From: Chitinophaga pinensis
GTDB taxonomy: Bacteria > Bacteroidota > Bacteroidia > 2-12-FULL-35-15
Direction of reading: 5' to 3'
Length of the DNA stretch: 57,125 nucleotides
NCBI GenBank assembly: GCA_945885475.1
Contig: CAMCYR010000019.1
Coordinates: 1-57,125 of the forward strand
This document shows positions 1 through 57,125 of this stretch, piece after piece; the first letter of the stretch is position 1; each line of letters opens with the position of its first letter. Below the pieces are notes generated by a model. That model was not told where the DNA came from, ran no database searches, and was given only the letters and a program-made list of their open reading frames with translations. The position numbers and the translations under genes are program-made.

Positions 1-20
1 TGTCACCCATTTATTTTAAT

Positions 21-28
21 TACCTTTG
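21..28 (+). promoter_or_regulatory. Bacteroidota -7 promoter box for miaB operon
   Basis: The sequence TACCTTTG fits the Bacteroidota -7 consensus TAnnTTTG and ends 19 nt before the miaB ATG. The expected -33 TTG is not seen, as little upstream sequence is available. It would drive miaB and the genes behind it as far as secG. Confidence 0.6.
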
Positions 29-47
29 CAAACCATTAAAAAAGAAA

Positions 48-1478
48 ATGAGCGAGAATAAAGTAATTGATGAAAGCAAACAAGGTGAAGCCTTGATGAT
101 TGAAAAGCCAATTGTTCCAAACGGCAAAAAGCTATTTTTAGAAAGTTACGGTTGTGCGATGAATTTTTCGGACAGTGAGATTGTTGCATCCATCCTGAAG
201 GATAAAGGTTTTACAACAACAACCGACTTTAATGAAGCAGATGTTATTTTCGTAAATACGTGTGCTATCCGTGAAGGAGCAGAGCAACGCGTTAGAAAAC
301 GCTTAACGGAATATAAAAAAGCAAAAAAAACAAATCCGGATTTAATAGTTGGAGTATTGGGTTGTATGGCGGAGCGATTAAAATCCCAATTGCTTGAGCA
401 GGAAAAACTGGTAGACATTGTTGTTGGACCGGACGCATACCGCAGCTTACCTGAATTGATAGAAATTGCAGAAACGGGACAAAAGGCTGTAAATGTACTA
501 TTATCTAAAGAAGAAACGTATGCAGATATTGCGCCAGTCCGCTTAGGATCAAACGGCGTTACCGCATTTATAAGTATTACCCGAGGATGCGACAACATGT
601 GCGCTTTTTGTGTTGTCCCTTTTACACGCGGAAGAGAAAGAAGCCGTGATCCGGAGACAATAGTAAAAGAAGCTAAGGATCTTTTTGAACAAGGCTACAG
701 AGAAGTTACATTATTAGGTCAGAATGTCGATTCTTACTTGTGGACCGGAGGCGGATTGAAAAAAGAAAATATAACAGAAGAAGAATTAAAAAACGCTACT
801 ACATTTTCACAATTACTTGAAAATGTTGCATTGATCAATCCCGATTTAAGAGTGCGTTTTAGCACTTCGCATCCGAAAGACATGGTTGATGATGTGTTGC
901 ATATGATAGCGAAACACGATAACATTTGCAGTTACATTCACCTTCCTGTTCAATCGGGAAACTCACGGATATTAGAAATGATGAATCGTGGATACACGCG
1001 CGAATGGTATTTAAAAAGAATAAAAGCGATCCGTAAAATCATTCCTGATGCCGGTATTTCTATGGATATCATCAGCGGATTTTGTTCAGAAACAGAAGAA
1101 GAGCATCAGGATACCTTATCATTAATGGAAGAAGTAAAATATGATTTCGGTTACATGTTTGCCTACAGCGAACGTCCGAAAACATTGGCGGAACGGAAAT
1201 ATCCAGATGATGTTTCTGCGGAAGTAAAAAGCAGACGATTGGCAGAGATCGTTGAACTGCAATTAAAACATTCGGCATTCAGAACAAAAGAAGGAGTTGG
1301 CAAAGTTCACCGCGTTTTAGTTGAAGGAACATCAAAAAAGTCAAAAGAAGAATTATTCGGAAGAAATTCACAAAACTGTGTTGTTGTGTTTCCGAAGGAA
1401 AATTATAAAAAAGGGGACTACGTAAACGTTTTGGTAGAAAGTTGTACCGGGGGAACATTAATTGGTAAAGCTGTATAA
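48..1478 (+). CDS. miaB: tRNA-2-methylthio-N6-dimethylallyladenosine synthase MiaB
   Basis: MiaB is a cytoplasmic radical-SAM methylthiotransferase that adds the 2-methylthio group to i6A37 of tRNAs reading UNN codons. All three domains are visible. The N-terminal MTTase domain has cluster ligands Cys36, Cys72 and Cys106. The radical SAM domain has CDNMCAFC with Cys181, Cys185 and Cys188. A C-terminal TRAM-like part starts near residue 405. The length of 476 residues is normal for Bacteroidota MiaB, which has a short N-terminal extension before the [11 protein letters not shown] motif. The ATG lies 19 nt after a TAnnTTTG box. The next gene starts only 3 nt after the stop, so miaB opens an operon. 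The [16 protein letters not shown] stretch fits MiaB better than MtaB or RimO. Confidence 0.96.
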
Positions 1479-1481
1479 GAA

Positions 1482-2714
1482 ATGACCATTCAGGAAATAA
1501 AAAATCGTTTTGGAATTATAGGTGGCTCGTCTTTGCTTGACAGAGCAATTGACATCGCAAAGCAAGTTTCTCCCACAGATTTAACGGTGTTGATTACCGG
1601 AGAAAGCGGAACAGGAAAAGAAGTTTTCCCTCAGATCATTCATGCCTTGAGCGCACGAAAACATGGGCAATACATCGCTGTCAACTGCGGTGCAATTCCT
1701 GAAGGAACGATTGATTCAGAATTATTTGGACACGAAAAGGGTTCATTTACAGGAGCTCATGAAGCGCGGAAAGGTTATTTTGAAGTGGCAAATGGTGGAA
1801 CTATTTTTTTAGACGAAGTTGCAGAAATGCCTATCGCCACCCAAGCACGTTTGTTACGTGTGTTGGAAAGCGGAGAATTTATAAAAGTAGGATCATCAAA
1901 AGTATTAAAAACAGACGTTCGGGTAGTTGCTGCTACGAATGTGAATATCCAACAAGCGATTGAAAAAGGGAAATTCAGGGAAGATCTCTTTTACCGTTTA
2001 AACACGGTTCCGATCGTTGTTCCACCTTTACGGGAGCGGAAACAAGACATTCATTTATTATTTAGAAAATTTGCGGCAGATTTTTCATCAAAATACCGGA
2101 TGCCGACAATTAAATTAGATCCATCCGCAGAACAAATCCTATCCAATTATTACTGGCAGGGGAATATCAGGCAGTTGAAAAACATCACAGAACAAATTTC
2201 TGTGATAGAAAAAAACCGGGACATCACTGCAGACATCATGATAAAATATCTGCCGATTCATCAAACGGCTCAACTGCCTGTTTTAGCAAGTACATCAACG
2301 GCAAGCAACGACTTTAGCGAGCGTGATATTTTGTACAAAGTATTGTTTGATATGAAGAAGGAGATGATGGATCTGAAAAAAATTGTTGTTGATCTGATTG
2401 AGAACGACAATCAGCTGAATCAGGATTTTCCACCCGAAAATGCACAACTTATTAAAAAATTATTTCAGGATGTCGGCACACCAGAAACGGCAATTCAACT
2501 GGGATATAATACAAGTATGCCCAATATGAATTCACAAAACCAAATTCCGGTAATGGAGATGGTTGAAGAAACCTTATCGCTTCATGAAATTGAAGAAGAT
2601 ATGATCAAAAAAGCATTGACAAAACACAAAGGAAAACGTAAAAATGCCGCAAAAGAATTGGGAATCTCAGAACGGACATTGTATCGTAAGATCAATGAAT
2701 ACGGAATAAAATAA
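1482..2714 (+). CDS. sigma-54-dependent transcriptional activator without receiver domain
   Basis: This protein is an enhancer-binding activator that would remodel RNA polymerase carrying sigma-54 (RpoN). An AAA+ domain begins almost at the N-terminus: Walker A GESGTGK at residues 40-46, the sigma-54 contact loop GSFTGA at 87-92 (consensus GAFTGA), Walker B GTIFLDE at 106-112, and the arginine-finger segment FREDLFYRLN. A variable linker covers about residues 250-360. A Fis-type helix-turn-helix at about 375-410 contains AAKELGISERTLYRKI. No receiver or other sensor domain precedes the ATPase, so the input signal is unknown. It lies 3 nt after miaB and ahead of lptE and secG, a gene order I recall as common in Bacteroidota. 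Its target promoters cannot be told from this window. Confidence 0.9.
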   Translation: MTIQEIKNRFGIIGGSSLLDRAIDIAKQVSPTDLTVLITGESGTGKEVFPQIIHALSARKHGQYIAVNCGAIPEGTIDSELFGHEKGSFTGAHEARKGYFEVANGGTIFLDEVAEMPIATQARLLRVLESGEFIKVGSSKVLKTDVRVVAATNVNIQQAIEKGKFREDLFYRLNTVPIVVPPLRERKQDIHLLFRKFAADFSSKYRMPTIKLDPSAEQILSNYYWQGNIRQLKNITEQISVIEKNRDITADIMIKYLPIHQTAQLPVLASTSTASNDFSERDILYKVLFDMKKEMMDLKKIVVDLIENDNQLNQDFPPENAQLIKKLFQDVGTPETAIQLGYNTSMPNMNSQNQIPVMEMVEETLSLHEIEEDMIKKALTKHKGKRKNAAKELGISERTLYRKINEYGIK

Positions 2715-2767
2715 ATGAGGAACTGATTAAAAATGCACTTGTGATCTAAATGAAAAATAAAAATTAA

Positions 2768-3298
2768 TTGAGTACGCTGAACGCCATATTAAAAACAAAA
2801 AACATCTTAATTCTGGTGTCTTGCATCTTGTGCTTTTTTGCAAGTTGCAAAATTCATTATTCCTTTACAGGCGGGAGCGTGCCACCAGAAGCAAAAACTG
2901 TTTCAGTGCAATATTTTCAGAATAATGCCTCTCTGGCACCTCCAACATTAAGTCAAACATTTACGGAAGCTTTGCGGGACAAACTTAGTTCACAAACCCG
3001 CTTATCCTTGATCAATAAGGGAGGAGATCTTAGTTTTGAAGGAAGCATTACAGGATACACAACAGGACCGATAGCGATCCAAAGCACCGATCAGGCAGCA
3101 TTAAATAGGTTAACAATAACAGTGAGTGTAAAATACACCTGTATGTTTGATGAGAAAAAAAATTTCGAACAGATATTTACGAGATATGCTGACTATACCA
3201 GTGATCAAAATTTAGCATCCATCGAAGATCAACTATCGAGAGAGATAAATGAACAATTGGTACAAGATATTTTTAACAGAGCATTAAATAACTGGTAA
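2768..3298 (+). CDS. lptE: LptE-family LPS-assembly lipoprotein
   Basis: This is a probable outer-membrane lipoprotein that acts with the LptD barrel to place lipopolysaccharide in the outer leaflet. The start is a TTG at 2768; the codon just before it in frame is TAA and there is no early ATG, so this is the only reasonable start. A hydrophobic stretch at residues 12-25 ends in FASC, giving a lipidation site at Cys27, although the lipobox has Phe in place of Leu at -3. The mature N-terminus (IHYSFTGGSVPPEAKTVSV) matches the Bacteroidota LptE pattern. The 176-residue length is usual. The gene lies 53 nt after the activator gene and 9 nt before the next, so it is likely cotranscribed. No lptD is present in the window. 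Confidence 0.85.
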   Translation: MSTLNAILKTKNILILVSCILCFFASCKIHYSFTGGSVPPEAKTVSVQYFQNNASLAPPTLSQTFTEALRDKLSSQTRLSLINKGGDLSFEGSITGYTTGPIAIQSTDQAALNRLTITVSVKYTCMFDEKKNFEQIFTRYADYTSDQNLASIEDQLSREINEQLVQDIFNRALNNW

Positions 3299-3307
3299 AA
3301 CAAAAAC

Positions 3308-4390
3308 GTGAACAAAGCACAATTCATATCATTTGTTGAAGCACCGGAAAAAATGTCGGGGACAGAAAGCAGTTTGCTTAGCGAACTGCTTAAAAATTTC
3401 CCATATTTCCAAACAGCACATATGCTGTATGCAAAAAGTTTGCACAACACCAGCAGTGTTCACTACAACAACCAATTGCGAGTTACGGCAGCTTATGCAA
3501 CCGACAGAAAAGTATTGCATCGTTTAATTACCAGACAAGAAATAATTGAAGCGTTTGAACCAATTGAGAGCATTGAAAAGACAAATAAAAAAAAGATAGA
3601 GGAAGTTGCAATCGACCAGATCGAAGAAGAGGCAAAGCAACATCAGATTCAAGCACAAATTGCAGAAAATAGTGTGGTTCCAAAAATCACAGAAGAAATC
3701 GAAGAAACGCATAAAAATAGCATAGCCATAGAAGTTGTTTCGGAGCCTGAAATTGAGGAAATTGAGGAAACACAATCGAAAGTAAAGGAAATTGAGGAAT
3801 CGGAGCAAAGTGAAGATTTGACGAAGGCGCTTGAAAAGGAATATATTTCTGAAATTGTAGATGCAAAAATTGAGCTAGAACTCCAATATATACCTCCGAT
3901 AGAAGAAAAAGAGAAAAAAACAGAAACCGTTGAATCAACTTTTGTTTTACCAATTTCGGAGCCCGCAAGTGAACAAAAAGTTGAAAATGAGCAGCAAAAC
4001 GCTCTTGAATCCTTATCCTTTACAGACTGGCTGAAACATTTTCCATCGGAAACCGGTACAGAAGATGTTTTCAGCAGCGAGGAAACGTCAGAAAAGACTG
4101 AAGATCAACTAAGTGCATTTGAATTAATTGACAGATTCATTAAAGATGAACCTAAACTAAGCCCTCAGAAAACCGCATTTTATAGTCCGGTGAATATGGC
4201 CAAGCAAAGTGTGGCTGAAGACATTACGTTTGTTAGCGAAACGCTTGCAAAAATATACGTTTTACAGGGTAATTATGCAAAGGCAATTAAGGCGTATGAA
4301 AATTTACGCTTGAAATATCCAGAAAAAAGACTTTACTTTGCATCCCAAATTAAAAATTTAAGAAAATTAATTAATCAACAAAAGCAGTAA
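3308..4390 (+). CDS. acidic TPR-like protein of the lptE-secG locus
   Basis: The function is not known. The gene begins with GTG 9 nt after lptE and ends 6 nt before secG. The N-terminal 70 residues and the last 60 or so look folded. The middle (about residues 80-270) is very rich in Glu, Lys and Ile, with repeated short blocks such as EIEEIEET, and is likely extended or coiled coil. The C-terminal part (FVSETLAKIYVLQGNYAKAI onward) reads as one tetratricopeptide-like helix pair. There is no signal peptide or membrane segment, so it should be cytoplasmic. Proteins of this shape sit between lptE and secG in many Bacteroidota, as I recall, which argues for a real and conserved gene, perhaps one linked to envelope export. 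The role is inference from position only. Confidence 0.8.
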   Translation: MNKAQFISFVEAPEKMSGTESSLLSELLKNFPYFQTAHMLYAKSLHNTSSVHYNNQLRVTAAYATDRKVLHRLITRQEIIEAFEPIESIEKTNKKKIEEVAIDQIEEEAKQHQIQAQIAENSVVPKITEEIEETHKNSIAIEVVSEPEIEEIEETQSKVKEIEESEQSEDLTKALEKEYISEIVDAKIELELQYIPPIEEKEKKTETVESTFVLPISEPASEQKVENEQQNALESLSFTDWLKHFPSETGTEDVFSSEETSEKTEDQLSAFELIDRFIKDEPKLSPQKTAFYSPVNMAKQSVAEDITFVSETLAKIYVLQGNYAKAIKAYENLRLKYPEKRLYFASQIKNLRKLINQQKQ

Positions 4391-4396
4391 TTTACC

Positions 4397-4765
4397 ATGG
4401 GATCAATTATTTCAATATTAATTATAGTAGTTTGTGTGCTTTTAATCTTAGTGGTTCTGGTACAGAATTCGAAAGGCGGTGGATTAGCATCTTCATTCGC
4501 ATCTTCTAATCAAGTTATGGGCGTTCGTAAAACAGCTGACTTTTTAGAAAAGGCAACATGGACACTTGCCGCATCATTACTTGTATTAAGTGTACTTTCA
4601 ACATCCTTTACCAAAACGGGTGATGGTGTTACAGAAGGAACTGGAGTTGAATCAACAACACGCAAGATGAGCAGTGAGGATGTTTCGGCACCGGCCAGTA
4701 ATGCGGCACCAGCAACTGCAGCACCGATTCCTTCTACTCCAGGCGCACCGGCTCCAACTGAGTAA
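4397..4765 (+). CDS. secG: preprotein translocase subunit SecG
   Basis: SecG is the small inner-membrane subunit of the SecYEG channel. The first transmembrane helix (about residues 3-22, IISILIIVVCVLLILVVLVQ) is followed by the family loop NSKGGGLASSF, then a second helix at about residues 53-70. The tail of some 50 residues is rich in Ala, Pro and Thr and is likely disordered. Such low-complexity tails are common in Bacteroidota SecG. The gene is 122 residues long, starts 6 nt after the TPR-like gene and is followed by a strong hairpin terminator, so it closes the miaB operon. SecA, its motor partner, is encoded about 42 kb away at 46184-49480. Confidence 0.93.
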   Translation: MGSIISILIIVVCVLLILVVLVQNSKGGGLASSFASSNQVMGVRKTADFLEKATWTLAASLLVLSVLSTSFTKTGDGVTEGTGVESTTRKMSSEDVSAPASNAAPATAAPIPSTPGAPAPTE

Positions 4766-4790
4766 TAAAATACAAAATCATATTTTTAAA

Positions 4791-4829
4791 AAATGTCAGA
4801 AAGTCATTCAGGTTTCTGACATTTTTTTT
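4791..4829 (+). terminator. rho-independent terminator after secG
   Basis: A 12-bp perfect stem (4791-4802 with 4813-4824), a 10-nt loop and a run of eight T end the miaB-secG operon. Confidence 0.9.
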
Positions 4830-4856
4830 GATAGGCCCTTTATACTGCAATATTGT

Positions 4857-4877
4857 CTGCATTAGAAGAAGATGCAG
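4857..4877. promoter_or_regulatory. inverted repeat with 9-nt spacer upstream of groES
   Basis: CTGCAT, nine bases, then ATGCAG lies about 80-100 nt before groES. The N9 spacing recalls the CIRCE/HrcA operator, but the arms are only 6 bp and do not have the TTAGCACTC sequence, so a heat-shock role is only a guess. No TAnnTTTG box is visible in the 129-nt gap between the secG terminator and groES. Confidence 0.25.
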
Positions 4878-4958
4878 TGATTGGTATAATTTCTGACACT
4901 ACAAACCGCGACATTATATTTAAAATATTTAAATTAAATCAATTAATAATAAATTACA

Positions 4959-5261
4959 ATGGCAAAAACAAATTCAAAAGTAAACATCAAGCCAGTTGCG
5001 GGCACTCAAAACAGAGTAGTAGTTGAAGCAGCTGCTGCTGAGGAGAAAACAGCGAGTGGGATCATCATTCCGGATACGGCAAAAGAGAAGCCACAACGCG
5101 GTAAAGTAATTGCGATAAGCGACAAAGATGACAAAGGCAACAAGCCCGAAGTTCAAGTTGGTGATACGGTATTGTATGGCAAATATGCAGGAACAGAAGT
5201 TCAGGTTGAGGGAAAAGATTATTTAATAATGAGAGAGAGCGATATTTTTGCAATAGTATAG
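4959..5261 (+). CDS. groS: co-chaperonin GroES
   Basis: GroES is the heptameric lid of the GroEL folding chamber. The sequence carries the mobile-loop region [20 protein letters not shown] at about residues 28-47, the roof segment, and the C-terminal [13 protein letters not shown] typical of the family. At 100 residues it is slightly longer than usual because of extra N-terminal residues ([10 protein letters not shown]). Its first strand reads [14 protein letters not shown] rather than the common KPLxDRVLVKP, so the usual Asp-Arg turn is replaced. It is followed 133 nt later by groEL in the usual order. The promoter is not obvious. Confidence 0.96.
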
Positions 5262-5367
5262 GCTGCTCATAGCTAATCAAAAAGAATTTACCGGATCCAA
5301 TTTCAGTATTATTTCTTTTAGATTCGTTTTAATGCGATAAGGAGTGACCAATAAAAACAAATAATAA

Positions 5368-7032
<1,665 letters not shown>

Positions 7033-7041
7033 TCCAAAATA

Positions 7042-7094
7042 ATTTCAGAAACAAAAAAACCCTTGAAAACCAAGGGTTTTTTTGTTTCTGAAAT
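7042..7094. terminator. 24-bp perfect hairpin terminator after groEL
   Basis: The arms 7042-7065 and 7071-7094 are exact reverse complements around a 5-nt loop. Seven A and seven T lie inside the arms, so it could act in both directions. It begins 10 nt after the groEL stop. Confidence 0.93.
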
Positions 7095-7140
7095 ATAACA
7101 TTAATCAGATAAAAAATAAACTAAGCAAAAATGAATTAAT

Positions 7141-7148
7141 TATCTTTG
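7141..7148 (+). promoter_or_regulatory. Bacteroidota -7 promoter box (TATCTTTG)
   Basis: TATCTTTG matches TAnnTTTG and lies 18 nt upstream of the TTG start of a small membrane-protein gene. There is no clear -33 TTG at the expected distance. Confidence 0.6.
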
Positions 7149-7165
7149 TATAAAACACTATAAAA

Positions 7166-7336
7166 TTGAACCAGGTAACCAAAGTAGGAATTATTGGATT
7201 AGGAATAACAATCCTGATAACGCTGTTGCTATTTCTGATTGCAAATGTTTCAGCGAGAGCGCTTGCACCATTTTATATGCCATGGACAGTTTTAATTCTT
7301 ATAGGGATAAGCGGTAAGAAAAAAAAAGAACATTAA
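7166..7336 (+). CDS. small hydrophobic membrane protein, TTG start
   Basis: I do not recognise this 56-residue protein. It starts with TTG at 7166, reads in frame to TAA at 7334-7336, and is preceded by a good TATCTTTG promoter box. The translation begins (M)NQVTKVGIIGLGI and continues through a hydrophobic helix at about residues 7-26. A second hydrophobic segment (about residues 36-50) follows, and the protein ends in the basic GKKKKEH. This layout suggests a two-helix inner-membrane protein with a positive cytoplasmic tail. It ends 5 nt before the next gene, so the two are probably cotranscribed. The evidence is the promoter placement, the coherent amphipathic design and the tight spacing. 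A search for homologues would be needed to settle it. Confidence 0.55.
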   Translation: MNQVTKVGIIGLGITILITLLLFLIANVSARALAPFYMPWTVLILIGISGKKKKEH

Positions 7337-7341
7337 CAGCA

Positions 7342-8184
7342 ATGAAAAAAATTACTTTAATTACATCATCAAGTATTTTATTATTCACAACCCATTTATT
7401 TTCACAAGATATTTGCGATTGTCCCTCCCAATCAAAGATCGGAAAAAGAACATTTTATTTTTCATGGGGTTATAACAAAGATTGGTTTTCGAAAAGTGAT
7501 ATACATTTTAAGAACACAACAACAGCTTACGACCAGCAAAAGGGGACTCCTCAATCGTATGATTTCACAATCTATGATGCTGAGGCAACCGACCGTCCGG
7601 GCTTTAAAGACATACCAAGGACGGATCTTACCATTCCACAATATGTTTATCGTTTAGGTTATTATTTCAATAACAAAAAAGATTTAGGTATCGAGATCAA
7701 TTTCGATCATATAAAGTACATCATGAAAGATTATCAGACACTTCATGTTGAAGGTACAATTCATGGACAAGAAATCAATCAGGATACGCTGATCAGTCCA
7801 AAAGACTTTTTACATTTCGAACATTCTGACGGCGGTAATTTCCTGATGTTAAATTTTATAAAACGTCAACGTCTGCTTGTATCAAATGATAAAAAGCACT
7901 GGTTGAGCGGGATAGTAAAAATTGGTGCCGGCCCGGTGATTCCGCGTACAGAAGTAACCCTTTTCGGAGAGAACCTGAATAATAAATTTCACATAGCCGG
8001 CTATTGCATGGGACTTGAAGCAGGTTTACGTTACGATGCGTTTAAATATGTTTTTATTGAATACACAGCAAAAGGAGCATTTGCAAACTACACGAATGTA
8101 TTAGTTATTGGCCAAGGGAAAGCAAATCACCATTTCTGGGCATTTGAAAACATACTTTCTCTGGGATTCCAATTTCCAATATAA
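7342..8184 (+). CDS. secreted protein, probably outer-membrane beta-barrel; function unknown
   Basis: The protein has 280 residues with a clear Sec signal peptide: MKK, a hydrophobic core to about residue 18, and likely cleavage after HLFSQ at about residue 22. The mature part has an early CDC pair (DICDCPSQ) and then many alternating hydrophobic and polar strands rich in aromatic residues (RTFYFSWGYNKDW, YVYRLGYYFNN, YVFIEYTAKGAF). It ends with Phe and aliphatic residues (LSLGFQFPI), as outer-membrane barrels often do. No named family is recognised. It lies 5 nt after the small membrane protein and shares its promoter. A long hairpin follows and separates it from the convergent yqeY-like gene. 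Confidence 0.75.
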   Translation: MKKITLITSSSILLFTTHLFSQDICDCPSQSKIGKRTFYFSWGYNKDWFSKSDIHFKNTTTAYDQQKGTPQSYDFTIYDAEATDRPGFKDIPRTDLTIPQYVYRLGYYFNNKKDLGIEINFDHIKYIMKDYQTLHVEGTIHGQEINQDTLISPKDFLHFEHSDGGNFLMLNFIKRQRLLVSNDKKHWLSGIVKIGAGPVIPRTEVTLFGENLNNKFHIAGYCMGLEAGLRYDAFKYVFIEYTAKGAFANYTNVLVIGQGKANHHFWAFENILSLGFQFPI

Positions 8185-8225
8185 AAACAGAACTATTTTC
8201 TGAAACTTATTTCAGGACGAGAGAT

Positions 8226-8272
8226 TAAAATAAAAAAGGTGCTAAAATAATTTTAGCACCTTTTTTATTTTA
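8226..8272. terminator. bidirectional hairpin between convergent genes
   Basis: A perfect 23-bp palindrome (8226-8248 with 8250-8272) sits between two genes that point at each other. Its GC core GGTGC/GCACC is flanked by A and T tracts, so it can end transcription from both sides. Confidence 0.88.
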
Positions 8273-8320
8273 GAAAGAGAATGGTTATCACAATAATAAA
8301 ACAATTCCAACATGAAACTA

Positions 8321-8764
8321 TTATTTACTCAACAACTCTTTAACGATAGTGGAAATAAGTTTACCATCGGCTTTACCTGCAAGCTGCTTAGAAGCAAGAC
8401 CCATAACTTTGCCCATATCAGCAGGAGAAGTAGCACCAGCAGCAGTAATAATTTTTGCAATCTCAACTTTTACTTCTTCTTCACTCATTTGTTGCGGGAG
8501 ATAAGCCTCAATCACGGTAGCTTGCGCAAGTTCAACATCAGCCAGATCCTTCCGATTTTGTGTGACATATAAATCGGCAGTTTCCTTGCGTTGTTTTACC
8601 ATTTTTTGAAGCGCCTTAATTTCTGTATCATCATTAAGTCCTTCAGCGGATGTTTTTAGCAATAAAATTGCTGATTTAATAGCACGCAATGCTTCTAATT
8701 TTGAAGCTTCTTTCGCTAACATTGCTGATTTAATATCAGCATTTATTTTTTCTTCTAAGGCCAT
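8321..8764 (-). CDS. GatB/YqeY domain protein
   Basis: This 147-residue protein matches the YqeY family, which is related to the tail domain of the amidotransferase subunit GatB. The whole length is helical. The family signatures are LEALRAIKSAI near the start, MVKQRKETADLY in the middle and the segment ADMGKVMGLASKQLAGKADG near the end. A role in tRNA-dependent amidation is suggested by homology to GatB, but the real function is not established. It is the last gene on the minus strand after ftsZ. The 314-nt gap from ftsZ contains a terminator, so it is probably transcribed on its own. No promoter box could be picked out in front of it. Confidence 0.92.
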   Translation of the reverse strand: MALEEKINADIKSAMLAKEASKLEALRAIKSAILLLKTSAEGLNDDTEIKALQKMVKQRKETADLYVTQNRKDLADVELAQATVIEAYLPQQMSEEEVKVEIAKIITAAGATSPADMGKVMGLASKQLAGKADGKLISTIVKELLSK

Positions 8765-9029
8765 ATTTTAAAATTTAAATCCCAACATAGTTTGAGAAAA
8801 GGTTTGAAAGTTTAAAGTTAAGAAAATTCCAATGAGTAGAACAAATGAACCAGGAAAGTAAATCTCGAATAAAAAAGGAGCTCTAACAGGATTTATTATC
8901 AAGTAGAATAGAGAAAACGCTTTGGGTCCTAATCAGATGCGCAAAAAAAACGATATTTAAAAATTAGATACGATTATGAATCAAGCCCATGTTGATCGTG
9001 AATTTTAAATCGGGTATATAACGTTAACA
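8765..9029. other. spacer between yqeY-like gene and ftsZ terminator
   Basis: This AT-rich stretch has no credible reading frame, RNA gene or repeat. It presumably holds the promoter of the yqeY-like gene, but no TAnnTTTG box is seen on the minus strand. Confidence 0.5.
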
Positions 9030-9059
9030 AAAAAGTCCCGCAAGATGCGGGACTTTTTA
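9030..9059 (-). terminator. terminator after ftsZ
   Basis: The stem GTCCCGC/GCGGGAC is extended by A and T tracts (9031-9042 with 9048-9059) around a 5-nt loop. It lies 19 nt past the ftsZ stop on the minus strand. Confidence 0.9.
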
Positions 9060-9078
9060 AATATTAAAACCAATTCTA

Positions 9079-10776
9079 TTAGTCAACATTATCGTGTAAA
9101 AAAGAATTGTTAGGCTTGATCTCAATTTTCTTGTCGTCACCTTCAGACAAAGTATAACGGGATACCTGAGATTCGGAAGAATGAGGTGTTGAATCCAAAT
9201 TAATATTTCTTCTCTTGTAAGCTGGCTCATTTTCTAATTCAGACAAACCATTTGGAGATTTCAATTTAAAACTCAATTCTTTCAATTTAGCAACACGATC
9301 CTGCGCTTTTTTCAGTTGCTGATCATCCTGTACCTTTGCAAAAAATGTATTTTCTTCTTTGCTTTCTATTACCGGTTCTACATTAGAAACAGGCTCCTCA
9401 AATGAATTGACAAAAATTGATTCTTCAGAAGCAAGAACATTATTTGTAACATCAAATTCGAAAGTAATCTGTTGTTTTTCTTCTTCTACTTCGAAAACCG
9501 GCTCAAGAACTTCTTCTGTGCTCTCTTCTTTAAAAAACACAAACGCTTCTTCTGCAAAGTCATTCGTTATATCAGATGCTTCATTTAAAACAGAAGAAGA
9601 TTCTTCCGCAACGATATCGTTTGTTTCTGATTGTACTTCATTTACAACAGGTGAAACATCTTCTTTGATATAAGAAGTCATTTCTGTAGGCATGAATGCA
9701 ACAACCTCAGCTTTAGGTAAAACTTCAGCGATTGTGCTAAGTTCTGCTTGAGGCTCATCTAATAATGAAAACACCTTTTTAGCTGGTGCCTTTTCTATTT
9801 GAATACCTACATCAGCTTTTGAACTGAATCCAGTTGCAATAATTGTTACATTCACTTTATCACCCAAAGAAGGATCAACACCATATCCTTTAATTACTTC
9901 AGCAGTCATGCCGGCAGCATCTTGAATATAATCAGTAATTTCTCCGAACTCATCCATTGTGATCTCATCTTCACCACAAGTAACATTCACTAATACATAA
10001 CGCGCACCTTTAATATTGCTATCATTTAATAAAGGAGAAGACATTGCTTGTTCTACTGCACGTAATGCACGTTGTTCACCGCTTGCCATTGCAGAACCCA
10101 TAATAGCAACACCACTTTCTTTCATTACTGTTTTCACATCATTGATATCGGTATTGATCTGTAAAGTAGTTGTGATGATATCAGCAATACCTTTTGCGGC
10201 AGTTGCTAAAATATCATCAGCATGACCGAAAGCTTCTGTCACTTTTAAATTACCGTAGATCTCACGCAATTTGTCATTACTGATCACAAGTAATGTATCA
10301 ACGTTTTCCTTTAACGCTTCTAAGCCTTCGTCAGCTTGCGCTTTACGTTTTTTTCCTTCAAATCCGAAAGGAATAGTAACGATACCAACTGTTAAAATCC
10401 CCATTTCTTTAGCTGCTTTAGCGATGATCGGAGCAGCACCGGTGCCGGTACCACCACCTAAACCAGCAGTAATAAATACCATTTCTGTATTATTCGCTAA
10501 AAGCGCTTTTACTTCTTCAATATTTTCGATTGCAGCATTTTTACCTACTTCAGGAAGAGATCCAGCACCACGACCTTTGGTAAGGCTTGCACCCAAAACA
10601 ATTTTCAATGGAACAGGACTCATGTCCAATGCTTGTTGATCCGTATTACAAACAATAAAATCAACACCTTTGATGCCTTGTTTATACATGTGGTTTACAG
10701 CGTTACTTCCGCCACCACCTACTCCAATTACTTTAATTATTGAAGAGTTGTCGATAGGTAAATCAAATTTCATCAT
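9079..10776 (-). CDS. ftsZ: cell division GTPase FtsZ
   Basis: FtsZ forms the cytokinetic ring. The tubulin-like GTPase domain covers about residues 14-320, with GVGGGGSNAVNHM near the start and the tubulin signature GGGTGTG at residues 107-113. The protein is 565 residues long, against about 380 in E. coli. The extra length is an acidic linker of about 200 residues, rich in Glu, Val and Ser, typical of Bacteroidota. The extreme C-terminus (PNNSFLHDNVD) is probably the short peptide that binds FtsA. The start has two consecutive Met codons; the second may be the real one. It is the last division gene of the cluster, 195 nt after ftsA, and is followed by a strong terminator. Confidence 0.97.
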   Translation of the reverse strand: MMKFDLPIDNSSIIKVIGVGGGGSNAVNHMYKQGIKGVDFIVCNTDQQALDMSPVPLKIVLGASLTKGRGAGSLPEVGKNAAIENIEEVKALLANNTEMVFITAGLGGGTGTGAAPIIAKAAKEMGILTVGIVTIPFGFEGKKRKAQADEGLEALKENVDTLLVISNDKLREIYGNLKVTEAFGHADDILATAAKGIADIITTTLQINTDINDVKTVMKESGVAIMGSAMASGEQRALRAVEQAMSSPLLNDSNIKGARYVLVNVTCGEDEITMDEFGEITDYIQDAAGMTAEVIKGYGVDPSLGDKVNVTIIATGFSSKADVGIQIEKAPAKKVFSLLDEPQAELSTIAEVLPKAEVVAFMPTEMTSYIKEDVSPVVNEVQSETNDIVAEESSSVLNEASDITNDFAEEAFVFFKEESTEEVLEPVFEVEEEKQQITFEFDVTNNVLASEESIFVNSFEEPVSNVEPVIESKEENTFFAKVQDDQQLKKAQDRVAKLKELSFKLKSPNGLSELENEPAYKRRNINLDSTPHSSESQVSRYTLSEGDDKKIEIKPNNSFLHDNVD

Positions 10777-10883
10777 TTTGTTTTTATATTTAAAATGTTT
10801 GATATTGTTGGCTGTTAACCAATGTTAATTTTATTATGCTATAAATTTGGGCTTTTTTTTAATGTAGATTTAACGCTTATACT

Positions 10884-10900
10884 CATAGTTACTAACTATG
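10884..10900. promoter_or_regulatory. 17-bp palindrome in the ftsA-ftsZ gap, possible operator
   Basis: CATAGTTACTAACTATG has 8-bp arms and a single central base, without a following T-run. It lies about 110 nt before the ftsZ start. This shape suits a dimeric DNA-binding protein better than a terminator. No matching promoter box was found, so a role in ftsZ control is inference. Confidence 0.35.
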
Positions 10901-10971
10901 GCCTGTTAATTTCTATATCAATTCCCGAACTATTTCAGGCTGAAGACCAATTTAAAAATCCACTCAAAGGC

Positions 10972-12252
10972 TTATTTTTGTGAAGCATCTTCATCAAAGA
11001 AACTCTTTAGTTTATCAAAAAATCCTGTTGTTCTTTCTTTGGAATGACCTTTAATTCCTCCTTTAACATCAGCCGTTGAGACCATCTTCTTGTTTTGTTT
11101 ATCTAATGTTTGCAGACCTTTCATCACTAATCCAACAGAAGTAGCAAATAGAGGACTCGTAACATCTTCGCTACCTTTTGCAAGATGTTCGTTCGGATAT
11201 CCGACACGTGTATCCATTCCTGTAATATATTCTATCAACTGAGAAACATGTTTTAATTGTGCACCACCACCGGTAACGACAATTCCTGCAATTAATTTTT
11301 TCTCGTAACCGGAATGTTTAATTTCATAATAAACATGCTCTACAATTTCTTCCATACGAGCCTGAATAATTGCAGAAAGATTACGAACAGAAATTTCTTT
11401 ATGTGCACGGCCTCTCAATCCCGGGATTGAAACAATCTCGTTTTCCTGATTTTCACTGGCTAAAGCCGAACCAAATTTTATTTTCAAAAGTTCTGCCTGA
11501 CTTTTAATGATCGTACATCCTTCTTTCACATCTTCTGTGATCACATTTCCACCAAAAGGAATAACAGCAGTGTGGCGAATGATTCCATCCTGAAAAATAG
11601 CAACATCAGTTGTACCACCTCCGATATCAACTAATACAACACCAGCCTCTTTTTCTTCATTACTCAAAACAGCATCAGCAGAAGCAAGCGGTTCTAATGT
11701 TAATTCGGAAACTTCCAATCCTGATTTTTGAACACATTTATAAATATTTCTTGCTGCAGCAATCTGCCCGGTAATGATATGAAAATTTGCTTCCAAGCGT
11801 ATACCAGACATACCTATTGGGTTTTTAATTCCTGATTCATTATCGATGATATATTCCTGCGGGAGCACATGAATTATTTCTTCACCGGGAGCCATCATTA
11901 ATTTATACATATCATCAATAAGAGAATCGATATCATTCTGAGAGATTTCCTGCTCAATACTTGCACGTGTTTTTATTCCACGGTGCTGCATACTTCTGAT
12001 ATGCTGTCCGGCGATTCCAACATTAACGACTTTAATATCAACACCGGATTTCGCTTCCGCTTCGGCAACAGCCGTTTGAATAGACTGAACAGTTTGATCG
12101 ATATTCTGAACCACACCTCTAGCAACACCAAAGGATTCGGATTTTCCCATTCCAAGAATTTCAATTTTTCCGAATTCATTTCTACGACCTACAATAACAA
12201 CAATTTTTGTTGTTCCAATATCCAAGCCTACTACAATTTCTGATGGTTCCAT
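10972..12252 (-). CDS. ftsA: cell division protein FtsA
   Basis: FtsA is an actin-like ATPase that tethers FtsZ to the inner membrane and recruits later division proteins. The phosphate-1 motif VGLDIGTTKIVVIVG is at residues 8-22, the SHS2-type 1C subdomain follows, and the phosphate-2 motif VVLVDIGGGTTDVAIF is near residue 210. The adenosine motif VVTGGGAQL lies near residue 325. The C-terminal end (GFFDKLKSFF) forms the amphipathic membrane-targeting helix. The length of 426 residues is typical. It lies 17 nt after ftsQ, so the two are cotranscribed, but 195 nt before ftsZ. Confidence 0.96.
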   Translation of the reverse strand: MEPSEIVVGLDIGTTKIVVIVGRRNEFGKIEILGMGKSESFGVARGVVQNIDQTVQSIQTAVAEAEAKSGVDIKVVNVGIAGQHIRSMQHRGIKTRASIEQEISQNDIDSLIDDMYKLMMAPGEEIIHVLPQEYIIDNESGIKNPIGMSGIRLEANFHIITGQIAAARNIYKCVQKSGLEVSELTLEPLASADAVLSNEEKEAGVVLVDIGGGTTDVAIFQDGIIRHTAVIPFGGNVITEDVKEGCTIIKSQAELLKIKFGSALASENQENEIVSIPGLRGRAHKEISVRNLSAIIQARMEEIVEHVYYEIKHSGYEKKLIAGIVVTGGGAQLKHVSQLIEYITGMDTRVGYPNEHLAKGSEDVTSPLFATSVGLVMKGLQTLDKQNKKMVSTADVKGGIKGHSKERTTGFFDKLKSFFDEDASQK

Positions 12253-12269
12253 GTTATAATAATTATAAT

Positions 12270-13076
12270 TTATTTTTTAGTACAAACGATCTGATTCTTA
12301 AACTTCAAATTAATTACCGAATATTTATCCCACCAGCCGGTTGTGTTTAGACCTTGCTGGTAAAATGTCAAAAGCTTTTTAAATTTTTCATCCATAGCGA
12401 TTGTGTCGCCAAATATTATTTTCTGATCACCTGCCATAGGAACAAGCTCCATATCTCTATCTTTGTTAATATAGATTTGTTGTATCTGAGCACTCCAGAA
12501 TTTATCTGCATTAATATAATTTGCCATAGCAAACACTTCATCCAACATGCTCATAGCGTTCAACAAACTGTCTTTACCGATATCTGAAATAGAATATACA
12601 TAGCGTTTGATATATGGTTCAGCAATCACGCCATTTGCAATCAAAACTTTAGCTGTATACTTATCCGACAATGGCATAAATGTTCCATCGCTGTCTATAT
12701 AATAACTATCACCATCCATATTAATAATACGTACTACCGGCTTACGTTGTATAACATCCACTTTTACTTCACCATCAATAGACATATACACTTCGGCATT
12801 CGCGATATTAGCATGACTATTCAATGCTTTTTCAATTGCAGCAACATTTACGGTGGACTTCGGCTGCCCGATAATTGAATCACCTCTGTCACTTATCAAA
12901 TTAACGATATCCAATTTATCAAGAAAATACAAATCATTTTCCTGATTAACCGTAACGTTCAATTTTTCGCAAAGCAATGCATCTTGTTGTTTATTTACAA
13001 AACCCAAAGTCAGAAGCAATCCGACTAGCATGACGGACCAAATAAAAATGAATAGTATTTTTTTAATTTTTTTCAA
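12270..13076 (-). CDS. ftsQ: cell division protein FtsQ
   Basis: FtsQ is a bitopic inner-membrane protein that links the FtsZ ring to the septal wall enzymes. A short basic N-terminus (MKKIKK) precedes one transmembrane helix at about residues 7-26. The POTRA-like periplasmic domain follows (about residues 40-110, with VIQRKPVVRI), then the beta domain containing DSDGTFMPLS. The 268-residue length and the position between murC and ftsA support the call. The ATG abuts the murC stop with no gap, which suggests coupled translation. Sequence conservation in this family is low, so the call rests partly on position. Confidence 0.9.
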   Translation of the reverse strand: MKKIKKILFIFIWSVMLVGLLLTLGFVNKQQDALLCEKLNVTVNQENDLYFLDKLDIVNLISDRGDSIIGQPKSTVNVAAIEKALNSHANIANAEVYMSIDGEVKVDVIQRKPVVRIINMDGDSYYIDSDGTFMPLSDKYTAKVLIANGVIAEPYIKRYVYSISDIGKDSLLNAMSMLDEVFAMANYINADKFWSAQIQQIYINKDRDMELVPMAGDQKIIFGDTIAMDEKFKKLLTFYQQGLNTTGWWDKYSVINLKFKNQIVCTKK

Positions 13077-14486
13077 CTACTTAGTTAACTGTTTTTTAAT
13101 TGGTTCAATAAATGTATCGATATCCCCGGCACCCATCGTCATGAGTACTTCAAGATTTTTATTAGCCAGTTCTGCAAGTAAATCTTCTTTCTGACAAATA
13201 CGTTTATCCGATAACTTCATTTTATCCAAAAGCATTTGTGAAGTAATACCGGCAATCGGTAATTCACGCGCTGGATATATTTCCATCAAAATACATTCAT
13301 CCAACAGATCTAGGCTTCTTGCAAAATCATCCGCAAAGTCTCTGGTTCGTGAAAACAAATGCGGTTGAAATATTCCGGTAATTTTTTTACCAGGATACAT
13401 TTCTTTCGCGGAGCTAATGGCCGCTTTTAACTCCTCGGGATGATGCGCATAATCATCGATATAGATCAACTTCTCTGTTTTAATATGACAATCAAAACGT
13501 CTTCTCACACCTTTAAAAGAAGCTAAGGATTCTCGTATTACACTTTCAGAAACATTCAGCTGGCAAGCGATAGCAACAGCAGCAACTGAATTTTCAACGT
13601 TGTGCAAACCTGGTAAACCCAATGTTATATTTTCAAAAACAGTAAAGGGAGTAACGATTTGATAAATATAAAATCCGTTTTCAATTCTGATCTTATGAGC
13701 AAAGTAGTCAGCCGAATCATCATTTACAGCATAAGTGATCGGTATCTTTCCATCGCTATTTATCTTTGAAACAATATTTTTTTTTAGAATCAATTTAGAT
13801 TTCACTTGTTTTGCAAACAACGAAAAAGATTCTTCCACTTGACCAGCATCACCATATATATCGAGATGATCTGCATCAACTGATGTAATAAGGGCAATTT
13901 CAGGATGGAGCGTTAAAAAAGAACGATCATATTCATCCGCTTCAACTACAACCAGATGTACTTTATAGGAAAAATCGTTTTGAACTTTCAGTCGTTCACT
14001 CAGCAACAAATTTGTATTGTAATTTTGTGAAATTCCACCTAAAAAAGCAGACGGATCTAGTCCGGCTGACTTTAAAATATGAGCGACCAAGGATGATGTA
14101 GTCGTTTTACCATGTGTTCCAGCCACAGCGATTGTATACTCAGTTTGTGTTATCATCCCCAGAACTTCCGCACGTTTTTTAATGTTAAACCCATTTAAAT
14201 TAAAAAAAACATACTCGCTATGGTCTTTTGGAACAGCAGGTGTAAAAACGATTAATATATTATCAACATCAAAAGGAAGCGCTTTAATATATGTCGGGAT
14301 ATTTCTAATGTGATCTTCAAAATGAATATCTATTCCTTCAGCAATCAATTCATCTGTAAGTATCGTTGGAGTTTTATCATAGCCCGCAACTTTTTTTCCC
14401 ATGGCATTAAAATAACGAGCAAGTGCACTCATGCCGATACCGCCAATTCCGAGAAAATAAACACTATGAATTTTAGATAAGTCCAT
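13077..14486 (-). CDS. murC: UDP-N-acetylmuramate--L-alanine ligase MurC
   Basis: MurC adds L-Ala to UDP-MurNAc, the first step of the stem peptide, in the cytoplasm. The N-terminal nucleotide-binding motif FLGIGGIGMSALARYF is at residues 11-26, the ATP loop GTHGKTT at 123-129, and the central His/Asp motif VVEADEYDRSFL near residue 195. The C-terminal domain has IDDYAHHPEELKA near residue 350, which is MurC-specific. The length of 469 residues is standard. It starts 1 nt after the murG stop and ends directly against ftsQ. Confidence 0.97.
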   Translation of the reverse strand: MDLSKIHSVYFLGIGGIGMSALARYFNAMGKKVAGYDKTPTILTDELIAEGIDIHFEDHIRNIPTYIKALPFDVDNILIVFTPAVPKDHSEYVFFNLNGFNIKKRAEVLGMITQTEYTIAVAGTHGKTTTSSLVAHILKSAGLDPSAFLGGISQNYNTNLLLSERLKVQNDFSYKVHLVVVEADEYDRSFLTLHPEIALITSVDADHLDIYGDAGQVEESFSLFAKQVKSKLILKKNIVSKINSDGKIPITYAVNDDSADYFAHKIRIENGFYIYQIVTPFTVFENITLGLPGLHNVENSVAAVAIACQLNVSESVIRESLASFKGVRRRFDCHIKTEKLIYIDDYAHHPEELKAAISSAKEMYPGKKITGIFQPHLFSRTRDFADDFARSLDLLDECILMEIYPARELPIAGITSQMLLDKMKLSDKRICQKEDLLAELANKNLEVLMTMGAGDIDTFIEPIKKQLTK

Positions 14487-14487
14487 T

Positions 14488-15597
14488 TTACCTTTTTCTA
14501 TTTATCAAACTAAATACTTCATTCGCAATAACATTTGCAGAATCCTGAAATGCCAGCTTTCCTATATTTTCTGACAACTTAAAACATTGTTCTTCATTAT
14601 TTATTAGAGCAGTTGTCAGTTCACACAATTTTTCACGTGCATCAACATCCTTAATAATAAGTGCCGCATTATGTGTAACCAAGGCCATTGCATTTTTTGT
14701 CTGATGGTCTTCAGCAACATTTGGCGATGGAATTAAAATGCAAGGTTTCTTAACTAAGCACAACTCAGAAACGGAGCTAGCCCCAGCTCTTGAAACAACT
14801 AGATCAGCTACTGCGTAAGCGTAGTCCATTTTTTGAATAAAATCAAAAGCCTTTAAGCCATTCTTTTCAAATTTTGAAATGGCTAGTTTCGCGGTTTCAT
14901 AAAATCCCTTTCCTGTTTGCCAGATTAATTGAATATTATTTTTTTCAAATGCTTCCAAGCAATTAATAATACTTTCGTTTACAGTTCTTGCACCTAAACT
15001 ACCCCCGATTACGAGTATTGTTCTCTTATTATTATTCAATCCAAAATATTCAAGTCCTCTTTCTTTTTTACCGTCCAGCGATAAAATATCTTGACGAACA
15101 GGATTACCTGTTAGCAGAATTTTTTCTTTAGGAAAATACTTTTCCATTCCACTGTATGCAACACAAATACGATCTACTTTTTTAGAAAGAATTTTATTCG
15201 TTATTCCCGGATATGAATTCTGTTCCTGCACAAGTGTTACAACACCATTTTGTGCAGCAACCTGCAGCATAGGCCCGCTAGCAAAACCACCAGTACCGAT
15301 AACAGCATCCGGCTTAAACAATTTTAATATTTTTTTTGCTTTGATCAAACTAGTGATCACTTTAAAAGGGAAAGCTAAATTTGACAGCGATAATTTTCTT
15401 TGAAAACCTGAGATCCAAAGGCCTTCTATTTTAAAACCTGCAGCCGGAACTTTTTCCATTTCCATTTTACCTTCCGCACCAACAAAAAGAAATTCGGTAT
15501 CGGGACGTAAACTTCTTATGGCATTGGCAATCGCGATAGCTGGAAAAATATGTCCACCAGTTCCTCCTCCACTAATAATTATTTTAAGTGGTTGCAA
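14488..15597 (-). CDS. murG: UDP-GlcNAc lipid I transferase MurG
   Basis: MurG is a GT28-family glycosyltransferase at the inner face of the inner membrane that turns lipid I into lipid II. The N-terminal glycine loop GGGTGGH is at residues 10-16 and GTGGFASGP lies near residue 100. The C-terminal UDP-GlcNAc site includes IGGSLGARTVNE and VSRAGASSVSEL, followed by IPSPNVAEDHQTKNA. The length of 369 residues is normal. Its first 14 nt overlap the end of ftsW, suggesting translational coupling. Confidence 0.97.
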   Translation of the reverse strand: MQPLKIIISGGGTGGHIFPAIAIANAIRSLRPDTEFLFVGAEGKMEMEKVPAAGFKIEGLWISGFQRKLSLSNLAFPFKVITSLIKAKKILKLFKPDAVIGTGGFASGPMLQVAAQNGVVTLVQEQNSYPGITNKILSKKVDRICVAYSGMEKYFPKEKILLTGNPVRQDILSLDGKKERGLEYFGLNNNKRTILVIGGSLGARTVNESIINCLEAFEKNNIQLIWQTGKGFYETAKLAISKFEKNGLKAFDFIQKMDYAYAVADLVVSRAGASSVSELCLVKKPCILIPSPNVAEDHQTKNAMALVTHNAALIIKDVDAREKLCELTTALINNEEQCFKLSENIGKLAFQDSANVIANEVFSLINRKR

Positions 15598-16732
15598 ATT
15601 CCCCTCCTTCCATTTTTACTTCTGTTTCACGGCTAACACTTAAAATAATTCCAAGAGAAATACTGGTAAACCAAATAGATGTTCCTCCCATACTTATTAA
15701 GGGCAAAGGCTGGCCGGTTACCGGGAATAAATTCACTGCAACAGCCATGTTGATCATTGCCTGAAAAACCAGGCTGAATGTAAGTCCGATTGCCAACAGA
15801 CTACCGAATGTGCGTTCACTGTTATTTGCAATTCTAACACCTCGAAAAAGCAATACAACATAAAGGAAAATAATAATAATGGCGGTAATGATTCCCCATT
15901 CTTCAATCAAGATCGCAAAAATAAAATCCGAAGATGCTTGCGGCAAAAAATTCCGAGAAATACTATTCCCCGGACCTTGAGGCACGATACCTCTGGCAAT
16001 AGCAATCTTAGCTTGCTCCGCCTGAAAATTACTTTCGCTATCCCCTTTGCTGAAATTTTCGATACGAGCTTTCCACGTTCTACCACGAGGAATTGCATCG
16101 GGGAAGTTCCAAACTATCATCACAAGAAAGGCAATAAAAATAACACCCGATCCGATCAGTAGCCATAAATGCTTTGCATTCATCCTTCCAACAAACATTA
16201 AAACCAGACACGTTAAAAATAATAAAGCCGCTGTAGAAAAATTCGCAGGAAAAATTAATGCACAAATAATAACGATAGGAGTAATTACAGGTAAAAAACC
16301 TTGTTTGAAATCTTTGATAACATCTTGTTTTATCGATAGAATTCGAGCAACATAAGCAATGAGGGCCAATTTTGCGAAATCGGAAGTTTGAAACGTCAAT
16401 GATGTTCCGGGTATTGGTAACCAACGGGAAGCATCCCCAGAACTTACACCTTTAAACAAGGTATACAACAATAGTGGAGCGGCCAAAATAACTGCTATTT
16501 GAGATATCCTGGAAAAATACGTATACTTTATTTTGTGAATAAGATACATCAAACAGATTCCAGAGGAAACGATAAAAATATGTTTGGTCAGATAGTAACT
16601 TGTATCGCCATTTTTGTAGCGGTATGCTAAAGCAACAACTGAACTATAAACCACCAAAATGGATAACAATGAAAGTAGCAGCACTACTGTCCAAATTACC
16701 TTATCACCTTTTATGTATTTAAGTAAGTTCAT
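15584..16732 (-). CDS. ftsW: septal peptidoglycan polymerase FtsW
   Basis: FtsW is a SEDS-family membrane glycosyltransferase that polymerises lipid II at the septum with its partner FtsI. About ten hydrophobic helices can be seen. The SEDS signature region includes PGTSLTFQTSDFAKLALI near residue 110, the long extracytoplasmic loop with the segment WKARIENFSKGDSESNFQ, and PVTGQPLPLISMGGTS near residue 340. The protein has 382 residues. It lies between the free-standing MurD-C gene and murG and overlaps murG by 14 nt. FtsI is encoded upstream in the same cluster. Confidence 0.95.
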   Translation of the reverse strand: MNLLKYIKGDKVIWTVVLLLSLLSILVVYSSVVALAYRYKNGDTSYYLTKHIFIVSSGICLMYLIHKIKYTYFSRISQIAVILAAPLLLYTLFKGVSSGDASRWLPIPGTSLTFQTSDFAKLALIAYVARILSIKQDVIKDFKQGFLPVITPIVIICALIFPANFSTAALLFLTCLVLMFVGRMNAKHLWLLIGSGVIFIAFLVMIVWNFPDAIPRGRTWKARIENFSKGDSESNFQAEQAKIAIARGIVPQGPGNSISRNFLPQASSDFIFAILIEEWGIITAIIIIFLYVVLLFRGVRIANNSERTFGSLLAIGLTFSLVFQAMINMAVAVNLFPVTGQPLPLISMGGTSIWFTSISLGIILSVSRETEVKMEGGEFATT

Positions 16733-16797
16733 ATATTATTTCTAGATCCGAATATTAATAAATCACAACTGTCGGAATAAAATTCAAAAATCGTTTC

Positions 16798-17304
16798 TTA
16801 GCCTTTTAATAATTTTACGATACGTTTAAATTCATTTCCACGACCTTGATAATTATCGAACAAATGAGAATTAGAGCAAGCGGGTGAAAACAACACAACA
16901 TCACCCGAAATTGCATAAGCAAAAGAAATCTGCACCGCTTCCTTTATAGTCAATGCTTTCGCGAAAAGCATTTTATGAGAAGAATAAGAATTAAGAATCT
17001 TTTCACTGGATGTCCCTAAATACACTATAGCGACAACTTTTTGTTTTACCTGTTGCGAGAGAATGGAATAATCATTGTCGCTATCCTCTCCACCAACAAT
17101 AAGAACAACCGAAGTCTTTATGGACTCCAGTGCATTACGAGTCGCAGTAAGCCGAATGGATTTCGAATCATTGATAAATGTAACAGCATTTATTTCATCT
17201 ACAAATTCCAGTTGGTGATCATCTTCAGAGGAAAGAACACGGTCACGTGATAAAAGGGACTGATTTAACTTCTCTTGATTTTTTAGTAATTTATTATTCT
17301 CCAT
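16798..17304 (-). CDS. free-standing MurD C-terminal-domain paralogue
   Basis: This 168-residue protein resembles only the C-terminal (third) domain of MurD. By eye about 60 of 137 positions match residues 310-446 of the neighbouring MurD, including FINDSK (43-48), NDYS (77-80), the GD-VL stretch and SPAC (140-143), then NY--RG and FK. The N-terminal UDP-binding domain and the central ATPase domain are absent, so it cannot be a ligase on its own. Some active-site residues differ: MurD has NDSKATN where this has NDSKSIR, and SPACASFDMFENY has become SPACSNSHLFDNY. The frame is open and well kept, which argues against a decaying fragment. It lies 37 nt after murD and 65 nt before ftsW, consistent with an old tandem partial duplication. 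A regulatory or scaffold role is possible but unproven. Confidence 0.85.
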   Translation of the reverse strand: MENNKLLKNQEKLNQSLLSRDRVLSSEDDHQLEFVDEINAVTFINDSKSIRLTATRNALESIKTSVVLIVGGEDSDNDYSILSQQVKQKVVAIVYLGTSSEKILNSYSSHKMLFAKALTIKEAVQISFAYAISGDVVLFSPACSNSHLFDNYQGRGNEFKRIVKLLKG

Positions 17305-17341
17305 TTATCTATTACATTTAAAATAAAAAAAACAAATAGTA

Positions 17342-18682
17342 TTATAAAGCACGAACAGCTTGCTTAAACTGAGTACCTCTATCTTCATAATTTTCGAACA
17401 TATCAAAACTAGCACAAGCAGGCGACAACAAAACAGTATCCCCTTTTTTACCAATTTTATAGGATTGAGCGACAGCTTCTTGAGCCGACTTTGCCTCAAG
17501 AATAGTGTCAATCACTCCTGAAAAAGCCTTTATAATCTTTTTATTATCAGTACCTAAACAAATAATAGCTTTCACTTTCGACTTCACAAGATCAATCAAC
17601 ATTGAATAATCATTCCCTTTATCAACACCACCTAAGATGAGAATCACAGGATTGTTCATACTCTCCAAGGCATACCATGTAGAATTTACGTTTGTTGCTT
17701 TTGAATCGTTGATAAATTCGATTCCATGAACATTCCCTACTAATTCCAAACGATGGTCGATGTTATGAAAATCAGAAAGACTCTCGCGAATTGTTTCTTT
17801 TCTGATCTCCACGAGCTTACCTGCAACACCTGCGGCCATTGAATTGTAGGTGTTGTGTTTTCCTTGTAGTGCTAGTTCTTGTATTGTCATAAATAAGGGA
17901 TTTGTGTTAGATGTATTTATTACTATTTGGTTGTTTTCATTTACATAAGCTCCGATTTCTAATTGTCTTTTTATCGAAAAGGGAAATTGTTTTGCTTTAA
18001 TATTTTTATTTTTAATCGTATTCACTGTCACTTCATCATCAGTGCAATAAACAAATGCATCTGCTTCCGTTTGATTCTGAATGATTCTAAATTTTGACTC
18101 CGCATAATTTTCAAGTTTATAATCGTATCTATCTAAGTGATCAGGAGTGATGTTCAGCAGAATTGCGATATCTGCTTTAAACTCAAACATACCATCCAAC
18201 TGAAAACTACTTAACTCCAAAACGTAATAATCAAAGTCATTTAAAGCAACCTGCATCGCAAAACTTTTACCAACATTTCCGGCAAGCCCAACCTTTAGAC
18301 CTGCTTTTTGCATCATGTGATAAGTCAAGAGCGTTGTAGTTGTTTTTCCGTTACTCCCGGTGATACAAATCTTTTTTGCAGTTGTATATCTTCCAGCAAA
18401 TTCTATTTCAGAGATTACCGGTATACTTTTTTCATGCAAGGCTTGTATCAAAGGAGCGTTATCAGGAATGCCGGGACTTTTCACCACTTCATCGGCATTC
18501 AGAATCAGCTCAACAGTATGCTTTTCCTCTTCCCACTTAATTTCGTATTTTGAAAGAACGTCTTTATACTTATCTTTTAGTTTTCCTGTATCAGAAAGAA
18601 AAACATCAAATCCTTTTTTTAATGCCAATACCGCTGCACCAACACCACTTTCTCCTCCGCCAAGTATTACCAAGCGTTTCAT
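17342..18682 (-). CDS. murD: UDP-N-acetylmuramoyl-L-alanine--D-glutamate ligase MurD
   Basis: MurD adds D-Glu to UDP-MurNAc-L-Ala. The N-terminal motif VILGGGESGVGAA is at residues 5-17, the ATP loop GSNGKTT at 109-115, the central NITPDHLDRY near 177-186, and the C-terminal NDSKATN at 325-331, with SPACASFDMFENYEDRG near the end. The length of 446 residues is standard. The ATG abuts the mraY stop without a gap. The gene that follows it repeats its last domain. Confidence 0.97.
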   Translation of the reverse strand: MKRLVILGGGESGVGAAVLALKKGFDVFLSDTGKLKDKYKDVLSKYEIKWEEEKHTVELILNADEVVKSPGIPDNAPLIQALHEKSIPVISEIEFAGRYTTAKKICITGSNGKTTTTLLTYHMMQKAGLKVGLAGNVGKSFAMQVALNDFDYYVLELSSFQLDGMFEFKADIAILLNITPDHLDRYDYKLENYAESKFRIIQNQTEADAFVYCTDDEVTVNTIKNKNIKAKQFPFSIKRQLEIGAYVNENNQIVINTSNTNPLFMTIQELALQGKHNTYNSMAAGVAGKLVEIRKETIRESLSDFHNIDHRLELVGNVHGIEFINDSKATNVNSTWYALESMNNPVILILGGVDKGNDYSMLIDLVKSKVKAIICLGTDNKKIIKAFSGVIDTILEAKSAQEAVAQSYKIGKKGDTVLLSPACASFDMFENYEDRGTQFKQAVRAL

Positions 18683-19945
18683 CTATCTTAGTTTTAATGT
18701 TACAATCGTTAAGACAGCGAGCATAATTCCGATGATCCAAAAACGCGATACAATTTTGGATTCATGCATTCCTAATTTTTGATAGTGATGATGCAAAGGC
18801 GCCATTTTAAAAAGTCTATTTTCACGTGCGTATTCGATTCCGAAATTCTTTTTCATTCTTTTGAAATAAGCAACCTGAAGCATTACAGAAACATTTTCAA
18901 CCAGAAAAACTCCGCATAGAATTGGCACAAGCAATTCTTTACGAATCGCGATTGCAAAAACGGCTATGATTCCACCCAAGGCCAAACTGCCGGTATCGCC
19001 CATAAAAACCTGGGCAGGAAAAGAATTATACCAAAGGAAACCAACACATGCTCCAACAAATGCAGCAATAAAAATTACCAGTTCACCAGAATTGGGGATA
19101 TACATAATATTCAAATAATCAGCGAACACAGTATTGCCGGAGACATAAGCTAGGATGCCCAGAACGACACCAATAATAGCAGAAGTGCCGGTAGCCAAAC
19201 CATCTATTCCATCGGTAATATTAGCTCCATTTGAAACTGCAGTAACAATGAGGATCACAAAAGGAATAAAAATGATCCAAGCCCATTTCTCATAACCGTC
19301 TCCTAAAAACGAAAGAAGAGAGGAATAATCAAATTCATTATTTTTCACAAATGGAATCGTCGTTTTCATCGACTTTGTTGCATCTTCAGAATAAATTGCG
19401 ATTTGAGTGTTTTTTTCGGAAGTACTAATAACATCCATCGTTGGAATTTTACCAGCAAAAATTTTTTCCTTAACGACCACTTCATCATTGCAATAAAGTG
19501 TGATACCAACAATAAGTCCGATACCAATTTGTCCGAGCACTTTAAACTTTCCAGCAAGACCCGCTTTATTTTTTTTGAAAACCTTAATATAATCATCTAA
19601 AAAACCGATTGCCCCAAGCCAAACTGTAGAAAGCAGTAATAAAATAATATAAACATTATGAAGTTTCGCAAACAACAATGTTGGGACAACAATCGCTGAC
19701 AGGATAATTAATCCGCCCATAGTGGGTGTACCTTTTTTCTCTAATTGCCCGTTCAAACCAAGATCACGAACGGTTTCACCAACTTGTTTCCGATGAAGTA
19801 AACTGATGATTCGTTTTCCAAACACCAATGAAATCAGAAGCGATCCAATCAGAGCCATTGCAGCACGAAAAGATATATACTGAAATACACCGGCTCCCGG
19901 AACATTAAATTGTTTGTCTAAAAAATCGAATAAATAGTAGAACAT
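18683..19945 (-). CDS. mraY: phospho-MurNAc-pentapeptide transferase MraY
   Basis: MraY is an inner-membrane enzyme that moves phospho-MurNAc-pentapeptide onto undecaprenyl phosphate to make lipid I. Family motifs are [10 protein letters not shown] near residue 70, [20 protein letters not shown] near 115-135, [13 protein letters not shown] in the middle, and [11 protein letters not shown] and MAPLHHHYQ toward the end. At 420 residues it is about 60 longer than E. coli MraY. The extra part is an insert after about residue 165 (the [20 protein letters not shown] region), a feature I associate with Bacteroidota. It sits 15 nt after murE and abuts murD. Confidence 0.97.
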
Positions 19946-19960
19946 TGCTTGTATGGTTTA

Positions 19961-21424
19961 TTATTTTTCAAATAATTTTAAATTTTCCTGCAACACCAAC
20001 ATGTCATCAAAATCGTGCTTTACTCCTTTTGTTTCCTGGTACTTTTCATGTCCTTTACCAGCGATCAAAATAATATCACCCGGCTTGGCGTAAGAACAAG
20101 CTGTTTTTATTGCTTCACTTCTATCCGTAATAGAAATCGTTTTTTTAGTGTTTACTGCATCAACACCTTGTTGCATTTGTTTGATGATTGCAGCCGGCTC
20201 CTCGCTTCTAGGATTATCGGAAGTCAGGATAACTTTATTACTTAAGTCGCAAGCGATCTTAGCCATAATCGGACGTTTCGCAGCATCTCTATCACCGCCA
20301 CATCCAACAACAGTTATTACTAGCTCATTACCCGTTCTGATATCAGAAATTGTTTTCAGAACATTTTGAAGGGCATCCGGAGTATGCGCATAATCAACAA
20401 TTCCAATAATTCCATTGTCCGTGCGGATGTATTGAAATCGGCCTTCAACAGAAGAAAGAGAACTTAAAGTTGTAAGAACATTTGTTTTATCTTCTTTCAA
20501 CAAAACTGCAGTTGCGTATACAGCCAATAAATTGTAGGCATTAAAACTGCCGATAAGTTTACTCCACACTTCCTGATTATCAATGTTCAAAAGCAAACCG
20601 CTAAACTGATTTTCAACAACCTTACATTTAAAATCCGCCATGGAACGTAGGGAATACGTTTTCTTTATTGCTTTAGTATTCTGCAACATCACCTCTCCAT
20701 TCGCATCATCCTTATTTGTAAGTGCGAAACTGTTACTTCCCAGCACATCAAAAAAACGTTTCTTGGCCTTGATGTAAGCGTCAAATGTTTTATGATAATC
20801 TAAATGATCGTGCGTAATGTTTGTAAAAACGCCACCAATAAAACTTATTCCATTGATACGATTCTGAACTACAGCATGTGAACTGACCTCCATGAAACAA
20901 TGCGTACAACCCTTCTCTAGCATTTGACGAAGCAATGCATTTAATTGTATTGCATCCGGTGTTGTATGTGTTGAAAGAAGTATATCGTTGTTGATTTGAT
21001 TTTTGACAGTAGAAAGTAAACCGACTTTATAACCTAATTTTTTAAATAAATTAAAAAGTAAGGTAACGGTCGTTGTCTTTCCGTTTGTTCCGGTAACACC
21101 AACCAGTTTTAATTTCTCGGAAGGATTATCATAAAAATTAGAAGCAACAATGCCCAATGCCGCGGAAGAATCCAACACTTTCACGTAGGTTATTTTCTCA
21201 TTTAGTTCTGCAGGAAATTCTTCACACAAAACAGCAATAGCGCCCTTAACAATAACATCGTTGATATAAACATGTCCATTACTTTGAGTTCCCTTTACAG
21301 CAATAAATAAACTATCTTTTTCAATATTACGTGAATCGAAGGTCAGAGAAGTAATTGCGAGATTGGTAGAACCAACCACTTCAACTATTCCTGCTTTGTA
21401 TAATATATCTTTTAATAATTTCAT
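19961..21424 (-). CDS. murE: UDP-MurNAc-tripeptide synthetase MurE
   Basis: MurE adds the third residue of the stem peptide. The ATP loop GTNGKTT is at residues 112-118 of the chosen start. The motif SDNPRSEEPAAI near residue 400 contains DNPR, the signature of meso-diaminopimelate-adding enzymes, so the wall should be of the meso-DAP type. AGKGHEKYQ near the C-terminus is also diagnostic. I chose the ATG at 21424, giving MKLLKDILYKAG, because it matches the family start. The frame also has a GTG six codons upstream (21442), which is less likely. It lies about 60 nt after ftsI. Confidence 0.96.
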   Translation of the reverse strand: MKLLKDILYKAGIVEVVGSTNLAITSLTFDSRNIEKDSLFIAVKGTQSNGHVYINDVIVKGAIAVLCEEFPAELNEKITYVKVLDSSAALGIVASNFYDNPSEKLKLVGVTGTNGKTTTVTLLFNLFKKLGYKVGLLSTVKNQINNDILLSTHTTPDAIQLNALLRQMLEKGCTHCFMEVSSHAVVQNRINGISFIGGVFTNITHDHLDYHKTFDAYIKAKKRFFDVLGSNSFALTNKDDANGEVMLQNTKAIKKTYSLRSMADFKCKVVENQFSGLLLNIDNQEVWSKLIGSFNAYNLLAVYATAVLLKEDKTNVLTTLSSLSSVEGRFQYIRTDNGIIGIVDYAHTPDALQNVLKTISDIRTGNELVITVVGCGGDRDAAKRPIMAKIACDLSNKVILTSDNPRSEEPAAIIKQMQQGVDAVNTKKTISITDRSEAIKTACSYAKPGDIILIAGKGHEKYQETKGVKHDFDDMLVLQENLKLFEK

Positions 21425-21485
21425 ACTTTTTTTACGCTTCACTAAATGGATACTTCAGTTTTTTAATAAACCGCAGCGCTTATAA

Positions 21486-23600
21486 TTATATCAGCTGCAA
21501 TACGATCTTTGATCCTTTTACAAACGGTGTTCCTGCAGTTATAGATTGTGAGGCAACGGCACCACTTCCGATAAGCTGAACACGCATTCCATTGTTTTCT
21601 AATAAATACAATACATCCCGAGCGGTCATGCCAAATAGATTCGGAACAATTCCCTTTTTTAATGTTTCTTCTGGAAACTTTGAAGAAAGCGAGACAGAAA
21701 CAGAATCACTCGATATAGCAGAAACCCATTCTGAATTTTCATCATTCGTTTGGTTTTTCACTTTCAATGTTGTCAATACACTTTCGATTTCTTCCTGATA
21801 ACCGCACTTTACTTTAGGAGCAGTAAGAGCATATTTCGGCTGCGTATGATTGATCTCTTTATGAATTTCCAAGCTTGTGGAATATACTTTATCAGCTACA
21901 TCTTTAAAAACCGGACCCGCTACAGAACCACCATAATAAGAATCACCGCTTGGTGCACTAACAACAACAATACATGCATATTTAGGATTATCAGCAGGAA
22001 AATACCCAACAAAAGAAGCTTGATAGGTCATTTTTCCATTTACAATTCCCATTTGAGCTGTTCCCGTTTTACCAGCGATCAAATAATCAGCAGCTCTCAA
22101 ACTTTTTGCTGTCCCATTCGTTACAACACCTTCCATCATTTTTCTTGCTTTCACAACAGTTGCTTTTGAGCAAATCGCAGGATTAATAACTTCCGGTTTA
22201 AAAACTCTAACCGATTTACCTCGATTCATCACTTCCTTTATAAACATCGGACGCATCATTTTACCATCATTTGCAATAGCAGCGTAAAAGTTCAAGATCT
22301 GCAAGGGAGTGATCCTTGTCTCATACCCATAACTGATCCATTGCAAAGAAATCTTAGACCAGGTTTTATCTTTTGTATCTTTTATATAAGGCTTCCCTTC
22401 ACCTGGAATTGGGATATTCAAAGGCTCATTCAAATTCATCTTATACAAGCGGTCAATATATTGCTGGGGCTTTTTTGAATAATAGCGGGAAATAATTTTA
22501 GTAACACCAACATTGGAAGACAATTCAAAAACCTCTTGAACTGTAATTTTACTTTTTACCGGAGGATGAGAATCAGCAACACGTTCGTTGCTGTAATAGC
22601 AAACCCCATTTCCGATATCTACAATCTCATCCAAGCTTACATTATGATCCTCCATTACGGCAACTAATGAAGGAAGTTTAAAAGTAGAACCGGGAACAGT
22701 TGCAGCACCAACAGCATAGTTCAGATTTTCTACATATGTAGAATCTTTCGTACGTTTTAAATTTGCAATTGCCTTTACCTCACCTGTTTTAATTTCCATC
22801 AACACCAAACAACCGTGATCAGCACCATGTTTTTTCAATGAATTCATCAATGAATTTTCAGCCACATCCTGCACATTGATATCTATTGTAGAAACAATAT
22901 CATCACCGTCCTCGGGGTCGATTTCATTATCATCATTTATCGGACGCCAAACATTTCCTGCGATCTTCTGCATCCAACGTTGTCCGCTCTTACCTTGCAA
23001 TACGCTATCAAATGCAACTTCAAGCCCATAGGATTTTCCAGTTCCGTTCTCATTTACTTTTCCGATCGTACGTGCTGCTAAAAACTGGAAAGGGCGTTCG
23101 CGTTTATTCGTTTGCAGATAGACAAAACCTCCACGATTCTTACCTCTGCGAAGAATGGGAAATTTCTTCATTTTCTGCAAATCGGTGTAGGACACATCCC
23201 GATGTAGAACAACCCATCTATCACCGCTTCGTCTAGCTTTCACTAACAATTTCCGATAATCTTTATACGATTTATCTTTAAATAAAGTTGAAAGGCAAAC
23301 AGAAAGCGAATCCACATTATCTTTAAAAAGTTCCTCAGAAATCGCTTCTGTATTTACATCCATTCCTACTTCAAAATAAGGAAGTGAAGTAGCGAGCAAA
23401 CTTCCGTTTGCATCATAGATATTTCCACGAACTGCTTCGATATCAAAAAATCGAGTTGAGAATCTCTCCGCCTGAGCTCTTAGCTCTTCACCTTCAGAAA
23501 ACTGGATGATAAAAATTTTGTAAATAATAGCGACACCGAAGAGGCACATAAAAAAATATATGAGATATACACGCCACAGTATGTCTTTTTTAACTTCCAA
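21486..23600 (-). CDS. ftsI: septal transpeptidase FtsI (PBP3-like) with PASTA domain
   Basis: FtsI is a class B penicillin-binding protein that crosslinks septal peptidoglycan with FtsW. One N-terminal membrane helix lies at about residues 10-33. The dimerisation domain includes RGNIYDANGSLLA (59-71). The transpeptidase motifs are all present: STFK with the catalytic Ser305, SSN at 361-363, and KTGTA from 511. A single C-terminal PASTA domain spans about residues 640-704 (VPNLFGMTARDVLYLLE), which E. coli FtsI lacks but Bacteroidota enzymes often have. The length of 704 residues fits. It starts 5 nt after the ftsL-like gene. Confidence 0.96.
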   Translation of the reverse strand: MEVKKDILWRVYLIYFFMCLFGVAIIYKIFIIQFSEGEELRAQAERFSTRFFDIEAVRGNIYDANGSLLATSLPYFEVGMDVNTEAISEELFKDNVDSLSVCLSTLFKDKSYKDYRKLLVKARRSGDRWVVLHRDVSYTDLQKMKKFPILRRGKNRGGFVYLQTNKRERPFQFLAARTIGKVNENGTGKSYGLEVAFDSVLQGKSGQRWMQKIAGNVWRPINDDNEIDPEDGDDIVSTIDINVQDVAENSLMNSLKKHGADHGCLVLMEIKTGEVKAIANLKRTKDSTYVENLNYAVGAATVPGSTFKLPSLVAVMEDHNVSLDEIVDIGNGVCYYSNERVADSHPPVKSKITVQEVFELSSNVGVTKIISRYYSKKPQQYIDRLYKMNLNEPLNIPIPGEGKPYIKDTKDKTWSKISLQWISYGYETRITPLQILNFYAAIANDGKMMRPMFIKEVMNRGKSVRVFKPEVINPAICSKATVVKARKMMEGVVTNGTAKSLRAADYLIAGKTGTAQMGIVNGKMTYQASFVGYFPADNPKYACIVVVSAPSGDSYYGGSVAGPVFKDVADKVYSTSLEIHKEINHTQPKYALTAPKVKCGYQEEIESVLTTLKVKNQTNDENSEWVSAISSDSVSVSLSSKFPEETLKKGIVPNLFGMTARDVLYLLENNGMRVQLIGSGAVASQSITAGTPFVKGSKIVLQLI

Positions 23601-23605
23601 TGTTC

Positions 23606-24019
23606 TTAATCTATTTTAGGATTTGTCTTAACTATTTCTACTATGATTTTCTTAGGAGGCACCACCGACTCCTTTATTCCTGTGGCTTTTTCAGCCAATG
23701 CTTTTGCAACTTCAGTTTGTTTACTTTTAATTACCAATGAATCTTTCACAACTATATATTGTGTTTTCAATTCTTTTTTTTCGTTTGTCAATCTATTCAA
23801 CTTTCTTACTTGATCGTCATCGTAATATCCCTTTGCGATGTAACAAACCGCGAGAAATGACAAGAAAAAAATGTAGGGTAAATTTTTTAGGGTTGTTTCT
23901 TTAGAAAGAAAACTACCACTTACAACATTCGCAACAGAACGCACAACCTTATTTTCCTTTACAGGCTTTGCGGCTATCGGTTCTTCTACTTTTGTTTGTT
24001 CTTTAAAATTATTTCCCAT
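23606..24019 (-). CDS. FtsL-like cell division protein
   Basis: This 137-residue protein has a basic cytoplasmic N-terminus of about 45 residues, one transmembrane helix (about 47-63, LPYIFFLSFLAVCYIA), and then a charged periplasmic helix with heptad character (about 68-115). That is the FtsL plan, and the position between rsmH and ftsI is where ftsL belongs. FtsL normally forms a coiled coil with a DivIC/FtsB partner and activates FtsWI. The sequence is too divergent for a name by motif alone, so the call rests on topology and position. The C-terminal tail after about residue 118 (VVPPKKIIVEIVK) is not a classical FtsL feature. Confidence 0.8.
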   Translation of the reverse strand: MGNNFKEQTKVEEPIAAKPVKENKVVRSVANVVSGSFLSKETTLKNLPYIFFLSFLAVCYIAKGYYDDDQVRKLNRLTNEKKELKTQYIVVKDSLVIKSKQTEVAKALAEKATGIKESVVPPKKIIVEIVKTNPKID

Positions 24020-24109
24020 TTTTCAATTAACCCCGGCAGACTTCTGCAGATAGTTGTTATATAATTCTTTTCTTTTTTTTCTCTTTAATATTTTTGATCA
24101 GAGCCTTAA

Positions 24110-25006
24110 CTATTTTTTTTCAGCAATTCTCAATTTCGCACTTCTTGCTCTACTATTTTCCTCATTTTCTTTTTCAGATGGTACGATTGGTTTTCGTGTG
24201 ATTTGCGTGAATGGTGTTAAAGGATTTCCATAAAAATCTTTTTCGACATCCCCTTCAAACTTGCCGCTTCTCATGATATTTTTAACCAGACGATCTTCCA
24301 ATGAATGATAAGAAATCACAACCAACCTGCCACCCGGCTTCAACACTTCTAAACTTTGCATCAATAAATCCTGCAACACATCCAACTCTTTATTCACTTC
24401 GATGCGCAATGCCTGAAAAACCTGTGCATAATATTGATTCTCTCTTCCCCGCTTCACACATTTAACGATCATCGTTTTCAGATCATTAACCGTTTCTATC
24501 TGTTTATCTTTTCTATTATGAAAAATCATAGAAGCCAAATAGCCGGCATTTTCAACTTCACCATACAATCTGAAAATGCGTTTCAAATCTTCTTCGCTAT
24601 ACGTATTTAAAACTTCAGCAGCTGTTTGTTTTGCGTTCTGATCCATCCGCATATCCAACTTGGCATCAAAACGAATCGAAAATCCTCTTTCAGCTTCATC
24701 AAACTGATGAGAAGAAACACCCAGATCAGCAAGTAAACCATCAATTGGAAGCGTATCGTACATTTTCAAAAAGTTTTTCAGATATCTGAAATTCTGTTTT
24801 ATGAGTACGAACCTGTCATCATCGATACTATTCTTTACAGCATCATCATCCTGATCAAAAGCATACAATTTTCCAGTTGTCAACTGCTTTAAAATTTCAC
24901 GGGAATGTCCGCCGCCACCAAAAGTGACATCAACATAAACACCCTCAGGATTGATATTCAGCCCATCAATACACTCTTTTAAAAGAACGGGATTATGATA
25001 GTGCAT
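24110..25006 (-). CDS. rsmH: 16S rRNA m4C1402 methyltransferase RsmH (MraW)
   Basis: RsmH methylates N4 of C1402 in the ribosomal P site using SAM. The family start MHYHNPVLLKECIDGL is followed by the SAM loop VDVTFGGGGHS at about residues 25-35, the segment DGLLADLGVSSHQFD near 105 and VVISYHSLEDRLVK near 235. I place the start at the ATG at 25006, giving 298 residues. The frame extends to a GTG at 25039, but the added residues are not part of the family. This start overlaps the end of mraZ by 14 nt. A 90-nt gap separates it from the ftsL-like gene. Confidence 0.96.
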   Translation of the reverse strand: MHYHNPVLLKECIDGLNINPEGVYVDVTFGGGGHSREILKQLTTGKLYAFDQDDDAVKNSIDDDRFVLIKQNFRYLKNFLKMYDTLPIDGLLADLGVSSHQFDEAERGFSIRFDAKLDMRMDQNAKQTAAEVLNTYSEEDLKRIFRLYGEVENAGYLASMIFHNRKDKQIETVNDLKTMIVKCVKRGRENQYYAQVFQALRIEVNKELDVLQDLLMQSLEVLKPGGRLVVISYHSLEDRLVKNIMRSGKFEGDVEKDFYGNPLTPFTQITRKPIVPSEKENEENSRARSAKLRIAEKK

Positions 25007-25478
25007 CTTTGTTATCAGTATTAGAAGGAGCGATTCCACCCATTACATCCTCAGCAAGTTTTTCAAAGTCTGCAGTACCATTATCAATAAATTTCTCGTA
25101 GGCTTTTTTATCCCAAACCTCAATTCGATCACCGGCAGCAGCCATCACAACATTCTTTGTCATGCCAGCAAAAGACATCATATCTTTTGATATCAATAAC
25201 CTTCCGGAAGCATCAAGATCAACTGGAACAACTCCGTAATTGAACATCCGAATAAACTCAACATTCTTCTTAACGAACTTATTCAGCTTATTTACCTCCT
25301 TCACCATTTCATTCCAAGTAGTAATTGGATACAACTCTAATGACTTACTAAAAATACTTCGCTTCATCACAAAACCACCCTTCAGCTCTTTTGTCAACTG
25401 CTTTTTAAAGGCAACAGGAAGCATCACGCGACCCTTCGCATCAGCATTGCATTCGTATACACCAAACAGATTATTCAT
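24993..25478 (-). CDS. mraZ: transcriptional regulator MraZ
   Basis: MraZ is a ring-forming DNA-binding protein of the AbrB-like fold that controls its own dcw operon. Two copies of the MraZ domain are visible, each with the DxxGR loop: DAKGR at residues 13-17 and DASGR near residue 90. The 161-residue length is usual, with a tail of about 15 polar residues at the C-terminus. It is the first gene of the cluster. Three tandem 10-bp boxes sit 39-72 nt upstream of its ATG and are the likely binding site, which would give autoregulation as known in other bacteria. Confidence 0.95.
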   Translation of the reverse strand: MNNLFGVYECNADAKGRVMLPVAFKKQLTKELKGGFVMKRSIFSKSLELYPITTWNEMVKEVNKLNKFVKKNVEFIRMFNYGVVPVDLDASGRLLISKDMMSFAGMTKNVVMAAAGDRIEVWDKKAYEKFIDNGTADFEKLAEDVMGGIAPSNTDNKDALS

Positions 25479-25516
25479 TGCGGTTTAATTCTTTAAAATG
25501 TAAAAATAAAAACAAT

Positions 25517-25550
25517 TTTCCCACTTTTTACCACAATTTACCACTTTGTT
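25517..25550 (-). promoter_or_regulatory. tandem MraZ boxes upstream of mraZ
   Basis: On the minus strand three units of exactly 10 bp follow one another: AAAGTGGTAA, ATTGTGGTAA and AAAGTGGGAA. On the plus strand CCAC recurs at 25521, 25531 and 25541. MraZ from other bacteria binds short G-rich direct repeats (TGGGN or AAAGTG type) at this place with about one-turn spacing. The match in sequence, spacing and position makes this the likely operator of the dcw cluster. No TAnnTTTG box was found nearby. Confidence 0.75.
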
Positions 25551-25771
25551 GAAAACTTTACCATTTTGAACATGCACTTTATTAAAAAAAGAATGAAATA
25601 AAATAGGAAATATTTAGTCGAAAAACGCTCAAAATAGCTGACAACATTAAAAAGTAGAATTTTATATTAAAAGAAATTAAAAGAAAATTTGAATGGTGGG
25701 AGAAAAATGACAGGCTAAGAACTTTTGATTTTGGACCAAAAATGTTTTCATCCGAATTAAAATTGAAAAAC

Positions 25772-25779
25772 TATCTTTA
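25772..25779 (+). promoter_or_regulatory. weak -7 promoter box for pabB
   Basis: TATCTTTA differs from TAnnTTTG only in the last base and ends 3 nt before the GTG start of pabB. If active, the transcript would begin at or next to the start codon. No -33 TTG is seen. Confidence 0.4.
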
Positions 25780-25782
25780 CAT

Positions 25783-27093
25783 GTGCTAAAAAAACAAGAA
25801 TATATACTTTCATCTGCTGACTTAAACATCAATATAGAAGGGTTAAACGACCGCTTTGAACAACTCTGTATTTTTGATTCAAACGAAAGCTTAAACGATA
25901 AAAAATACATTTCATCGTCTGTTCTTATTGCTATTGGGGCCACTGAGGAACTCAGCATCAACGATCCATCAAATGCGCTAGTCAGATTGCAGCAATTTTA
26001 CGATTCAAAAAAAGGCTGGCTTTTCGGATATCTCACCTATGATCTTAAAAATGCGACAGAAATACTTATTTCATCTAACGGCGACAATCAGGAGTTTCCA
26101 TTGCTTCAGTTCTTTGCACCCCAAGTTGTTGTGGAGAAAAGGGCGGAATCTGTTTCTTTTTATTTCGATGATGAATATATTTCCGAAAAGGATGCGAAAG
26201 ACATTGTAGATTTTTGTTTTTCAACTTCAGCTCCTCAAAAAGAGGAAAAGAATGAACAGATAAATATACAGTCAAAAATCTCGAAAGAAGAATACATAAA
26301 CGCTGTAAATAAGCTGAAAGAGCATATTTACAGAGGAGATATTTACGAAATTAATTTTTGTCAGGAATTTTTTGCTGAAAAAGTAGTTTTAAAAACACCT
26401 CTTATTTATAAAAAATTAAATGAAATTTCCGGCGCACCATTTTCAGCCTATTGTAAATTTCAGGAACATTATTTAATGTGTGCAAGTCCGGAACGTTTTC
26501 TGAAGAGAAAATCAGACCGACTGCTCTCTCAACCAATAAAAGGAACAATCAGGCGATCAAAAGATGCAGAAGAAGACGAAGAACTAAAAAAAGAATTATA
26601 CAACAACGATAAAGAAAGAAGTGAAAATGTTATGATTGTTGATCTGGTAAGAAACGACTTATCACGGATCGCGAAAAAAGGAAGTGTTGAAGTTGAAGAA
26701 TTGTTTGGCATCTACACATTTAAACAGGTGCATCACATGATCTCTTCGATAAGTTGCGAATTGAAAGAGACGACAACATTTACAGACATTATAAGAAGCA
26801 TGTTTCCGATGGGATCCATGACCGGTGCGCCAAAAATAAGCGCAATGAAACTGATAGAGGAACACGAAAAAACAAAACGAGGATTATATTCAGGTGCAGT
26901 TGGGTATATTTCTCCTACGGGTGACTTCGACTTTAATGTGGTGATCCGGAGTATATTGTATAATGAAAAAAATAAGTGTCTGTCCTTTATAACTGGAAGT
27001 GCTATCACCGAAAAAGCGGAGGCCGAAAAAGAATATGAGGAATGCTTACTAAAAGCGAAAGCGATGTTTGAAGTTTTAAGCAGCGGTAATTAA
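25783..27093 (+). CDS. pabB: aminodeoxychorismate synthase component I (PabB)
   Basis: PabB converts chorismate to 4-amino-4-deoxychorismate on the path to p-aminobenzoate and folate. The chorismate-binding domain covers about residues 170-430. It carries PIKGT with Lys253, the lysine that marks PabB; anthranilate and isochorismate synthases have Ala there. It also has ENVMIVDLVRNDLSRI, HHMISS, and FPMGSMTGAPKISAM. The start is GTG at 25783, since no in-frame ATG exists near the front and the N-terminal part is needed for the family length of about 436. The glutaminase partner PabA and lyase PabC are not adjacent. It diverges from mraZ. Confidence 0.92.
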   Translation: MLKKQEYILSSADLNINIEGLNDRFEQLCIFDSNESLNDKKYISSSVLIAIGATEELSINDPSNALVRLQQFYDSKKGWLFGYLTYDLKNATEILISSNGDNQEFPLLQFFAPQVVVEKRAESVSFYFDDEYISEKDAKDIVDFCFSTSAPQKEEKNEQINIQSKISKEEYINAVNKLKEHIYRGDIYEINFCQEFFAEKVVLKTPLIYKKLNEISGAPFSAYCKFQEHYLMCASPERFLKRKSDRLLSQPIKGTIRRSKDAEEDEELKKELYNNDKERSENVMIVDLVRNDLSRIAKKGSVEVEELFGIYTFKQVHHMISSISCELKETTTFTDIIRSMFPMGSMTGAPKISAMKLIEEHEKTKRGLYSGAVGYISPTGDFDFNVVIRSILYNEKNKCLSFITGSAITEKAEAEKEYEECLLKAKAMFEVLSSGN

Positions 27094-27147
27094 GCTAAAT
27101 AAATTATAAAACTTTACGAAACATAGGAATTACTGATGCCTATGGTT

Positions 27148-27155
27148 TAAATTTG
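27148..27155 (+). promoter_or_regulatory. -7 promoter box for tilS (TAAATTTG)
   Basis: TAAATTTG fits TAnnTTTG exactly and ends 4 nt before the tilS ATG, so the predicted start of transcription falls on the start codon. No clear -33 TTG is seen. Confidence 0.55.
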
Positions 27156-27159
27156 CAAC

Positions 27160-28503
27160 ATGCTAGATTTATTAAACACATATATCAAAAGCGAAAAACT
27201 TTTTGACTCATCCGATAAAATTTTATTGACGGTGAGTGGCGGAATAGATTCGGTAGCCATGTGCGAATTATTTCACAAAGCAGGACTTCAATTTGGAATC
27301 GCACATTGTAACTTCCAACTGAGGGCTGAAGAAAGTGAAGCAGATGAAACATTTGTTGAAGCCCTTGCAGAAAAATACAATGTCCGGTTTCACTCCGTTG
27401 CTTTCGATACCTTATCCTATTCTAAGAAAAACAAACTTTCTATACAGCAGGCTGCCAGAGAGCTGCGATACAAATGGTTCGAAGAGATCCGTTCACAATT
27501 CAACTACCACTTTATCGCAACAGCCCATCACCGGGACGATTCTGTAGAAACATTTTTCATAAACCTCATCCGGGGAACAGGAATTTCCGGTCTTCATGGA
27601 ATTTTACCGAAACAAGGAAAGATCATCCGCCCTTTACTGTTTAGCTTCAAAGAAGAACTCATTTTGTTTTCTAAAAAGAATAAATTAAAACATCGTGAAG
27701 ACAGCAGTAACGGTTCAGATAAATACCTGAGAAATAAAATCCGACAGCAGCTGATTCCGCTTTTGGAAGAGCTCAACCCAAAAATCAGCCGAACCATTAT
27801 CGATGACATGAAGAGACTGGGGAATGTTGAAAAAATATACAAAAAAGAAATATCCGGAAAGCGTAAAAAAGTCGTATCCGAAGATATGAATTTGATCACG
27901 GTTTCTATAAAAGAACTGAAGCGACTAAATCCTATCGAACCTTATCTTTTCGAATATCTAAATGTATACGGCTTCAACTCTTCGAGCATTGAAGAAATCA
28001 TCGCCTCATTTGATGAGCAATCAGGAAAGCAATTTTTTTCAGCGACACACCGCCTGATAAAAGATAGGGAACACCTCATCATCGAACCCATTGGCATTAA
28101 AAAAACAGCTGAGCCTAAGGAGAAACAAAAAAAACATTCAATTAAAAAAAGTCAGAAAAAAGTTACGATCGAAGATCTTGAAATTTTATTCGGAACTAAA
28201 AAAAAGCTGGAACATATATTAAATAAGAAGTCAAACTGTGCGAACATAGATTACGATAAATTAATATTTCCTTTAGAAATAAGAAAGTGGGAAAAGGGGG
28301 ATACATTCTACCCTCTTGGAATGAGAGGGAAAAAGAAACTGAGTGATTTTTTTATTGACAAAAAACTTTCCCTGAGTCAAAAAGAAAAAATATGGCTATT
28401 GACATCGAATGATGCCATTGTTTGGGTGATTGGTTTAAGAATGGATGATCGATTTAAGATTACTGATAAAACAACCAAAATTTATTTTGCGGAACGGGTT
28501 TAG
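27160..28503 (+). CDS. tilS: tRNA(Ile)-lysidine synthase TilS
   Basis: TilS changes C34 of tRNA-Ile(CAU) to lysidine, using ATP and lysine, so that the tRNA reads AUA. The PP-loop SGGIDS is at residues 26-31, and AHCNFQLR near 48-55 and TAHHRDDSVETFF near 126-138 are family motifs. The C-terminal domain includes IRKWEKGDTFYPLGMRGKKK near 384-403. The full length of 447 residues is present. It follows pabB by 66 nt with its own promoter box. Confidence 0.95.
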   Translation: MLDLLNTYIKSEKLFDSSDKILLTVSGGIDSVAMCELFHKAGLQFGIAHCNFQLRAEESEADETFVEALAEKYNVRFHSVAFDTLSYSKKNKLSIQQAARELRYKWFEEIRSQFNYHFIATAHHRDDSVETFFINLIRGTGISGLHGILPKQGKIIRPLLFSFKEELILFSKKNKLKHREDSSNGSDKYLRNKIRQQLIPLLEELNPKISRTIIDDMKRLGNVEKIYKKEISGKRKKVVSEDMNLITVSIKELKRLNPIEPYLFEYLNVYGFNSSSIEEIIASFDEQSGKQFFSATHRLIKDREHLIIEPIGIKKTAEPKEKQKKHSIKKSQKKVTIEDLEILFGTKKKLEHILNKKSNCANIDYDKLIFPLEIRKWEKGDTFYPLGMRGKKKLSDFFIDKKLSLSQKEKIWLLTSNDAIVWVIGLRMDDRFKITDKTTKIYFAERV

Positions 28504-28515
28504 TTCTTAACTTTG
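28487..28515 (+). promoter_or_regulatory. TTG-N18-TAACTTTG promoter inside/after tilS
   Basis: TTG at 28487-28489 and TAACTTTG at 28508-28515 have the classical 18-nt spacing. The box overlaps the end of tilS and lies 7 nt before the next ATG, leaving almost no leader. Confidence 0.6.
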
Positions 28516-28522
28516 AAATAGT

Positions 28523-29062
28523 ATGCAAGAGGAAATCCTATACGAAGAGAAACAATATATCGGCTATAACAAATGGTCGATCCTATGGCGAACTGTTTTA
28601 GCCATGTTTTGCTTTATACTTTACTACTGGAGCGAAAATCCGAAAGCTGTAGATGTTGCGATGGTGGAATTACCATCATCACCGGTGGACGAAAATTCGG
28701 GACAGCTATTTTTTTTGATGGGAATAATTTTAATGACACTTTCCCTTATCCTGATTTTTGTATTGCATATCCATACCAAGATCATAGGAAACAGCTTGAT
28801 CCTGGATGGCTTATGGACATCGAGAAAAGTAAAAATTGACATGAACAATATTGTAGAGGTAAAAAAGGTCCAGTACAGTAAGTATTCATTAAACCGTCCT
28901 GTTTACAATCTTCACTACAAGAATAAGATCCGTTTTTTCACTCAAGGAAATGACGCCTTAGAGCTAACGGATAAGGAGGGGCTTAAATACCGTATAGGCA
29001 GCCAAAAGCAAGATGAGTTCTATAAAAAATTGATCAGCCTCATTCAAAACCATCCATTATAA
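28523..29062 (+). CDS. two-helix membrane protein with PH-like soluble domain
   Basis: The function is unknown. The 179-residue protein has two hydrophobic helices, about residues 20-38 (ILWRTVLAMFCFILYYW) and 62-83 (LFFLMGIILMTLSLILIFVL), joined by a short acidic loop. The C-terminal half, from about residue 85, is soluble. It is built of beta strands ending in a helix (KQDEFYKKLISLIQ), similar in outline to bacterial PH-like domains found in small membrane proteins. The call is from layout, not from a recognised motif. It starts 19 nt after tilS and has its own promoter box. Confidence 0.75.
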   Translation: MQEEILYEEKQYIGYNKWSILWRTVLAMFCFILYYWSENPKAVDVAMVELPSSPVDENSGQLFFLMGIILMTLSLILIFVLHIHTKIIGNSLILDGLWTSRKVKIDMNNIVEVKKVQYSKYSLNRPVYNLHYKNKIRFFTQGNDALELTDKEGLKYRIGSQKQDEFYKKLISLIQNHPL

Positions 29063-29090
29063 AAAGATATACACATTCTGTAACACATTT

Positions 29091-29098
29091 TAATTTTG
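29091..29098 (+). promoter_or_regulatory. -7 promoter box (TAATTTTG)
   Basis: TAATTTTG fits TAnnTTTG and lies 51 nt before the ATG of the small 98-residue gene. No -33 TTG is seen. Confidence 0.5.
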
Positions 29099-29149
29099 TA
29101 CGTATAAAAGTTTAGTTTTATTTATTTCTAACTATTAAACGCTCGTGAT

Positions 29150-29446
29150 ATGACAAATACAAAAAAATCAAATCCTGTTTCGATAGAGAAAGAAAACATT
29201 AGCGGACTTAAGTTTCCGGAGGGAGATGTTTTAAAAACCGAAGCGGAAATCAAGAACAGAGAATCCGAACTGGAAAGAGCTTTAAAATTAGGTAATATGG
29301 AGCACAACAAAATCAAGATCATATTTGAAGACTCGGAAGGTATAAAACAGGTGAACACAACAGTTTGGGGAGTTACAGATAAACGTGTTATCTTAAAGCA
29401 AGGTGTTGTCATTCCAATCCACCGAATACTTGAAGTAAATGTCTAA
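29150..29446 (+). CDS. small protein of unknown function
   Basis: This 98-residue soluble protein is not recognised. The N-terminal 60 residues are charged and likely helical. The last 35 (TTVWGVTDKRVILKQGVVIP and on) look like beta strands of a small barrel. It has no signal peptide. The gene stands alone between its own promoter box and a strong terminator, which supports its being real. Confidence 0.75.
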   Translation: MTNTKKSNPVSIEKENISGLKFPEGDVLKTEAEIKNRESELERALKLGNMEHNKIKIIFEDSEGIKQVNTTVWGVTDKRVILKQGVVIPIHRILEVNV

Positions 29447-29506
29447 ATAATTGATTTTAATGCCTTTTTAACAGAAATTGGCTATCGATTAATAATAATA
29501 TTTTGC

Positions 29507-29538
29507 AAATAGCCCCGATTTTTCGGGGCTATTTTTTT
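29507..29538 (+). terminator. terminator after the 98-residue gene
   Basis: AAATAGCCCCG pairs with CGGGGCTATTT around a 6-nt loop, followed by T residues. Confidence 0.9.
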
Positions 29539-29582
29539 ATATTTACCACGGTTCAAATAAAAAGTAATTTAAATCACCACTT

Positions 29583-31724
29583 ATGAAAAACATTTTTAGA
29601 TTTTTTCTTCTGATTATAAGCATCTTTATTGTTAGCCATTCAGTGGCACAAGTTGTTGATCCAGTTAAATGGAAAGTAAGCAGTAAAAAAATCAGCGATT
29701 GTGAATATGAGTTGCAATTTACCGGGACTATCGAGGAACATTGGCATGTTTATTCTCTCAACTTAAAAGGAGATGATGGACCAATGCCAGCAAACATTTT
29801 TGTCGACAAAAGCAACGAATATGAAGCAGTTGGAAAACCTACAGAAGGGACACCAATTAAAGCGATGGATAAAGTATTTGAAATGGAAGTTTCCTACTTT
29901 GAGAAAACGGTCACCTTCAAACAAAAGATCAAATTAAAAGCGAATAAAGAAATAACCGTTAAAGGTAAATATGAATATCAAGCGTGTACCGAAGAGAAAT
30001 GTATTTTCCCACCTGCTACTCCGTTTGAATTTAAGTTAAAAGGAAGCCCTGCGTGTGAAAAGCAGGATGCAAAATTGATCATAGGGGAAACGAATACTAC
30101 CGCGACCGATTGCATTATCGACTCAAGTGCAGTTGTGAAAGCATTTAATTCAAAAAATGAAGTCGCGGCTAAAAAAGAAGAGATAAAAATTGTTAGTCCG
30201 ACTTCCGAATCTCCTTCTTCAAACAATACTTCTTTTTCGGAGCCGGATGATACCACTTTGGAAGGTAAAGCCTGGTGGTCGATTCTATTAACAGGATTCT
30301 TATGGGGCTTTGCTGCACTTTTCACGCCCTGTGTGTTTCCATTGATCCCAATGAATGTTAGCTTTTTCCTTAAAAGAAGTAAAACAAAAGCAAAAGGAAA
30401 ACTGAACGCGGTCTTATATGCTTTGTCAATTATTGTGATTTTTGTAACATTAGGGCTCGGCATCTCTGCCATTTGGGGAGGTGGGGCGCTAAATACATTT
30501 GCAACAAGCGCTGGATTTAACTTTGTAATTTTTATATTATTATTAGTTTTTGCAGCATCCTTTTTAGGAGCATTTGAGATTGTATTACCATCCTCATTTG
30601 TAAATAAAATTGATGCACAAGGCGACAGAGGTGGATTTGTAGGCATCTTTTTTATGGCATTGGCATTAGTAGTTGTTTCTTTCTCCTGCACAGGTCCAAT
30701 GGTTGGAAATGCGCTTGTTGCCGCATCAACATCCGGCAATACGTCTGGTGCTTTTTGGGCTATGCTCGGATTTTCTTCCGGATTAGCGCTGCCTTTCGGA
30801 TTGTTTGCATTTTTCCCTTCCATGCTTAATTCGATGCCTAAAAGTGGTGGCTGGCTAAATACGGTAAAAGTTGTTTTAGGCTTCCTGGAACTAGCCTTAG
30901 CATTAAAATTTGCATCAAACGTAGATGTTGCTTATAACTGGGGGATATTAACACGTGAAGTATTTATATCCCTTTGGGTAGTTATTTTCGCATTGATGAC
31001 CATCTATCTATTAGGTGGCTTTAAAACATCTCACGATAGCGATACAAAACACCTTTCTGTGACACGTTTGTTTTTTGTTATTATTTCCTTTTTTGTGACT
31101 ATTTATTTAATACCAGGCTTATGGGGTGCGCCGTTGAAATTGTTCAGCGGGGTATTACCAGCATATGAAAATTCTGAATCACCCAACGGATTCGGAGGGT
31201 CAGGAGTAGCAAGCAGTGCGCACGACACAAATATTGACCCTGAATTTGCAGCATTTATCCATACAAGCAAAAACGGAATCGTTCATTTTAAAAACGATTA
31301 CGATCACGCTTTGGCATATGCAAAAAAAGTAGGCAAGCCATTGATGATCGACTTTACAGGATTTCAATGTGCTAACTGCAGAAAAACGGAAGACTTCATC
31401 TGGCCGGATGCCGGAGTAACAAAACGATTAAACAACGATGTTGTTCTGGTTTCCTTGTATGTAGACGACAAAGCTAAATTGGATCCAAAAGATTACATGA
31501 CCGTTTTTTGGTTCGGTCAGGAAAGAGAAATCACAACCGTAGGGGATAAATTCAAATACATGGAAGAGACCTTGTATAAACAAAGTACGCAACCATTATA
31601 CATTTTGATCGATCATAATGAACAACTCCTTGGAAATCCGAGAGGATATAAGTCAGGTATTCCTGAATACACCGCCTGGCTAGATGAAGGAATCAATGAA
31701 TTCAAGAAACGTTCCAGCAAATAG
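29583..31724 (+). CDS. dsbD: thiol:disulfide interchange protein DsbD
   Basis: DsbD carries electrons from cytoplasmic thioredoxin across the inner membrane to periplasmic thiol proteins, including cytochrome c maturation factors. After a signal peptide (MKNIFRF, cleavage near residue 22), the N-terminal DsbD-alpha-like domain has ACTEEKC with Cys135 and Cys140. A membrane part of about eight helices (about 230-540) has the conserved cysteines in FTPCVFP (Cys250) and FSCTGP (Cys369). The C-terminal thioredoxin-like domain has CANC at 596-599. All three redox pairs are therefore present. The length of 713 residues is normal for Bacteroidota. The gene ends in a terminator. The next gene encodes a five-haem cytochrome, which would need such reducing power during haem attachment. 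Confidence 0.94.
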   Translation: MKNIFRFFLLIISIFIVSHSVAQVVDPVKWKVSSKKISDCEYELQFTGTIEEHWHVYSLNLKGDDGPMPANIFVDKSNEYEAVGKPTEGTPIKAMDKVFEMEVSYFEKTVTFKQKIKLKANKEITVKGKYEYQACTEEKCIFPPATPFEFKLKGSPACEKQDAKLIIGETNTTATDCIIDSSAVVKAFNSKNEVAAKKEEIKIVSPTSESPSSNNTSFSEPDDTTLEGKAWWSILLTGFLWGFAALFTPCVFPLIPMNVSFFLKRSKTKAKGKLNAVLYALSIIVIFVTLGLGISAIWGGGALNTFATSAGFNFVIFILLLVFAASFLGAFEIVLPSSFVNKIDAQGDRGGFVGIFFMALALVVVSFSCTGPMVGNALVAASTSGNTSGAFWAMLGFSSGLALPFGLFAFFPSMLNSMPKSGGWLNTVKVVLGFLELALALKFASNVDVAYNWGILTREVFISLWVVIFALMTIYLLGGFKTSHDSDTKHLSVTRLFFVIISFFVTIYLIPGLWGAPLKLFSGVLPAYENSESPNGFGGSGVASSAHDTNIDPEFAAFIHTSKNGIVHFKNDYDHALAYAKKVGKPLMIDFTGFQCANCRKTEDFIWPDAGVTKRLNNDVVLVSLYVDDKAKLDPKDYMTVFWFGQEREITTVGDKFKYMEETLYKQSTQPLYILIDHNEQLLGNPRGYKSGIPEYTAWLDEGINEFKKRSSK

Positions 31725-31725
31725 T

Positions 31726-31758
31726 AAAAAAGTCCCGAATTAATTCGGGACTTTTTTT
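31726..31758 (+). terminator. palindromic terminator after dsbD
   Basis: A perfect 16-bp palindrome (31726-31741 with 31742-31757) starts 2 nt after the dsbD stop and ends in T residues. It could also work from the other strand. Confidence 0.88.
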
Positions 31759-31819
31759 CCGTCCAAATAAAAACATCATTTATAAACAAATAACACTTTT
31801 AATTGTAATATTAGTTGTT

Positions 31820-31827
31820 TATATTTG
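31820..31827 (+). promoter_or_regulatory. -7 promoter box for the cytochrome gene (TATATTTG)
   Basis: TATATTTG fits TAnnTTTG and lies 20 nt before the ATG at 31848. A TTG at 31803-31805 is 14 nt away, closer than ideal. The box also rules out the longer reading frame that begins at 31815. Confidence 0.6.
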
Positions 31828-31847
31828 TTTGCATAACGTATTTAAGG

Positions 31848-33800
31848 ATGAGCATAAAAAAAATTACCATCATTTGTATTATTATTGGTTTTGCAATAGG
31901 ATTCAAATTCATGAATTCTGCCGCCTCTAAAAGTCCGGCAAAAAAATTTCACACACAAACACAATTGGATGCTTACCAAGGTATTCCGACCCGTGCTCCG
32001 ATAGCGCCTGGTGAATACTTTTTACCATCATCGAGTTGCAGAGGATGTCACGGCTACGACTCTGCAACTGTTTCCAATATAAACGAAGCGGGTGAAGACG
32101 TTAATCTGGTAGACAGATGGGAAAGTTCAATGATGGCATTGTCGGCAAAGGATCCCTTTTGGAGAGCAAAAGTGAGCCATGAAATAAGTGTCAATCCGGG
32201 ACATGCCGGAGCAATTCAAAACAAATGTTTAGATTGTCATGCTCCAATGGGTGCTCATACATCGAAATTCAAAGGTAATCCGTTTTATGGATTAGCTGAC
32301 CTTGTTACAGATTCATTGGGACTTGATGGGGTTTCGTGCGGCGGATGCCATGCCATTGCTCCCACTGTCGGTTACACCTTTTCAGGAAACATTCCTTACG
32401 ATACCAACCATGTTGAATATGGTCCTTTTACTGCGCCCTCTGTGGGTCCAATGCAATTGTACGAAGGATTAACCCCTGTTTATAGTAATCATATGGATGA
32501 GTCACGACTTTGTTCGGCATGCCATACGCTCATTACTGAACCATTCGATCTAGCAGGTAATCCTACAGGCGGATATTTTGTAGAACAAGCAACACATCAC
32601 GAATATCTCAACTCAGACTTTCCTGCAAACAATATCAAATGTCAAACCTGCCATATGCCTCCTATAAATGAACCAATCATTATAGCGAATGGATACACCG
32701 GTTTAACACCCAGAACACCTTTTAATCAGCATACTTTTGCAGGTGCAAATCTCTTTATGCTCAACTTAATGAAAAACAATAAAGGAACATTAGGAATAAA
32801 TGTTCCTGACAAAAGCTTTGATTCCACGATTGTTGCAACAGCCGACATGCTAAGATCAAAATCAATCAACTTTGATTTACAGTTAGTAAGTACTACGTCA
32901 GATACCGCTTTCTTTAAAGTAAAAATTCAAAACAAAGCAGGGCACAAATTTCCATCCGGATATCCGACACGAAGAGCAGTGTTGCAATTTGTTGTAACCG
33001 ATTCAAACAACGACACGATTTTTCAGTCCGGTATTTTCAACAACCAACAACGAGTAATCGGAGAAAATGCTTCATTTGAAGGCCATCACAACTATATTAA
33101 CCAATCAAACGTTCCTCAAATTTACGAATTTATTCCTGGCGACGTCAATGGTGACTTCACCTCTGTTTTAGAAAGAGCAGCTATTTTATTGAAGGACAAT
33201 AGAATTCCTCCAACCGGATTCACTACGACATCTCCAGTGTATGATACTGTTCAGATATCTAATGATGCTTTAGCAGATGGCGATTTCAACAAAGTTGGAA
33301 GTGTTGAAGGAAGCGGAACTGATTGGGTTCACTTTGCTGTCCCTTTAGCAGCAGCCGTTGGCAATATCAGCGTTAAATCAAAAGTATATTATCAGTCGCT
33401 GCCACCAAAATGGGTAGCAGATATGTTCACGTATAGCACAGCGGAGATCAACACTTTTGAAACAATGTATAATTCAGCGGATCAAAAACCGATTCTTATT
33501 GCAAGCGATAGCATCATCAATGTGCTTTTACCAACCGGTGTCAATACCTACTCTTCTAAAGAAGAAGTAAAAGCTTGGCCAACAATTTCTATGGATGGGA
33601 GAGTCTTTATCTCAGCAGCATACGGAACGCTCATCAAGTCAATAGAAGTGTTCGATGCAAATGGTAAATTGCAGTTTCAACTTCAAAACACAAGCTTCCA
33701 ATCCACCATCAGCTTGTATTTACCCGAAAGTTCAGGTATATATTATATTAAAATATATTCGGGAACAAAAATAGTATTCAAAAAAGTTGTAAAATCATAA
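31848..33800 (+). CDS. five-haem c-type cytochrome with T9SS sorting domain
   Basis: The protein has 650 residues with an N-terminal signal segment (MSIKKITIICIIIGFAIGF). Five CxxCH haem sites are present: CRGCH 64-68, CLDCH 127-131, CGGCH 164-168, CSACH 222-226 and CQTCH 265-269. Residues from about 290 to 560 contain no haem site and appear beta-rich. The end (from about residue 580) is a type A T9SS sorting domain: SIEVFDANGKLQFQL, then SGIYYIKIYSGTKIVFKKVV. Haem is attached in the periplasm, after which T9SS would carry the holoprotein across the outer membrane. Its partner or substrate is unknown; a role in extracellular electron transfer or in oxidising a surface substrate is inference. 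I chose the ATG at 31848 because the promoter lies between it and the upstream start. Confidence 0.9.
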   Translation: MSIKKITIICIIIGFAIGFKFMNSAASKSPAKKFHTQTQLDAYQGIPTRAPIAPGEYFLPSSSCRGCHGYDSATVSNINEAGEDVNLVDRWESSMMALSAKDPFWRAKVSHEISVNPGHAGAIQNKCLDCHAPMGAHTSKFKGNPFYGLADLVTDSLGLDGVSCGGCHAIAPTVGYTFSGNIPYDTNHVEYGPFTAPSVGPMQLYEGLTPVYSNHMDESRLCSACHTLITEPFDLAGNPTGGYFVEQATHHEYLNSDFPANNIKCQTCHMPPINEPIIIANGYTGLTPRTPFNQHTFAGANLFMLNLMKNNKGTLGINVPDKSFDSTIVATADMLRSKSINFDLQLVSTTSDTAFFKVKIQNKAGHKFPSGYPTRRAVLQFVVTDSNNDTIFQSGIFNNQQRVIGENASFEGHHNYINQSNVPQIYEFIPGDVNGDFTSVLERAAILLKDNRIPPTGFTTTSPVYDTVQISNDALADGDFNKVGSVEGSGTDWVHFAVPLAAAVGNISVKSKVYYQSLPPKWVADMFTYSTAEINTFETMYNSADQKPILIASDSIINVLLPTGVNTYSSKEEVKAWPTISMDGRVFISAAYGTLIKSIEVFDANGKLQFQLQNTSFQSTISLYLPESSGIYYIKIYSGTKIVFKKVVKS

Positions 33801-33851
33801 AAAACTTTGTTCCTTTATAAATCTCTAAACGAATAATAAAAATCTGTCAAT

Positions 33852-36728
33852 ATGAAAAAAACTACTCTAAAAAAGTCTTTTGTAATTGTAACATCCTGTT
33901 TAATTAGTGCTTTTAGTGCCAATGCGCAGTTTTCATTTACTAACTCTAACAGCTTAATTTCAAATTTAACACGCAGTGGTTGTGCTATTTCGGTTGTTGA
34001 TATTAACAATGATGGTCTTGACGACATTGTTAAAATGGATCAATCCGATGTGTTAGTTATTGATCTTCAAAATGCGAATGGTACATTCACAAATTATGAT
34101 TTAGGAACCATTACAGGTGGATCAAATGTATGGGGTATGGCTTTAGCCGATGTTGACCACAATGGTTGGAAAGATGTAGCTACTGGAACGAATGGAACAA
34201 TGTATCTTGTAAAACTATCATGGACAGGAACTACAATTGCCAAAACGACCACTACTTTAGCCGGCTCATATTTCGTTCAAAATATAACTTTCGGTGATAT
34301 AAATAATGATGGTTGGGTAGATTTAGCAGTATGTGATGACAATGATTTTATGAAAATTTACAAGAACAATTCCGGAACAATGTCATTAACTACTTCTTTG
34401 ATTGATACAGAAATTTATCCTGGAATGGCTTATGGTGGTGACCCATATGATTCAGGAAACTATGGAAGTGTTTGGTTGGATTTTGATAACGATGGCGATT
34501 TGGATTTATACATTGCACATTGTCGTCAATCAGCAAGTAGCTCATCTGACCAACGTAGAAGAGATCGTCTATTTGTAAACAATGGAAGTAATGTGTATAC
34601 TGAGCAAGCAGCGACCTATGGTATTGAAATTTCAAACTTCAAACAAACTTGGACAACTAGTTTTGGTGATTTGGATAACGACGGTGACTTTGATGTGGTC
34701 ATGACCAATCATGGTGAAAACGGTCAAATTTTAAAAAATGATGGATCAGGACATTTTACAGATGTTACCGCTTCGACAGGATGGGTTACATCTATTGATC
34801 CGATCGAATCAGTTGTTGAAGATTTTGATAATGATGGTTTTTTAGATATTATGATTTCTGGTTCACAATGGTATATGTGGCACAATAACGGAAATATGAC
34901 ATTTACTCCAGTAACAGGTGTTCTTCCAAACTTAGGAGGATTATTATCTTTTGCTACTGGCGATTTGAATCACGATGGATTTATCGATTTACAAACATCC
35001 TATGGAAATGTTTATAACTCTCCATCAACAGCTGACAATGATGTGTTGTACTTAAACAACAAAAATAGTAATCACTTTATCACCTTTAATTTAACAGGTA
35101 CTGCAAGTAACCACGATGCAATCGGTGCAAAAGTTATTATAACAGGTGCATTTGGAACACAAGTTCGCGAGGTTAGAGCGGGAGAAACATATGGAACTGC
35201 CAACTCAATGCAATTGCATTTCGGCTTAGGAGCGAACACAACAATCACCTCAGCAGTTATTGAATGGCCAGCTGGTGGAACAACTACTTTTGGAACACTA
35301 GCAGCTGATCAGTTTGTTACTGCAGTTGAAGGTACCTGTACAATCACCGGGAACGTAATTCCAGGGCCTTATACATATTGCACAGGAAGTTCTGTTGTAT
35401 TAACGGCTCAACCGGGTTATTCAAGCTATTTATGGTCAAACGGTTCAACAGCAGCATCTGTTACCTCTACTTCAACATCCAATTACAATGTATTGGTTAC
35501 AAGTGCGGCAGGGTGCTCCAACCTTTCTCCAACAGTATCAACCGTTCTCAATCCACCTGAAATACCCTTAGTAAGTACTTCAGGTGTAAATTCATGTGCA
35601 GGAACGCTTACTTTAACAAGTTCTGCTGCTGCTGCATATAGTTGGACCGGACCTGCAGGTTTTACTGCAACTACCCAAGCTATTAACCCTAGTGTAACAG
35701 GAACATATTCTTTAACGACAACTGGCTTATGTCAAAATTGGACAGCAGCACCAACAGCTGTTAATGTATTAGCTGCTCCTAGCCCAACAGGAACAGGAGC
35801 TGCGGGACCTGGACCAGCATCTTTCAACATTTCAGCTGCAGGGTCAGGTGGAACATTAAATTGGTATGACGCTGCAACAGGCGGAACGTTGCTTGGTTCA
35901 GGAGCTGCATTCAGCACACCGGTAATCAGTTCAACAACCAACTATTATGTTGACGAAACAACCAACTATCCTGGTTCAATTTACAACGGTGGTAGATCAA
36001 GTGGTGCAGGTTCAAATTCGAGTACCCTGAATGCCGGACTTGATTTTAACGTACTGGCACCATGTACATTAACATCCGTTAAAGTATATGCTACCACAAC
36101 AGGAGCTAAAACAATACAATTAAAAAATTCAGTAGGTACTGTTTTAAATTCTTTTACAACAGCGAGTTTGCCTATTGATTCATCAGTAATTACTTTAAAT
36201 TTCCCATTAACACCTGGAACAGGATATCGATTGACACAATCGTCTGCTACTACTCCAACATTAAAAAGAAATAATTCTGGTGTAACATACCCTTATACAA
36301 CTCCAGGCTTTGTTTCAATCACTAATGGCTATACTGGAACAACAACAAGTAGTGCTGCTTATTACTTCTACTACGATTGGAAAATTACCACTCCTACTTC
36401 GTCTTGTACTAGCGAAAGAGTTCCTGTTGTTGCAACTATATTAACATTTACGGGTATTTCTTCACTTTCTGAAAACAATGGTGTTGCTATCTACCCAAAT
36501 CCTGCAAGTGCAACAGTAAACGTTGAGTTCGGATATACAATGAATTCAGTTACTGTTATTGAAATTAACGATGTAACTGGAAGATTGGTAAAAACAGAAT
36601 CTTTTGAAAATCCTGTAAAAGGACAAATTGTCTCCTTAAATGTATCAGAACTGAATGCAGGTTCATATATGATTACAATTAAAAACAACGCTCAGAAATT
36701 AGTGCAGAAATTAGTTTTGACTAAATAA
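33852..36728 (+). CDS. FG-GAP/ASPIC repeat protein with T9SS sorting domain
   Basis: This is a 958-residue secreted protein. The signal peptide ends near residue 25 (FSANAQ). Residues 30-400 hold at least seven calcium-binding-type FG-GAP/VCBS motifs such as DINNDGLDDIV, DFDNDGDLDLYI and DLDNDGDFDVVM, expected to build a beta-propeller. An ASPIC/UnbV segment follows (about 405-490, with VREVRAGETYGTANSMQLHFGLG). Ig-like modules and a lectin- or adhesin-like region follow. A type A sorting domain closes the protein (IYPNPASATVNVEF, VTGRLVKTESF, GSYMITIKNN). It starts 51 nt after the cytochrome gene with no terminator between them, so the two are probably cotranscribed. Such proteins are usually surface adhesins or exported factors; the ligand is unknown. 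Confidence 0.9.
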   Translation: MKKTTLKKSFVIVTSCLISAFSANAQFSFTNSNSLISNLTRSGCAISVVDINNDGLDDIVKMDQSDVLVIDLQNANGTFTNYDLGTITGGSNVWGMALADVDHNGWKDVATGTNGTMYLVKLSWTGTTIAKTTTTLAGSYFVQNITFGDINNDGWVDLAVCDDNDFMKIYKNNSGTMSLTTSLIDTEIYPGMAYGGDPYDSGNYGSVWLDFDNDGDLDLYIAHCRQSASSSSDQRRRDRLFVNNGSNVYTEQAATYGIEISNFKQTWTTSFGDLDNDGDFDVVMTNHGENGQILKNDGSGHFTDVTASTGWVTSIDPIESVVEDFDNDGFLDIMISGSQWYMWHNNGNMTFTPVTGVLPNLGGLLSFATGDLNHDGFIDLQTSYGNVYNSPSTADNDVLYLNNKNSNHFITFNLTGTASNHDAIGAKVIITGAFGTQVREVRAGETYGTANSMQLHFGLGANTTITSAVIEWPAGGTTTFGTLAADQFVTAVEGTCTITGNVIPGPYTYCTGSSVVLTAQPGYSSYLWSNGSTAASVTSTSTSNYNVLVTSAAGCSNLSPTVSTVLNPPEIPLVSTSGVNSCAGTLTLTSSAAAAYSWTGPAGFTATTQAINPSVTGTYSLTTTGLCQNWTAAPTAVNVLAAPSPTGTGAAGPGPASFNISAAGSGGTLNWYDAATGGTLLGSGAAFSTPVISSTTNYYVDETTNYPGSIYNGGRSSGAGSNSSTLNAGLDFNVLAPCTLTSVKVYATTTGAKTIQLKNSVGTVLNSFTTASLPIDSSVITLNFPLTPGTGYRLTQSSATTPTLKRNNSGVTYPYTTPGFVSITNGYTGTTTSSAAYYFYYDWKITTPTSSCTSERVPVVATILTFTGISSLSENNGVAIYPNPASATVNVEFGYTMNSVTVIEINDVTGRLVKTESFENPVKGQIVSLNVSELNAGSYMITIKNNAQKLVQKLVLTK

Positions 36729-36743
36729 GAGATTCCTATCAAT

Positions 36744-36783
36744 AACAAAAAAACATCCTGAAGACTCAGGATGTTTTTTTGTT
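36744..36783. terminator. 18-bp hairpin terminator, bidirectional
   Basis: The perfect arms 36744-36761 and 36766-36783 surround a 4-nt loop, with seven A and seven T inside the arms. It lies between a + strand gene and a - strand gene that converge. Confidence 0.9.
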
Positions 36784-36832
36784 TAAAACATTTCGCTTTC
36801 AATAAAATAGCTAGTGCGAATTACACTGATTT

Positions 36833-37045
36833 TTATTTAAAATCTTCATATTCCTTTTTTGATATTTCATTATTATCACACAATCCATCAAAAACAATTT
36901 GACTTGAATGGACTTGTGGAAACTCTGATTTGCCTTTAAACTTTACAAAATACCCGTCTTTTTTTGAGTATCTAATAACAGCATCTTCAAAATCATTTGT
37001 AAAATAAAGTTCATCTACTTTACTTAATTTCTGTATTAATTTCAT
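36833..37045 (-). CDS. small hypothetical protein
   Basis: I do not recognise this 70-residue protein. It is charged and soluble, with a short strand-rich core (AVIRYSKKDGYFVKFKG) and a helical acidic end (NNEISKKEYEDFK). There is no signal peptide. It converges on the FG-GAP gene with a bidirectional hairpin between them. The composition looks like a real cytoplasmic protein, but no promoter box was found upstream, so it is less certain than its neighbours. Confidence 0.6.
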   Translation of the reverse strand: MKLIQKLSKVDELYFTNDFEDAVIRYSKKDGYFVKFKGKSEFPQVHSSQIVFDGLCDNNEISKKEYEDFK

Positions 37046-37267
37046 ACTGTTTTTGTATTTAACTAGAACAATTACTTTTGGTGAAAGAGAATATTTATTT
37101 TATGAGAAGTAATAGTATTTTAAAAATATAAGTACCAAAAGAAATGATAACCATAGAATGTAAGCGATTAAGAATTCAGAATAAATTGACTGCGAAAAAA
37201 TAATTGAAAAGAAAAAGACCTACAGTATAAACGAAAGTGCTTTTAAAAATATGAACAGATTTATAAA

Positions 37268-37714
37268 TTAATCATCAGAAGGTTCAGCAGCTTTAACAAA
37301 ACCTGCTTTTTTAGGTTTAATTTTTTTCACAAAAAGCACATTGATCAATTCGCTTTCCATTGTTAATAGAGGACTAGACATTCCATTTGTGATAATAAGA
37401 GGGACGTTTTCGTAACGTGATTTTCTTTTGATCTGCTCAAAAGACCCGTCTTCTAACTTAATGTACATTGCCACCACTTTACCATCCTTTACATCGCATT
37501 TACCGTTATAGCATTCAGCATCCCCCCCATTTCTAATAGAAATAATGACATCAGCAAAACTGCCGTCAACAACTTCTTCGGCACCACGATCCTGAAATTT
37601 TTGAGCCCATTTTGTGTAGCAATTGCTTTCTTCTTCCACTTTTTTGGTTCCTTGGGCGCTCCCAATTACCGTCAAACTGATTACTAATACTACCGTTGTA
37701 ATTATTTTTTTCAT
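37268..37714 (-). CDS. secreted protein of unknown function
   Basis: This 148-residue protein has a clear signal peptide (MKKIITTVVLVISLTVIGSAQ, cleavage near residue 20). The mature part has four cysteines grouped as C32, C68, C73 and a nearby pattern ECYNGKCDV that could form a disulfide loop. The remainder is beta strands (VVAMYIKLEDGSFEQIK) and a basic, proline-containing tail. No family is recognised. It is transcribed away from gmhA, with 114 nt between the two starts. Confidence 0.75.
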   Translation of the reverse strand: MKKIITTVVLVISLTVIGSAQGTKKVEEESNCYTKWAQKFQDRGAEEVVDGSFADVIISIRNGGDAECYNGKCDVKDGKVVAMYIKLEDGSFEQIKRKSRYENVPLIITNGMSSPLLTMESELINVLFVKKIKPKKAGFVKAAEPSDD

Positions 37715-37828
37715 ACAATTCTGTTTTTTATTATTTCAAAAAGTTTTATAAATATATAAATTCCTTGCAATAATTTCAAATGTTATGCCAAAAGACTTAA
37801 TTTTATACTTCGAAAACCAAAAAAAATT

Positions 37829-38401
37829 ATGAGCAAATCATTGATTGAAAATAACCTGAAGGAAGCCCAAAAGGTTTTAGAACAATTTATTTCAGATAAT
37901 AAAAATATCGAGGCAATAGAAAATGCGGGGAAACTCCTTGCCGATTCGATTAATACGGGGAACAAAATAATCTCCTGTGGTAATGGCGGATCGATGTGCG
38001 ATGCGATGCATTTTGCTGAAGAACTGAGCGGACGATTCCGTGAAGACAGAAGAGCGTTGCCAGCTATTTCCATTTCAGACCCATCGCATCTTTCATGTGT
38101 AGGAAATGATTACGGCTACGAAAGTGTCTTTTCAAGATACATTGAAGCACTCGGAAATAAGGGCGATGTTTTGGTAGCAATAAGTACGAGTGGAAACTCC
38201 GCAAATGTGATCAAAGCAATCACTTCAGCCAAGGCAAAGGGAATGCATGTGATTGGTTTAACGGGAAAAGACGGAGGGAAAATGGCCGGACTTTGTGATA
38301 TAGAAATACGGGCACCCCATAGTGAGTATGCAGATAGAGCGCAGGAGATCCACATAAAAGTGATTCATTCGCTGATTCACTGCGTAGAAACAACACTTTA
38401 A
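37829..38401 (+). CDS. gmhA: phosphoheptose isomerase GmhA
   Basis: GmhA converts sedoheptulose 7-phosphate to D-glycero-D-manno-heptose 7-phosphate, the first step toward ADP-heptose for LPS core. The SIS domain is complete, with [21 protein letters not shown] at residues 50-70. The zinc and catalytic residues fall at the same numbers as in E. coli GmhA: His61, Glu65, Gln172 and His180. The sugar-phosphate loop STSGNSANV is near 120-127. The length of 190 residues is normal. It is a single-gene unit with a strong terminator. No other heptose gene is nearby. Confidence 0.95.
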
Positions 38402-38414
38402 GAAAAACAAGACA

Positions 38415-38457
38415 TAAAAAAATCCCGCTCCGTAAATTACGGAGCGGGATTTTTTTA
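38415..38457. terminator. 21-bp bidirectional hairpin between convergent genes
   Basis: The arms 38415-38435 and 38437-38457 pair perfectly around one base, with a GC-rich core and A and T tracts. It serves gmhA on the + strand and the secreted protein on the - strand. Confidence 0.92.
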
Positions 38458-38472
38458 AATAACCTTTTAAAC

Positions 38473-40515
38473 TTATTTCTTAATTAATTTCAAGACAGAA
38501 GTAGTTCCGCCAATCGTAACATTTACGAAATACATTCCTGCAGTATATCTTGTCATATCAACAGGCAATAACATACCACCATTTAATTCACCGTATGATT
38601 TACTTCCTACTAAAGAACCATCGACAGAATAGATCATGACAGAAACATCAGATGCTTTAGTCAGATTTAAAGTAATAGAAGTATAGTCAGAAGAAGGATT
38701 CGGGTAAATACTCACTTGAGCATCAGGAGCATCAGCGATATCATTTATTCCTACACCAGTGCCTGAAACAAAACCATTAGCTACAGCTTGTGGAATTGTT
38801 GTAGAAGCAGCATTATCAATTTTACCTGTTGGATCAATGAACAGACCCACAATGTGAATTTGCGTATCATCATAAGATGCAGGTAAAGTAAATGTGAAAT
38901 TCCAAGTGAATACGCTACCAGCAGCAGTAGAAGTTCCAGCAGCATTAGCAATACCTGCAAAATCAGGGCTAATGAAACGGGCAACGTGATCATAAACCAT
39001 TTGAGAAGCAGGAACAGGATTCGCTAAGGATTCAAATCCACCCATAACTCCTGCAGCACCACCAGCATAAGCATTTGATTGTGCGTAAGTACTTCCCGTA
39101 CCAGTAACATCATCTTCAGTAATAACACAAGCAACTTTATAGTTTCCTGTTAAAGTAGATTGAACAGTACTAGTAACGGAAACATTTAAAACACGAGTTG
39201 TGGAGTTATAAGTAGCACCATTCAGAACGAATGCTTTTGGAGCAACAATAATGCGGGTTAAGAAATCTGTCTCAATTCCACTTGGATCAATCTCCGGTAA
39301 ACGATCAACCAAAGCACTTGGGTAACCACCAATCAATGCACCAATTGCAGCATCATAAGTAGTTACGGTCATTGGATCAGCGTTATGAACAGCGATAGGA
39401 GCAATAAATCCACTGTATTTAGTATCCATCAAATCCATATAAACAGCGCCACGAGGGCACCACTGACACCATGTTCCAGTACCTTCTTCAGCGACCACCA
39501 TTTTACCGGCAGCAGGTGTTACAGGAGTAACAATTGTAGTTAATACATTATCTGATGCATCACCATCAGCCCCTGCACCGTTTACATTACTTATAGTTGC
39601 AACAAAGGTATTTGTTCCAGTTACAAGTGTAAAAGGAACAGTGTATGTTTGGATTGTTGAAGCCAATGAAGCCAAGGTTAATCCTGTTACATTTTTAACA
39701 ACAGGAGCACCACCATTTTGAGTGATTGAAATATCAAATGAATTGATCACAGCTGTACCTAAATTTCTAACCTTAACAGCAGGGTATCTAACTGAACCAA
39801 CTAATCCATTAGAAATATCCAACATGTTGCCAGCAGCGTTTAATGCAGGTAACGTGTAAGGAGTAACATTATAGGAAACGTCATCAATCCAGAAACTTGC
39901 AGCAGCATCAGCAGGATAATAATCGATACCCCAAACCTGATTATTTGCATTGGACCATGTACCTTGAGATACACCATTGATTAATAATTCCCATGAATTT
40001 GAATTAAAGTTTGCTTTGATTTCCATTTCAAACCATGTTCCTACAGGTTGAGTAGCAGAAGCTACTATTGTTCCTGAATTCTGGATTTGAATATTTCCAC
40101 CTGTCATAAAACAATCCAAAACATACATACCACCCATTGTAGCTGTACCTTGGAAATTGAAGTAACCTGATTTACCAGTTGGGATTTTAAACCAAGATTT
40201 CCAAGAAAACTGACCAGTTGTTAACGGGGCACCTGCAGAGAAAGGTAAAATCACATCTTGAGGTCCTCCCGTTGCGCTGGTAGAGGAGAAATAAATAGAC
40301 TTTGATCCGGCAACCGTATGGTTATCCGTTGAAACTACCGCAACATCTTCTGCACCACCACCTGTAGTAGATGACCAAGTTCTCCATAACGGAGATTGAA
40401 TACCTAAAAGCGGTGTTGTTAATGTATAGGATTCGAAATCATCTGAGAATGTTTGTGCTTTTGTGGCGGTAAAGGCAAGCAAGCATCCCAATGTAAGTGT
40501 AGCAATTTTTTTCAT
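38473..40515 (-). CDS. Omp28-like secreted protein with T9SS sorting domain
   Basis: The protein has 680 residues. The signal peptide is MKKIATLTLGCLLAFTATKAQ; I chose this ATG (40515) over a longer frame beginning at 40563. The first 220 residues look like a lectin or laminin-G-type sandwich (FSDDFESYTL). A middle region of Ig-like character follows. From about residue 340 it resembles Omp28-related proteins, with a thioredoxin-like EEGTGTWCQWCPRG carrying Cys350 and Cys353. The end is a type A sorting domain (VSIYPNPSSDYTSITLNL, AGMYFVNVTIGGTTS). The protein should be exported and attached to the cell surface. Whether CQWC is redox active is unknown. Confidence 0.88.
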   Translation of the reverse strand: MKKIATLTLGCLLAFTATKAQTFSDDFESYTLTTPLLGIQSPLWRTWSSTTGGGAEDVAVVSTDNHTVAGSKSIYFSSTSATGGPQDVILPFSAGAPLTTGQFSWKSWFKIPTGKSGYFNFQGTATMGGMYVLDCFMTGGNIQIQNSGTIVASATQPVGTWFEMEIKANFNSNSWELLINGVSQGTWSNANNQVWGIDYYPADAAASFWIDDVSYNVTPYTLPALNAAGNMLDISNGLVGSVRYPAVKVRNLGTAVINSFDISITQNGGAPVVKNVTGLTLASLASTIQTYTVPFTLVTGTNTFVATISNVNGAGADGDASDNVLTTIVTPVTPAAGKMVVAEEGTGTWCQWCPRGAVYMDLMDTKYSGFIAPIAVHNADPMTVTTYDAAIGALIGGYPSALVDRLPEIDPSGIETDFLTRIIVAPKAFVLNGATYNSTTRVLNVSVTSTVQSTLTGNYKVACVITEDDVTGTGSTYAQSNAYAGGAAGVMGGFESLANPVPASQMVYDHVARFISPDFAGIANAAGTSTAAGSVFTWNFTFTLPASYDDTQIHIVGLFIDPTGKIDNAASTTIPQAVANGFVSGTGVGINDIADAPDAQVSIYPNPSSDYTSITLNLTKASDVSVMIYSVDGSLVGSKSYGELNGGMLLPVDMTRYTAGMYFVNVTIGGTTSVLKLIKK

Positions 40516-40651
40516 TTGTATCGGATTTGATTGTTTTTTTGATTTATGAAGATAAATATACAATGAAAAAATTAATTTTTAAAATAATAATAATTTTTTA
40601 TTAGCAATCGGTGACAAAAAACGATTCATATTAATCTATTGAAGTAACCGA

Positions 40652-40667
40652 TACTTTTGTACATTTG
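40652..40667 (+). promoter_or_regulatory. two adjacent -7 boxes upstream of comM
   Basis: TACTTTTG (40652-40659) is followed directly by TACATTTG (40660-40667). Both fit TAnnTTTG, and either would give a leader of about 30 nt before the ATG at 40701. Confidence 0.55.
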
Positions 40668-40700
40668 CCACCTACTCCCGAAATTTTATAATTCAATTTT

Positions 40701-42239
40701 ATGTTAGTGAAAACATTTGGCAGTGCCGTATATGGCATTAGCGCAACAACTGTAACGGTTGAGACGAATATCAATCCGGGAGTAAATTTTTTAATGGTAG
40801 GTTTACCCGATAGTGCTGTAAAGGAAAGTCAGCAGCGTATTGCCGCATCACTTAAAAATAATGGATATAAGATTCCAGGCAAAAGTATTGTCATTAATAT
40901 GGCACCAGCCGACATCAGAAAAGAAGGTTCGGCTTACGATCTCACAATAGCTATAGGTATCCTGGCAGCATCGGAACAAATTCTTCCTGAAAAAGTAGGA
41001 GACTACATCATCATGGGTGAACTTTCACTCGATGGCGGACTGCAGCCGATAAAGGGTGTTTTACCGATCGCGATACAGGCAAAAATAGAAAAATTCAAAG
41101 GAATTATACTTCCGAAACAGAATGCAAATGAAGCCGGTATTGTTGGCGGATTAGAAGTATATGGCGTAGAAAATATAAAAGATGTTATTGATTTTTTTAA
41201 TGGAGAACGTCAATTAGAGCAAACAATCATCAATACAGAAGACGAATTTTTTTCGAAGTTAAATAATACAGAATTCGACTTTTCGGATGTTAAAGGACAA
41301 GAAAATATAAAACGTGCTTTGGAGATCGCAGCTTCGGGTGGACACAATGTAATTTTGATCGGACCACCGGGAGCAGGTAAAACAATGTTGGCAAAACGAC
41401 TCCCGACTATTTTGCCACCTATGAATTTACAGGAGGCATTAGAAACAACAAAAATTCATAGTGTTGCCGGCAAAATGGGGAAGAACACAGGAATCGTTTC
41501 TATCCGTCCATTCCGCTCACCTCACCATACAATTTCTGATGTAGCCTTAGTGGGCGGAGGAGGTGTTCCGCAGCCAGGAGAAATTTCTTTATCCCATAAC
41601 GGTGTTTTATTTTTAGATGAATTACCGGAATTTAAACGTACCGTACTGGAAGTGATGCGTCAACCTTTAGAAGATAGAGTTGTGACCATATCACGGGCAA
41701 AATTTTCAGTAGAATATCCTGCTAGCTTTATGCTGATCGCCTCCATGAATCCTTGTCCGTGTGGGTATTATAACCATCCGGAGAAGCAATGTGTTTGTCC
41801 TCCCGGGACCGTTCAGAAATATTTAAATAAAATTTCCGGACCATTATTAGATCGTATTGATATACATGTAGAAGTAACACCGGTATCCTATAATGAATTG
41901 GCGGCAGAACGAAAATCCGAGAAAAGTGAATTTGTAAGAGCGCGAGTAATAAAAGCCAGAGCGATTCAAGAAATACGATATAAAGAAAATGAAGGAGTGC
42001 ATTGCAATGCGCAAATAAGTTCAAAACAACTTCGGGAAGTATGCAGAATTGACGAGGCGGGAAATCAACTTTTAAAAACAGCGATGGAACGATTGGGGCT
42101 TTCTGCGAGGGCATACGACCGCATATTAAAAGTTGCACGCACCATTGCAGATTTAGATGAGTGCGAAAATATTGAAACCCAGCATTTGGCGGAAGCTATC
42201 CAATATCGCAGTCTGGATCGTGAAGGCTGGGCGGGGTAA
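40701..42239 (+). CDS. comM: YifB/ComM family AAA+ ATPase
   Basis: This is a Mg-chelatase-like AAA+ protein. In Vibrio and Haemophilus ComM is a hexameric helicase that drives branch migration during natural transformation. The N-terminal Lon-protease-like fold (about residues 20-165, with GLPDSAVKESQQR and KGSAYDLTIAIGIL-type sequence) is followed by Walker A GPPGAGKT at 221-228, Walker B near 305 (VLFLDELPEF), and the segment MNPCPCGY with a zinc-like Cys pattern near 350. The 512-residue length matches. Many bacteria that are not naturally competent keep it, so its presence alone does not show competence. It has its own promoter and terminator. Confidence 0.94.
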   Translation: MLVKTFGSAVYGISATTVTVETNINPGVNFLMVGLPDSAVKESQQRIAASLKNNGYKIPGKSIVINMAPADIRKEGSAYDLTIAIGILAASEQILPEKVGDYIIMGELSLDGGLQPIKGVLPIAIQAKIEKFKGIILPKQNANEAGIVGGLEVYGVENIKDVIDFFNGERQLEQTIINTEDEFFSKLNNTEFDFSDVKGQENIKRALEIAASGGHNVILIGPPGAGKTMLAKRLPTILPPMNLQEALETTKIHSVAGKMGKNTGIVSIRPFRSPHHTISDVALVGGGGVPQPGEISLSHNGVLFLDELPEFKRTVLEVMRQPLEDRVVTISRAKFSVEYPASFMLIASMNPCPCGYYNHPEKQCVCPPGTVQKYLNKISGPLLDRIDIHVEVTPVSYNELAAERKSEKSEFVRARVIKARAIQEIRYKENEGVHCNAQISSKQLREVCRIDEAGNQLLKTAMERLGLSARAYDRILKVARTIADLDECENIETQHLAEAIQYRSLDREGWAG

Positions 42240-42280
42240 AAAGTGTTTAAAAGAAGGAAGTACTTATAACAGTGTACAAT

Positions 42281-42317
42281 AAAAAAAGCGCTCTGAAATG
42301 ATTCAGAACGCTTTTTT
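42281..42317. terminator. hairpin terminator between comM and a convergent gene
   Basis: GCG-TCTGAA pairs with TTCAGA-CGC with one mismatch around a short loop, flanked by A and T tracts on both sides. Confidence 0.8.
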
Positions 42318-42336
42318 AAAATCAGAGTTAATCTAA

Positions 42337-43284
42337 TTATTTTATAAATACTTTCTTTGTATATAACTGCCCTTTTGCTTCCACTCTTACAAAATAAATT
42401 CCGGAAGGTTGCGCTTCCATATTGATTGTATTGTTTTCAAGCGATGCGGAGATTGTTCTACCCAACACATCATAAACACCTTGCAATTTTACAGCATCTA
42501 ACGATTTGATCTTAATGATATTTCCTGCTGCAAATACGTCCAAAGAAGAAAGTGACACACCTGCAACACCAAGAGCTGGAGTCGACAAAGTAATATCATC
42601 AACAGCGAAAGAAGGATCTGTTCCTAAACCGTCATCATTGTTTGTCCAGTTAAAACCAATTTTCACACTTGCATTATTATTTGCACTTGCAGGTAAAGAA
42701 AAAGAATAAGCTGTCCAGGTACCTTGAGGAGCACAAGCACCTAGAGGTGTTTTCGCCATATTATTTAAAAGCGACCAAGTAGTTCCGCCATCAGCAGAAT
42801 ACCAAAGACTCGCATCATCCAAAGTAGTTGCACCGTTTTCAAGATAAGCAAAAGAGATCGAGATAGATGATTGACCTGTACAATTAATGATAGGAGATTC
42901 AGCACGTTTATTGGTGGTTGCACAAATCCCAAAGGCACATGCACCTGCAACACCTGAAAAATAGGACGCTCCGCCATCAGCAGCAAGAGAAACCAAAGCA
43001 ATTGCGACATTTCCAACATGCAAGGTCGCATCAACAGAACCGACACATCCAGTACCACAAGCGCCAACAGGATTTCCTGCTTCCTGCGCACCAATATAAA
43101 AGGTATTTGCAGTAGCATCATTTGTTCCTGTTGATGAAATTGTCCAAGCACCATTTGTGCCGGTATATGCACTTGCTAATTGTCCTTGATTACAACCTGT
43201 ACCAAAATCTTCCGTCCAGAATACCTGCGCATCTGCAATAACAACGGTTGAGAATAATGTAACTAATAAGTAGATTTTTTTCAT
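42337..43284 (-). CDS. secreted protein with T9SS sorting domain
   Basis: This 315-residue protein starts at the ATG at 43284; a good promoter lies 22 nt upstream and excludes the longer frame from 43335. The signal peptide is MKKIYLLVTLFSTVVIADAQ. The main domain (about residues 25-235) is a jelly-roll of the kind seen in cleaved-adhesin or MAM-like modules: it includes FAYLENGATTLDDASLWYS, DGGTTWSLL and FAVDDITL. Cysteines occur in pairs (CGTGCVG, CAFGICA). The end is a type A sorting domain (LQGVYDVLGRTISASL, SGIYFVRVEAKGQ). It is likely displayed on the surface; the ligand is unknown. Confidence 0.88.
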   Translation of the reverse strand: MKKIYLLVTLFSTVVIADAQVFWTEDFGTGCNQGQLASAYTGTNGAWTISSTGTNDATANTFYIGAQEAGNPVGACGTGCVGSVDATLHVGNVAIALVSLAADGGASYFSGVAGACAFGICATTNKRAESPIINCTGQSSISISFAYLENGATTLDDASLWYSADGGTTWSLLNNMAKTPLGACAPQGTWTAYSFSLPASANNNASVKIGFNWTNNDDGLGTDPSFAVDDITLSTPALGVAGVSLSSLDVFAAGNIIKIKSLDAVKLQGVYDVLGRTISASLENNTINMEAQPSGIYFVRVEAKGQLYTKKVFIK

Positions 43285-43305
43285 GTTTTTAAAGCTTAGT
43301 TTAAT

Positions 43306-43335
43306 CAAAGATAAAAAATTATGACAAAAGTGCAA
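43306..43335 (-). promoter_or_regulatory. TTG-N19-TATCTTTG promoter on the minus strand
   Basis: On the minus strand TTG (43333-43335) and TATCTTTG (43306-43313) are 19 nt apart, a full match to the Bacteroidota consensus. The box ends 21 nt before the ATG of the secreted protein at 43284. Confidence 0.75.
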
Positions 43336-43359
43336 GAGGAAATTTCAAATTACAAATGT

Positions 43360-43367
43360 TAAATTTG
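43360..43367 (+). promoter_or_regulatory. -7 promoter box for msrB (TAAATTTG)
   Basis: TAAATTTG fits TAnnTTTG and lies 61 nt before the msrB ATG. No -33 TTG is visible. Confidence 0.45.
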
Positions 43368-43428
43368 CGGTTAACAAAACATAATTATCACTTTTATGTT
43401 TTAATGTTACATTAATAAATTAAAGGTC

Positions 43429-43917
43429 ATGAGAAATGCCGTCCTTATATTATTTGCGTTAAGTTTAGTTGCCTGTAATGGAACCGGACAAACATCCACA
43501 GAAAACCCCCAAAGCCCCATGAACGATTCAAACAAAGTAGTAAAAACAGAAGAAGAGTGGAAAAAAATACTAAGTGACGAACAATACAATGTATTGCGCG
43601 AAAAAGGAACTGAAAGGCCTTTTTCAGGGAAATACTATTTACATACCGATAAGGGAATGTATGCATGTGCTGGATGCGGTTCCGAACTATTTAAATCAGA
43701 CACAAAATTTGATGCCGGTTGCGGCTGGCCGAGTTTTTCGGATGTGGTAGACTCTACAAAAGTAGTTTATATAAAGGATAAATCACATGGCATGATACGG
43801 ACGGAGATTACCTGTGCAACATGTGGAGGACATTTAGGACACGTTTTTGATGATGGCCCTGCTCCCACTGGTTTAAGATATTGCATCAATTCTGTTTCCA
43901 TTGAGTTTAAGAAATAG
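43429..43917 (+). CDS. msrB: lipoprotein methionine-R-sulfoxide reductase MsrB
   Basis: MsrB reduces the R form of methionine sulfoxide in proteins. The N-terminus is a lipoprotein signal ending in LVAC with Cys16, so this copy is anchored in the envelope and not in the cytoplasm. The MsrB domain covers about residues 40-162. The zinc-binding cysteines are CAGC (80 and 83) and CATC (129 and 132), and the catalytic Cys152 lies in RYCINSVS. The linker between lipid anchor and domain is short and polar. It has its own promoter box and no close neighbour on the same strand. Confidence 0.94.
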
Positions 43918-43945
43918 TCCCACGAAAATTATTATATTCTGCATG

Positions 43946-44083
43946 GGTTCGCGACTCCGCTCGAACTGACTATATTGAGTTTCAGTTCGAGCTGCACTAC
44001 TGTCAGTTCGAACGGAGTCGAGAACCAGATTAATATAAGTAAGAAAAGTGTTTGTGCTAAGTCAGTTCGATCGGAGTCGAGAA
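43946..44083. repeat. inverted and direct copies of a 25-bp intergenic repeat
   Basis: A 25-bp element (43946-43970) reading GGTTCGCGACTCCGCTCGAA and onward is repeated in the opposite direction at 44002-44026 (CAGTTCGAACGGAGTCGAGA) and again at 44061-44083 (CAGTTCGATCGGAGTCGAGA). A partial copy lies at 43983-43995. The first two can fold into one long hairpin. I see it as a REP-like family; an isolated pair of TCAGTTCG/CGAACTGA arms also occurs at 45664-45689. Confidence 0.8.
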
Positions 44084-44145
44084 ACGGCGCAATTCCTGTT
44101 TATCCTATTCAGCTTTAACTATTTTTGATAAAAAATGTTTAAACA

Positions 44146-44177
44146 TTGTATGTATATACATATATTTTATATCTTTG
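44146..44177 (+). promoter_or_regulatory. TTG-N21-TATCTTTG promoter for yceI
   Basis: TTG at 44146-44148 and TATCTTTG at 44170-44177 are 21 nt apart, matching the Bacteroidota consensus. The box ends 28 nt before the ATG at 44206. It overlaps the longer frame starting at 44146, which is therefore not the real start. Confidence 0.75.
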
Positions 44178-44205
44178 CAGTGTTAAACTTAAAAACCCTA
44201 AAAAA

Positions 44206-44811
44206 ATGATTAAAAAAATGACATTGGGCTTCATTGCGGCAGCTGCAATCGGAGCATTTGCTTTTACATCTCCAAAAGCATCCACCGTAAATTATTCTAT
44301 TGACACCAAAGCAAGCACGGCTTCTTGGTTAGCTAAAAAAGTAACTGGGCAGCACGAAGGTGGTGTTGCTATTTCTAAAGGAAACATTGTTTCTGATGGA
44401 AAAAACATTACAGGCGGCTCATTTGAAATAGACATGACCACTATCAGCTGTACTGATATTACAGACAAAGAATACAATGGTAAATTGCTTGGGCATTTAA
44501 AAGGAGATGATTTTTTTAGTATTGAAAAAAATCCGACGGCTAAATTTGAATTGACAAAAGCAACATTAAAATCTGGTAATGATTATACAGTTACAGGAAA
44601 ACTAACTATCAAAGGAATTACAAACGAAATTAGCTTTCCTGCAATGATTAAAATGGATGCAAAAACTTTTGTAACAGTAGCTAAAATTATGGTGAACCGC
44701 ACAAAATATGAAATTAAGTATGGTTCTGCTAGTTTCTTCGAAGGTATTGGTGATAAAGCGATCAATGATGAGTTTGAATTGAACATTAATTTAGTGGCTG
44801 CTTCAAAATAA
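44206..44811 (+). CDS. YceI-family periplasmic protein
   Basis: YceI proteins are periplasmic lipocalin-like barrels that bind polyisoprenoid lipids. The chosen ATG gives 201 residues with the signal peptide MIKKMTLGFIAAAAIGAFAF, cleavage near residue 26. The mature domain has YSIDTKASTASWLAKKV at its start and the family features GGSFEIDMTTISCTD, LKGDDFFSIEKNPTAKFELT, and GKLTIKGITNEISFP. It ends in ELNINLVAAS. It is followed by a terminator and stands alone. The physiological lipid is not known. Confidence 0.93.
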   Translation: MIKKMTLGFIAAAAIGAFAFTSPKASTVNYSIDTKASTASWLAKKVTGQHEGGVAISKGNIVSDGKNITGGSFEIDMTTISCTDITDKEYNGKLLGHLKGDDFFSIEKNPTAKFELTKATLKSGNDYTVTGKLTIKGITNEISFPAMIKMDAKTFVTVAKIMVNRTKYEIKYGSASFFEGIGDKAINDEFELNINLVAASK

Positions 44812-44835
44812 GAATTTGGCTTAATTTAAAATCTG

Positions 44836-44873
44836 AAAATCCCCTTCCAGTTTAACGGTTGGGGATTTTTTTT
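44836..44873 (+). terminator. terminator after yceI
   Basis: AAAATCCCC pairs with GGGGATTTT across a 16-nt loop, then a run of T follows. It begins 24 nt after the stop. Confidence 0.8.
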
Positions 44874-44901
44874 ATTTTTAATCGTATCCTTTATTAGATG
44901 A

Positions 44902-44997
44902 TCATTGCGAGGAACGAAGCAATCTTTCCTAATTGTATCGATTCTCCTTATCGTTAGAGATTACAACCTCCCGCGAAGTTACGGGACTAGCAATGAC
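44902..44997. repeat. dispersed intergenic repeat with TCATTGC/GCAATGA ends
   Basis: The stretch begins TCATTGCGAGGAACGAAGCA and ends with the inverted sequence ACTAGCAATGA. The left end resembles a sequence often found between genes in several bacterial genomes. No reading frame runs through it. Confidence 0.5.
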
Positions 44998-45053
44998 GCT
45001 CACTAAAAAAAATTCCATTCCTAATCACCGTTTACTTAATTACTTTTTACCTC

Positions 45054-45572
45054 TTAATAACTAAGTCCCCACTGGCAAATGATACCGCCCATAATTCCAA
45101 GGCAAAGTATCCAATATCCACAGTTAATTGCGATGTATTTGAAACCTTTGCGCTCCAAGATTGCAGTGATTCCCATCACTGGAAGTACAAAGAGTAATCC
45201 TGCCGAAATCCCATGAAACAAACCGTGCTTGAAGGTGCGGAAATTACTTCCATATTTCGACATAAAGTCTTTAAAATATTTTGCTCCCTCAGAGTTGATA
45301 GGATCAGCCATGGTATCGGGCGTTGAAAGGGTTGAGAATACGCCCATTTGATGAATGGTGATTGGCATGAGCGAAATTGCTAATAAAAAACTAAGCACTA
45401 ATGAAACTCCGAAGATTACAGCCATGTTACCGCCTTTCATCTTGGCTTCTGTCATACCAGAAGCATCCATCCATACTTTTCCAAAAACTTTCGGATTATA
45501 CCAAATAAAACCAAATATCATCGGGACAAGGGCTGCAAAAAAAACATACAGAAAATTAATTTTTAAATCCAT
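45054..45572 (-). CDS. DUF1761 family membrane protein
   Basis: This 172-residue protein has four or five hydrophobic helices (about 7-25, 50-70, 110-130, 145-170). The first helix contains the DUF1761 pattern FGFIWYNPKVFGKVW. The glycine-rich GLFHGISAGLLFVLPVMG is in the second half. Its function is unknown. The gene is flanked by repeats on both sides and no promoter box was noticed. Confidence 0.88.
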   Translation of the reverse strand: MDLKINFLYVFFAALVPMIFGFIWYNPKVFGKVWMDASGMTEAKMKGGNMAVIFGVSLVLSFLLAISLMPITIHQMGVFSTLSTPDTMADPINSEGAKYFKDFMSKYGSNFRTFKHGLFHGISAGLLFVLPVMGITAILERKGFKYIAINCGYWILCLGIMGGIICQWGLSY

Positions 45573-45699
45573 GAGCTAGTGTTTTTGTTCCATCTAAAAT
45601 AAACTATTTAATGAGAAAAATTAAAAAAAGAATGAAAATTATAGAATTATATTTTTAAAAACTTCAGTTCGTTCTGCTGATCGAACTGACAAGCTTGCT
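45573..45699. other. spacer upstream of the DUF1761 gene
   Basis: AT-rich sequence that ends with an inverted pair TCAGTTCG/CGAACTGA at 45664-45689, related to the 25-bp repeats near 44 kb. No gene is seen. Confidence 0.5.
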
Positions 45700-46084
45700 C
45701 TTCCCCCTTGGAGAAGGGGGCTAGGGGGATTGAGTTCGTTTCTTCTTTTGAGGCTATTATTGGTAATGTAAAATCTTACTCTTCCCCCTTGGAGAAGGAG
45801 GCTAAAGTGATTGAGTTCGTTTCTTCTTTTGAGGCTATTATTGGTAATGTAAATCTTGCTCTCCCCCTTGGAGATTGATTTCGTTTCTTCTTTTGAAGCT
45901 ATTATTGCTAATGTAAATCTTGCTATTCCCCCTTGGAGAAGGGGGCTAGGGGGATTGATTTCGTTTCTTCTTTTGAGCCTATTATTGCTAATGTAAATCT
46001 CGCTCTTCCCCCTTGGAGAAGGGGGCTAGGGGGATTGAGTTCGTTTCTTCTTTTGAGGCTATTATTGGTAATGTAAATTCTCGA
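45700..46084. repeat. five tandem copies of an 80-bp repeat
   Basis: Units begin at 45700, 45781, 45861, 45925 and 46005, with lengths of about 81, 80, 64, 80 and 80 bp. Each carries a CCCCCTTGGAGAAGGGGG hairpin followed by CTAGGGGGATTG, then GTTTCTTCTTTTGAGGCTAT and a TATTGGTAATGTAAAT segment. The third unit lacks the right half of the hairpin, and the second has changed bases there. No protein frame is kept. The hairpin core resembles G-rich intergenic repeats found in Bacteroidota. It fills the gap between the DUF1761 gene and secA. Confidence 0.9.
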
Positions 46085-46123
46085 TATAAGCCAATCCGTT
46101 TCTTTACGCTACATGCATTATCC

Positions 46124-46162
46124 TAAAAAAAAACACCTCAGCATTTTTTAGAACGTTGAGGC
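46124..46162 (-). terminator. probable terminator after secA
   Basis: On the minus strand CCTCA and TGAGG pair around a loop of about 16 nt and are followed by nine T. The stem is short, so the call is moderate. Confidence 0.55.
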
Positions 46163-46183
46163 ATTTTATTATTTATAAATACA

Positions 46184-49100
46184 TTATTTACCGTGACAAG
46201 CTTTATACTTTTTACCACTGCCACATGGGCAAGGGTCATTTCTTCCTATTTTTTGTTCAACACGAATCGGTTGTGCTTTTACTTTCGGTTGTTCCTCATC
46301 CAAATTGTTGTTACTTGTTCCTACTTCTGTTCGGCTTGTTTGCGTTTGCTGTTGACGCTGTGGCGCTTGCACTCTTGCCTGCTGCACACTATTTTGAACT
46401 TCATTCGGCAAGGTCGCTCGCATCAGAAAGGATACTATTTCTTTATTCACAGCCGTCATCATCAGTTTAAATAACTGAAACGATTCAAACTTATAAATCA
46501 GTAATGGATCTTTTTGTTCGTACACTGCGTTTTGTACCGACTGTTTCAAGTCATCCATTTCACGTAAATGCTCTTTCCAGGAATCATCGATCATTGAAAG
46601 TGCCGTTCCTTTTTCCAAACCTAAAACAAGCTCGCCTGCTTTGGTTTCGTAAGCACGCTTTAAATTAACTACCACTTGCAATGTTTTGATTCCATCGCTC
46701 ATAGGAGTTACAATATTTTCAAAAGAAGCACCTTGATTTTCAAAAACATCTTTTACAACAGGGAATGATTTTATTTTAATGAATTCATTTTTTGCGTTGT
46801 AATGTGTTTGCGCTTTATGATATAATTTTTCAACCAGTTCATCGTGTTTTAATTCAGAGAAACCATTTTCATCGGTAGGTGACTCGATAGAAAGCACGCG
46901 TAAAACTTCGATTTTAAATCCTTCGAAATCTTTCATCTCGTGATAATCTGTCACAATAGATTCACATGTATCGTAGATAGAATTCGCGATATCGATTGAT
47001 AAACGCTCACCAAACAATGCATGTCTGCGCTTTTTATAGATCACCTCACGCTGAGAGTTCATCACATCATCGTATTCAATCAAACGTTTACGAGTACCAA
47101 AGTTATTCTCTTCAACTTTTTTCTGAGCACGTTCAATAGACTTGGTGATCATAGAATGCTGAATCACTTCACCTTCCTGAATTCCCATTCTATCCATAAG
47201 TTTAGCAATACGTTCCGAACCGAATAAACGCATCAGATCATCTTCCAAAGAAGCAAAAAACTGAGAAGAACCAGGATCACCCTGACGACCTGCACGACCA
47301 CGTAACTGGCGATCCACGCGTCTAGACTCATGACGTTCCGTTCCGACGATTGCTAAACCACCGGCATCTTTCACACCCGCACCAAGTTTAATATCTGTAC
47401 CACGACCAGCCATATTCGTTGCGATCGTAACCGTACCTGCTTGTCCGGCTTCCTGTACAATTTCTGCTTCACGCTGATGCATTTTCGCATTCAATACATT
47501 GTGTTTGATACCGCGTAATTTCAACATACGGCTCAACAATTCAGAGATCTCAACAGAGGTTGTACCAACAAGTACCGGACGACCTTGTTCCACGCATTTT
47601 CCAACTTCATCGATCACCGCATTGTATTTTTCACGTTTTGTTTTGAAAACAAGATCTTCGTAATCTTTACGTTGAATGGGTCTGTTGGTGGGAATTGCCA
47701 CCACATCCAATTTATAAATATCCCAAAACTCACCCGCTTCTGTTTCGGCTGTACCGGTCATACCGGAAAGCTTTGTATACATACGGAAATAATTTTGCAA
47801 GGTAACAGTCGCGTATGTTTGTGTTGCCGCTTCTACTTTAACATTTTCTTTCGCTTCAATCGCCTGATGCAAACCATCAGAATATCTTCTTCCTTCCATG
47901 ATACGGCCGGTTTGCTCATCCACAATTTTAATTTTGCCATCCATAATCACATACTCCACATCGATTTCAAACAGCGTGTATGCTTTCAATAATTGATTGA
48001 TGGTATGCACACGTTCCGATTTAATTGAAAAATCGCGGATCAGTTCTTCTTTGCGTGTCGCTTTCTCTTCCAGCGTCATTGTTGACTTTTCAAGAGCAGC
48101 GATTTCACTCCCTACATCCGGCAAGACAAAGAATTTTGCATCTTCAGATGAAGTAGAGATCAGTTCCAAACCTTTCTCTGTTAATTCGATAGAATTATTT
48201 TTTTCATCGATCACAAAAAACAATTCAGCATCCACCTTGTGCATATCACGGGATTGATCCTGAAGATAAAAATTTTCCGTTTTCTGAAGTTGTGCTCTGA
48301 TACCCGCTTCACTTAAGAACTTGATCAAGGCTTTATTTTTCGGCAAACCTCTGTAAGCACGAAGCAAAGCAACACCACCATCTTTATCTTTTCCTTCTGC
48401 TAATAATTTTTTAGCATCGATCAATGCAGTATTGATATATGTTTTTTGAGCGTTTACAATTTTTTCAATACGGGGTTTCAATGGAGCGAATTCCTGATTA
48501 TCACCTTTAGGAGTGGGACCGGAAATAATTAAAGGGGTACGCGCATCATCGATCAATACACTATCCACCTCATCCACAATTGCATAATTGTGTTTACGTT
48601 GAACAAGATCTTCGGGCACACGCGACATATTATCACGCAGGTAATCAAAACCAAATTCGTTATTTGTACCAAAGGTGATGTCTGCCAGGTATGCTCTTCT
48701 GCGTTCTTCAGAATTCGGTTCGTGCTTATCGATGCAATCAACAGTTAATCCATGAAATTCAAACAGCGGACCGTTCCATTCAGAGTCACGTTTAGCCAAA
48801 TAATTATTTACAGTAACAACGTGAACACCTAATCCCGTTAGGGCATTTAAATAAACAGGAAGCGTACCAACCAATGTTTTTCCTTCACCAGTTCCCATCT
48901 CAGAAATTTTCCCCTGATGCAAAACAATACCACCAATCAACTGCACATCATAATGCACCATATCCCAGGTAACATCATTACCGGCAGCTTTCCAGGTATT
49001 TGACCACAAGGCTTTGTCGCCTTTTATCTGAACAGAGTCGCGCTTTGCAGCAAAGTCGCGATCAAGGGCAGAAGCAGTAACTTCAAGAAAAGGATTTTCT

Positions 49101-49480
49101 TTTAAGCGTTTTGCTGTTTCTTTAATTACGGCAAATGCTTCCGGCAAGATATCATCTAAGATTTCTTTATTATTTTTTTTGATCGTATTTTCCAGTTCAT
49201 CAATCTCTTCGTAAAGCTTTTCTTTTGCTTCTACTTCCATAGCAGGATCAGCATCGATCTTTTTACGAATATCTTCAATTTGTCTGTTTTCTTTTTCAGA
49301 ATGATCTACAATCCGTTTTTTAAATTCGGTTGTTTTGCCACGCAATTGATCATTGCTTAAGGAAGCAAGCTTCGCATATTCAACTAGTATCTGATTAACA
49401 ATCGGTTGTATTTCTTTTAAATCTCTATCGGATTTTGTGCCGAATAATTTAGAAAGGCTTTTAGTAAAAATATCTAACAT
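46184..49480 (-). CDS. secA: protein translocase ATPase SecA
   Basis: SecA is the ATP motor that pushes preproteins through SecYEG. The nucleotide-binding motifs are [11 protein letters not shown] (Walker A) near residue 195 and [16 protein letters not shown] (Walker B) near 300. Helicase-like motifs follow, including [13 protein letters not shown] and [25 protein letters not shown]-type sequence in the second half. The C-terminus ends in a zinc-binding SEC-C motif ([18 protein letters not shown]) that contacts SecB and lipids. At 1098 residues it is about 200 longer than E. coli SecA; the extra length includes an insert near residues 330-430, usual in Bacteroidota. SecG is at the other end of the window. 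Confidence 0.98.
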
Positions 49481-49783
49481 TATATAATCGTTTTTTTTAT
49501 TATCAATTCAATCCCCGATTGTCGATCGGGATGCAAAAATAGCTATTTTTTAGCTCAATTTTCCGAAATTATTCATCCGGGTAAATACCTTATCAATAGA
49601 AGCGTAAAAGCATTTAAAGGATTCAAACTTCGGAGCGCAGTAGTCAAAAGTTGTACCTATTGATAAAAGCATGACAAATTAACATACAAACACCCATTTT
49701 TCAGTAAAGTAAGTCTGTAATCCCTTTGATAAAAGAGGAAGCCGGCAATGAGGAAGATTAAAAAATTGAGGTATATATCATAC
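49481..49783. other. upstream region of secA
   Basis: This stretch of about 300 nt has no gene. It holds a possible minus-strand -7 box (49534-49541), a hairpin in the predicted leader (CCCGAT/ATCGGG, 49514-49530), and a 10-bp inverted repeat (TTATCAATAG at 49590-49599 with CTATTGATAA at 49657-49666) whose role is unknown. Confidence 0.5.
49534..49541 (-). promoter_or_regulatory. possible -7 promoter box for secA
   Basis: The minus strand reads TATTTTTG, matching TAnnTTTG, 53 nt before the secA ATG. A TTG at 49556-49558 is 14 nt away, closer than the usual 17-23. Confidence 0.4.
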
Positions 49784-49820
49784 AAAAAAATCCTCACACG
49801 GAAAGTGTGAGGATTTTTTT
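49784..49820 (-). terminator. terminator after the DUF2795 gene
   Basis: A perfect 16-bp stem (49784-49799 with 49805-49820) with a 5-nt loop has A and T tracts on both sides. It begins 17 nt after the stop on the minus strand. Confidence 0.9.
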
Positions 49821-49836
49821 AATCATTCAAATATGA

Positions 49837-50058
49837 TTAATATTCATCTTCATTAAAGAAGAAATCTTCTTTTGTAGGATAGTCAGGCCAGATTTCTTCG
49901 ATGGATTCATAGATCTCACCTTCATCTTCGATTTCCTGAAGATTTTCAATAACTTCCATTGGGGCTCCGGAACGGATAGCAAAGTCAATTAATTCATCTT
50001 TAGATGCCGGCCAAGGCGCATCTTCTAAGTTTTTTGCTAATTCGAGTGTCCAATACAT
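49837..50058 (-). CDS. DUF2795 family protein
   Basis: This small acidic protein of 73 residues matches DUF2795. It has the sequence LEDAPWPASKDELIDFAIRS near the N-terminus and the very acidic end EEIWPDYPTKEDFFFNEDEY. Such proteins are highly conserved in Bacteroidota, but their function is unknown. It has a clear promoter 91 nt upstream and a terminator directly after, so it is a single-gene unit. Confidence 0.93.
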   Translation of the reverse strand: MYWTLELAKNLEDAPWPASKDELIDFAIRSGAPMEVIENLQEIEDEGEIYESIEEIWPDYPTKEDFFFNEDEY

Positions 50059-50148
50059 ACTGTTCGTTTTGAATTTAGAACGTAAAAACTTTTCAGTTGT
50101 TACATTTGAAAATATTATTTTACTGTTTTTAAATCAGTCTATTTTCTG

Positions 50149-50177
50149 CAAAAGTAAAAATTAATTCCACTTATCAA
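50149..50177 (-). promoter_or_regulatory. TTG-N18-TACTTTTG promoter for the DUF2795 gene
   Basis: On the minus strand TTG (50175-50177) and TACTTTTG (50149-50156) are 18 nt apart. The predicted leader of about 85 nt is long for this genome. Confidence 0.7.
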
Positions 50178-50255
50178 CGTGTCAAAGCACATTTTTTATT
50201 AAATGTCTGAAAACAAAGGGATTCAAAGGAGAGTCGGACAGAAAAAAATCTGCAA

Positions 50256-50804
50256 TTACATTCTGGCCTTCCAGGGAATTTCTGCTGCATTTAAATCCTG
50301 CGACAGTTTCCGAGAAAGCACAAATAAATAATCGCTGAGACGGTTGAGGTATTTAACCACCAATTCCGAAACAAAACTCGCTTCAGAAAGATGAATTGTT
50401 GAACGTTCTGCTCTGCGGCAAACGCAGCGAGCAAGATGACAAAAGGAGACAGTTGTATGCCCACCGGGTAGAACAAAAAATCTCATTTCAGGCAATGTTT
50501 CATTCATTTTATCCATTTCCTTTTCCAACAATTCTATATCCGATTCGTGCAAATCGGGTATCTTCATTTTAGATTTTTCGGGATCGGAAGCCAAAGATGA
50601 GCCGATTGTAAATAAGCGATCCTGAATTTCGATCAGAATCATTTTCGAATGATCATCGATCTGCTGATCGCGGATCAAGCCGATATAAGAGTTCAATTCA
50701 TCAACGGTACCGTATGATTCAATACGAATATGATGTTTCGGAACACGTGTTCCACCAATCAGGGACGTTTGTCCTTTATCGCCTGTTTTTGTATAGATCT
50801 TCAT
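50256..50804 (-). CDS. PduO-type cob(I)alamin adenosyltransferase
   Basis: This enzyme transfers the 5'-deoxyadenosyl group of ATP to cob(I)alamin, giving adenosylcobalamin. The 182-residue protein has the PduO-type ATP motif YTKTGDKGQTSLIGG at residues 4-18 and, later, the helical stretch HLARCVCRRAERSTIHL. The end (NRLSDYLFVLSRKL) is also typical. No corrin biosynthesis genes or B12-dependent enzyme are in the window, so it may serve salvaged cobalamin. No promoter box or cobalamin riboswitch was seen in front of it. Confidence 0.93.
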   Translation of the reverse strand: MKIYTKTGDKGQTSLIGGTRVPKHHIRIESYGTVDELNSYIGLIRDQQIDDHSKMILIEIQDRLFTIGSSLASDPEKSKMKIPDLHESDIELLEKEMDKMNETLPEMRFFVLPGGHTTVSFCHLARCVCRRAERSTIHLSEASFVSELVVKYLNRLSDYLFVLSRKLSQDLNAAEIPWKARM

Positions 50805-50891
50805 TTTATTATCAATTTGAATTTGGAACCGGAAATTATAAAATACTTCGCATCTGAAAAGAAGCAGGAAGTGTAGATGTGGAAATTAATT

Positions 50892-51611
50892 TTAGTGCAA
50901 CACGCTGTTACTTACAATCGTGATGGTATCGTTTTTATAATCGCGCTCCACTACTCCATCTTTCAAACGAACGATGCGATGCGCGTGTTGAGCAATATCT
51001 TCCTCATGCGTTACAAGGATAATTGTATTTCCATTTTTATGGATCTCTTCAAACAAACCCATAATTTCAACGGATGTTTTCGAATCCAAATTACCCGTGG
51101 GCTCATCCGCTAAAATAATTGCAGGGTTGTTGACCAATGCTCTGGCGATAGCAACACGCTGGCGCTGACCACCGGAAAGTTCATTTGGTCGGTGTAAGAT
51201 ACGATCACCCAAACCTACTTGTTCCAGCACCTCTTTTCCACGCTTGATGCGATCAGCCTTGCTATATCCGGCATAGATCAATGGTAAAATAACATTATCA
51301 AGAGCAGTAGAACGTGGTAATAAATTGAACGATTGAAAGACAAAACCAATTTCTTTATTACGCACTTCAGCAAGATCATTGTCAAGCATCTTTGCAACTG
51401 CGAGGTCATTAAGAATATATTCTCCGTTTGATGGACTATCGAGACAACCAAGAATATTCATCAAGGTAGACTTTCCGCTACCAGAAGGACCCATCAAAGC
51501 GACATATTCGTTTTTGAATATTTCCAATGAAACCGAACGCAAGGCATGAATTTCTTCCGTTCCGATCTTGTATTCTTTTGCAATATTTGAAAGCTTGATG
51601 ATTGATTTCAT
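50892..51611 (-). CDS. LolD/MacB-type ABC transporter ATP-binding protein
   Basis: This is a 239-residue ABC ATPase of the LolD/MacB/FtsE group. Walker A GPSGSGKS is at residues 41-48, the Q-loop [18 protein letters not shown] is near 93-110, the signature [15 protein letters not shown] is near 145, Walker [13 protein letters not shown] is near 168 and the H-loop VTHE is near 202. NLDS and the short loop after Walker A are typical of this group. It normally partners an FtsX-like permease, but none is adjacent. The gene is followed by the adenosyltransferase on the same strand 87 nt away. Lipoprotein release or a peptide export role remains open. Confidence 0.93.
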
Positions 51612-51760
51612 AGTAAAAATTAAGGGAATATATTCTACAGATAACGAATAAAAAAACGAATTTACGAATCTAAATGCAAACTTGGTTCAGATAAGGAATG
51701 AAAAAACGGAAATCTGAAAATAGGCAATAAGAAGCGCCTGGTTTTTACTACTTTCCGGAC

Positions 51761-52546
51761 TTAATAGCGGATCACAAAATGCTCCTTCACTTGTTCTTTT
51801 CTAAAAAATACAATACCAAAATAAAACAGGTCGATAGTAACGGTCACACGGTCGTTGTTTTTAATTTCCTGCCAGGCCTGCTTCATTTCGTCTGACCAAT
51901 AAATATCATCAAAAATAAAAACAGAACGCTCCGATGCTTTTTCAAGACATTGTTCAAAATAGTTAATTGTCGGGATCTTCCTATGATTTCCATCAAAAAA
52001 GGCAAAATCCAGTTGATCAATTTTTTTTAATACTTCCGGCAAGCGCTCATCAAAATTTCCGATTAGCTGTTCGATATTTTTTAATTCCAACTTCTTAAAA
52101 TTTTGTCTGGCAACAGCAGCAATCTCGGTGCATCCTTCAATGGTAATCACTGCTGAACGAGAGTTGGCACAAGCCATATACGCAGAACTGATACCCAGCG
52201 AAGTACCAAGTTCTAGGATCGTTGCCGGCTGAAAGTGATTCACTAGGCGAAACAGAAGCTGCGCATATTTTTCAGGCTTTGCAGCCACCTTCACAATTTC
52301 ACTGATAGATTTAGATGTTTTATTTTGTAGAAGAGATCCAGCACCTAAATCCACACAATGGAGTATCTTTTTTGAATCCATCAACTCCTTGCGGAGATCT
52401 TCGATTGGCCGGTAACAATAAAATGCCTTTTTATTATAAATGGTACCCAGCAGCAGGTCGAACAAAAAAGGCGAATGAACACCGTGCTCGTTGGTCGATT
52501 TAAATCTGTAAATCAGGTAGTTATATAATAACTGAAGCTTTTTCAT
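51761..52546 (-). CDS. class I SAM-dependent methyltransferase
   Basis: The protein has 261 residues. The SAM loop is ILELGTSLGISSAYMA near residues 110-125, and an acidic ending strand VITIEGCTEI follows near 140. FAFFDGNHRK near 175-185 resembles the catechol O-methyltransferase-like group, where the Asp binds a metal. The N-terminal helical part (NEHGVHSPFLFDLLLGTIYN) is common in Bacteroidota members of this family. The substrate is unknown. It is separated from the ABC ATPase gene by 149 nt. Confidence 0.85.
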   Translation of the reverse strand: MKKLQLLYNYLIYRFKSTNEHGVHSPFLFDLLLGTIYNKKAFYCYRPIEDLRKELMDSKKILHCVDLGAGSLLQNKTSKSISEIVKVAAKPEKYAQLLFRLVNHFQPATILELGTSLGISSAYMACANSRSAVITIEGCTEIAAVARQNFKKLELKNIEQLIGNFDERLPEVLKKIDQLDFAFFDGNHRKIPTINYFEQCLEKASERSVFIFDDIYWSDEMKQAWQEIKNNDRVTVTIDLFYFGIVFFRKEQVKEHFVIRY

Positions 52547-52663
52547 GCTGTAAATTTAGTCAAAAAAATTACTTTAAAATCAATGCAACCTAATGAAACA
52601 ACAATGCATCTGATAGATACCGTTTTATTGAAAGAAAAAGTGTTTCCTTCACCAATATTATTG

Positions 52664-52671
52664 TATTTTTG
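52664..52671 (+). promoter_or_regulatory. -7 promoter box upstream of the giant surface protein
   Basis: TATTTTTG fits TAnnTTTG and ends 69 nt before the ATG. The -33 TTG is not seen at the right distance. Confidence 0.45.
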
Positions 52672-52740
52672 TGTTTAGGCATTTTTATTAAAACATTAAT
52701 TTTAAGCAGTTTCAGCTACATTTAAACAAATTAAAGAACA

Positions 52741-55700
52741 ATGTTAAAAAAAATATTCATTTTTTTTGTAATAACAGCACTTCTGAGTCTTGCTCCGAAG
52801 TTCGCTATTGGGTCTCACATTGCGGGTGGGGAAATTACATATACTTGCCTCGGGGGGAATCAATATCAGATTAATTTAAACCTGTTTGTCGACTGTTTAG
52901 GATTTGATCCCGGTGCATCACAAACTATAAATTTCACAAGTAGTTGCGGGGGAACCGCCACCCTTAATGTACCAATCACACCAGCAACAGCAGGAGGATT
53001 AGAAATTTCTCAGCTTTGCCCATCATCACTACCACTCAGCACTTGCAGTGGCGGAACCTTACCGGGAATGTGGATCTTTAGTTATACTGGCGTTGTAACA
53101 TTAGCCCCTCCTTGTGATACCTGGACGATGAGCTGGTCAACATGCTGTAGAAACACGGCTGTAACAAATGTTACGAGTTTTAATTATTACATCGAGGCAA
53201 CACTTAATAGTGCGACAGCGCTGTGTAACAGTTCTCCTCAATTTACTGCACAACCGATCCCTTATGTTTGTTTGGGTCAGACTGTAAATTATAGCTACGG
53301 AGTTGTTGAAACTGATGGCGATTCATTATATTATTCACTGATCCCTGCTTTAGACGCAGCGGGTTTACCTGTAACCTACGCAGCGGGTTATTCAGGAACA
53401 TCCCCAATTCCGGGAATCAGCATTGACCCTGTTACCGGCTTGGTGACATTCACTCCGGGTTTATTAGGGAATTTTGTGGTAGCGATCTTAGTTCAAGAGT
53501 ACGATGCTGCCGGAAACCTTGTTGGTACTGTAATGCGTGACATTCAATTTGTTGTTCAAAACTGCATTAACGATGTGCCGTCATCTACAGGCGGTTCTAT
53601 CACTAGCTTTGGAGGAAGTGCCGTACAAACCGGACCATACAGCATAGAAATGTGTGCCGGCAATTGTTTCAACTTTACAGCTGTTTATACAGATACGAAT
53701 GCAGCAGACGTTCTGACATTCATTTCCAATATTTCTGTCGCACTTCCTGGTGCTGTTATCACTTCAGCAGGAATAAATCCATTGACATTAAATGTAAACT
53801 GGTGTTCACCTGCCGGAACAATGGGACAAAATCTTACGTTCACCATTACCATCCAAGATGGTGCATGTCCTATTCAGGGACAGCAAGTATTTGTATACAA
53901 TGTGAACATTCTAGATGCAACCACTGCAAGTCCGGATATTACGATCTGCGGAACACAAACTGCAGCCCTTAACGCATATGGAGGAAGTATTTTCAACTGG
54001 ACAGTTGTTTCCGGACCACCGATGACACCGACCAACTTTTCTTGTAATCCTTGTGCCAACCCTGTTGCAACACCAACTGCAACCACTACCTATCAAGTTG
54101 TGAGTAACCTAAGCGGAACATGTGATAATATTGATACCGTTACTGTGGTTGTAGTTCCGGGATTCACTTATAACGTAACACAAAGTTCAACCAACTCTTG
54201 TTTACAGGATCCTGTTCAATTGGATGTAAACACTTTTTCACCTGCAGGAGCGTATACCTTTTCATGGAGTCCGGGAACGAACTTAAGCAGCACAACCATT
54301 GCTAATCCTGTAGCTACATTTATTGCACCGGGAACATACACCTATACGGTAACAGTAACAAGTCCGTTTGGCTGTGTTCAAACAACTACCGTTTCAATTT
54401 TTGCTGCACCAGCATTTGCCCCACAAATAACAGCATATGGCGACACCACTTTTTGTGCTGGAGGAACAGCGAACTTAACGATGGTGTTTGACGGAGGTTC
54501 TACACCACCAACATGCGGATTAAGCGCTACGGGCGGATGTGGCGGAGCATCAATTGCTGGAACCGTTGGTACAGGAACAGCTGCGAATACAGCTACTACT
54601 TGGCCGGCAATTTTTGGAAACTGGTATACCTCTACAAAACACCAGCTGTTATTTACAGCAGCTGAATTAAATGCGGCAGGAATTACCGGTGGAAAAATTG
54701 ATCAGCTCGACTTTAATGTGACTATGATAAACGGTATTACTACATATCATCAATTTACCATAAAAATGGGCTGTACCAACCTTTCTGCATTGGGAACAAC
54801 CTGGGTATCGGGATTGGTGCAGGTATTTAATCCGGCAACCGTTAACGTTGCAATTGGATGGAATACAATGATTCTGAATAACGCCTTTGAATGGGATGGT
54901 TTATCTAATATTATTGTTGAAGTATGTAGCACTGAAGGTCCGCCCTATTCCAACTTTACACAAAGTTGTATCTCTCCTTATACTACTACAACATTTACAT
55001 CATGCTTATACAGTTATACCGATTCGTTTGACATGTGCCCCGATCTTACCAACTTTATCAATGCATCGAACAATCGTCCGAATGTAAAATTCCACTATTG
55101 TTCGATTGCACCAAACCCAGCAAATTTTACGTATCTGTGGACACCTGCCAGTGGCGTAATTGCAAATGCAACAGCGCAAAACACAACAGGAACACCGGCT
55201 GCATCACTTGATTATGTGATCACCGTTACGGATATTGCAGGAGGTTGTTTTGATACAGACACGGTTCAAGTAAACGTAATCAATATCAATACATTAACAG
55301 TTACACCTGCTGGACCGTATTGTGTGAATGGTAGCATTGATACTTTACAAGTATCAGTTCCGACTGGAACAGGGTTATGGTCAGGAACAGGAATAACGAA
55401 TACAACAACCGGAATATTTAATCCTACAGTTGCAGGAGTTGGAACACATGAAATAATTTACAATGTGAGCGGATCATGCGGAACAGGAGCTGACACCATC
55501 AGCATTGTGGTGATCCCTCAACCAGATGCAACCATTACTTCACCCGGAAATCTTTGTGCTTCGGGAACAGCAGTTACATTAGTTGCTGCAACGGCAGGCG
55601 GAACATGGTCCGGCGTAGGTATCACAAGTGCAGCTGCAGGAACATTCGATCCGGCAATTGCAGGCGTTGGAAACCATTTGATCACCTATACCATTTCAAC

Positions 55701-56757
55701 ACCTTGTACTGCACAGGATACAATTTACATTAATGTTACTTCACAGCTGAACGCAACCATTACAAGTATAGTAGGACCATTTTGTACAACAGCAAGTGCA
55801 GTAACATTAGTAGCAGCTGATGCCGGTGGAACATGGACAGGAACAGGTATTACAAACGGAACAACAGGTGTATTTGATCCTGCAACAGCTGGTGCAGGAA
55901 CACATATTATTACGTATACCATTACAGGATTATGTGGCGCAGTGGATACTACAGCGATAATTGTAGTTGCTTCACCAATCATTTCTTTTGTGTCGGACAC
56001 AACAGAAGGCTGTGAACCAACAACGATTAATTTCAGCAGCACGGTTAATCAGGCGGGAGGCACTTATTTATGGTCGTTTGGAGATGGAAACACATCAACG
56101 ACAGCAAATCCGAGCAATGTTTATTTATTAGATGGTACGTATGATGTTACACTTACGTATAACAACACAACAGGTTGTGCTGCAACATCCACACAAGTGG
56201 CTCTGATAATTATACATTCGCAGCCGATCGCGATCTATAGCGCAGGTCCTCAGCCAACAACGATCACTAATCCATTGATCAACTTTACGGACAATTCATT
56301 GGGAATCATCAACGACTGGTCGTGGACCTTCGGAACAGTAGGATCATCAACGAATCAAAATCCTTACTTTGTATTCCCTGACAGCGGATCGTATGCGGTA
56401 CAGTTGATTGTAACCAATAACTTTGGTTGCACGGATACAACTAACGGAACGATTGTTATTGATCCGATCGTAGTGTTTTATGCACCGAATGCCTTTACAC
56501 CGGGAGATGGCAATGGAATAAATGACAGCTTTGTGGTAAAAGGAGATGGAATAGCGTATTCTAAGTTCGAGATGACAATTTATAACCGTTGGGGAGAGCG
56601 CATCTTTAAATCCAGCGATATTAATTTGGGCTGGAACGGGAGACGGAACAATACGGGAGTGCTTGTTGAGCAAGAAGTATATGTATGGAAAGTAAATTTC
56701 GAAGATATCAAGGGGAAAAAGTACCAATACATTGGGCACGTGACGATTGTAAAATAA
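52741..56757 (+). CDS. giant surface protein with gliding-motility-type T9SS domain
   Basis: The protein has 1338 residues with a signal peptide ending near residue 24 (KFAIGSH). The start of the mature protein (HIAGGEITYTCLGGNQYQIN) is a module found at the front of many Bacteroidota surface proteins. Middle parts are Ig- or PKD-like and Cys-containing. Residues of about 852-1075 hold three tandem repeats of about 74 residues, each with a GGTWSGxGIT-type motif, FDPAxAGxGxH and ITYTI. PKD-like segments follow (LWSFGDGNTST, WSWTFGTVGSS). The end (NAFTPGDGNGINDSF, YNRWGERIFKS) is a type B sorting domain of the gliding motility-associated family. The protein should be exported by T9SS to the cell surface. 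An adhesin role is likely, but the target is unknown. Confidence 0.93.
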   Translation: MLKKIFIFFVITALLSLAPKFAIGSHIAGGEITYTCLGGNQYQINLNLFVDCLGFDPGASQTINFTSSCGGTATLNVPITPATAGGLEISQLCPSSLPLSTCSGGTLPGMWIFSYTGVVTLAPPCDTWTMSWSTCCRNTAVTNVTSFNYYIEATLNSATALCNSSPQFTAQPIPYVCLGQTVNYSYGVVETDGDSLYYSLIPALDAAGLPVTYAAGYSGTSPIPGISIDPVTGLVTFTPGLLGNFVVAILVQEYDAAGNLVGTVMRDIQFVVQNCINDVPSSTGGSITSFGGSAVQTGPYSIEMCAGNCFNFTAVYTDTNAADVLTFISNISVALPGAVITSAGINPLTLNVNWCSPAGTMGQNLTFTITIQDGACPIQGQQVFVYNVNILDATTASPDITICGTQTAALNAYGGSIFNWTVVSGPPMTPTNFSCNPCANPVATPTATTTYQVVSNLSGTCDNIDTVTVVVVPGFTYNVTQSSTNSCLQDPVQLDVNTFSPAGAYTFSWSPGTNLSSTTIANPVATFIAPGTYTYTVTVTSPFGCVQTTTVSIFAAPAFAPQITAYGDTTFCAGGTANLTMVFDGGSTPPTCGLSATGGCGGASIAGTVGTGTAANTATTWPAIFGNWYTSTKHQLLFTAAELNAAGITGGKIDQLDFNVTMINGITTYHQFTIKMGCTNLSALGTTWVSGLVQVFNPATVNVAIGWNTMILNNAFEWDGLSNIIVEVCSTEGPPYSNFTQSCISPYTTTTFTSCLYSYTDSFDMCPDLTNFINASNNRPNVKFHYCSIAPNPANFTYLWTPASGVIANATAQNTTGTPAASLDYVITVTDIAGGCFDTDTVQVNVININTLTVTPAGPYCVNGSIDTLQVSVPTGTGLWSGTGITNTTTGIFNPTVAGVGTHEIIYNVSGSCGTGADTISIVVIPQPDATITSPGNLCASGTAVTLVAATAGGTWSGVGITSAAAGTFDPAIAGVGNHLITYTISTPCTAQDTIYINVTSQLNATITSIVGPFCTTASAVTLVAADAGGTWTGTGITNGTTGVFDPATAGAGTHIITYTITGLCGAVDTTAIIVVASPIISFVSDTTEGCEPTTINFSSTVNQAGGTYLWSFGDGNTSTTANPSNVYLLDGTYDVTLTYNNTTGCAATSTQVALIIIHSQPIAIYSAGPQPTTITNPLINFTDNSLGIINDWSWTFGTVGSSTNQNPYFVFPDSGSYAVQLIVTNNFGCTDTTNGTIVIDPIVVFYAPNAFTPGDGNGINDSFVVKGDGIAYSKFEMTIYNRWGERIFKSSDINLGWNGRRNNTGVLVEQEVYVWKVNFEDIKGKKYQYIGHVTIVK

Positions 56758-56776
56758 TACTAAAAAAATGAAGAAG

Positions 56777-56806
56777 ATGCCCCGCTAAGCCCGGGGCATT
56801 TTTTTT
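56777..56806 (+). terminator. terminator after the surface protein gene
   Basis: ATGCCCCG pairs with CGGGGCAT around a 7-nt loop, followed by eight T. Confidence 0.9.
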
Positions 56807-56836
56807 ACTTATTTTCAAAAAAAAGCAGAAAACCTT

Positions 56837-56865
56837 TTGTGCTTTCTAAAAAGTATTTATATTTG
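56837..56865 (+). promoter_or_regulatory. TTG-N18-TATATTTG promoter for the tRNA gene
   Basis: TTG at 56837-56839 and TATATTTG at 56858-56865 match the Bacteroidota consensus with 18-nt spacing, 27 nt before the tRNA. Confidence 0.8.
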
Positions 56866-56892
56866 CAGCCCGTTTAGAAATAAATGGTTTTC

Positions 56893-56970
56893 GGGAGCTT
56901 AGCTCAGCTGGTTCAGAGCATCTGCCTTACAAGCAGAGGGTCACTGGTTCGAATCCAGTAGTTCCCACCA
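56893..56970 (+). tRNA. tRNA-Val (anticodon UAC)
   Basis: The full cloverleaf can be drawn by hand. The acceptor stem GGGAGCT pairs with AGTTCCC with one G-U pair. The D-arm is GCTC/GAGC. The anticodon stem TCTGC/GCAGA carries the loop CTTACAA, giving the anticodon TAC, which reads GUA valine codons. The T-arm ACTGG TTCGAAT CCAGT is intact and CCA is encoded. The length with CCA is 78 nt. Confidence 0.97.
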
Positions 56971-56973
56971 AAA

Positions 56974-56998
56974 GGTCACTAACAAGTGACCTTTTTTT
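56974..56998 (+). terminator. terminator after tRNA-Val
   Basis: GGTCACT pairs with AGTGACC around a 4-nt loop, followed by seven T, starting 4 nt after the tRNA CCA. Confidence 0.9.
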
Positions 56999-57027
56999 GC
57001 TTTATTTACACATGATAAATATTTATT

Positions 57028-57125
57028 ATGGCAATAGATACAGGCGATTTAACAGGAAAAACATATAAAGCAATTATGTTAGAGGCAGAACGCTTTGACG
57101 ATAATTTAGCTCTGCAATTTGGGTT
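57028..57125 (+). CDS. 5' end of a conserved hypothetical gene, cut by window end
   Basis: An ATG at 57028 opens a frame that runs off the window with no stop, giving 32 complete codons (MAIDTGDLTGKTYKAIMLEA and on, then ERFDDNLALQFG). It lacks a signal peptide and looks like the helical start of a soluble protein. The ERFDDNLALQFG part resembles small Bacteroidota hypothetical proteins, from memory. The function is unknown. Confidence 0.6.
   Translation, partial: MAIDTGDLTGKTYKAIMLEAERFDDNLALQFG

Follow-up and report, generated by a model that had tools for sequence, protein, structure and literature searches.

MurD, the closest described relative of the protein considered here, combines a UMA-binding N-terminal domain, an ATP-binding central domain on which most of the nucleotide site lies, and a C-terminal third domain. 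Arg302 in the hinge loop of MurD contacts the alpha-phosphate of ADP (PMC4816537), while D-Glu-type ligands are contacted by Lys348, Thr321, Ser415 and Phe422 (PMC3527612). Few bacterial gene groups have been studied as well as the dcw cluster, yet a stand-alone gene for the C-terminal domain of MurD, hereafter called the orphan, is widespread there in Bacteroidia. A search of the open-access literature turned up no account of a MurD-C protein that is truncated or stands alone. Both the domain and the cluster are known, and what is seen here is the domain as an independent, selected, non-ligase gene. The window, i.e., the whole 57,125-nucleotide stretch that was analysed, contains the orphan in the following neighbourhood:

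18683 to 19945, reverse strand: mraY, upstream of murD.
17342 to 18682, reverse strand: murD, a complete three-domain ligase (TIGR01087 406 bits; all checked C-domain catalytic residues present).
16798 to 17304, reverse strand: the orphan, a stand-alone MurD C-terminal-domain gene of 168 aa (ORF, Pfam and NCBIfam profiles).
15584 to 16732, reverse strand: ftsW, the next gene after the orphan, in an order conserved in relatives.
14488 to 15597, reverse strand: murG, after ftsW.

The orphan starts with ATG and is on the same strand as the flanking murD and ftsW, and the gene order in the window is murE-mraY-murD-orphan-ftsW-murG-murC-ftsQ-ftsA, in which the last gene names were assigned from the translations by reading. 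A programmed frameshift or readthrough joining murD and the orphan was rejected, because the two frames differ, 37 bases separate the murD stop from the orphan in the window, and this spacing varies between genomes from an overlap up to 138 bases. A split MurD completed by the orphan was likewise rejected for the window, since the MurD there is itself complete. The source genome has eight Mur-ligase C domains, and the other seven lie within frames of 446 to 878 aa.

The Pfam content of the orphan was limited to Mur_ligase_C (PF02875), which scored 31.4 bits in comparison to the gathering cut-off of 28.4, and neither the N-terminal nor the central domain of MurD was found by Pfam in the 168 residues. 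The NCBIfam murD profile TIGR01087 scored 128 bits in comparison to its equivalog cut-off of 211.95, with the alignment confined to profile positions 305 to 440 of 441. The identity to the adjacent MurD was 44% over residues 28 to 166 (E 6.8e-33), and the match to a solved MurD had an E of 3.9e-18, so that the sequence match is far from chance. The window orphan is thus domain 3 of MurD alone. Its active-site positions are as follows, in E. coli numbering for MurD:

17152 to 17172, reverse strand: motif NDSKSIR (NDSKATN in MurD), with Asp317 and Lys319 kept, Thr321 changed to Ile and Asn322 to Arg.
17080 to 17082, reverse strand: Ser75, aligned with Lys348, which binds D-Glu in E. coli MurD (ligand role from PMC3527612).
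16849 to 16887, reverse strand: motif SPACSNSHLFDNY (SPACASFDMFENY in MurD), with Ser415 changed to Asn and Phe/Leu416 to Ser.

At Arg302, Asp317, Lys319, Thr321, Lys348 and Ser415, all of which were nearly invariant in 104 MurDs, the window orphan has Gln, Asp, Lys, Ile, Ser and Asn, i.e., the NDSK motif retains its Asp317 and Lys319, and the D-Glu ligands Thr321, Lys348 and Ser415 are replaced by Ile50, Ser75 and Asn145. Judged by its sequence, the orphan is not a MurD, since it fails on domain content, on the family cut-off and on the D-Glu residues; with the UMA and ATP domains missing and the D-Glu site lost, ligase activity of the window's protein is excluded by inference. The first-pass annotation, which had described a 168-residue gene between murD and ftsW encoding only the third domain of MurD and stated that it cannot ligate, is therefore borne out by the ORF map, the Pfam and NCBIfam profiles and these losses. 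Its by-eye count of about 60 of 137 positions matching the adjacent MurD agrees with the measured identity, and the motif changes it reported (ATN to SIR, and ASFDMFENY to SNSHLFDNY) are correct.

The same annotation had proposed modelling the fold, and this was done with AlphaFold2, Foldseek and VIA, the AlphaFold2 input being a shallow alignment of 17 rows from the window and related loci only. The prediction divides the protein into two parts:

17218 to 17304, reverse strand: N-terminal tail, residues 1 to 29, predicted to be disordered (pLDDT below 50).
16801 to 17217, reverse strand: folded domain, residues 30 to 168, with a predicted Mur ligase C fold (mean pLDDT 78.4, with 66 to 96 for the blocks starting at residue 31).

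The predicted fold gave a VIA Z of 15.5 to 20.7 against MurD structures. The closest solved folds were MurDs, such as 3LK7 (Foldseek E 3.2e-10; VIA Z 18.8 and rmsd 2.6 over 140 residues), followed by other Mur ligases and MurT with a VIA Z of about 12, indicating that the Mur ligase C-domain fold is kept. The tail is partly conserved in the genus, where the alignment reads KIRNYHDKLN..LLSRxRVRSSEDDH. Since a folded surface and a partly conserved tail are what remains of the ligase, protein binding is suggested.

The murD-ftsW junction was surveyed across Bacteroidota, as had also been proposed. Of 36 genus genomes, the window's own included, 14 have an intact orthologue with 52% to 79% identity at the junction; in the remaining genus genomes examined murD is followed directly by ftsW, and two of the 36, both incomplete, gave no match at all. 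The gene is missing in about half of the genus, and it is therefore not essential everywhere. In the class, stand-alone MurD-C genes were found in 64 of 296 sampled genomes and in 19 of 72 families, and the copy directly follows murD in all but two of the 64 carriers (G075 and G284), most of the fetched junctions reading murD-orphan-ftsW with short spacings. No stand-alone copy was found in 96 phylum-wide genomes outside the class, 94 of which had a match, and the orphan family is confined to Bacteroidia in this sample. The double matches in G243, G315 and G332, the last being the sole one among the 96 genomes outside the class, were set aside as apparent MurDs cut by contig ends, because the two hits were complementary domain parts with at least one at a contig start.

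Several loci depart from the common arrangement. In L150 (G311:C269, 1533-2638) murD and ftsW are separated by a tandem pair of differing orphans, and L054, L172, L173 and L174 (families f4 and f45) and L177 (f41) carry a second, more diverged orphan outside dcw besides the dcw copy, which in L173 and L174 adjoins a gene reading like aldehyde dehydrogenase. In L166 (G217:C2, about 1084-1515, reverse strand) a gene of unknown function of about 140 aa separates the orphan from ftsW, and in L012 (G031:C226, 349-1396, reverse strand) ftsW lies in two overlapping frames, by frameshift or assembly error. In G284 (L175, G284:C13; L176, G284:C12, 1767-4001, reverse strand) the sole ligase resembling MurD lies away from dcw in a fusion with a MurL-like epimerase domain, with 745 aa in view of an open frame of 885, and adjoins a gene reading like fructose-bisphosphatase; this fusion may be a shift to an L-Glu/epimerase route.

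When 80 orphans were placed in a tree with 104 MurD C-domains, a single branch with an SH-aLRT of 94 parts all orphans from all MurDs. In the smaller, rooted tree, one clade with a support of 91/86 takes in 29 of 36 orphans, that of the window among them, and neither the f9 orphans on their long branches, together with one from f73, nor those of f12 are placed in it; a clade of all orphans was not rejected by the AU test (p-AU 0.39). The window orphan, placed between murD and ftsW like the other members of the class-wide family, groups with the orphans of other families and not with its own MurD, and one old tandem duplication followed by many losses is therefore the simplest reading and appears to fit best, the placement of f9 and f12 aside. 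A recent duplication inside the genus is disfavoured by the trees and by the AU test, in which grouping the genus orphans with the genus MurDs was 48 log units worse at a borderline p-AU of 0.053. Presence and absence in the genus need three changes on the murD plus ftsW tree.

The constraint on the orphan was measured as dN/dS by the Nei-Gojobori method, and the exact ratios should be taken as rough because many of the dS values are near saturation. The dN/dS of the orphan in the genus was 0.04 to 0.10 at a dS of 0.4 to 1.6, with third positions changing most, in comparison to a tighter 0.014 to 0.046 for the MurD C-domain. It was about 0.02 to 0.06 in f4 and f10 and 0.015 to 0.03 when f4 is taken together with f12, and looser values were found for one f9 pair (0.26 to 0.27) and for dispersed f4 copies (0.12 to 0.13). 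The orphan is under purifying selection where present. The possibility that it is a decaying, functionless duplicate draws on its absence from about half of the genus and on remnants, i.e., 34 codons in the murD-ftsW gap of G019 (E 6e-12) and possibly another remnant in G010, but the frames are open throughout, the gene is conserved over 19 families, and the purifying selection refutes decay for the window's lineage, which makes this explanation highly improbable. The kept function suggested in the first-pass annotation is accordingly supported by selection and wide conservation, and of the signs it had named for decay, absence or breakage in close relatives was partly observed (about half of the genus, and at least G019), whereas a lack of purifying selection was not.

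What that function may be was approached through the residues that the orphans have kept. H301, E304, N316, S318, the SP motif and RG are fixed in orphans, and the numbers of the 80 orphans retaining the checked residues are 69 for Asp317, 63 for Ser415, 50 for Thr321, 42 for Lys319, 41 for Arg302 and 14 for Lys348, the last being the freest of these sites with a column entropy of 3.37 bits in comparison to 0.05 in MurD. The frequent retention of Asp317 and Ser415, together with that of every checked ligand residue including Lys348 in f12, would fit a ligand sensor, in which binding of a nucleotide, amino acid or Mur intermediate to the isolated domain would serve to report the status of precursor synthesis. 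This is rather unlikely, as Lys348 is kept in so few orphans and Lys319 and Arg302 in only about half, the orphans of the window's genus have mostly lost Thr321 and Lys348 and the window's own copy Ser415 as well, and the central domain, with most of the nucleotide site, is missing. Given this pattern of kept and lost residues, a D-Glu sensor would be the least likely, in this genus, of the candidate roles that the first-pass annotation had put forward (regulator, partner of Mur ligases or FtsW, sensor of Mur substrates).

The f12 orphans also bear on catalysis in trans, in which the orphan would swap with or assist the MurD C-domain, in families like f12 at least. They keep K319, T321, K348 and S415, and their dN/dS of about 0.015 to 0.027 is far below that of every f12 MurD domain (0.06 to 0.26). 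However, the f12 MurD has a complete C-domain residue set of its own, and in the window's genus the orphan is without the D-Glu ligands and the MurD C-domain is conserved more strongly than the orphan; we regard this role as distinctly unlikely. The reversed constraint, with the orphan several-fold slower than any neighbouring MurD domain, was seen at loci L048, L118, L119, L122, L123 and L131-L133. Because some families keep most catalytic residues, and f12 all that were checked, one function for all orphans is uncertain, and a ligand-binding or catalytic-assistance role may apply in f12 instead.

In a further alternative, the orphan would belong with FtsW or septal synthesis and not with MurD. 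G284 (L175) is without a canonical murD and yet has the order mraY-orphan-ftsW-murG, and in G075 (L162), where the cluster is split, murD and the orphan are on different contigs and the orphan precedes ftsW. This argument rests on two genomes only, and the G284 orphan is so diverged (branch 2.4) that it could be the remnant of a lost murD; the gene between orphan and ftsW in G217 and the five extra copies outside dcw also count against it, so that we consider it unlikely. By origin and operon, MurD is the obvious putative partner; nevertheless, the place beside murD and ftsW would follow from tandem duplication in a stable dcw cluster, and position is therefore no proof of partnership.

Our best explanation, held at slightly less than even confidence, is that an old duplication gave rise to a non-catalytic protein that would regulate the steps from MurD to FtsW, or act there as an adaptor, through a putative partner. 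Through an old tandem duplication inside Bacteroidia, the end of murD, i.e., the last helix of domain 2 and domain 3, would have been copied between murD and ftsW, and the copy would have lost the D-Glu site to become a small non-catalytic protein retaining the Mur C-domain fold. Probably made together with MurD and FtsW, the orphan would act as a protein-binding module that docks in trans on MurD, another Mur ligase or the machinery of MurG and FtsW. Its retained core and hinge-side residues would provide the contact, and the cytoplasmic steps supplying FtsW with lipid II may in this way be adjusted or localised. Tentatively, and with somewhat less assurance, we suggest that this is an undescribed dcw gene of Bacteroidia, a selected non-catalytic paralogue of the MurD C-domain in about 19 families that would serve as an in-trans subunit or regulator linking Mur ligases to MurG/FtsW. 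Should the orphan turn out to control or scaffold MurD or FtsW, it would reveal in what way precursor supply is coupled to septal synthesis in the class, and a Mur C-domain isolated by nature would be available for work on an antibiotic target. The contrast between families, with the D-Glu site lost in the window's genus and fully kept and hyper-conserved in f12, provides a ready comparative test.

Among the described systems, the assembly of Mur enzymes on MurG in Bordetella (PMC6420597) makes an adaptor in the pathway plausible. The likeness is that the Mur steps of the cytoplasm can come together physically near the membrane; the difference is that MurG itself is the scaffold there, without any stand-alone C-domain protein. 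PAP11, a MurE-like component of the RNA polymerase complex in plastids (PMC9456514), is a Mur ligase homologue serving as a stable complex subunit, and provides a precedent for a structural role by analogy only, being MurE-like, acting in chloroplast transcription and unrelated to the orphan in place or function. With MurD (E. coli 1UAG, S. agalactiae 3LK7) the orphan shares the domain-3 sequence (44% to its own MurD), the fold and the gene neighbourhood, and it differs in being without domains 1 and 2, in having lost the D-Glu ligands and in scoring below the family cut-off. Similar to other PF02875 proteins (MurC-F, Mpl, FolC, cyanophycin synthetase and MurT), it passes the Pfam cut-off, with a VIA Z of about 12 to the C-domains of MurC, Mpl and MurT; the difference is that in those proteins the domain is one part of an ATP-dependent enzyme, while in the orphan it is the entire protein.

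Follow-up and report, generated by a model that had tools for sequence, protein, structure and literature searches.

The window, a 57,125-nucleotide stretch of DNA from a Bacteroidota bacterium, encodes a five-haem cytochrome c that ends in a type IX secretion system (T9SS) sorting tail and is followed by the gene of a second T9SS-tailed protein (Table 1). The reading that we favor, and that we regard as likely from the sequence comparisons described below, is that the T9SS exports this pentahaem cytochrome in its haem-loaded state. The pairing of the cytochrome with a T9SS-tailed partner and the existence of a tail-less sister clade were both absent from the first-pass annotation of this DNA, and they proved more informative than the points that the annotation did raise.

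Table 1. Coordinates of the features at the cytochrome locus, in positions of the window.
Feature	Coordinates	Strand	Basis
Inverted repeat flanked by A and T runs, terminator-like, between dsbD and the cytochrome gene	31727..31757	.	sequence read
Five-haem cytochrome c ending in a T9SS type A sorting tail, 650 aa (ATG form)	31848..33800	+	
Hydrophobic N-terminal segment, residues 1-34, probable Sec signal peptide	31848..31949	+	translation, by eye
Five-haem region, CxxCH at 64-68, 127-131, 164-168, 222-226, 265-269	32037..32654	+	motifs, homologue alignment
Beta-rich domain 3' of the haems, with an AGHKxPSGYPxRR motif that has related forms in c552 (5ze8) and MccSep/ExtKL	32829..33527	+	
T9SS type A C-terminal sorting domain	33603..33797	+	TIGR04183 and fold match
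Partner: FG-GAP/VCBS repeats, ASPIC/UnbV, Ig_7, T9SS type A tail; 958 aa, separated from the upstream cytochrome by 51 bases	33852..36728	+	

The cytochrome frame lies on the + strand and ends at position 33800; its start may be placed at 31815 (TTG) or at 31848 (ATG). When read by eye, the N-terminus begins with positive charges, followed by a hydrophobic stretch and by small residues near SAAS. The five CxxCH motifs that the first-pass annotation had placed within residues 64 to 269 are present and begin at residues 64, 127, 164, 222, and 265. When the letters of the protein itself were shuffled 20,000 times, CxxCH was absent from 19,914 of the products and occurred once in 86, and no product contained two or more. 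None of the 42 other open reading frames (ORFs) of the window (nonoverlapping set, at least 90 aa) contains the motif. Five covalently bound haems would imply electron-transfer chemistry. AlphaFold gave a cytochrome model of low overall quality (mean pLDDT 49.7); from the fold search, use was made of the matches to the tail and of the top match, to c552, alone.

A type A T9SS sorting domain had also been predicted at the C-terminus, and the prediction is borne out both by profile and by fold. Residues 589 to 649 match TIGR04183 with 34.5 bits (E of 1.5e-8, cut-off 23), and the same tail reaches 40.1 bits in the whole-genome scan with this model. The agreement with sorting-domain profiles is nevertheless partial, since Pfam PF18962 gives 20.8 bits against its own cut-off of 27. 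Residues 591 to 650 are modeled with block means of pLDDT between 73 and 84, and Foldseek matches this part to translocon-bound T9SS C-terminal domains (CTDs): 8gl8_D (TM by target 0.81, E of 6e-4), 8gl6_D (0.78, 6e-4), and 8glk_D (0.74, 1e-3). A search of the Protein Data Bank (PDB) with a profile of 41 homologues likewise retrieved the NucA T9SS CTD 8glk_D (1e-5) and a gingipain CTD, 5hfs (0.003). The tail thus has its profile and fold in common with type A cargo (the NucA and RemA CTDs and the CTD of gingipain RgpB), and differs from it in the passenger, here a multihaem cytochrome c.

At the position where a PNP motif is usual, the tail of the cytochrome reads WPTIS. WPT or a near variant is found throughout the window's close group, and PNP or PNPFNP is found in remoter homologues (for example, L017, L018, L023, L026-L030, and L044-L047). 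Mean pairwise identity is 0.43 in the tail versus 0.63 to 0.68 in the core, a difference that a signal domain would accommodate but that weaker constraint would also accommodate. One could suppose that the tail is a beta-sandwich that has decayed or been recruited, with the cytochrome remaining periplasmic, as the subthreshold PF18962 score, the altered PNP of the window's clade, and the existence of tail-less homologues would allow. We consider this quite improbable, given that TIGR04183 is matched above its cut-off, that all close relatives carry the tail, that remote homologues have a canonical PNP, that the fold is that of CTDs bound to the translocon, and that the partner is T9SS-tailed too.

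The host genome encodes SprA, whose gene is split by contig ends (2407 bits, with another piece lying where a contig begins), and PorU (1338.6 bits). Together with the profile, fold, and conservation of the tail, these genes back the predicted status of the cytochrome as T9SS cargo, as the first-pass annotation had proposed. Such cargo is also as unusual as had been supposed. TIGR04183 has 120 matches in the 3.06-Mb assembly; all 120 frames were read (one of them shorter than listed), and CxxCH occurs five times in the cytochrome alone, once in 2 frames, and not at all in 117. The search for further multihaem proteins with TIGR04183-type tails that had been suggested earlier, carried out in these 120 frames of this genome, thus returned none besides the cytochrome. 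The frames with a single CxxCH are a choice-of-anchor V protein (NF041895; L112:68-904) and a protein of 552 aa (L162:52-1707). Since there are two frames with one motif and one with five, single-haem T9SS cargo can be taken as a milder precedent, with multihaem cargo being unique in the genome. Single-haem T9SS-tailed proteins of the choice-of-anchor V type (NF041895) share CxxCH and the tail with the cytochrome but combine one motif with other domains, in contrast to its five motifs.

Several other proteins were noted in the course of these searches. At positions 52741-56757, the window encodes a protein of 1338 aa whose T9SS type B tail scores 34.4 bits against an NCBIfam cut-off of 35. A probable lipoprotein of 675 aa in the same genome (L021:139-2166) is multihaem, with a C554-like haem region and TPR-like repeats, and has no T9SS tail. 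A search with PF13435 was set aside, as it led to a different protein, multihaem with TPR.

Among structures in the PDB, the profile of 41 homologues matches best the pentahaem c552 of Thermochromatium tepidum (5ze8, 7e-12), and the MccSep/ExtKL selenocytochrome is matched at 2e-9. The similarity to both resides mostly in the beta domain with its AGHKxPSGYP motif, and the haem region alone scores weakly. The same c552 structure is the top Foldseek match of the cytochrome (E of 4.3e-8), with whole-chain TM values of 0.27/0.40 that reflect the poor model. NF040886, the ExtKL model, gives 31.1 bits on the window's cytochrome, far under the equivalog cut-off of 250, and weakly matches every one of the 41 tailed homologues and 15 of the 16 that lack a tail. 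A score of 31 versus a cut-off of 250 marks the protein as an ExtKL relative, not as ExtKL itself. As judged from these profile and fold matches, the cytochrome is a distant relative of the ExtKL and T. tepidum c552 pentahaem cytochromes. It resembles the low-potential c552 in that a beta domain carrying a related motif comes after five haems; unlike c552, which has no T9SS tail in the match, it carries one, and the tail is an addition also with respect to the ExtKL/MccSep multihaem (seleno)cytochromes (NF040886; PDB 9wt8), to which the profile kinship is weak.

Functional information on these relatives was taken from excerpts of PMC11976967. There, the T. tepidum c552 is described as having no assigned function, ExtKL is grouped with the PHCs of cable bacteria and credited with structural homology to c552, and a proposed relation of the archaeal nanowire AvECN to c552 is attributed to Baquero 2023. 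The PHCs have pentacoordinated haems and are hence classed in the same excerpts as potentially catalytic. One could also imagine that the protein binds or stores haem or iron at the surface instead of transferring electrons, and HBP35 of P. gingivalis, going by the title of a reference, may be a T9SS-linked precedent for haem binding. This idea is very improbable. The characterised relatives are cytochromes, and haems at CxxCH are covalently attached and so, as is generally known, cannot be released as a nutrient in the usual way.

The histidines outside the haem motifs bear on whether the cytochrome carries electrons or uses them in a reaction of its own. In the 20 closest sequences, H35, H119, H215, H251, H295, H366, and H413 are invariant; H295 and H366 alone remain so when all 57 homologues are compared, with H215 present in 48 of 57. 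Full bis-His ligation is therefore not guaranteed family-wide, and the cytochrome may be a redox enzyme working outside the cell rather than a carrier, in which one haem with an open axial site would act on an extracellular small molecule. The potentially catalytic cable-bacteria relatives (PMC11976967, in the excerpts considered) point in the same direction, as does the position of one paralogue (L073) beside a T9SS-tailed glucose/sorbosone dehydrogenase-like protein. Against this, H35, H119, H215, H251, and H295, which lie in or near the haem region, would be enough for five bis-His haems in the group of 20 to which the window's protein belongs. We know of no active-site motif for this cytochrome family, which also counts against an enzyme. 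Overall, a catalytic role is a serious rival to that of an electron carrier, even if we hold it to be somewhat unlikely.

Relatives of the cytochrome are encoded at 20 public loci (L001-L020), and 19 of the 20 proteins have five CxxCH motifs; the exception, L020, is a partial frame at a contig edge with 28% identity. Of 395 genomes sampled evenly across the phylum, 57 gave a match at E ≤ 0.001, and 22 of these 57 gave one above 350 bits. The homologue alignments comprised 41 tailed and 16 tail-less sequences, with L049 and other weak or partial matches excluded. All five motifs are kept across the 57 aligned proteins save for gaps at two motifs in one sequence. TIGR04183 (E ≤ 0.01) is found in 40 of the 41 tailed homologues and does not figure among the matches listed for the 16 that have no tail.

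The partner gene lies directly 3' of the cytochrome in 18 of the 20 loci (L001-L017 and L019), the remaining two being L018 and L020. At 10 of these 18 loci, no further flanking gene matches those of the window, two weak matches aside. Within the order, represented in the genome set by a single genus, the cytochrome is present in 20 of 36 genomes, and the partner (at least 600 bits) is present in the identical 20; in the 16 that remain, the cytochrome is missing and matches to the partner do not exceed 181 bits. Because of shared descent within one genus-level group, this co-occurrence does not amount to 36 independent trials. Judging from gene order and co-occurrence, the cytochrome and the T9SS-tailed FG-GAP/ASPIC protein are a conserved two-gene unit. 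It holds no other haem protein and no inner-membrane or periplasmic carrier. The AlphaFold model of the partner is poor (mean pLDDT 55.2).

The upstream dsbD gene was considered as a further member of the unit and rejected: it is upstream in the close group L001-L008 only and not in the 10 divergent loci, and the terminator-like repeat stands between it and the cytochrome gene. The terminator scan lists this repeat on the - strand only, and found 4 such sites versus a shuffle mean of 3.5.

Variations on the arrangement are seen elsewhere. In genome G045, the partner adjoins one of three cytochrome paralogues (L072). A second partner copy with no adjoining cytochrome occurs in the window's own genome (G000:C10:16810-19698, equal to L098:8802-11699; 1585 bits) and likewise in G425 (L100). 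At L073, the paralogue (6915-8864) is arranged head to head with the dehydrogenase-like gene (8904-10424), whose T9SS-tailed product resembles glucose/sorbosone (PQQ) dehydrogenases and is a possible extracellular electron donor. Other tailed homologues have T9SS-tailed propeller-like neighbours of unrelated families, NHL/SGL and BNR (L077:9366-10637 and L079:6014-7321).

Eleven of the tail-less homologues, 551 to 589 aa long, terminate just past the shared core. In a quick tree of the 57 core sequences, from which the tail columns were excluded, they form one clade with an SH-aLRT of 100. The tail state requires 3 changes on this tree as compared with a shuffled mean of 14.3, with the tree being based on one model and having several long branches. 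Loss of the tail as a consequence of losing the T9SS was ruled out, since SprA is above its cut-off in all 11 of the tail-less hosts; the same is true of 12 of 12 tailed hosts examined.

All 11 members of the tail-less clade are adjoined by a gene that combines an N-terminal cytochrome c (PF13442) with a probable outer-membrane barrel. The barrel part, at the C-terminus, weakly matches the outer-membrane barrel family PF13557 in 5 of 5 proteins scanned (best 1.4e-4). A profile built from five of these neighbours had no match in the fetched loci of tailed homologues (272, 229, and 97 proteins scanned), all its matches being in tail-less loci. At L083, only a 174-aa piece of the neighbour was recovered as an ORF. 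The cytochrome-barrel protein measures about 390 aa and is conserved over the 11 loci (L082:8956-10143, L085:6069-7229, and L093:1691-2833 among them). In genome G302, a tailed and a tail-less pentahaem copy, 54% identical, stand in tandem (L080:7410-9293 and 9390-10994); this twelfth tail-less copy has no cytochrome-barrel neighbour.

The presence of the barrel neighbour in 11 of 11 clade members points to work of the cytochrome family at the outer membrane. With a tail in one branch and a barrel neighbour in the other, the comparison of gene neighborhoods supports the view that the family would act at or beyond the outer membrane, and one cytochrome family appears to occupy two outer-membrane settings. 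The tail-less sister clade, paired with a cytochrome c and a probable outer-membrane barrel, resembles the porin-cytochrome conduits of the MtrCAB type. The window's cytochrome differs from these conduits in having no barrel neighbour and in coming from a genome where MtrB is not matched.

Two conduit profiles, MtrB/PioB and the cytochrome-barrel protein, were searched against the window's genome. Nothing matched the MtrB/PioB porin at E ≤ 1, and the second profile brought up no protein that joins a cytochrome to a barrel as in the sister clade. One candidate for the latter was rejected since the match spans only the haem domain of a membrane cytochrome c of 223 aa. Cytochrome and porin can also be fused, as in Cyc2. 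The suggestion in the first-pass annotation that the protein serves extracellular electron transfer is possible. In its stronger form, in which the cytochrome is the terminal element of such transfer and has a link through the outer membrane to respiration, it would find precedents in the 11 of 11 sister-clade members that pair the same cytochrome with a cytochrome-barrel protein and in the Geobacter cluster that, according to excerpts of PMC11976967, encodes ExtKL together with the porin ExtI. The genome, however, has neither an MtrB/PioB match at E ≤ 1 nor a cytochrome-barrel protein, and the unit contributes no inner-membrane or periplasmic carrier, so we regard this terminal role as unlikely.

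Export of the haem-loaded cytochrome by the T9SS would proceed as follows. The protein would reach the periplasm via Sec and would receive its haems there. Attachment of c-type haem is periplasmic, so loading would precede passage of the outer membrane. The folded cytochrome would then be recognised by its tail, pass through SprA, and have the tail cut off by PorU. It would then sit on the surface together with its propeller-like partner, and electrons would move through the haems between a surface partner and a donor or acceptor outside the cell. Taken at face value, the sequences suggest that the T9SS can place electron-carrying proteins on the cell surface.

A broader proposal, which we put forward only tentatively, is that the T9SS of Bacteroidota represents a distinct, evolved route by which multihaem cytochromes are placed outside the cell. 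The family would be delivered by the tail along with a T9SS-tailed propeller partner or, in the sister clade, would be tied to a cytochrome-barrel protein at the outer membrane. Rather than ending a porin conduit, the T9SS form would be a detached redox complex on the surface, and it might assemble with its partner or form filaments like those of AvECN, its proposed relative.

Among the matches listed in a search of the open-licence literature, none joins the T9SS with a multihaem cytochrome as one finding. The word "cytochrome" occurs 0 times in the available portion of a review of T9SS effectors (PMC10202324). Predicted secreted multihaem proteins are reported for metagenome-assembled genomes of Bacteroidota in PMC11495043, and "type IX" is absent from the portion considered. 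The known surface routes of multihaem proteins named in excerpts of PMC11475568 are porin-cytochrome complexes, lipid-anchored cytochromes, and cytochrome polymers.

A T9SS-tailed pentahaem cytochrome would represent a route that differs from these, and one that would require a holo-protein with five covalent cofactors to move through the translocon. Two arrangements at the outer membrane can be compared naturally within this family, one in the tailed clade and one in its tail-less sister. For Bacteroidota with predicted secreted multihaem proteins, the cytochrome may serve as a mechanistic handle on a possible redox chemistry of the cell surface.
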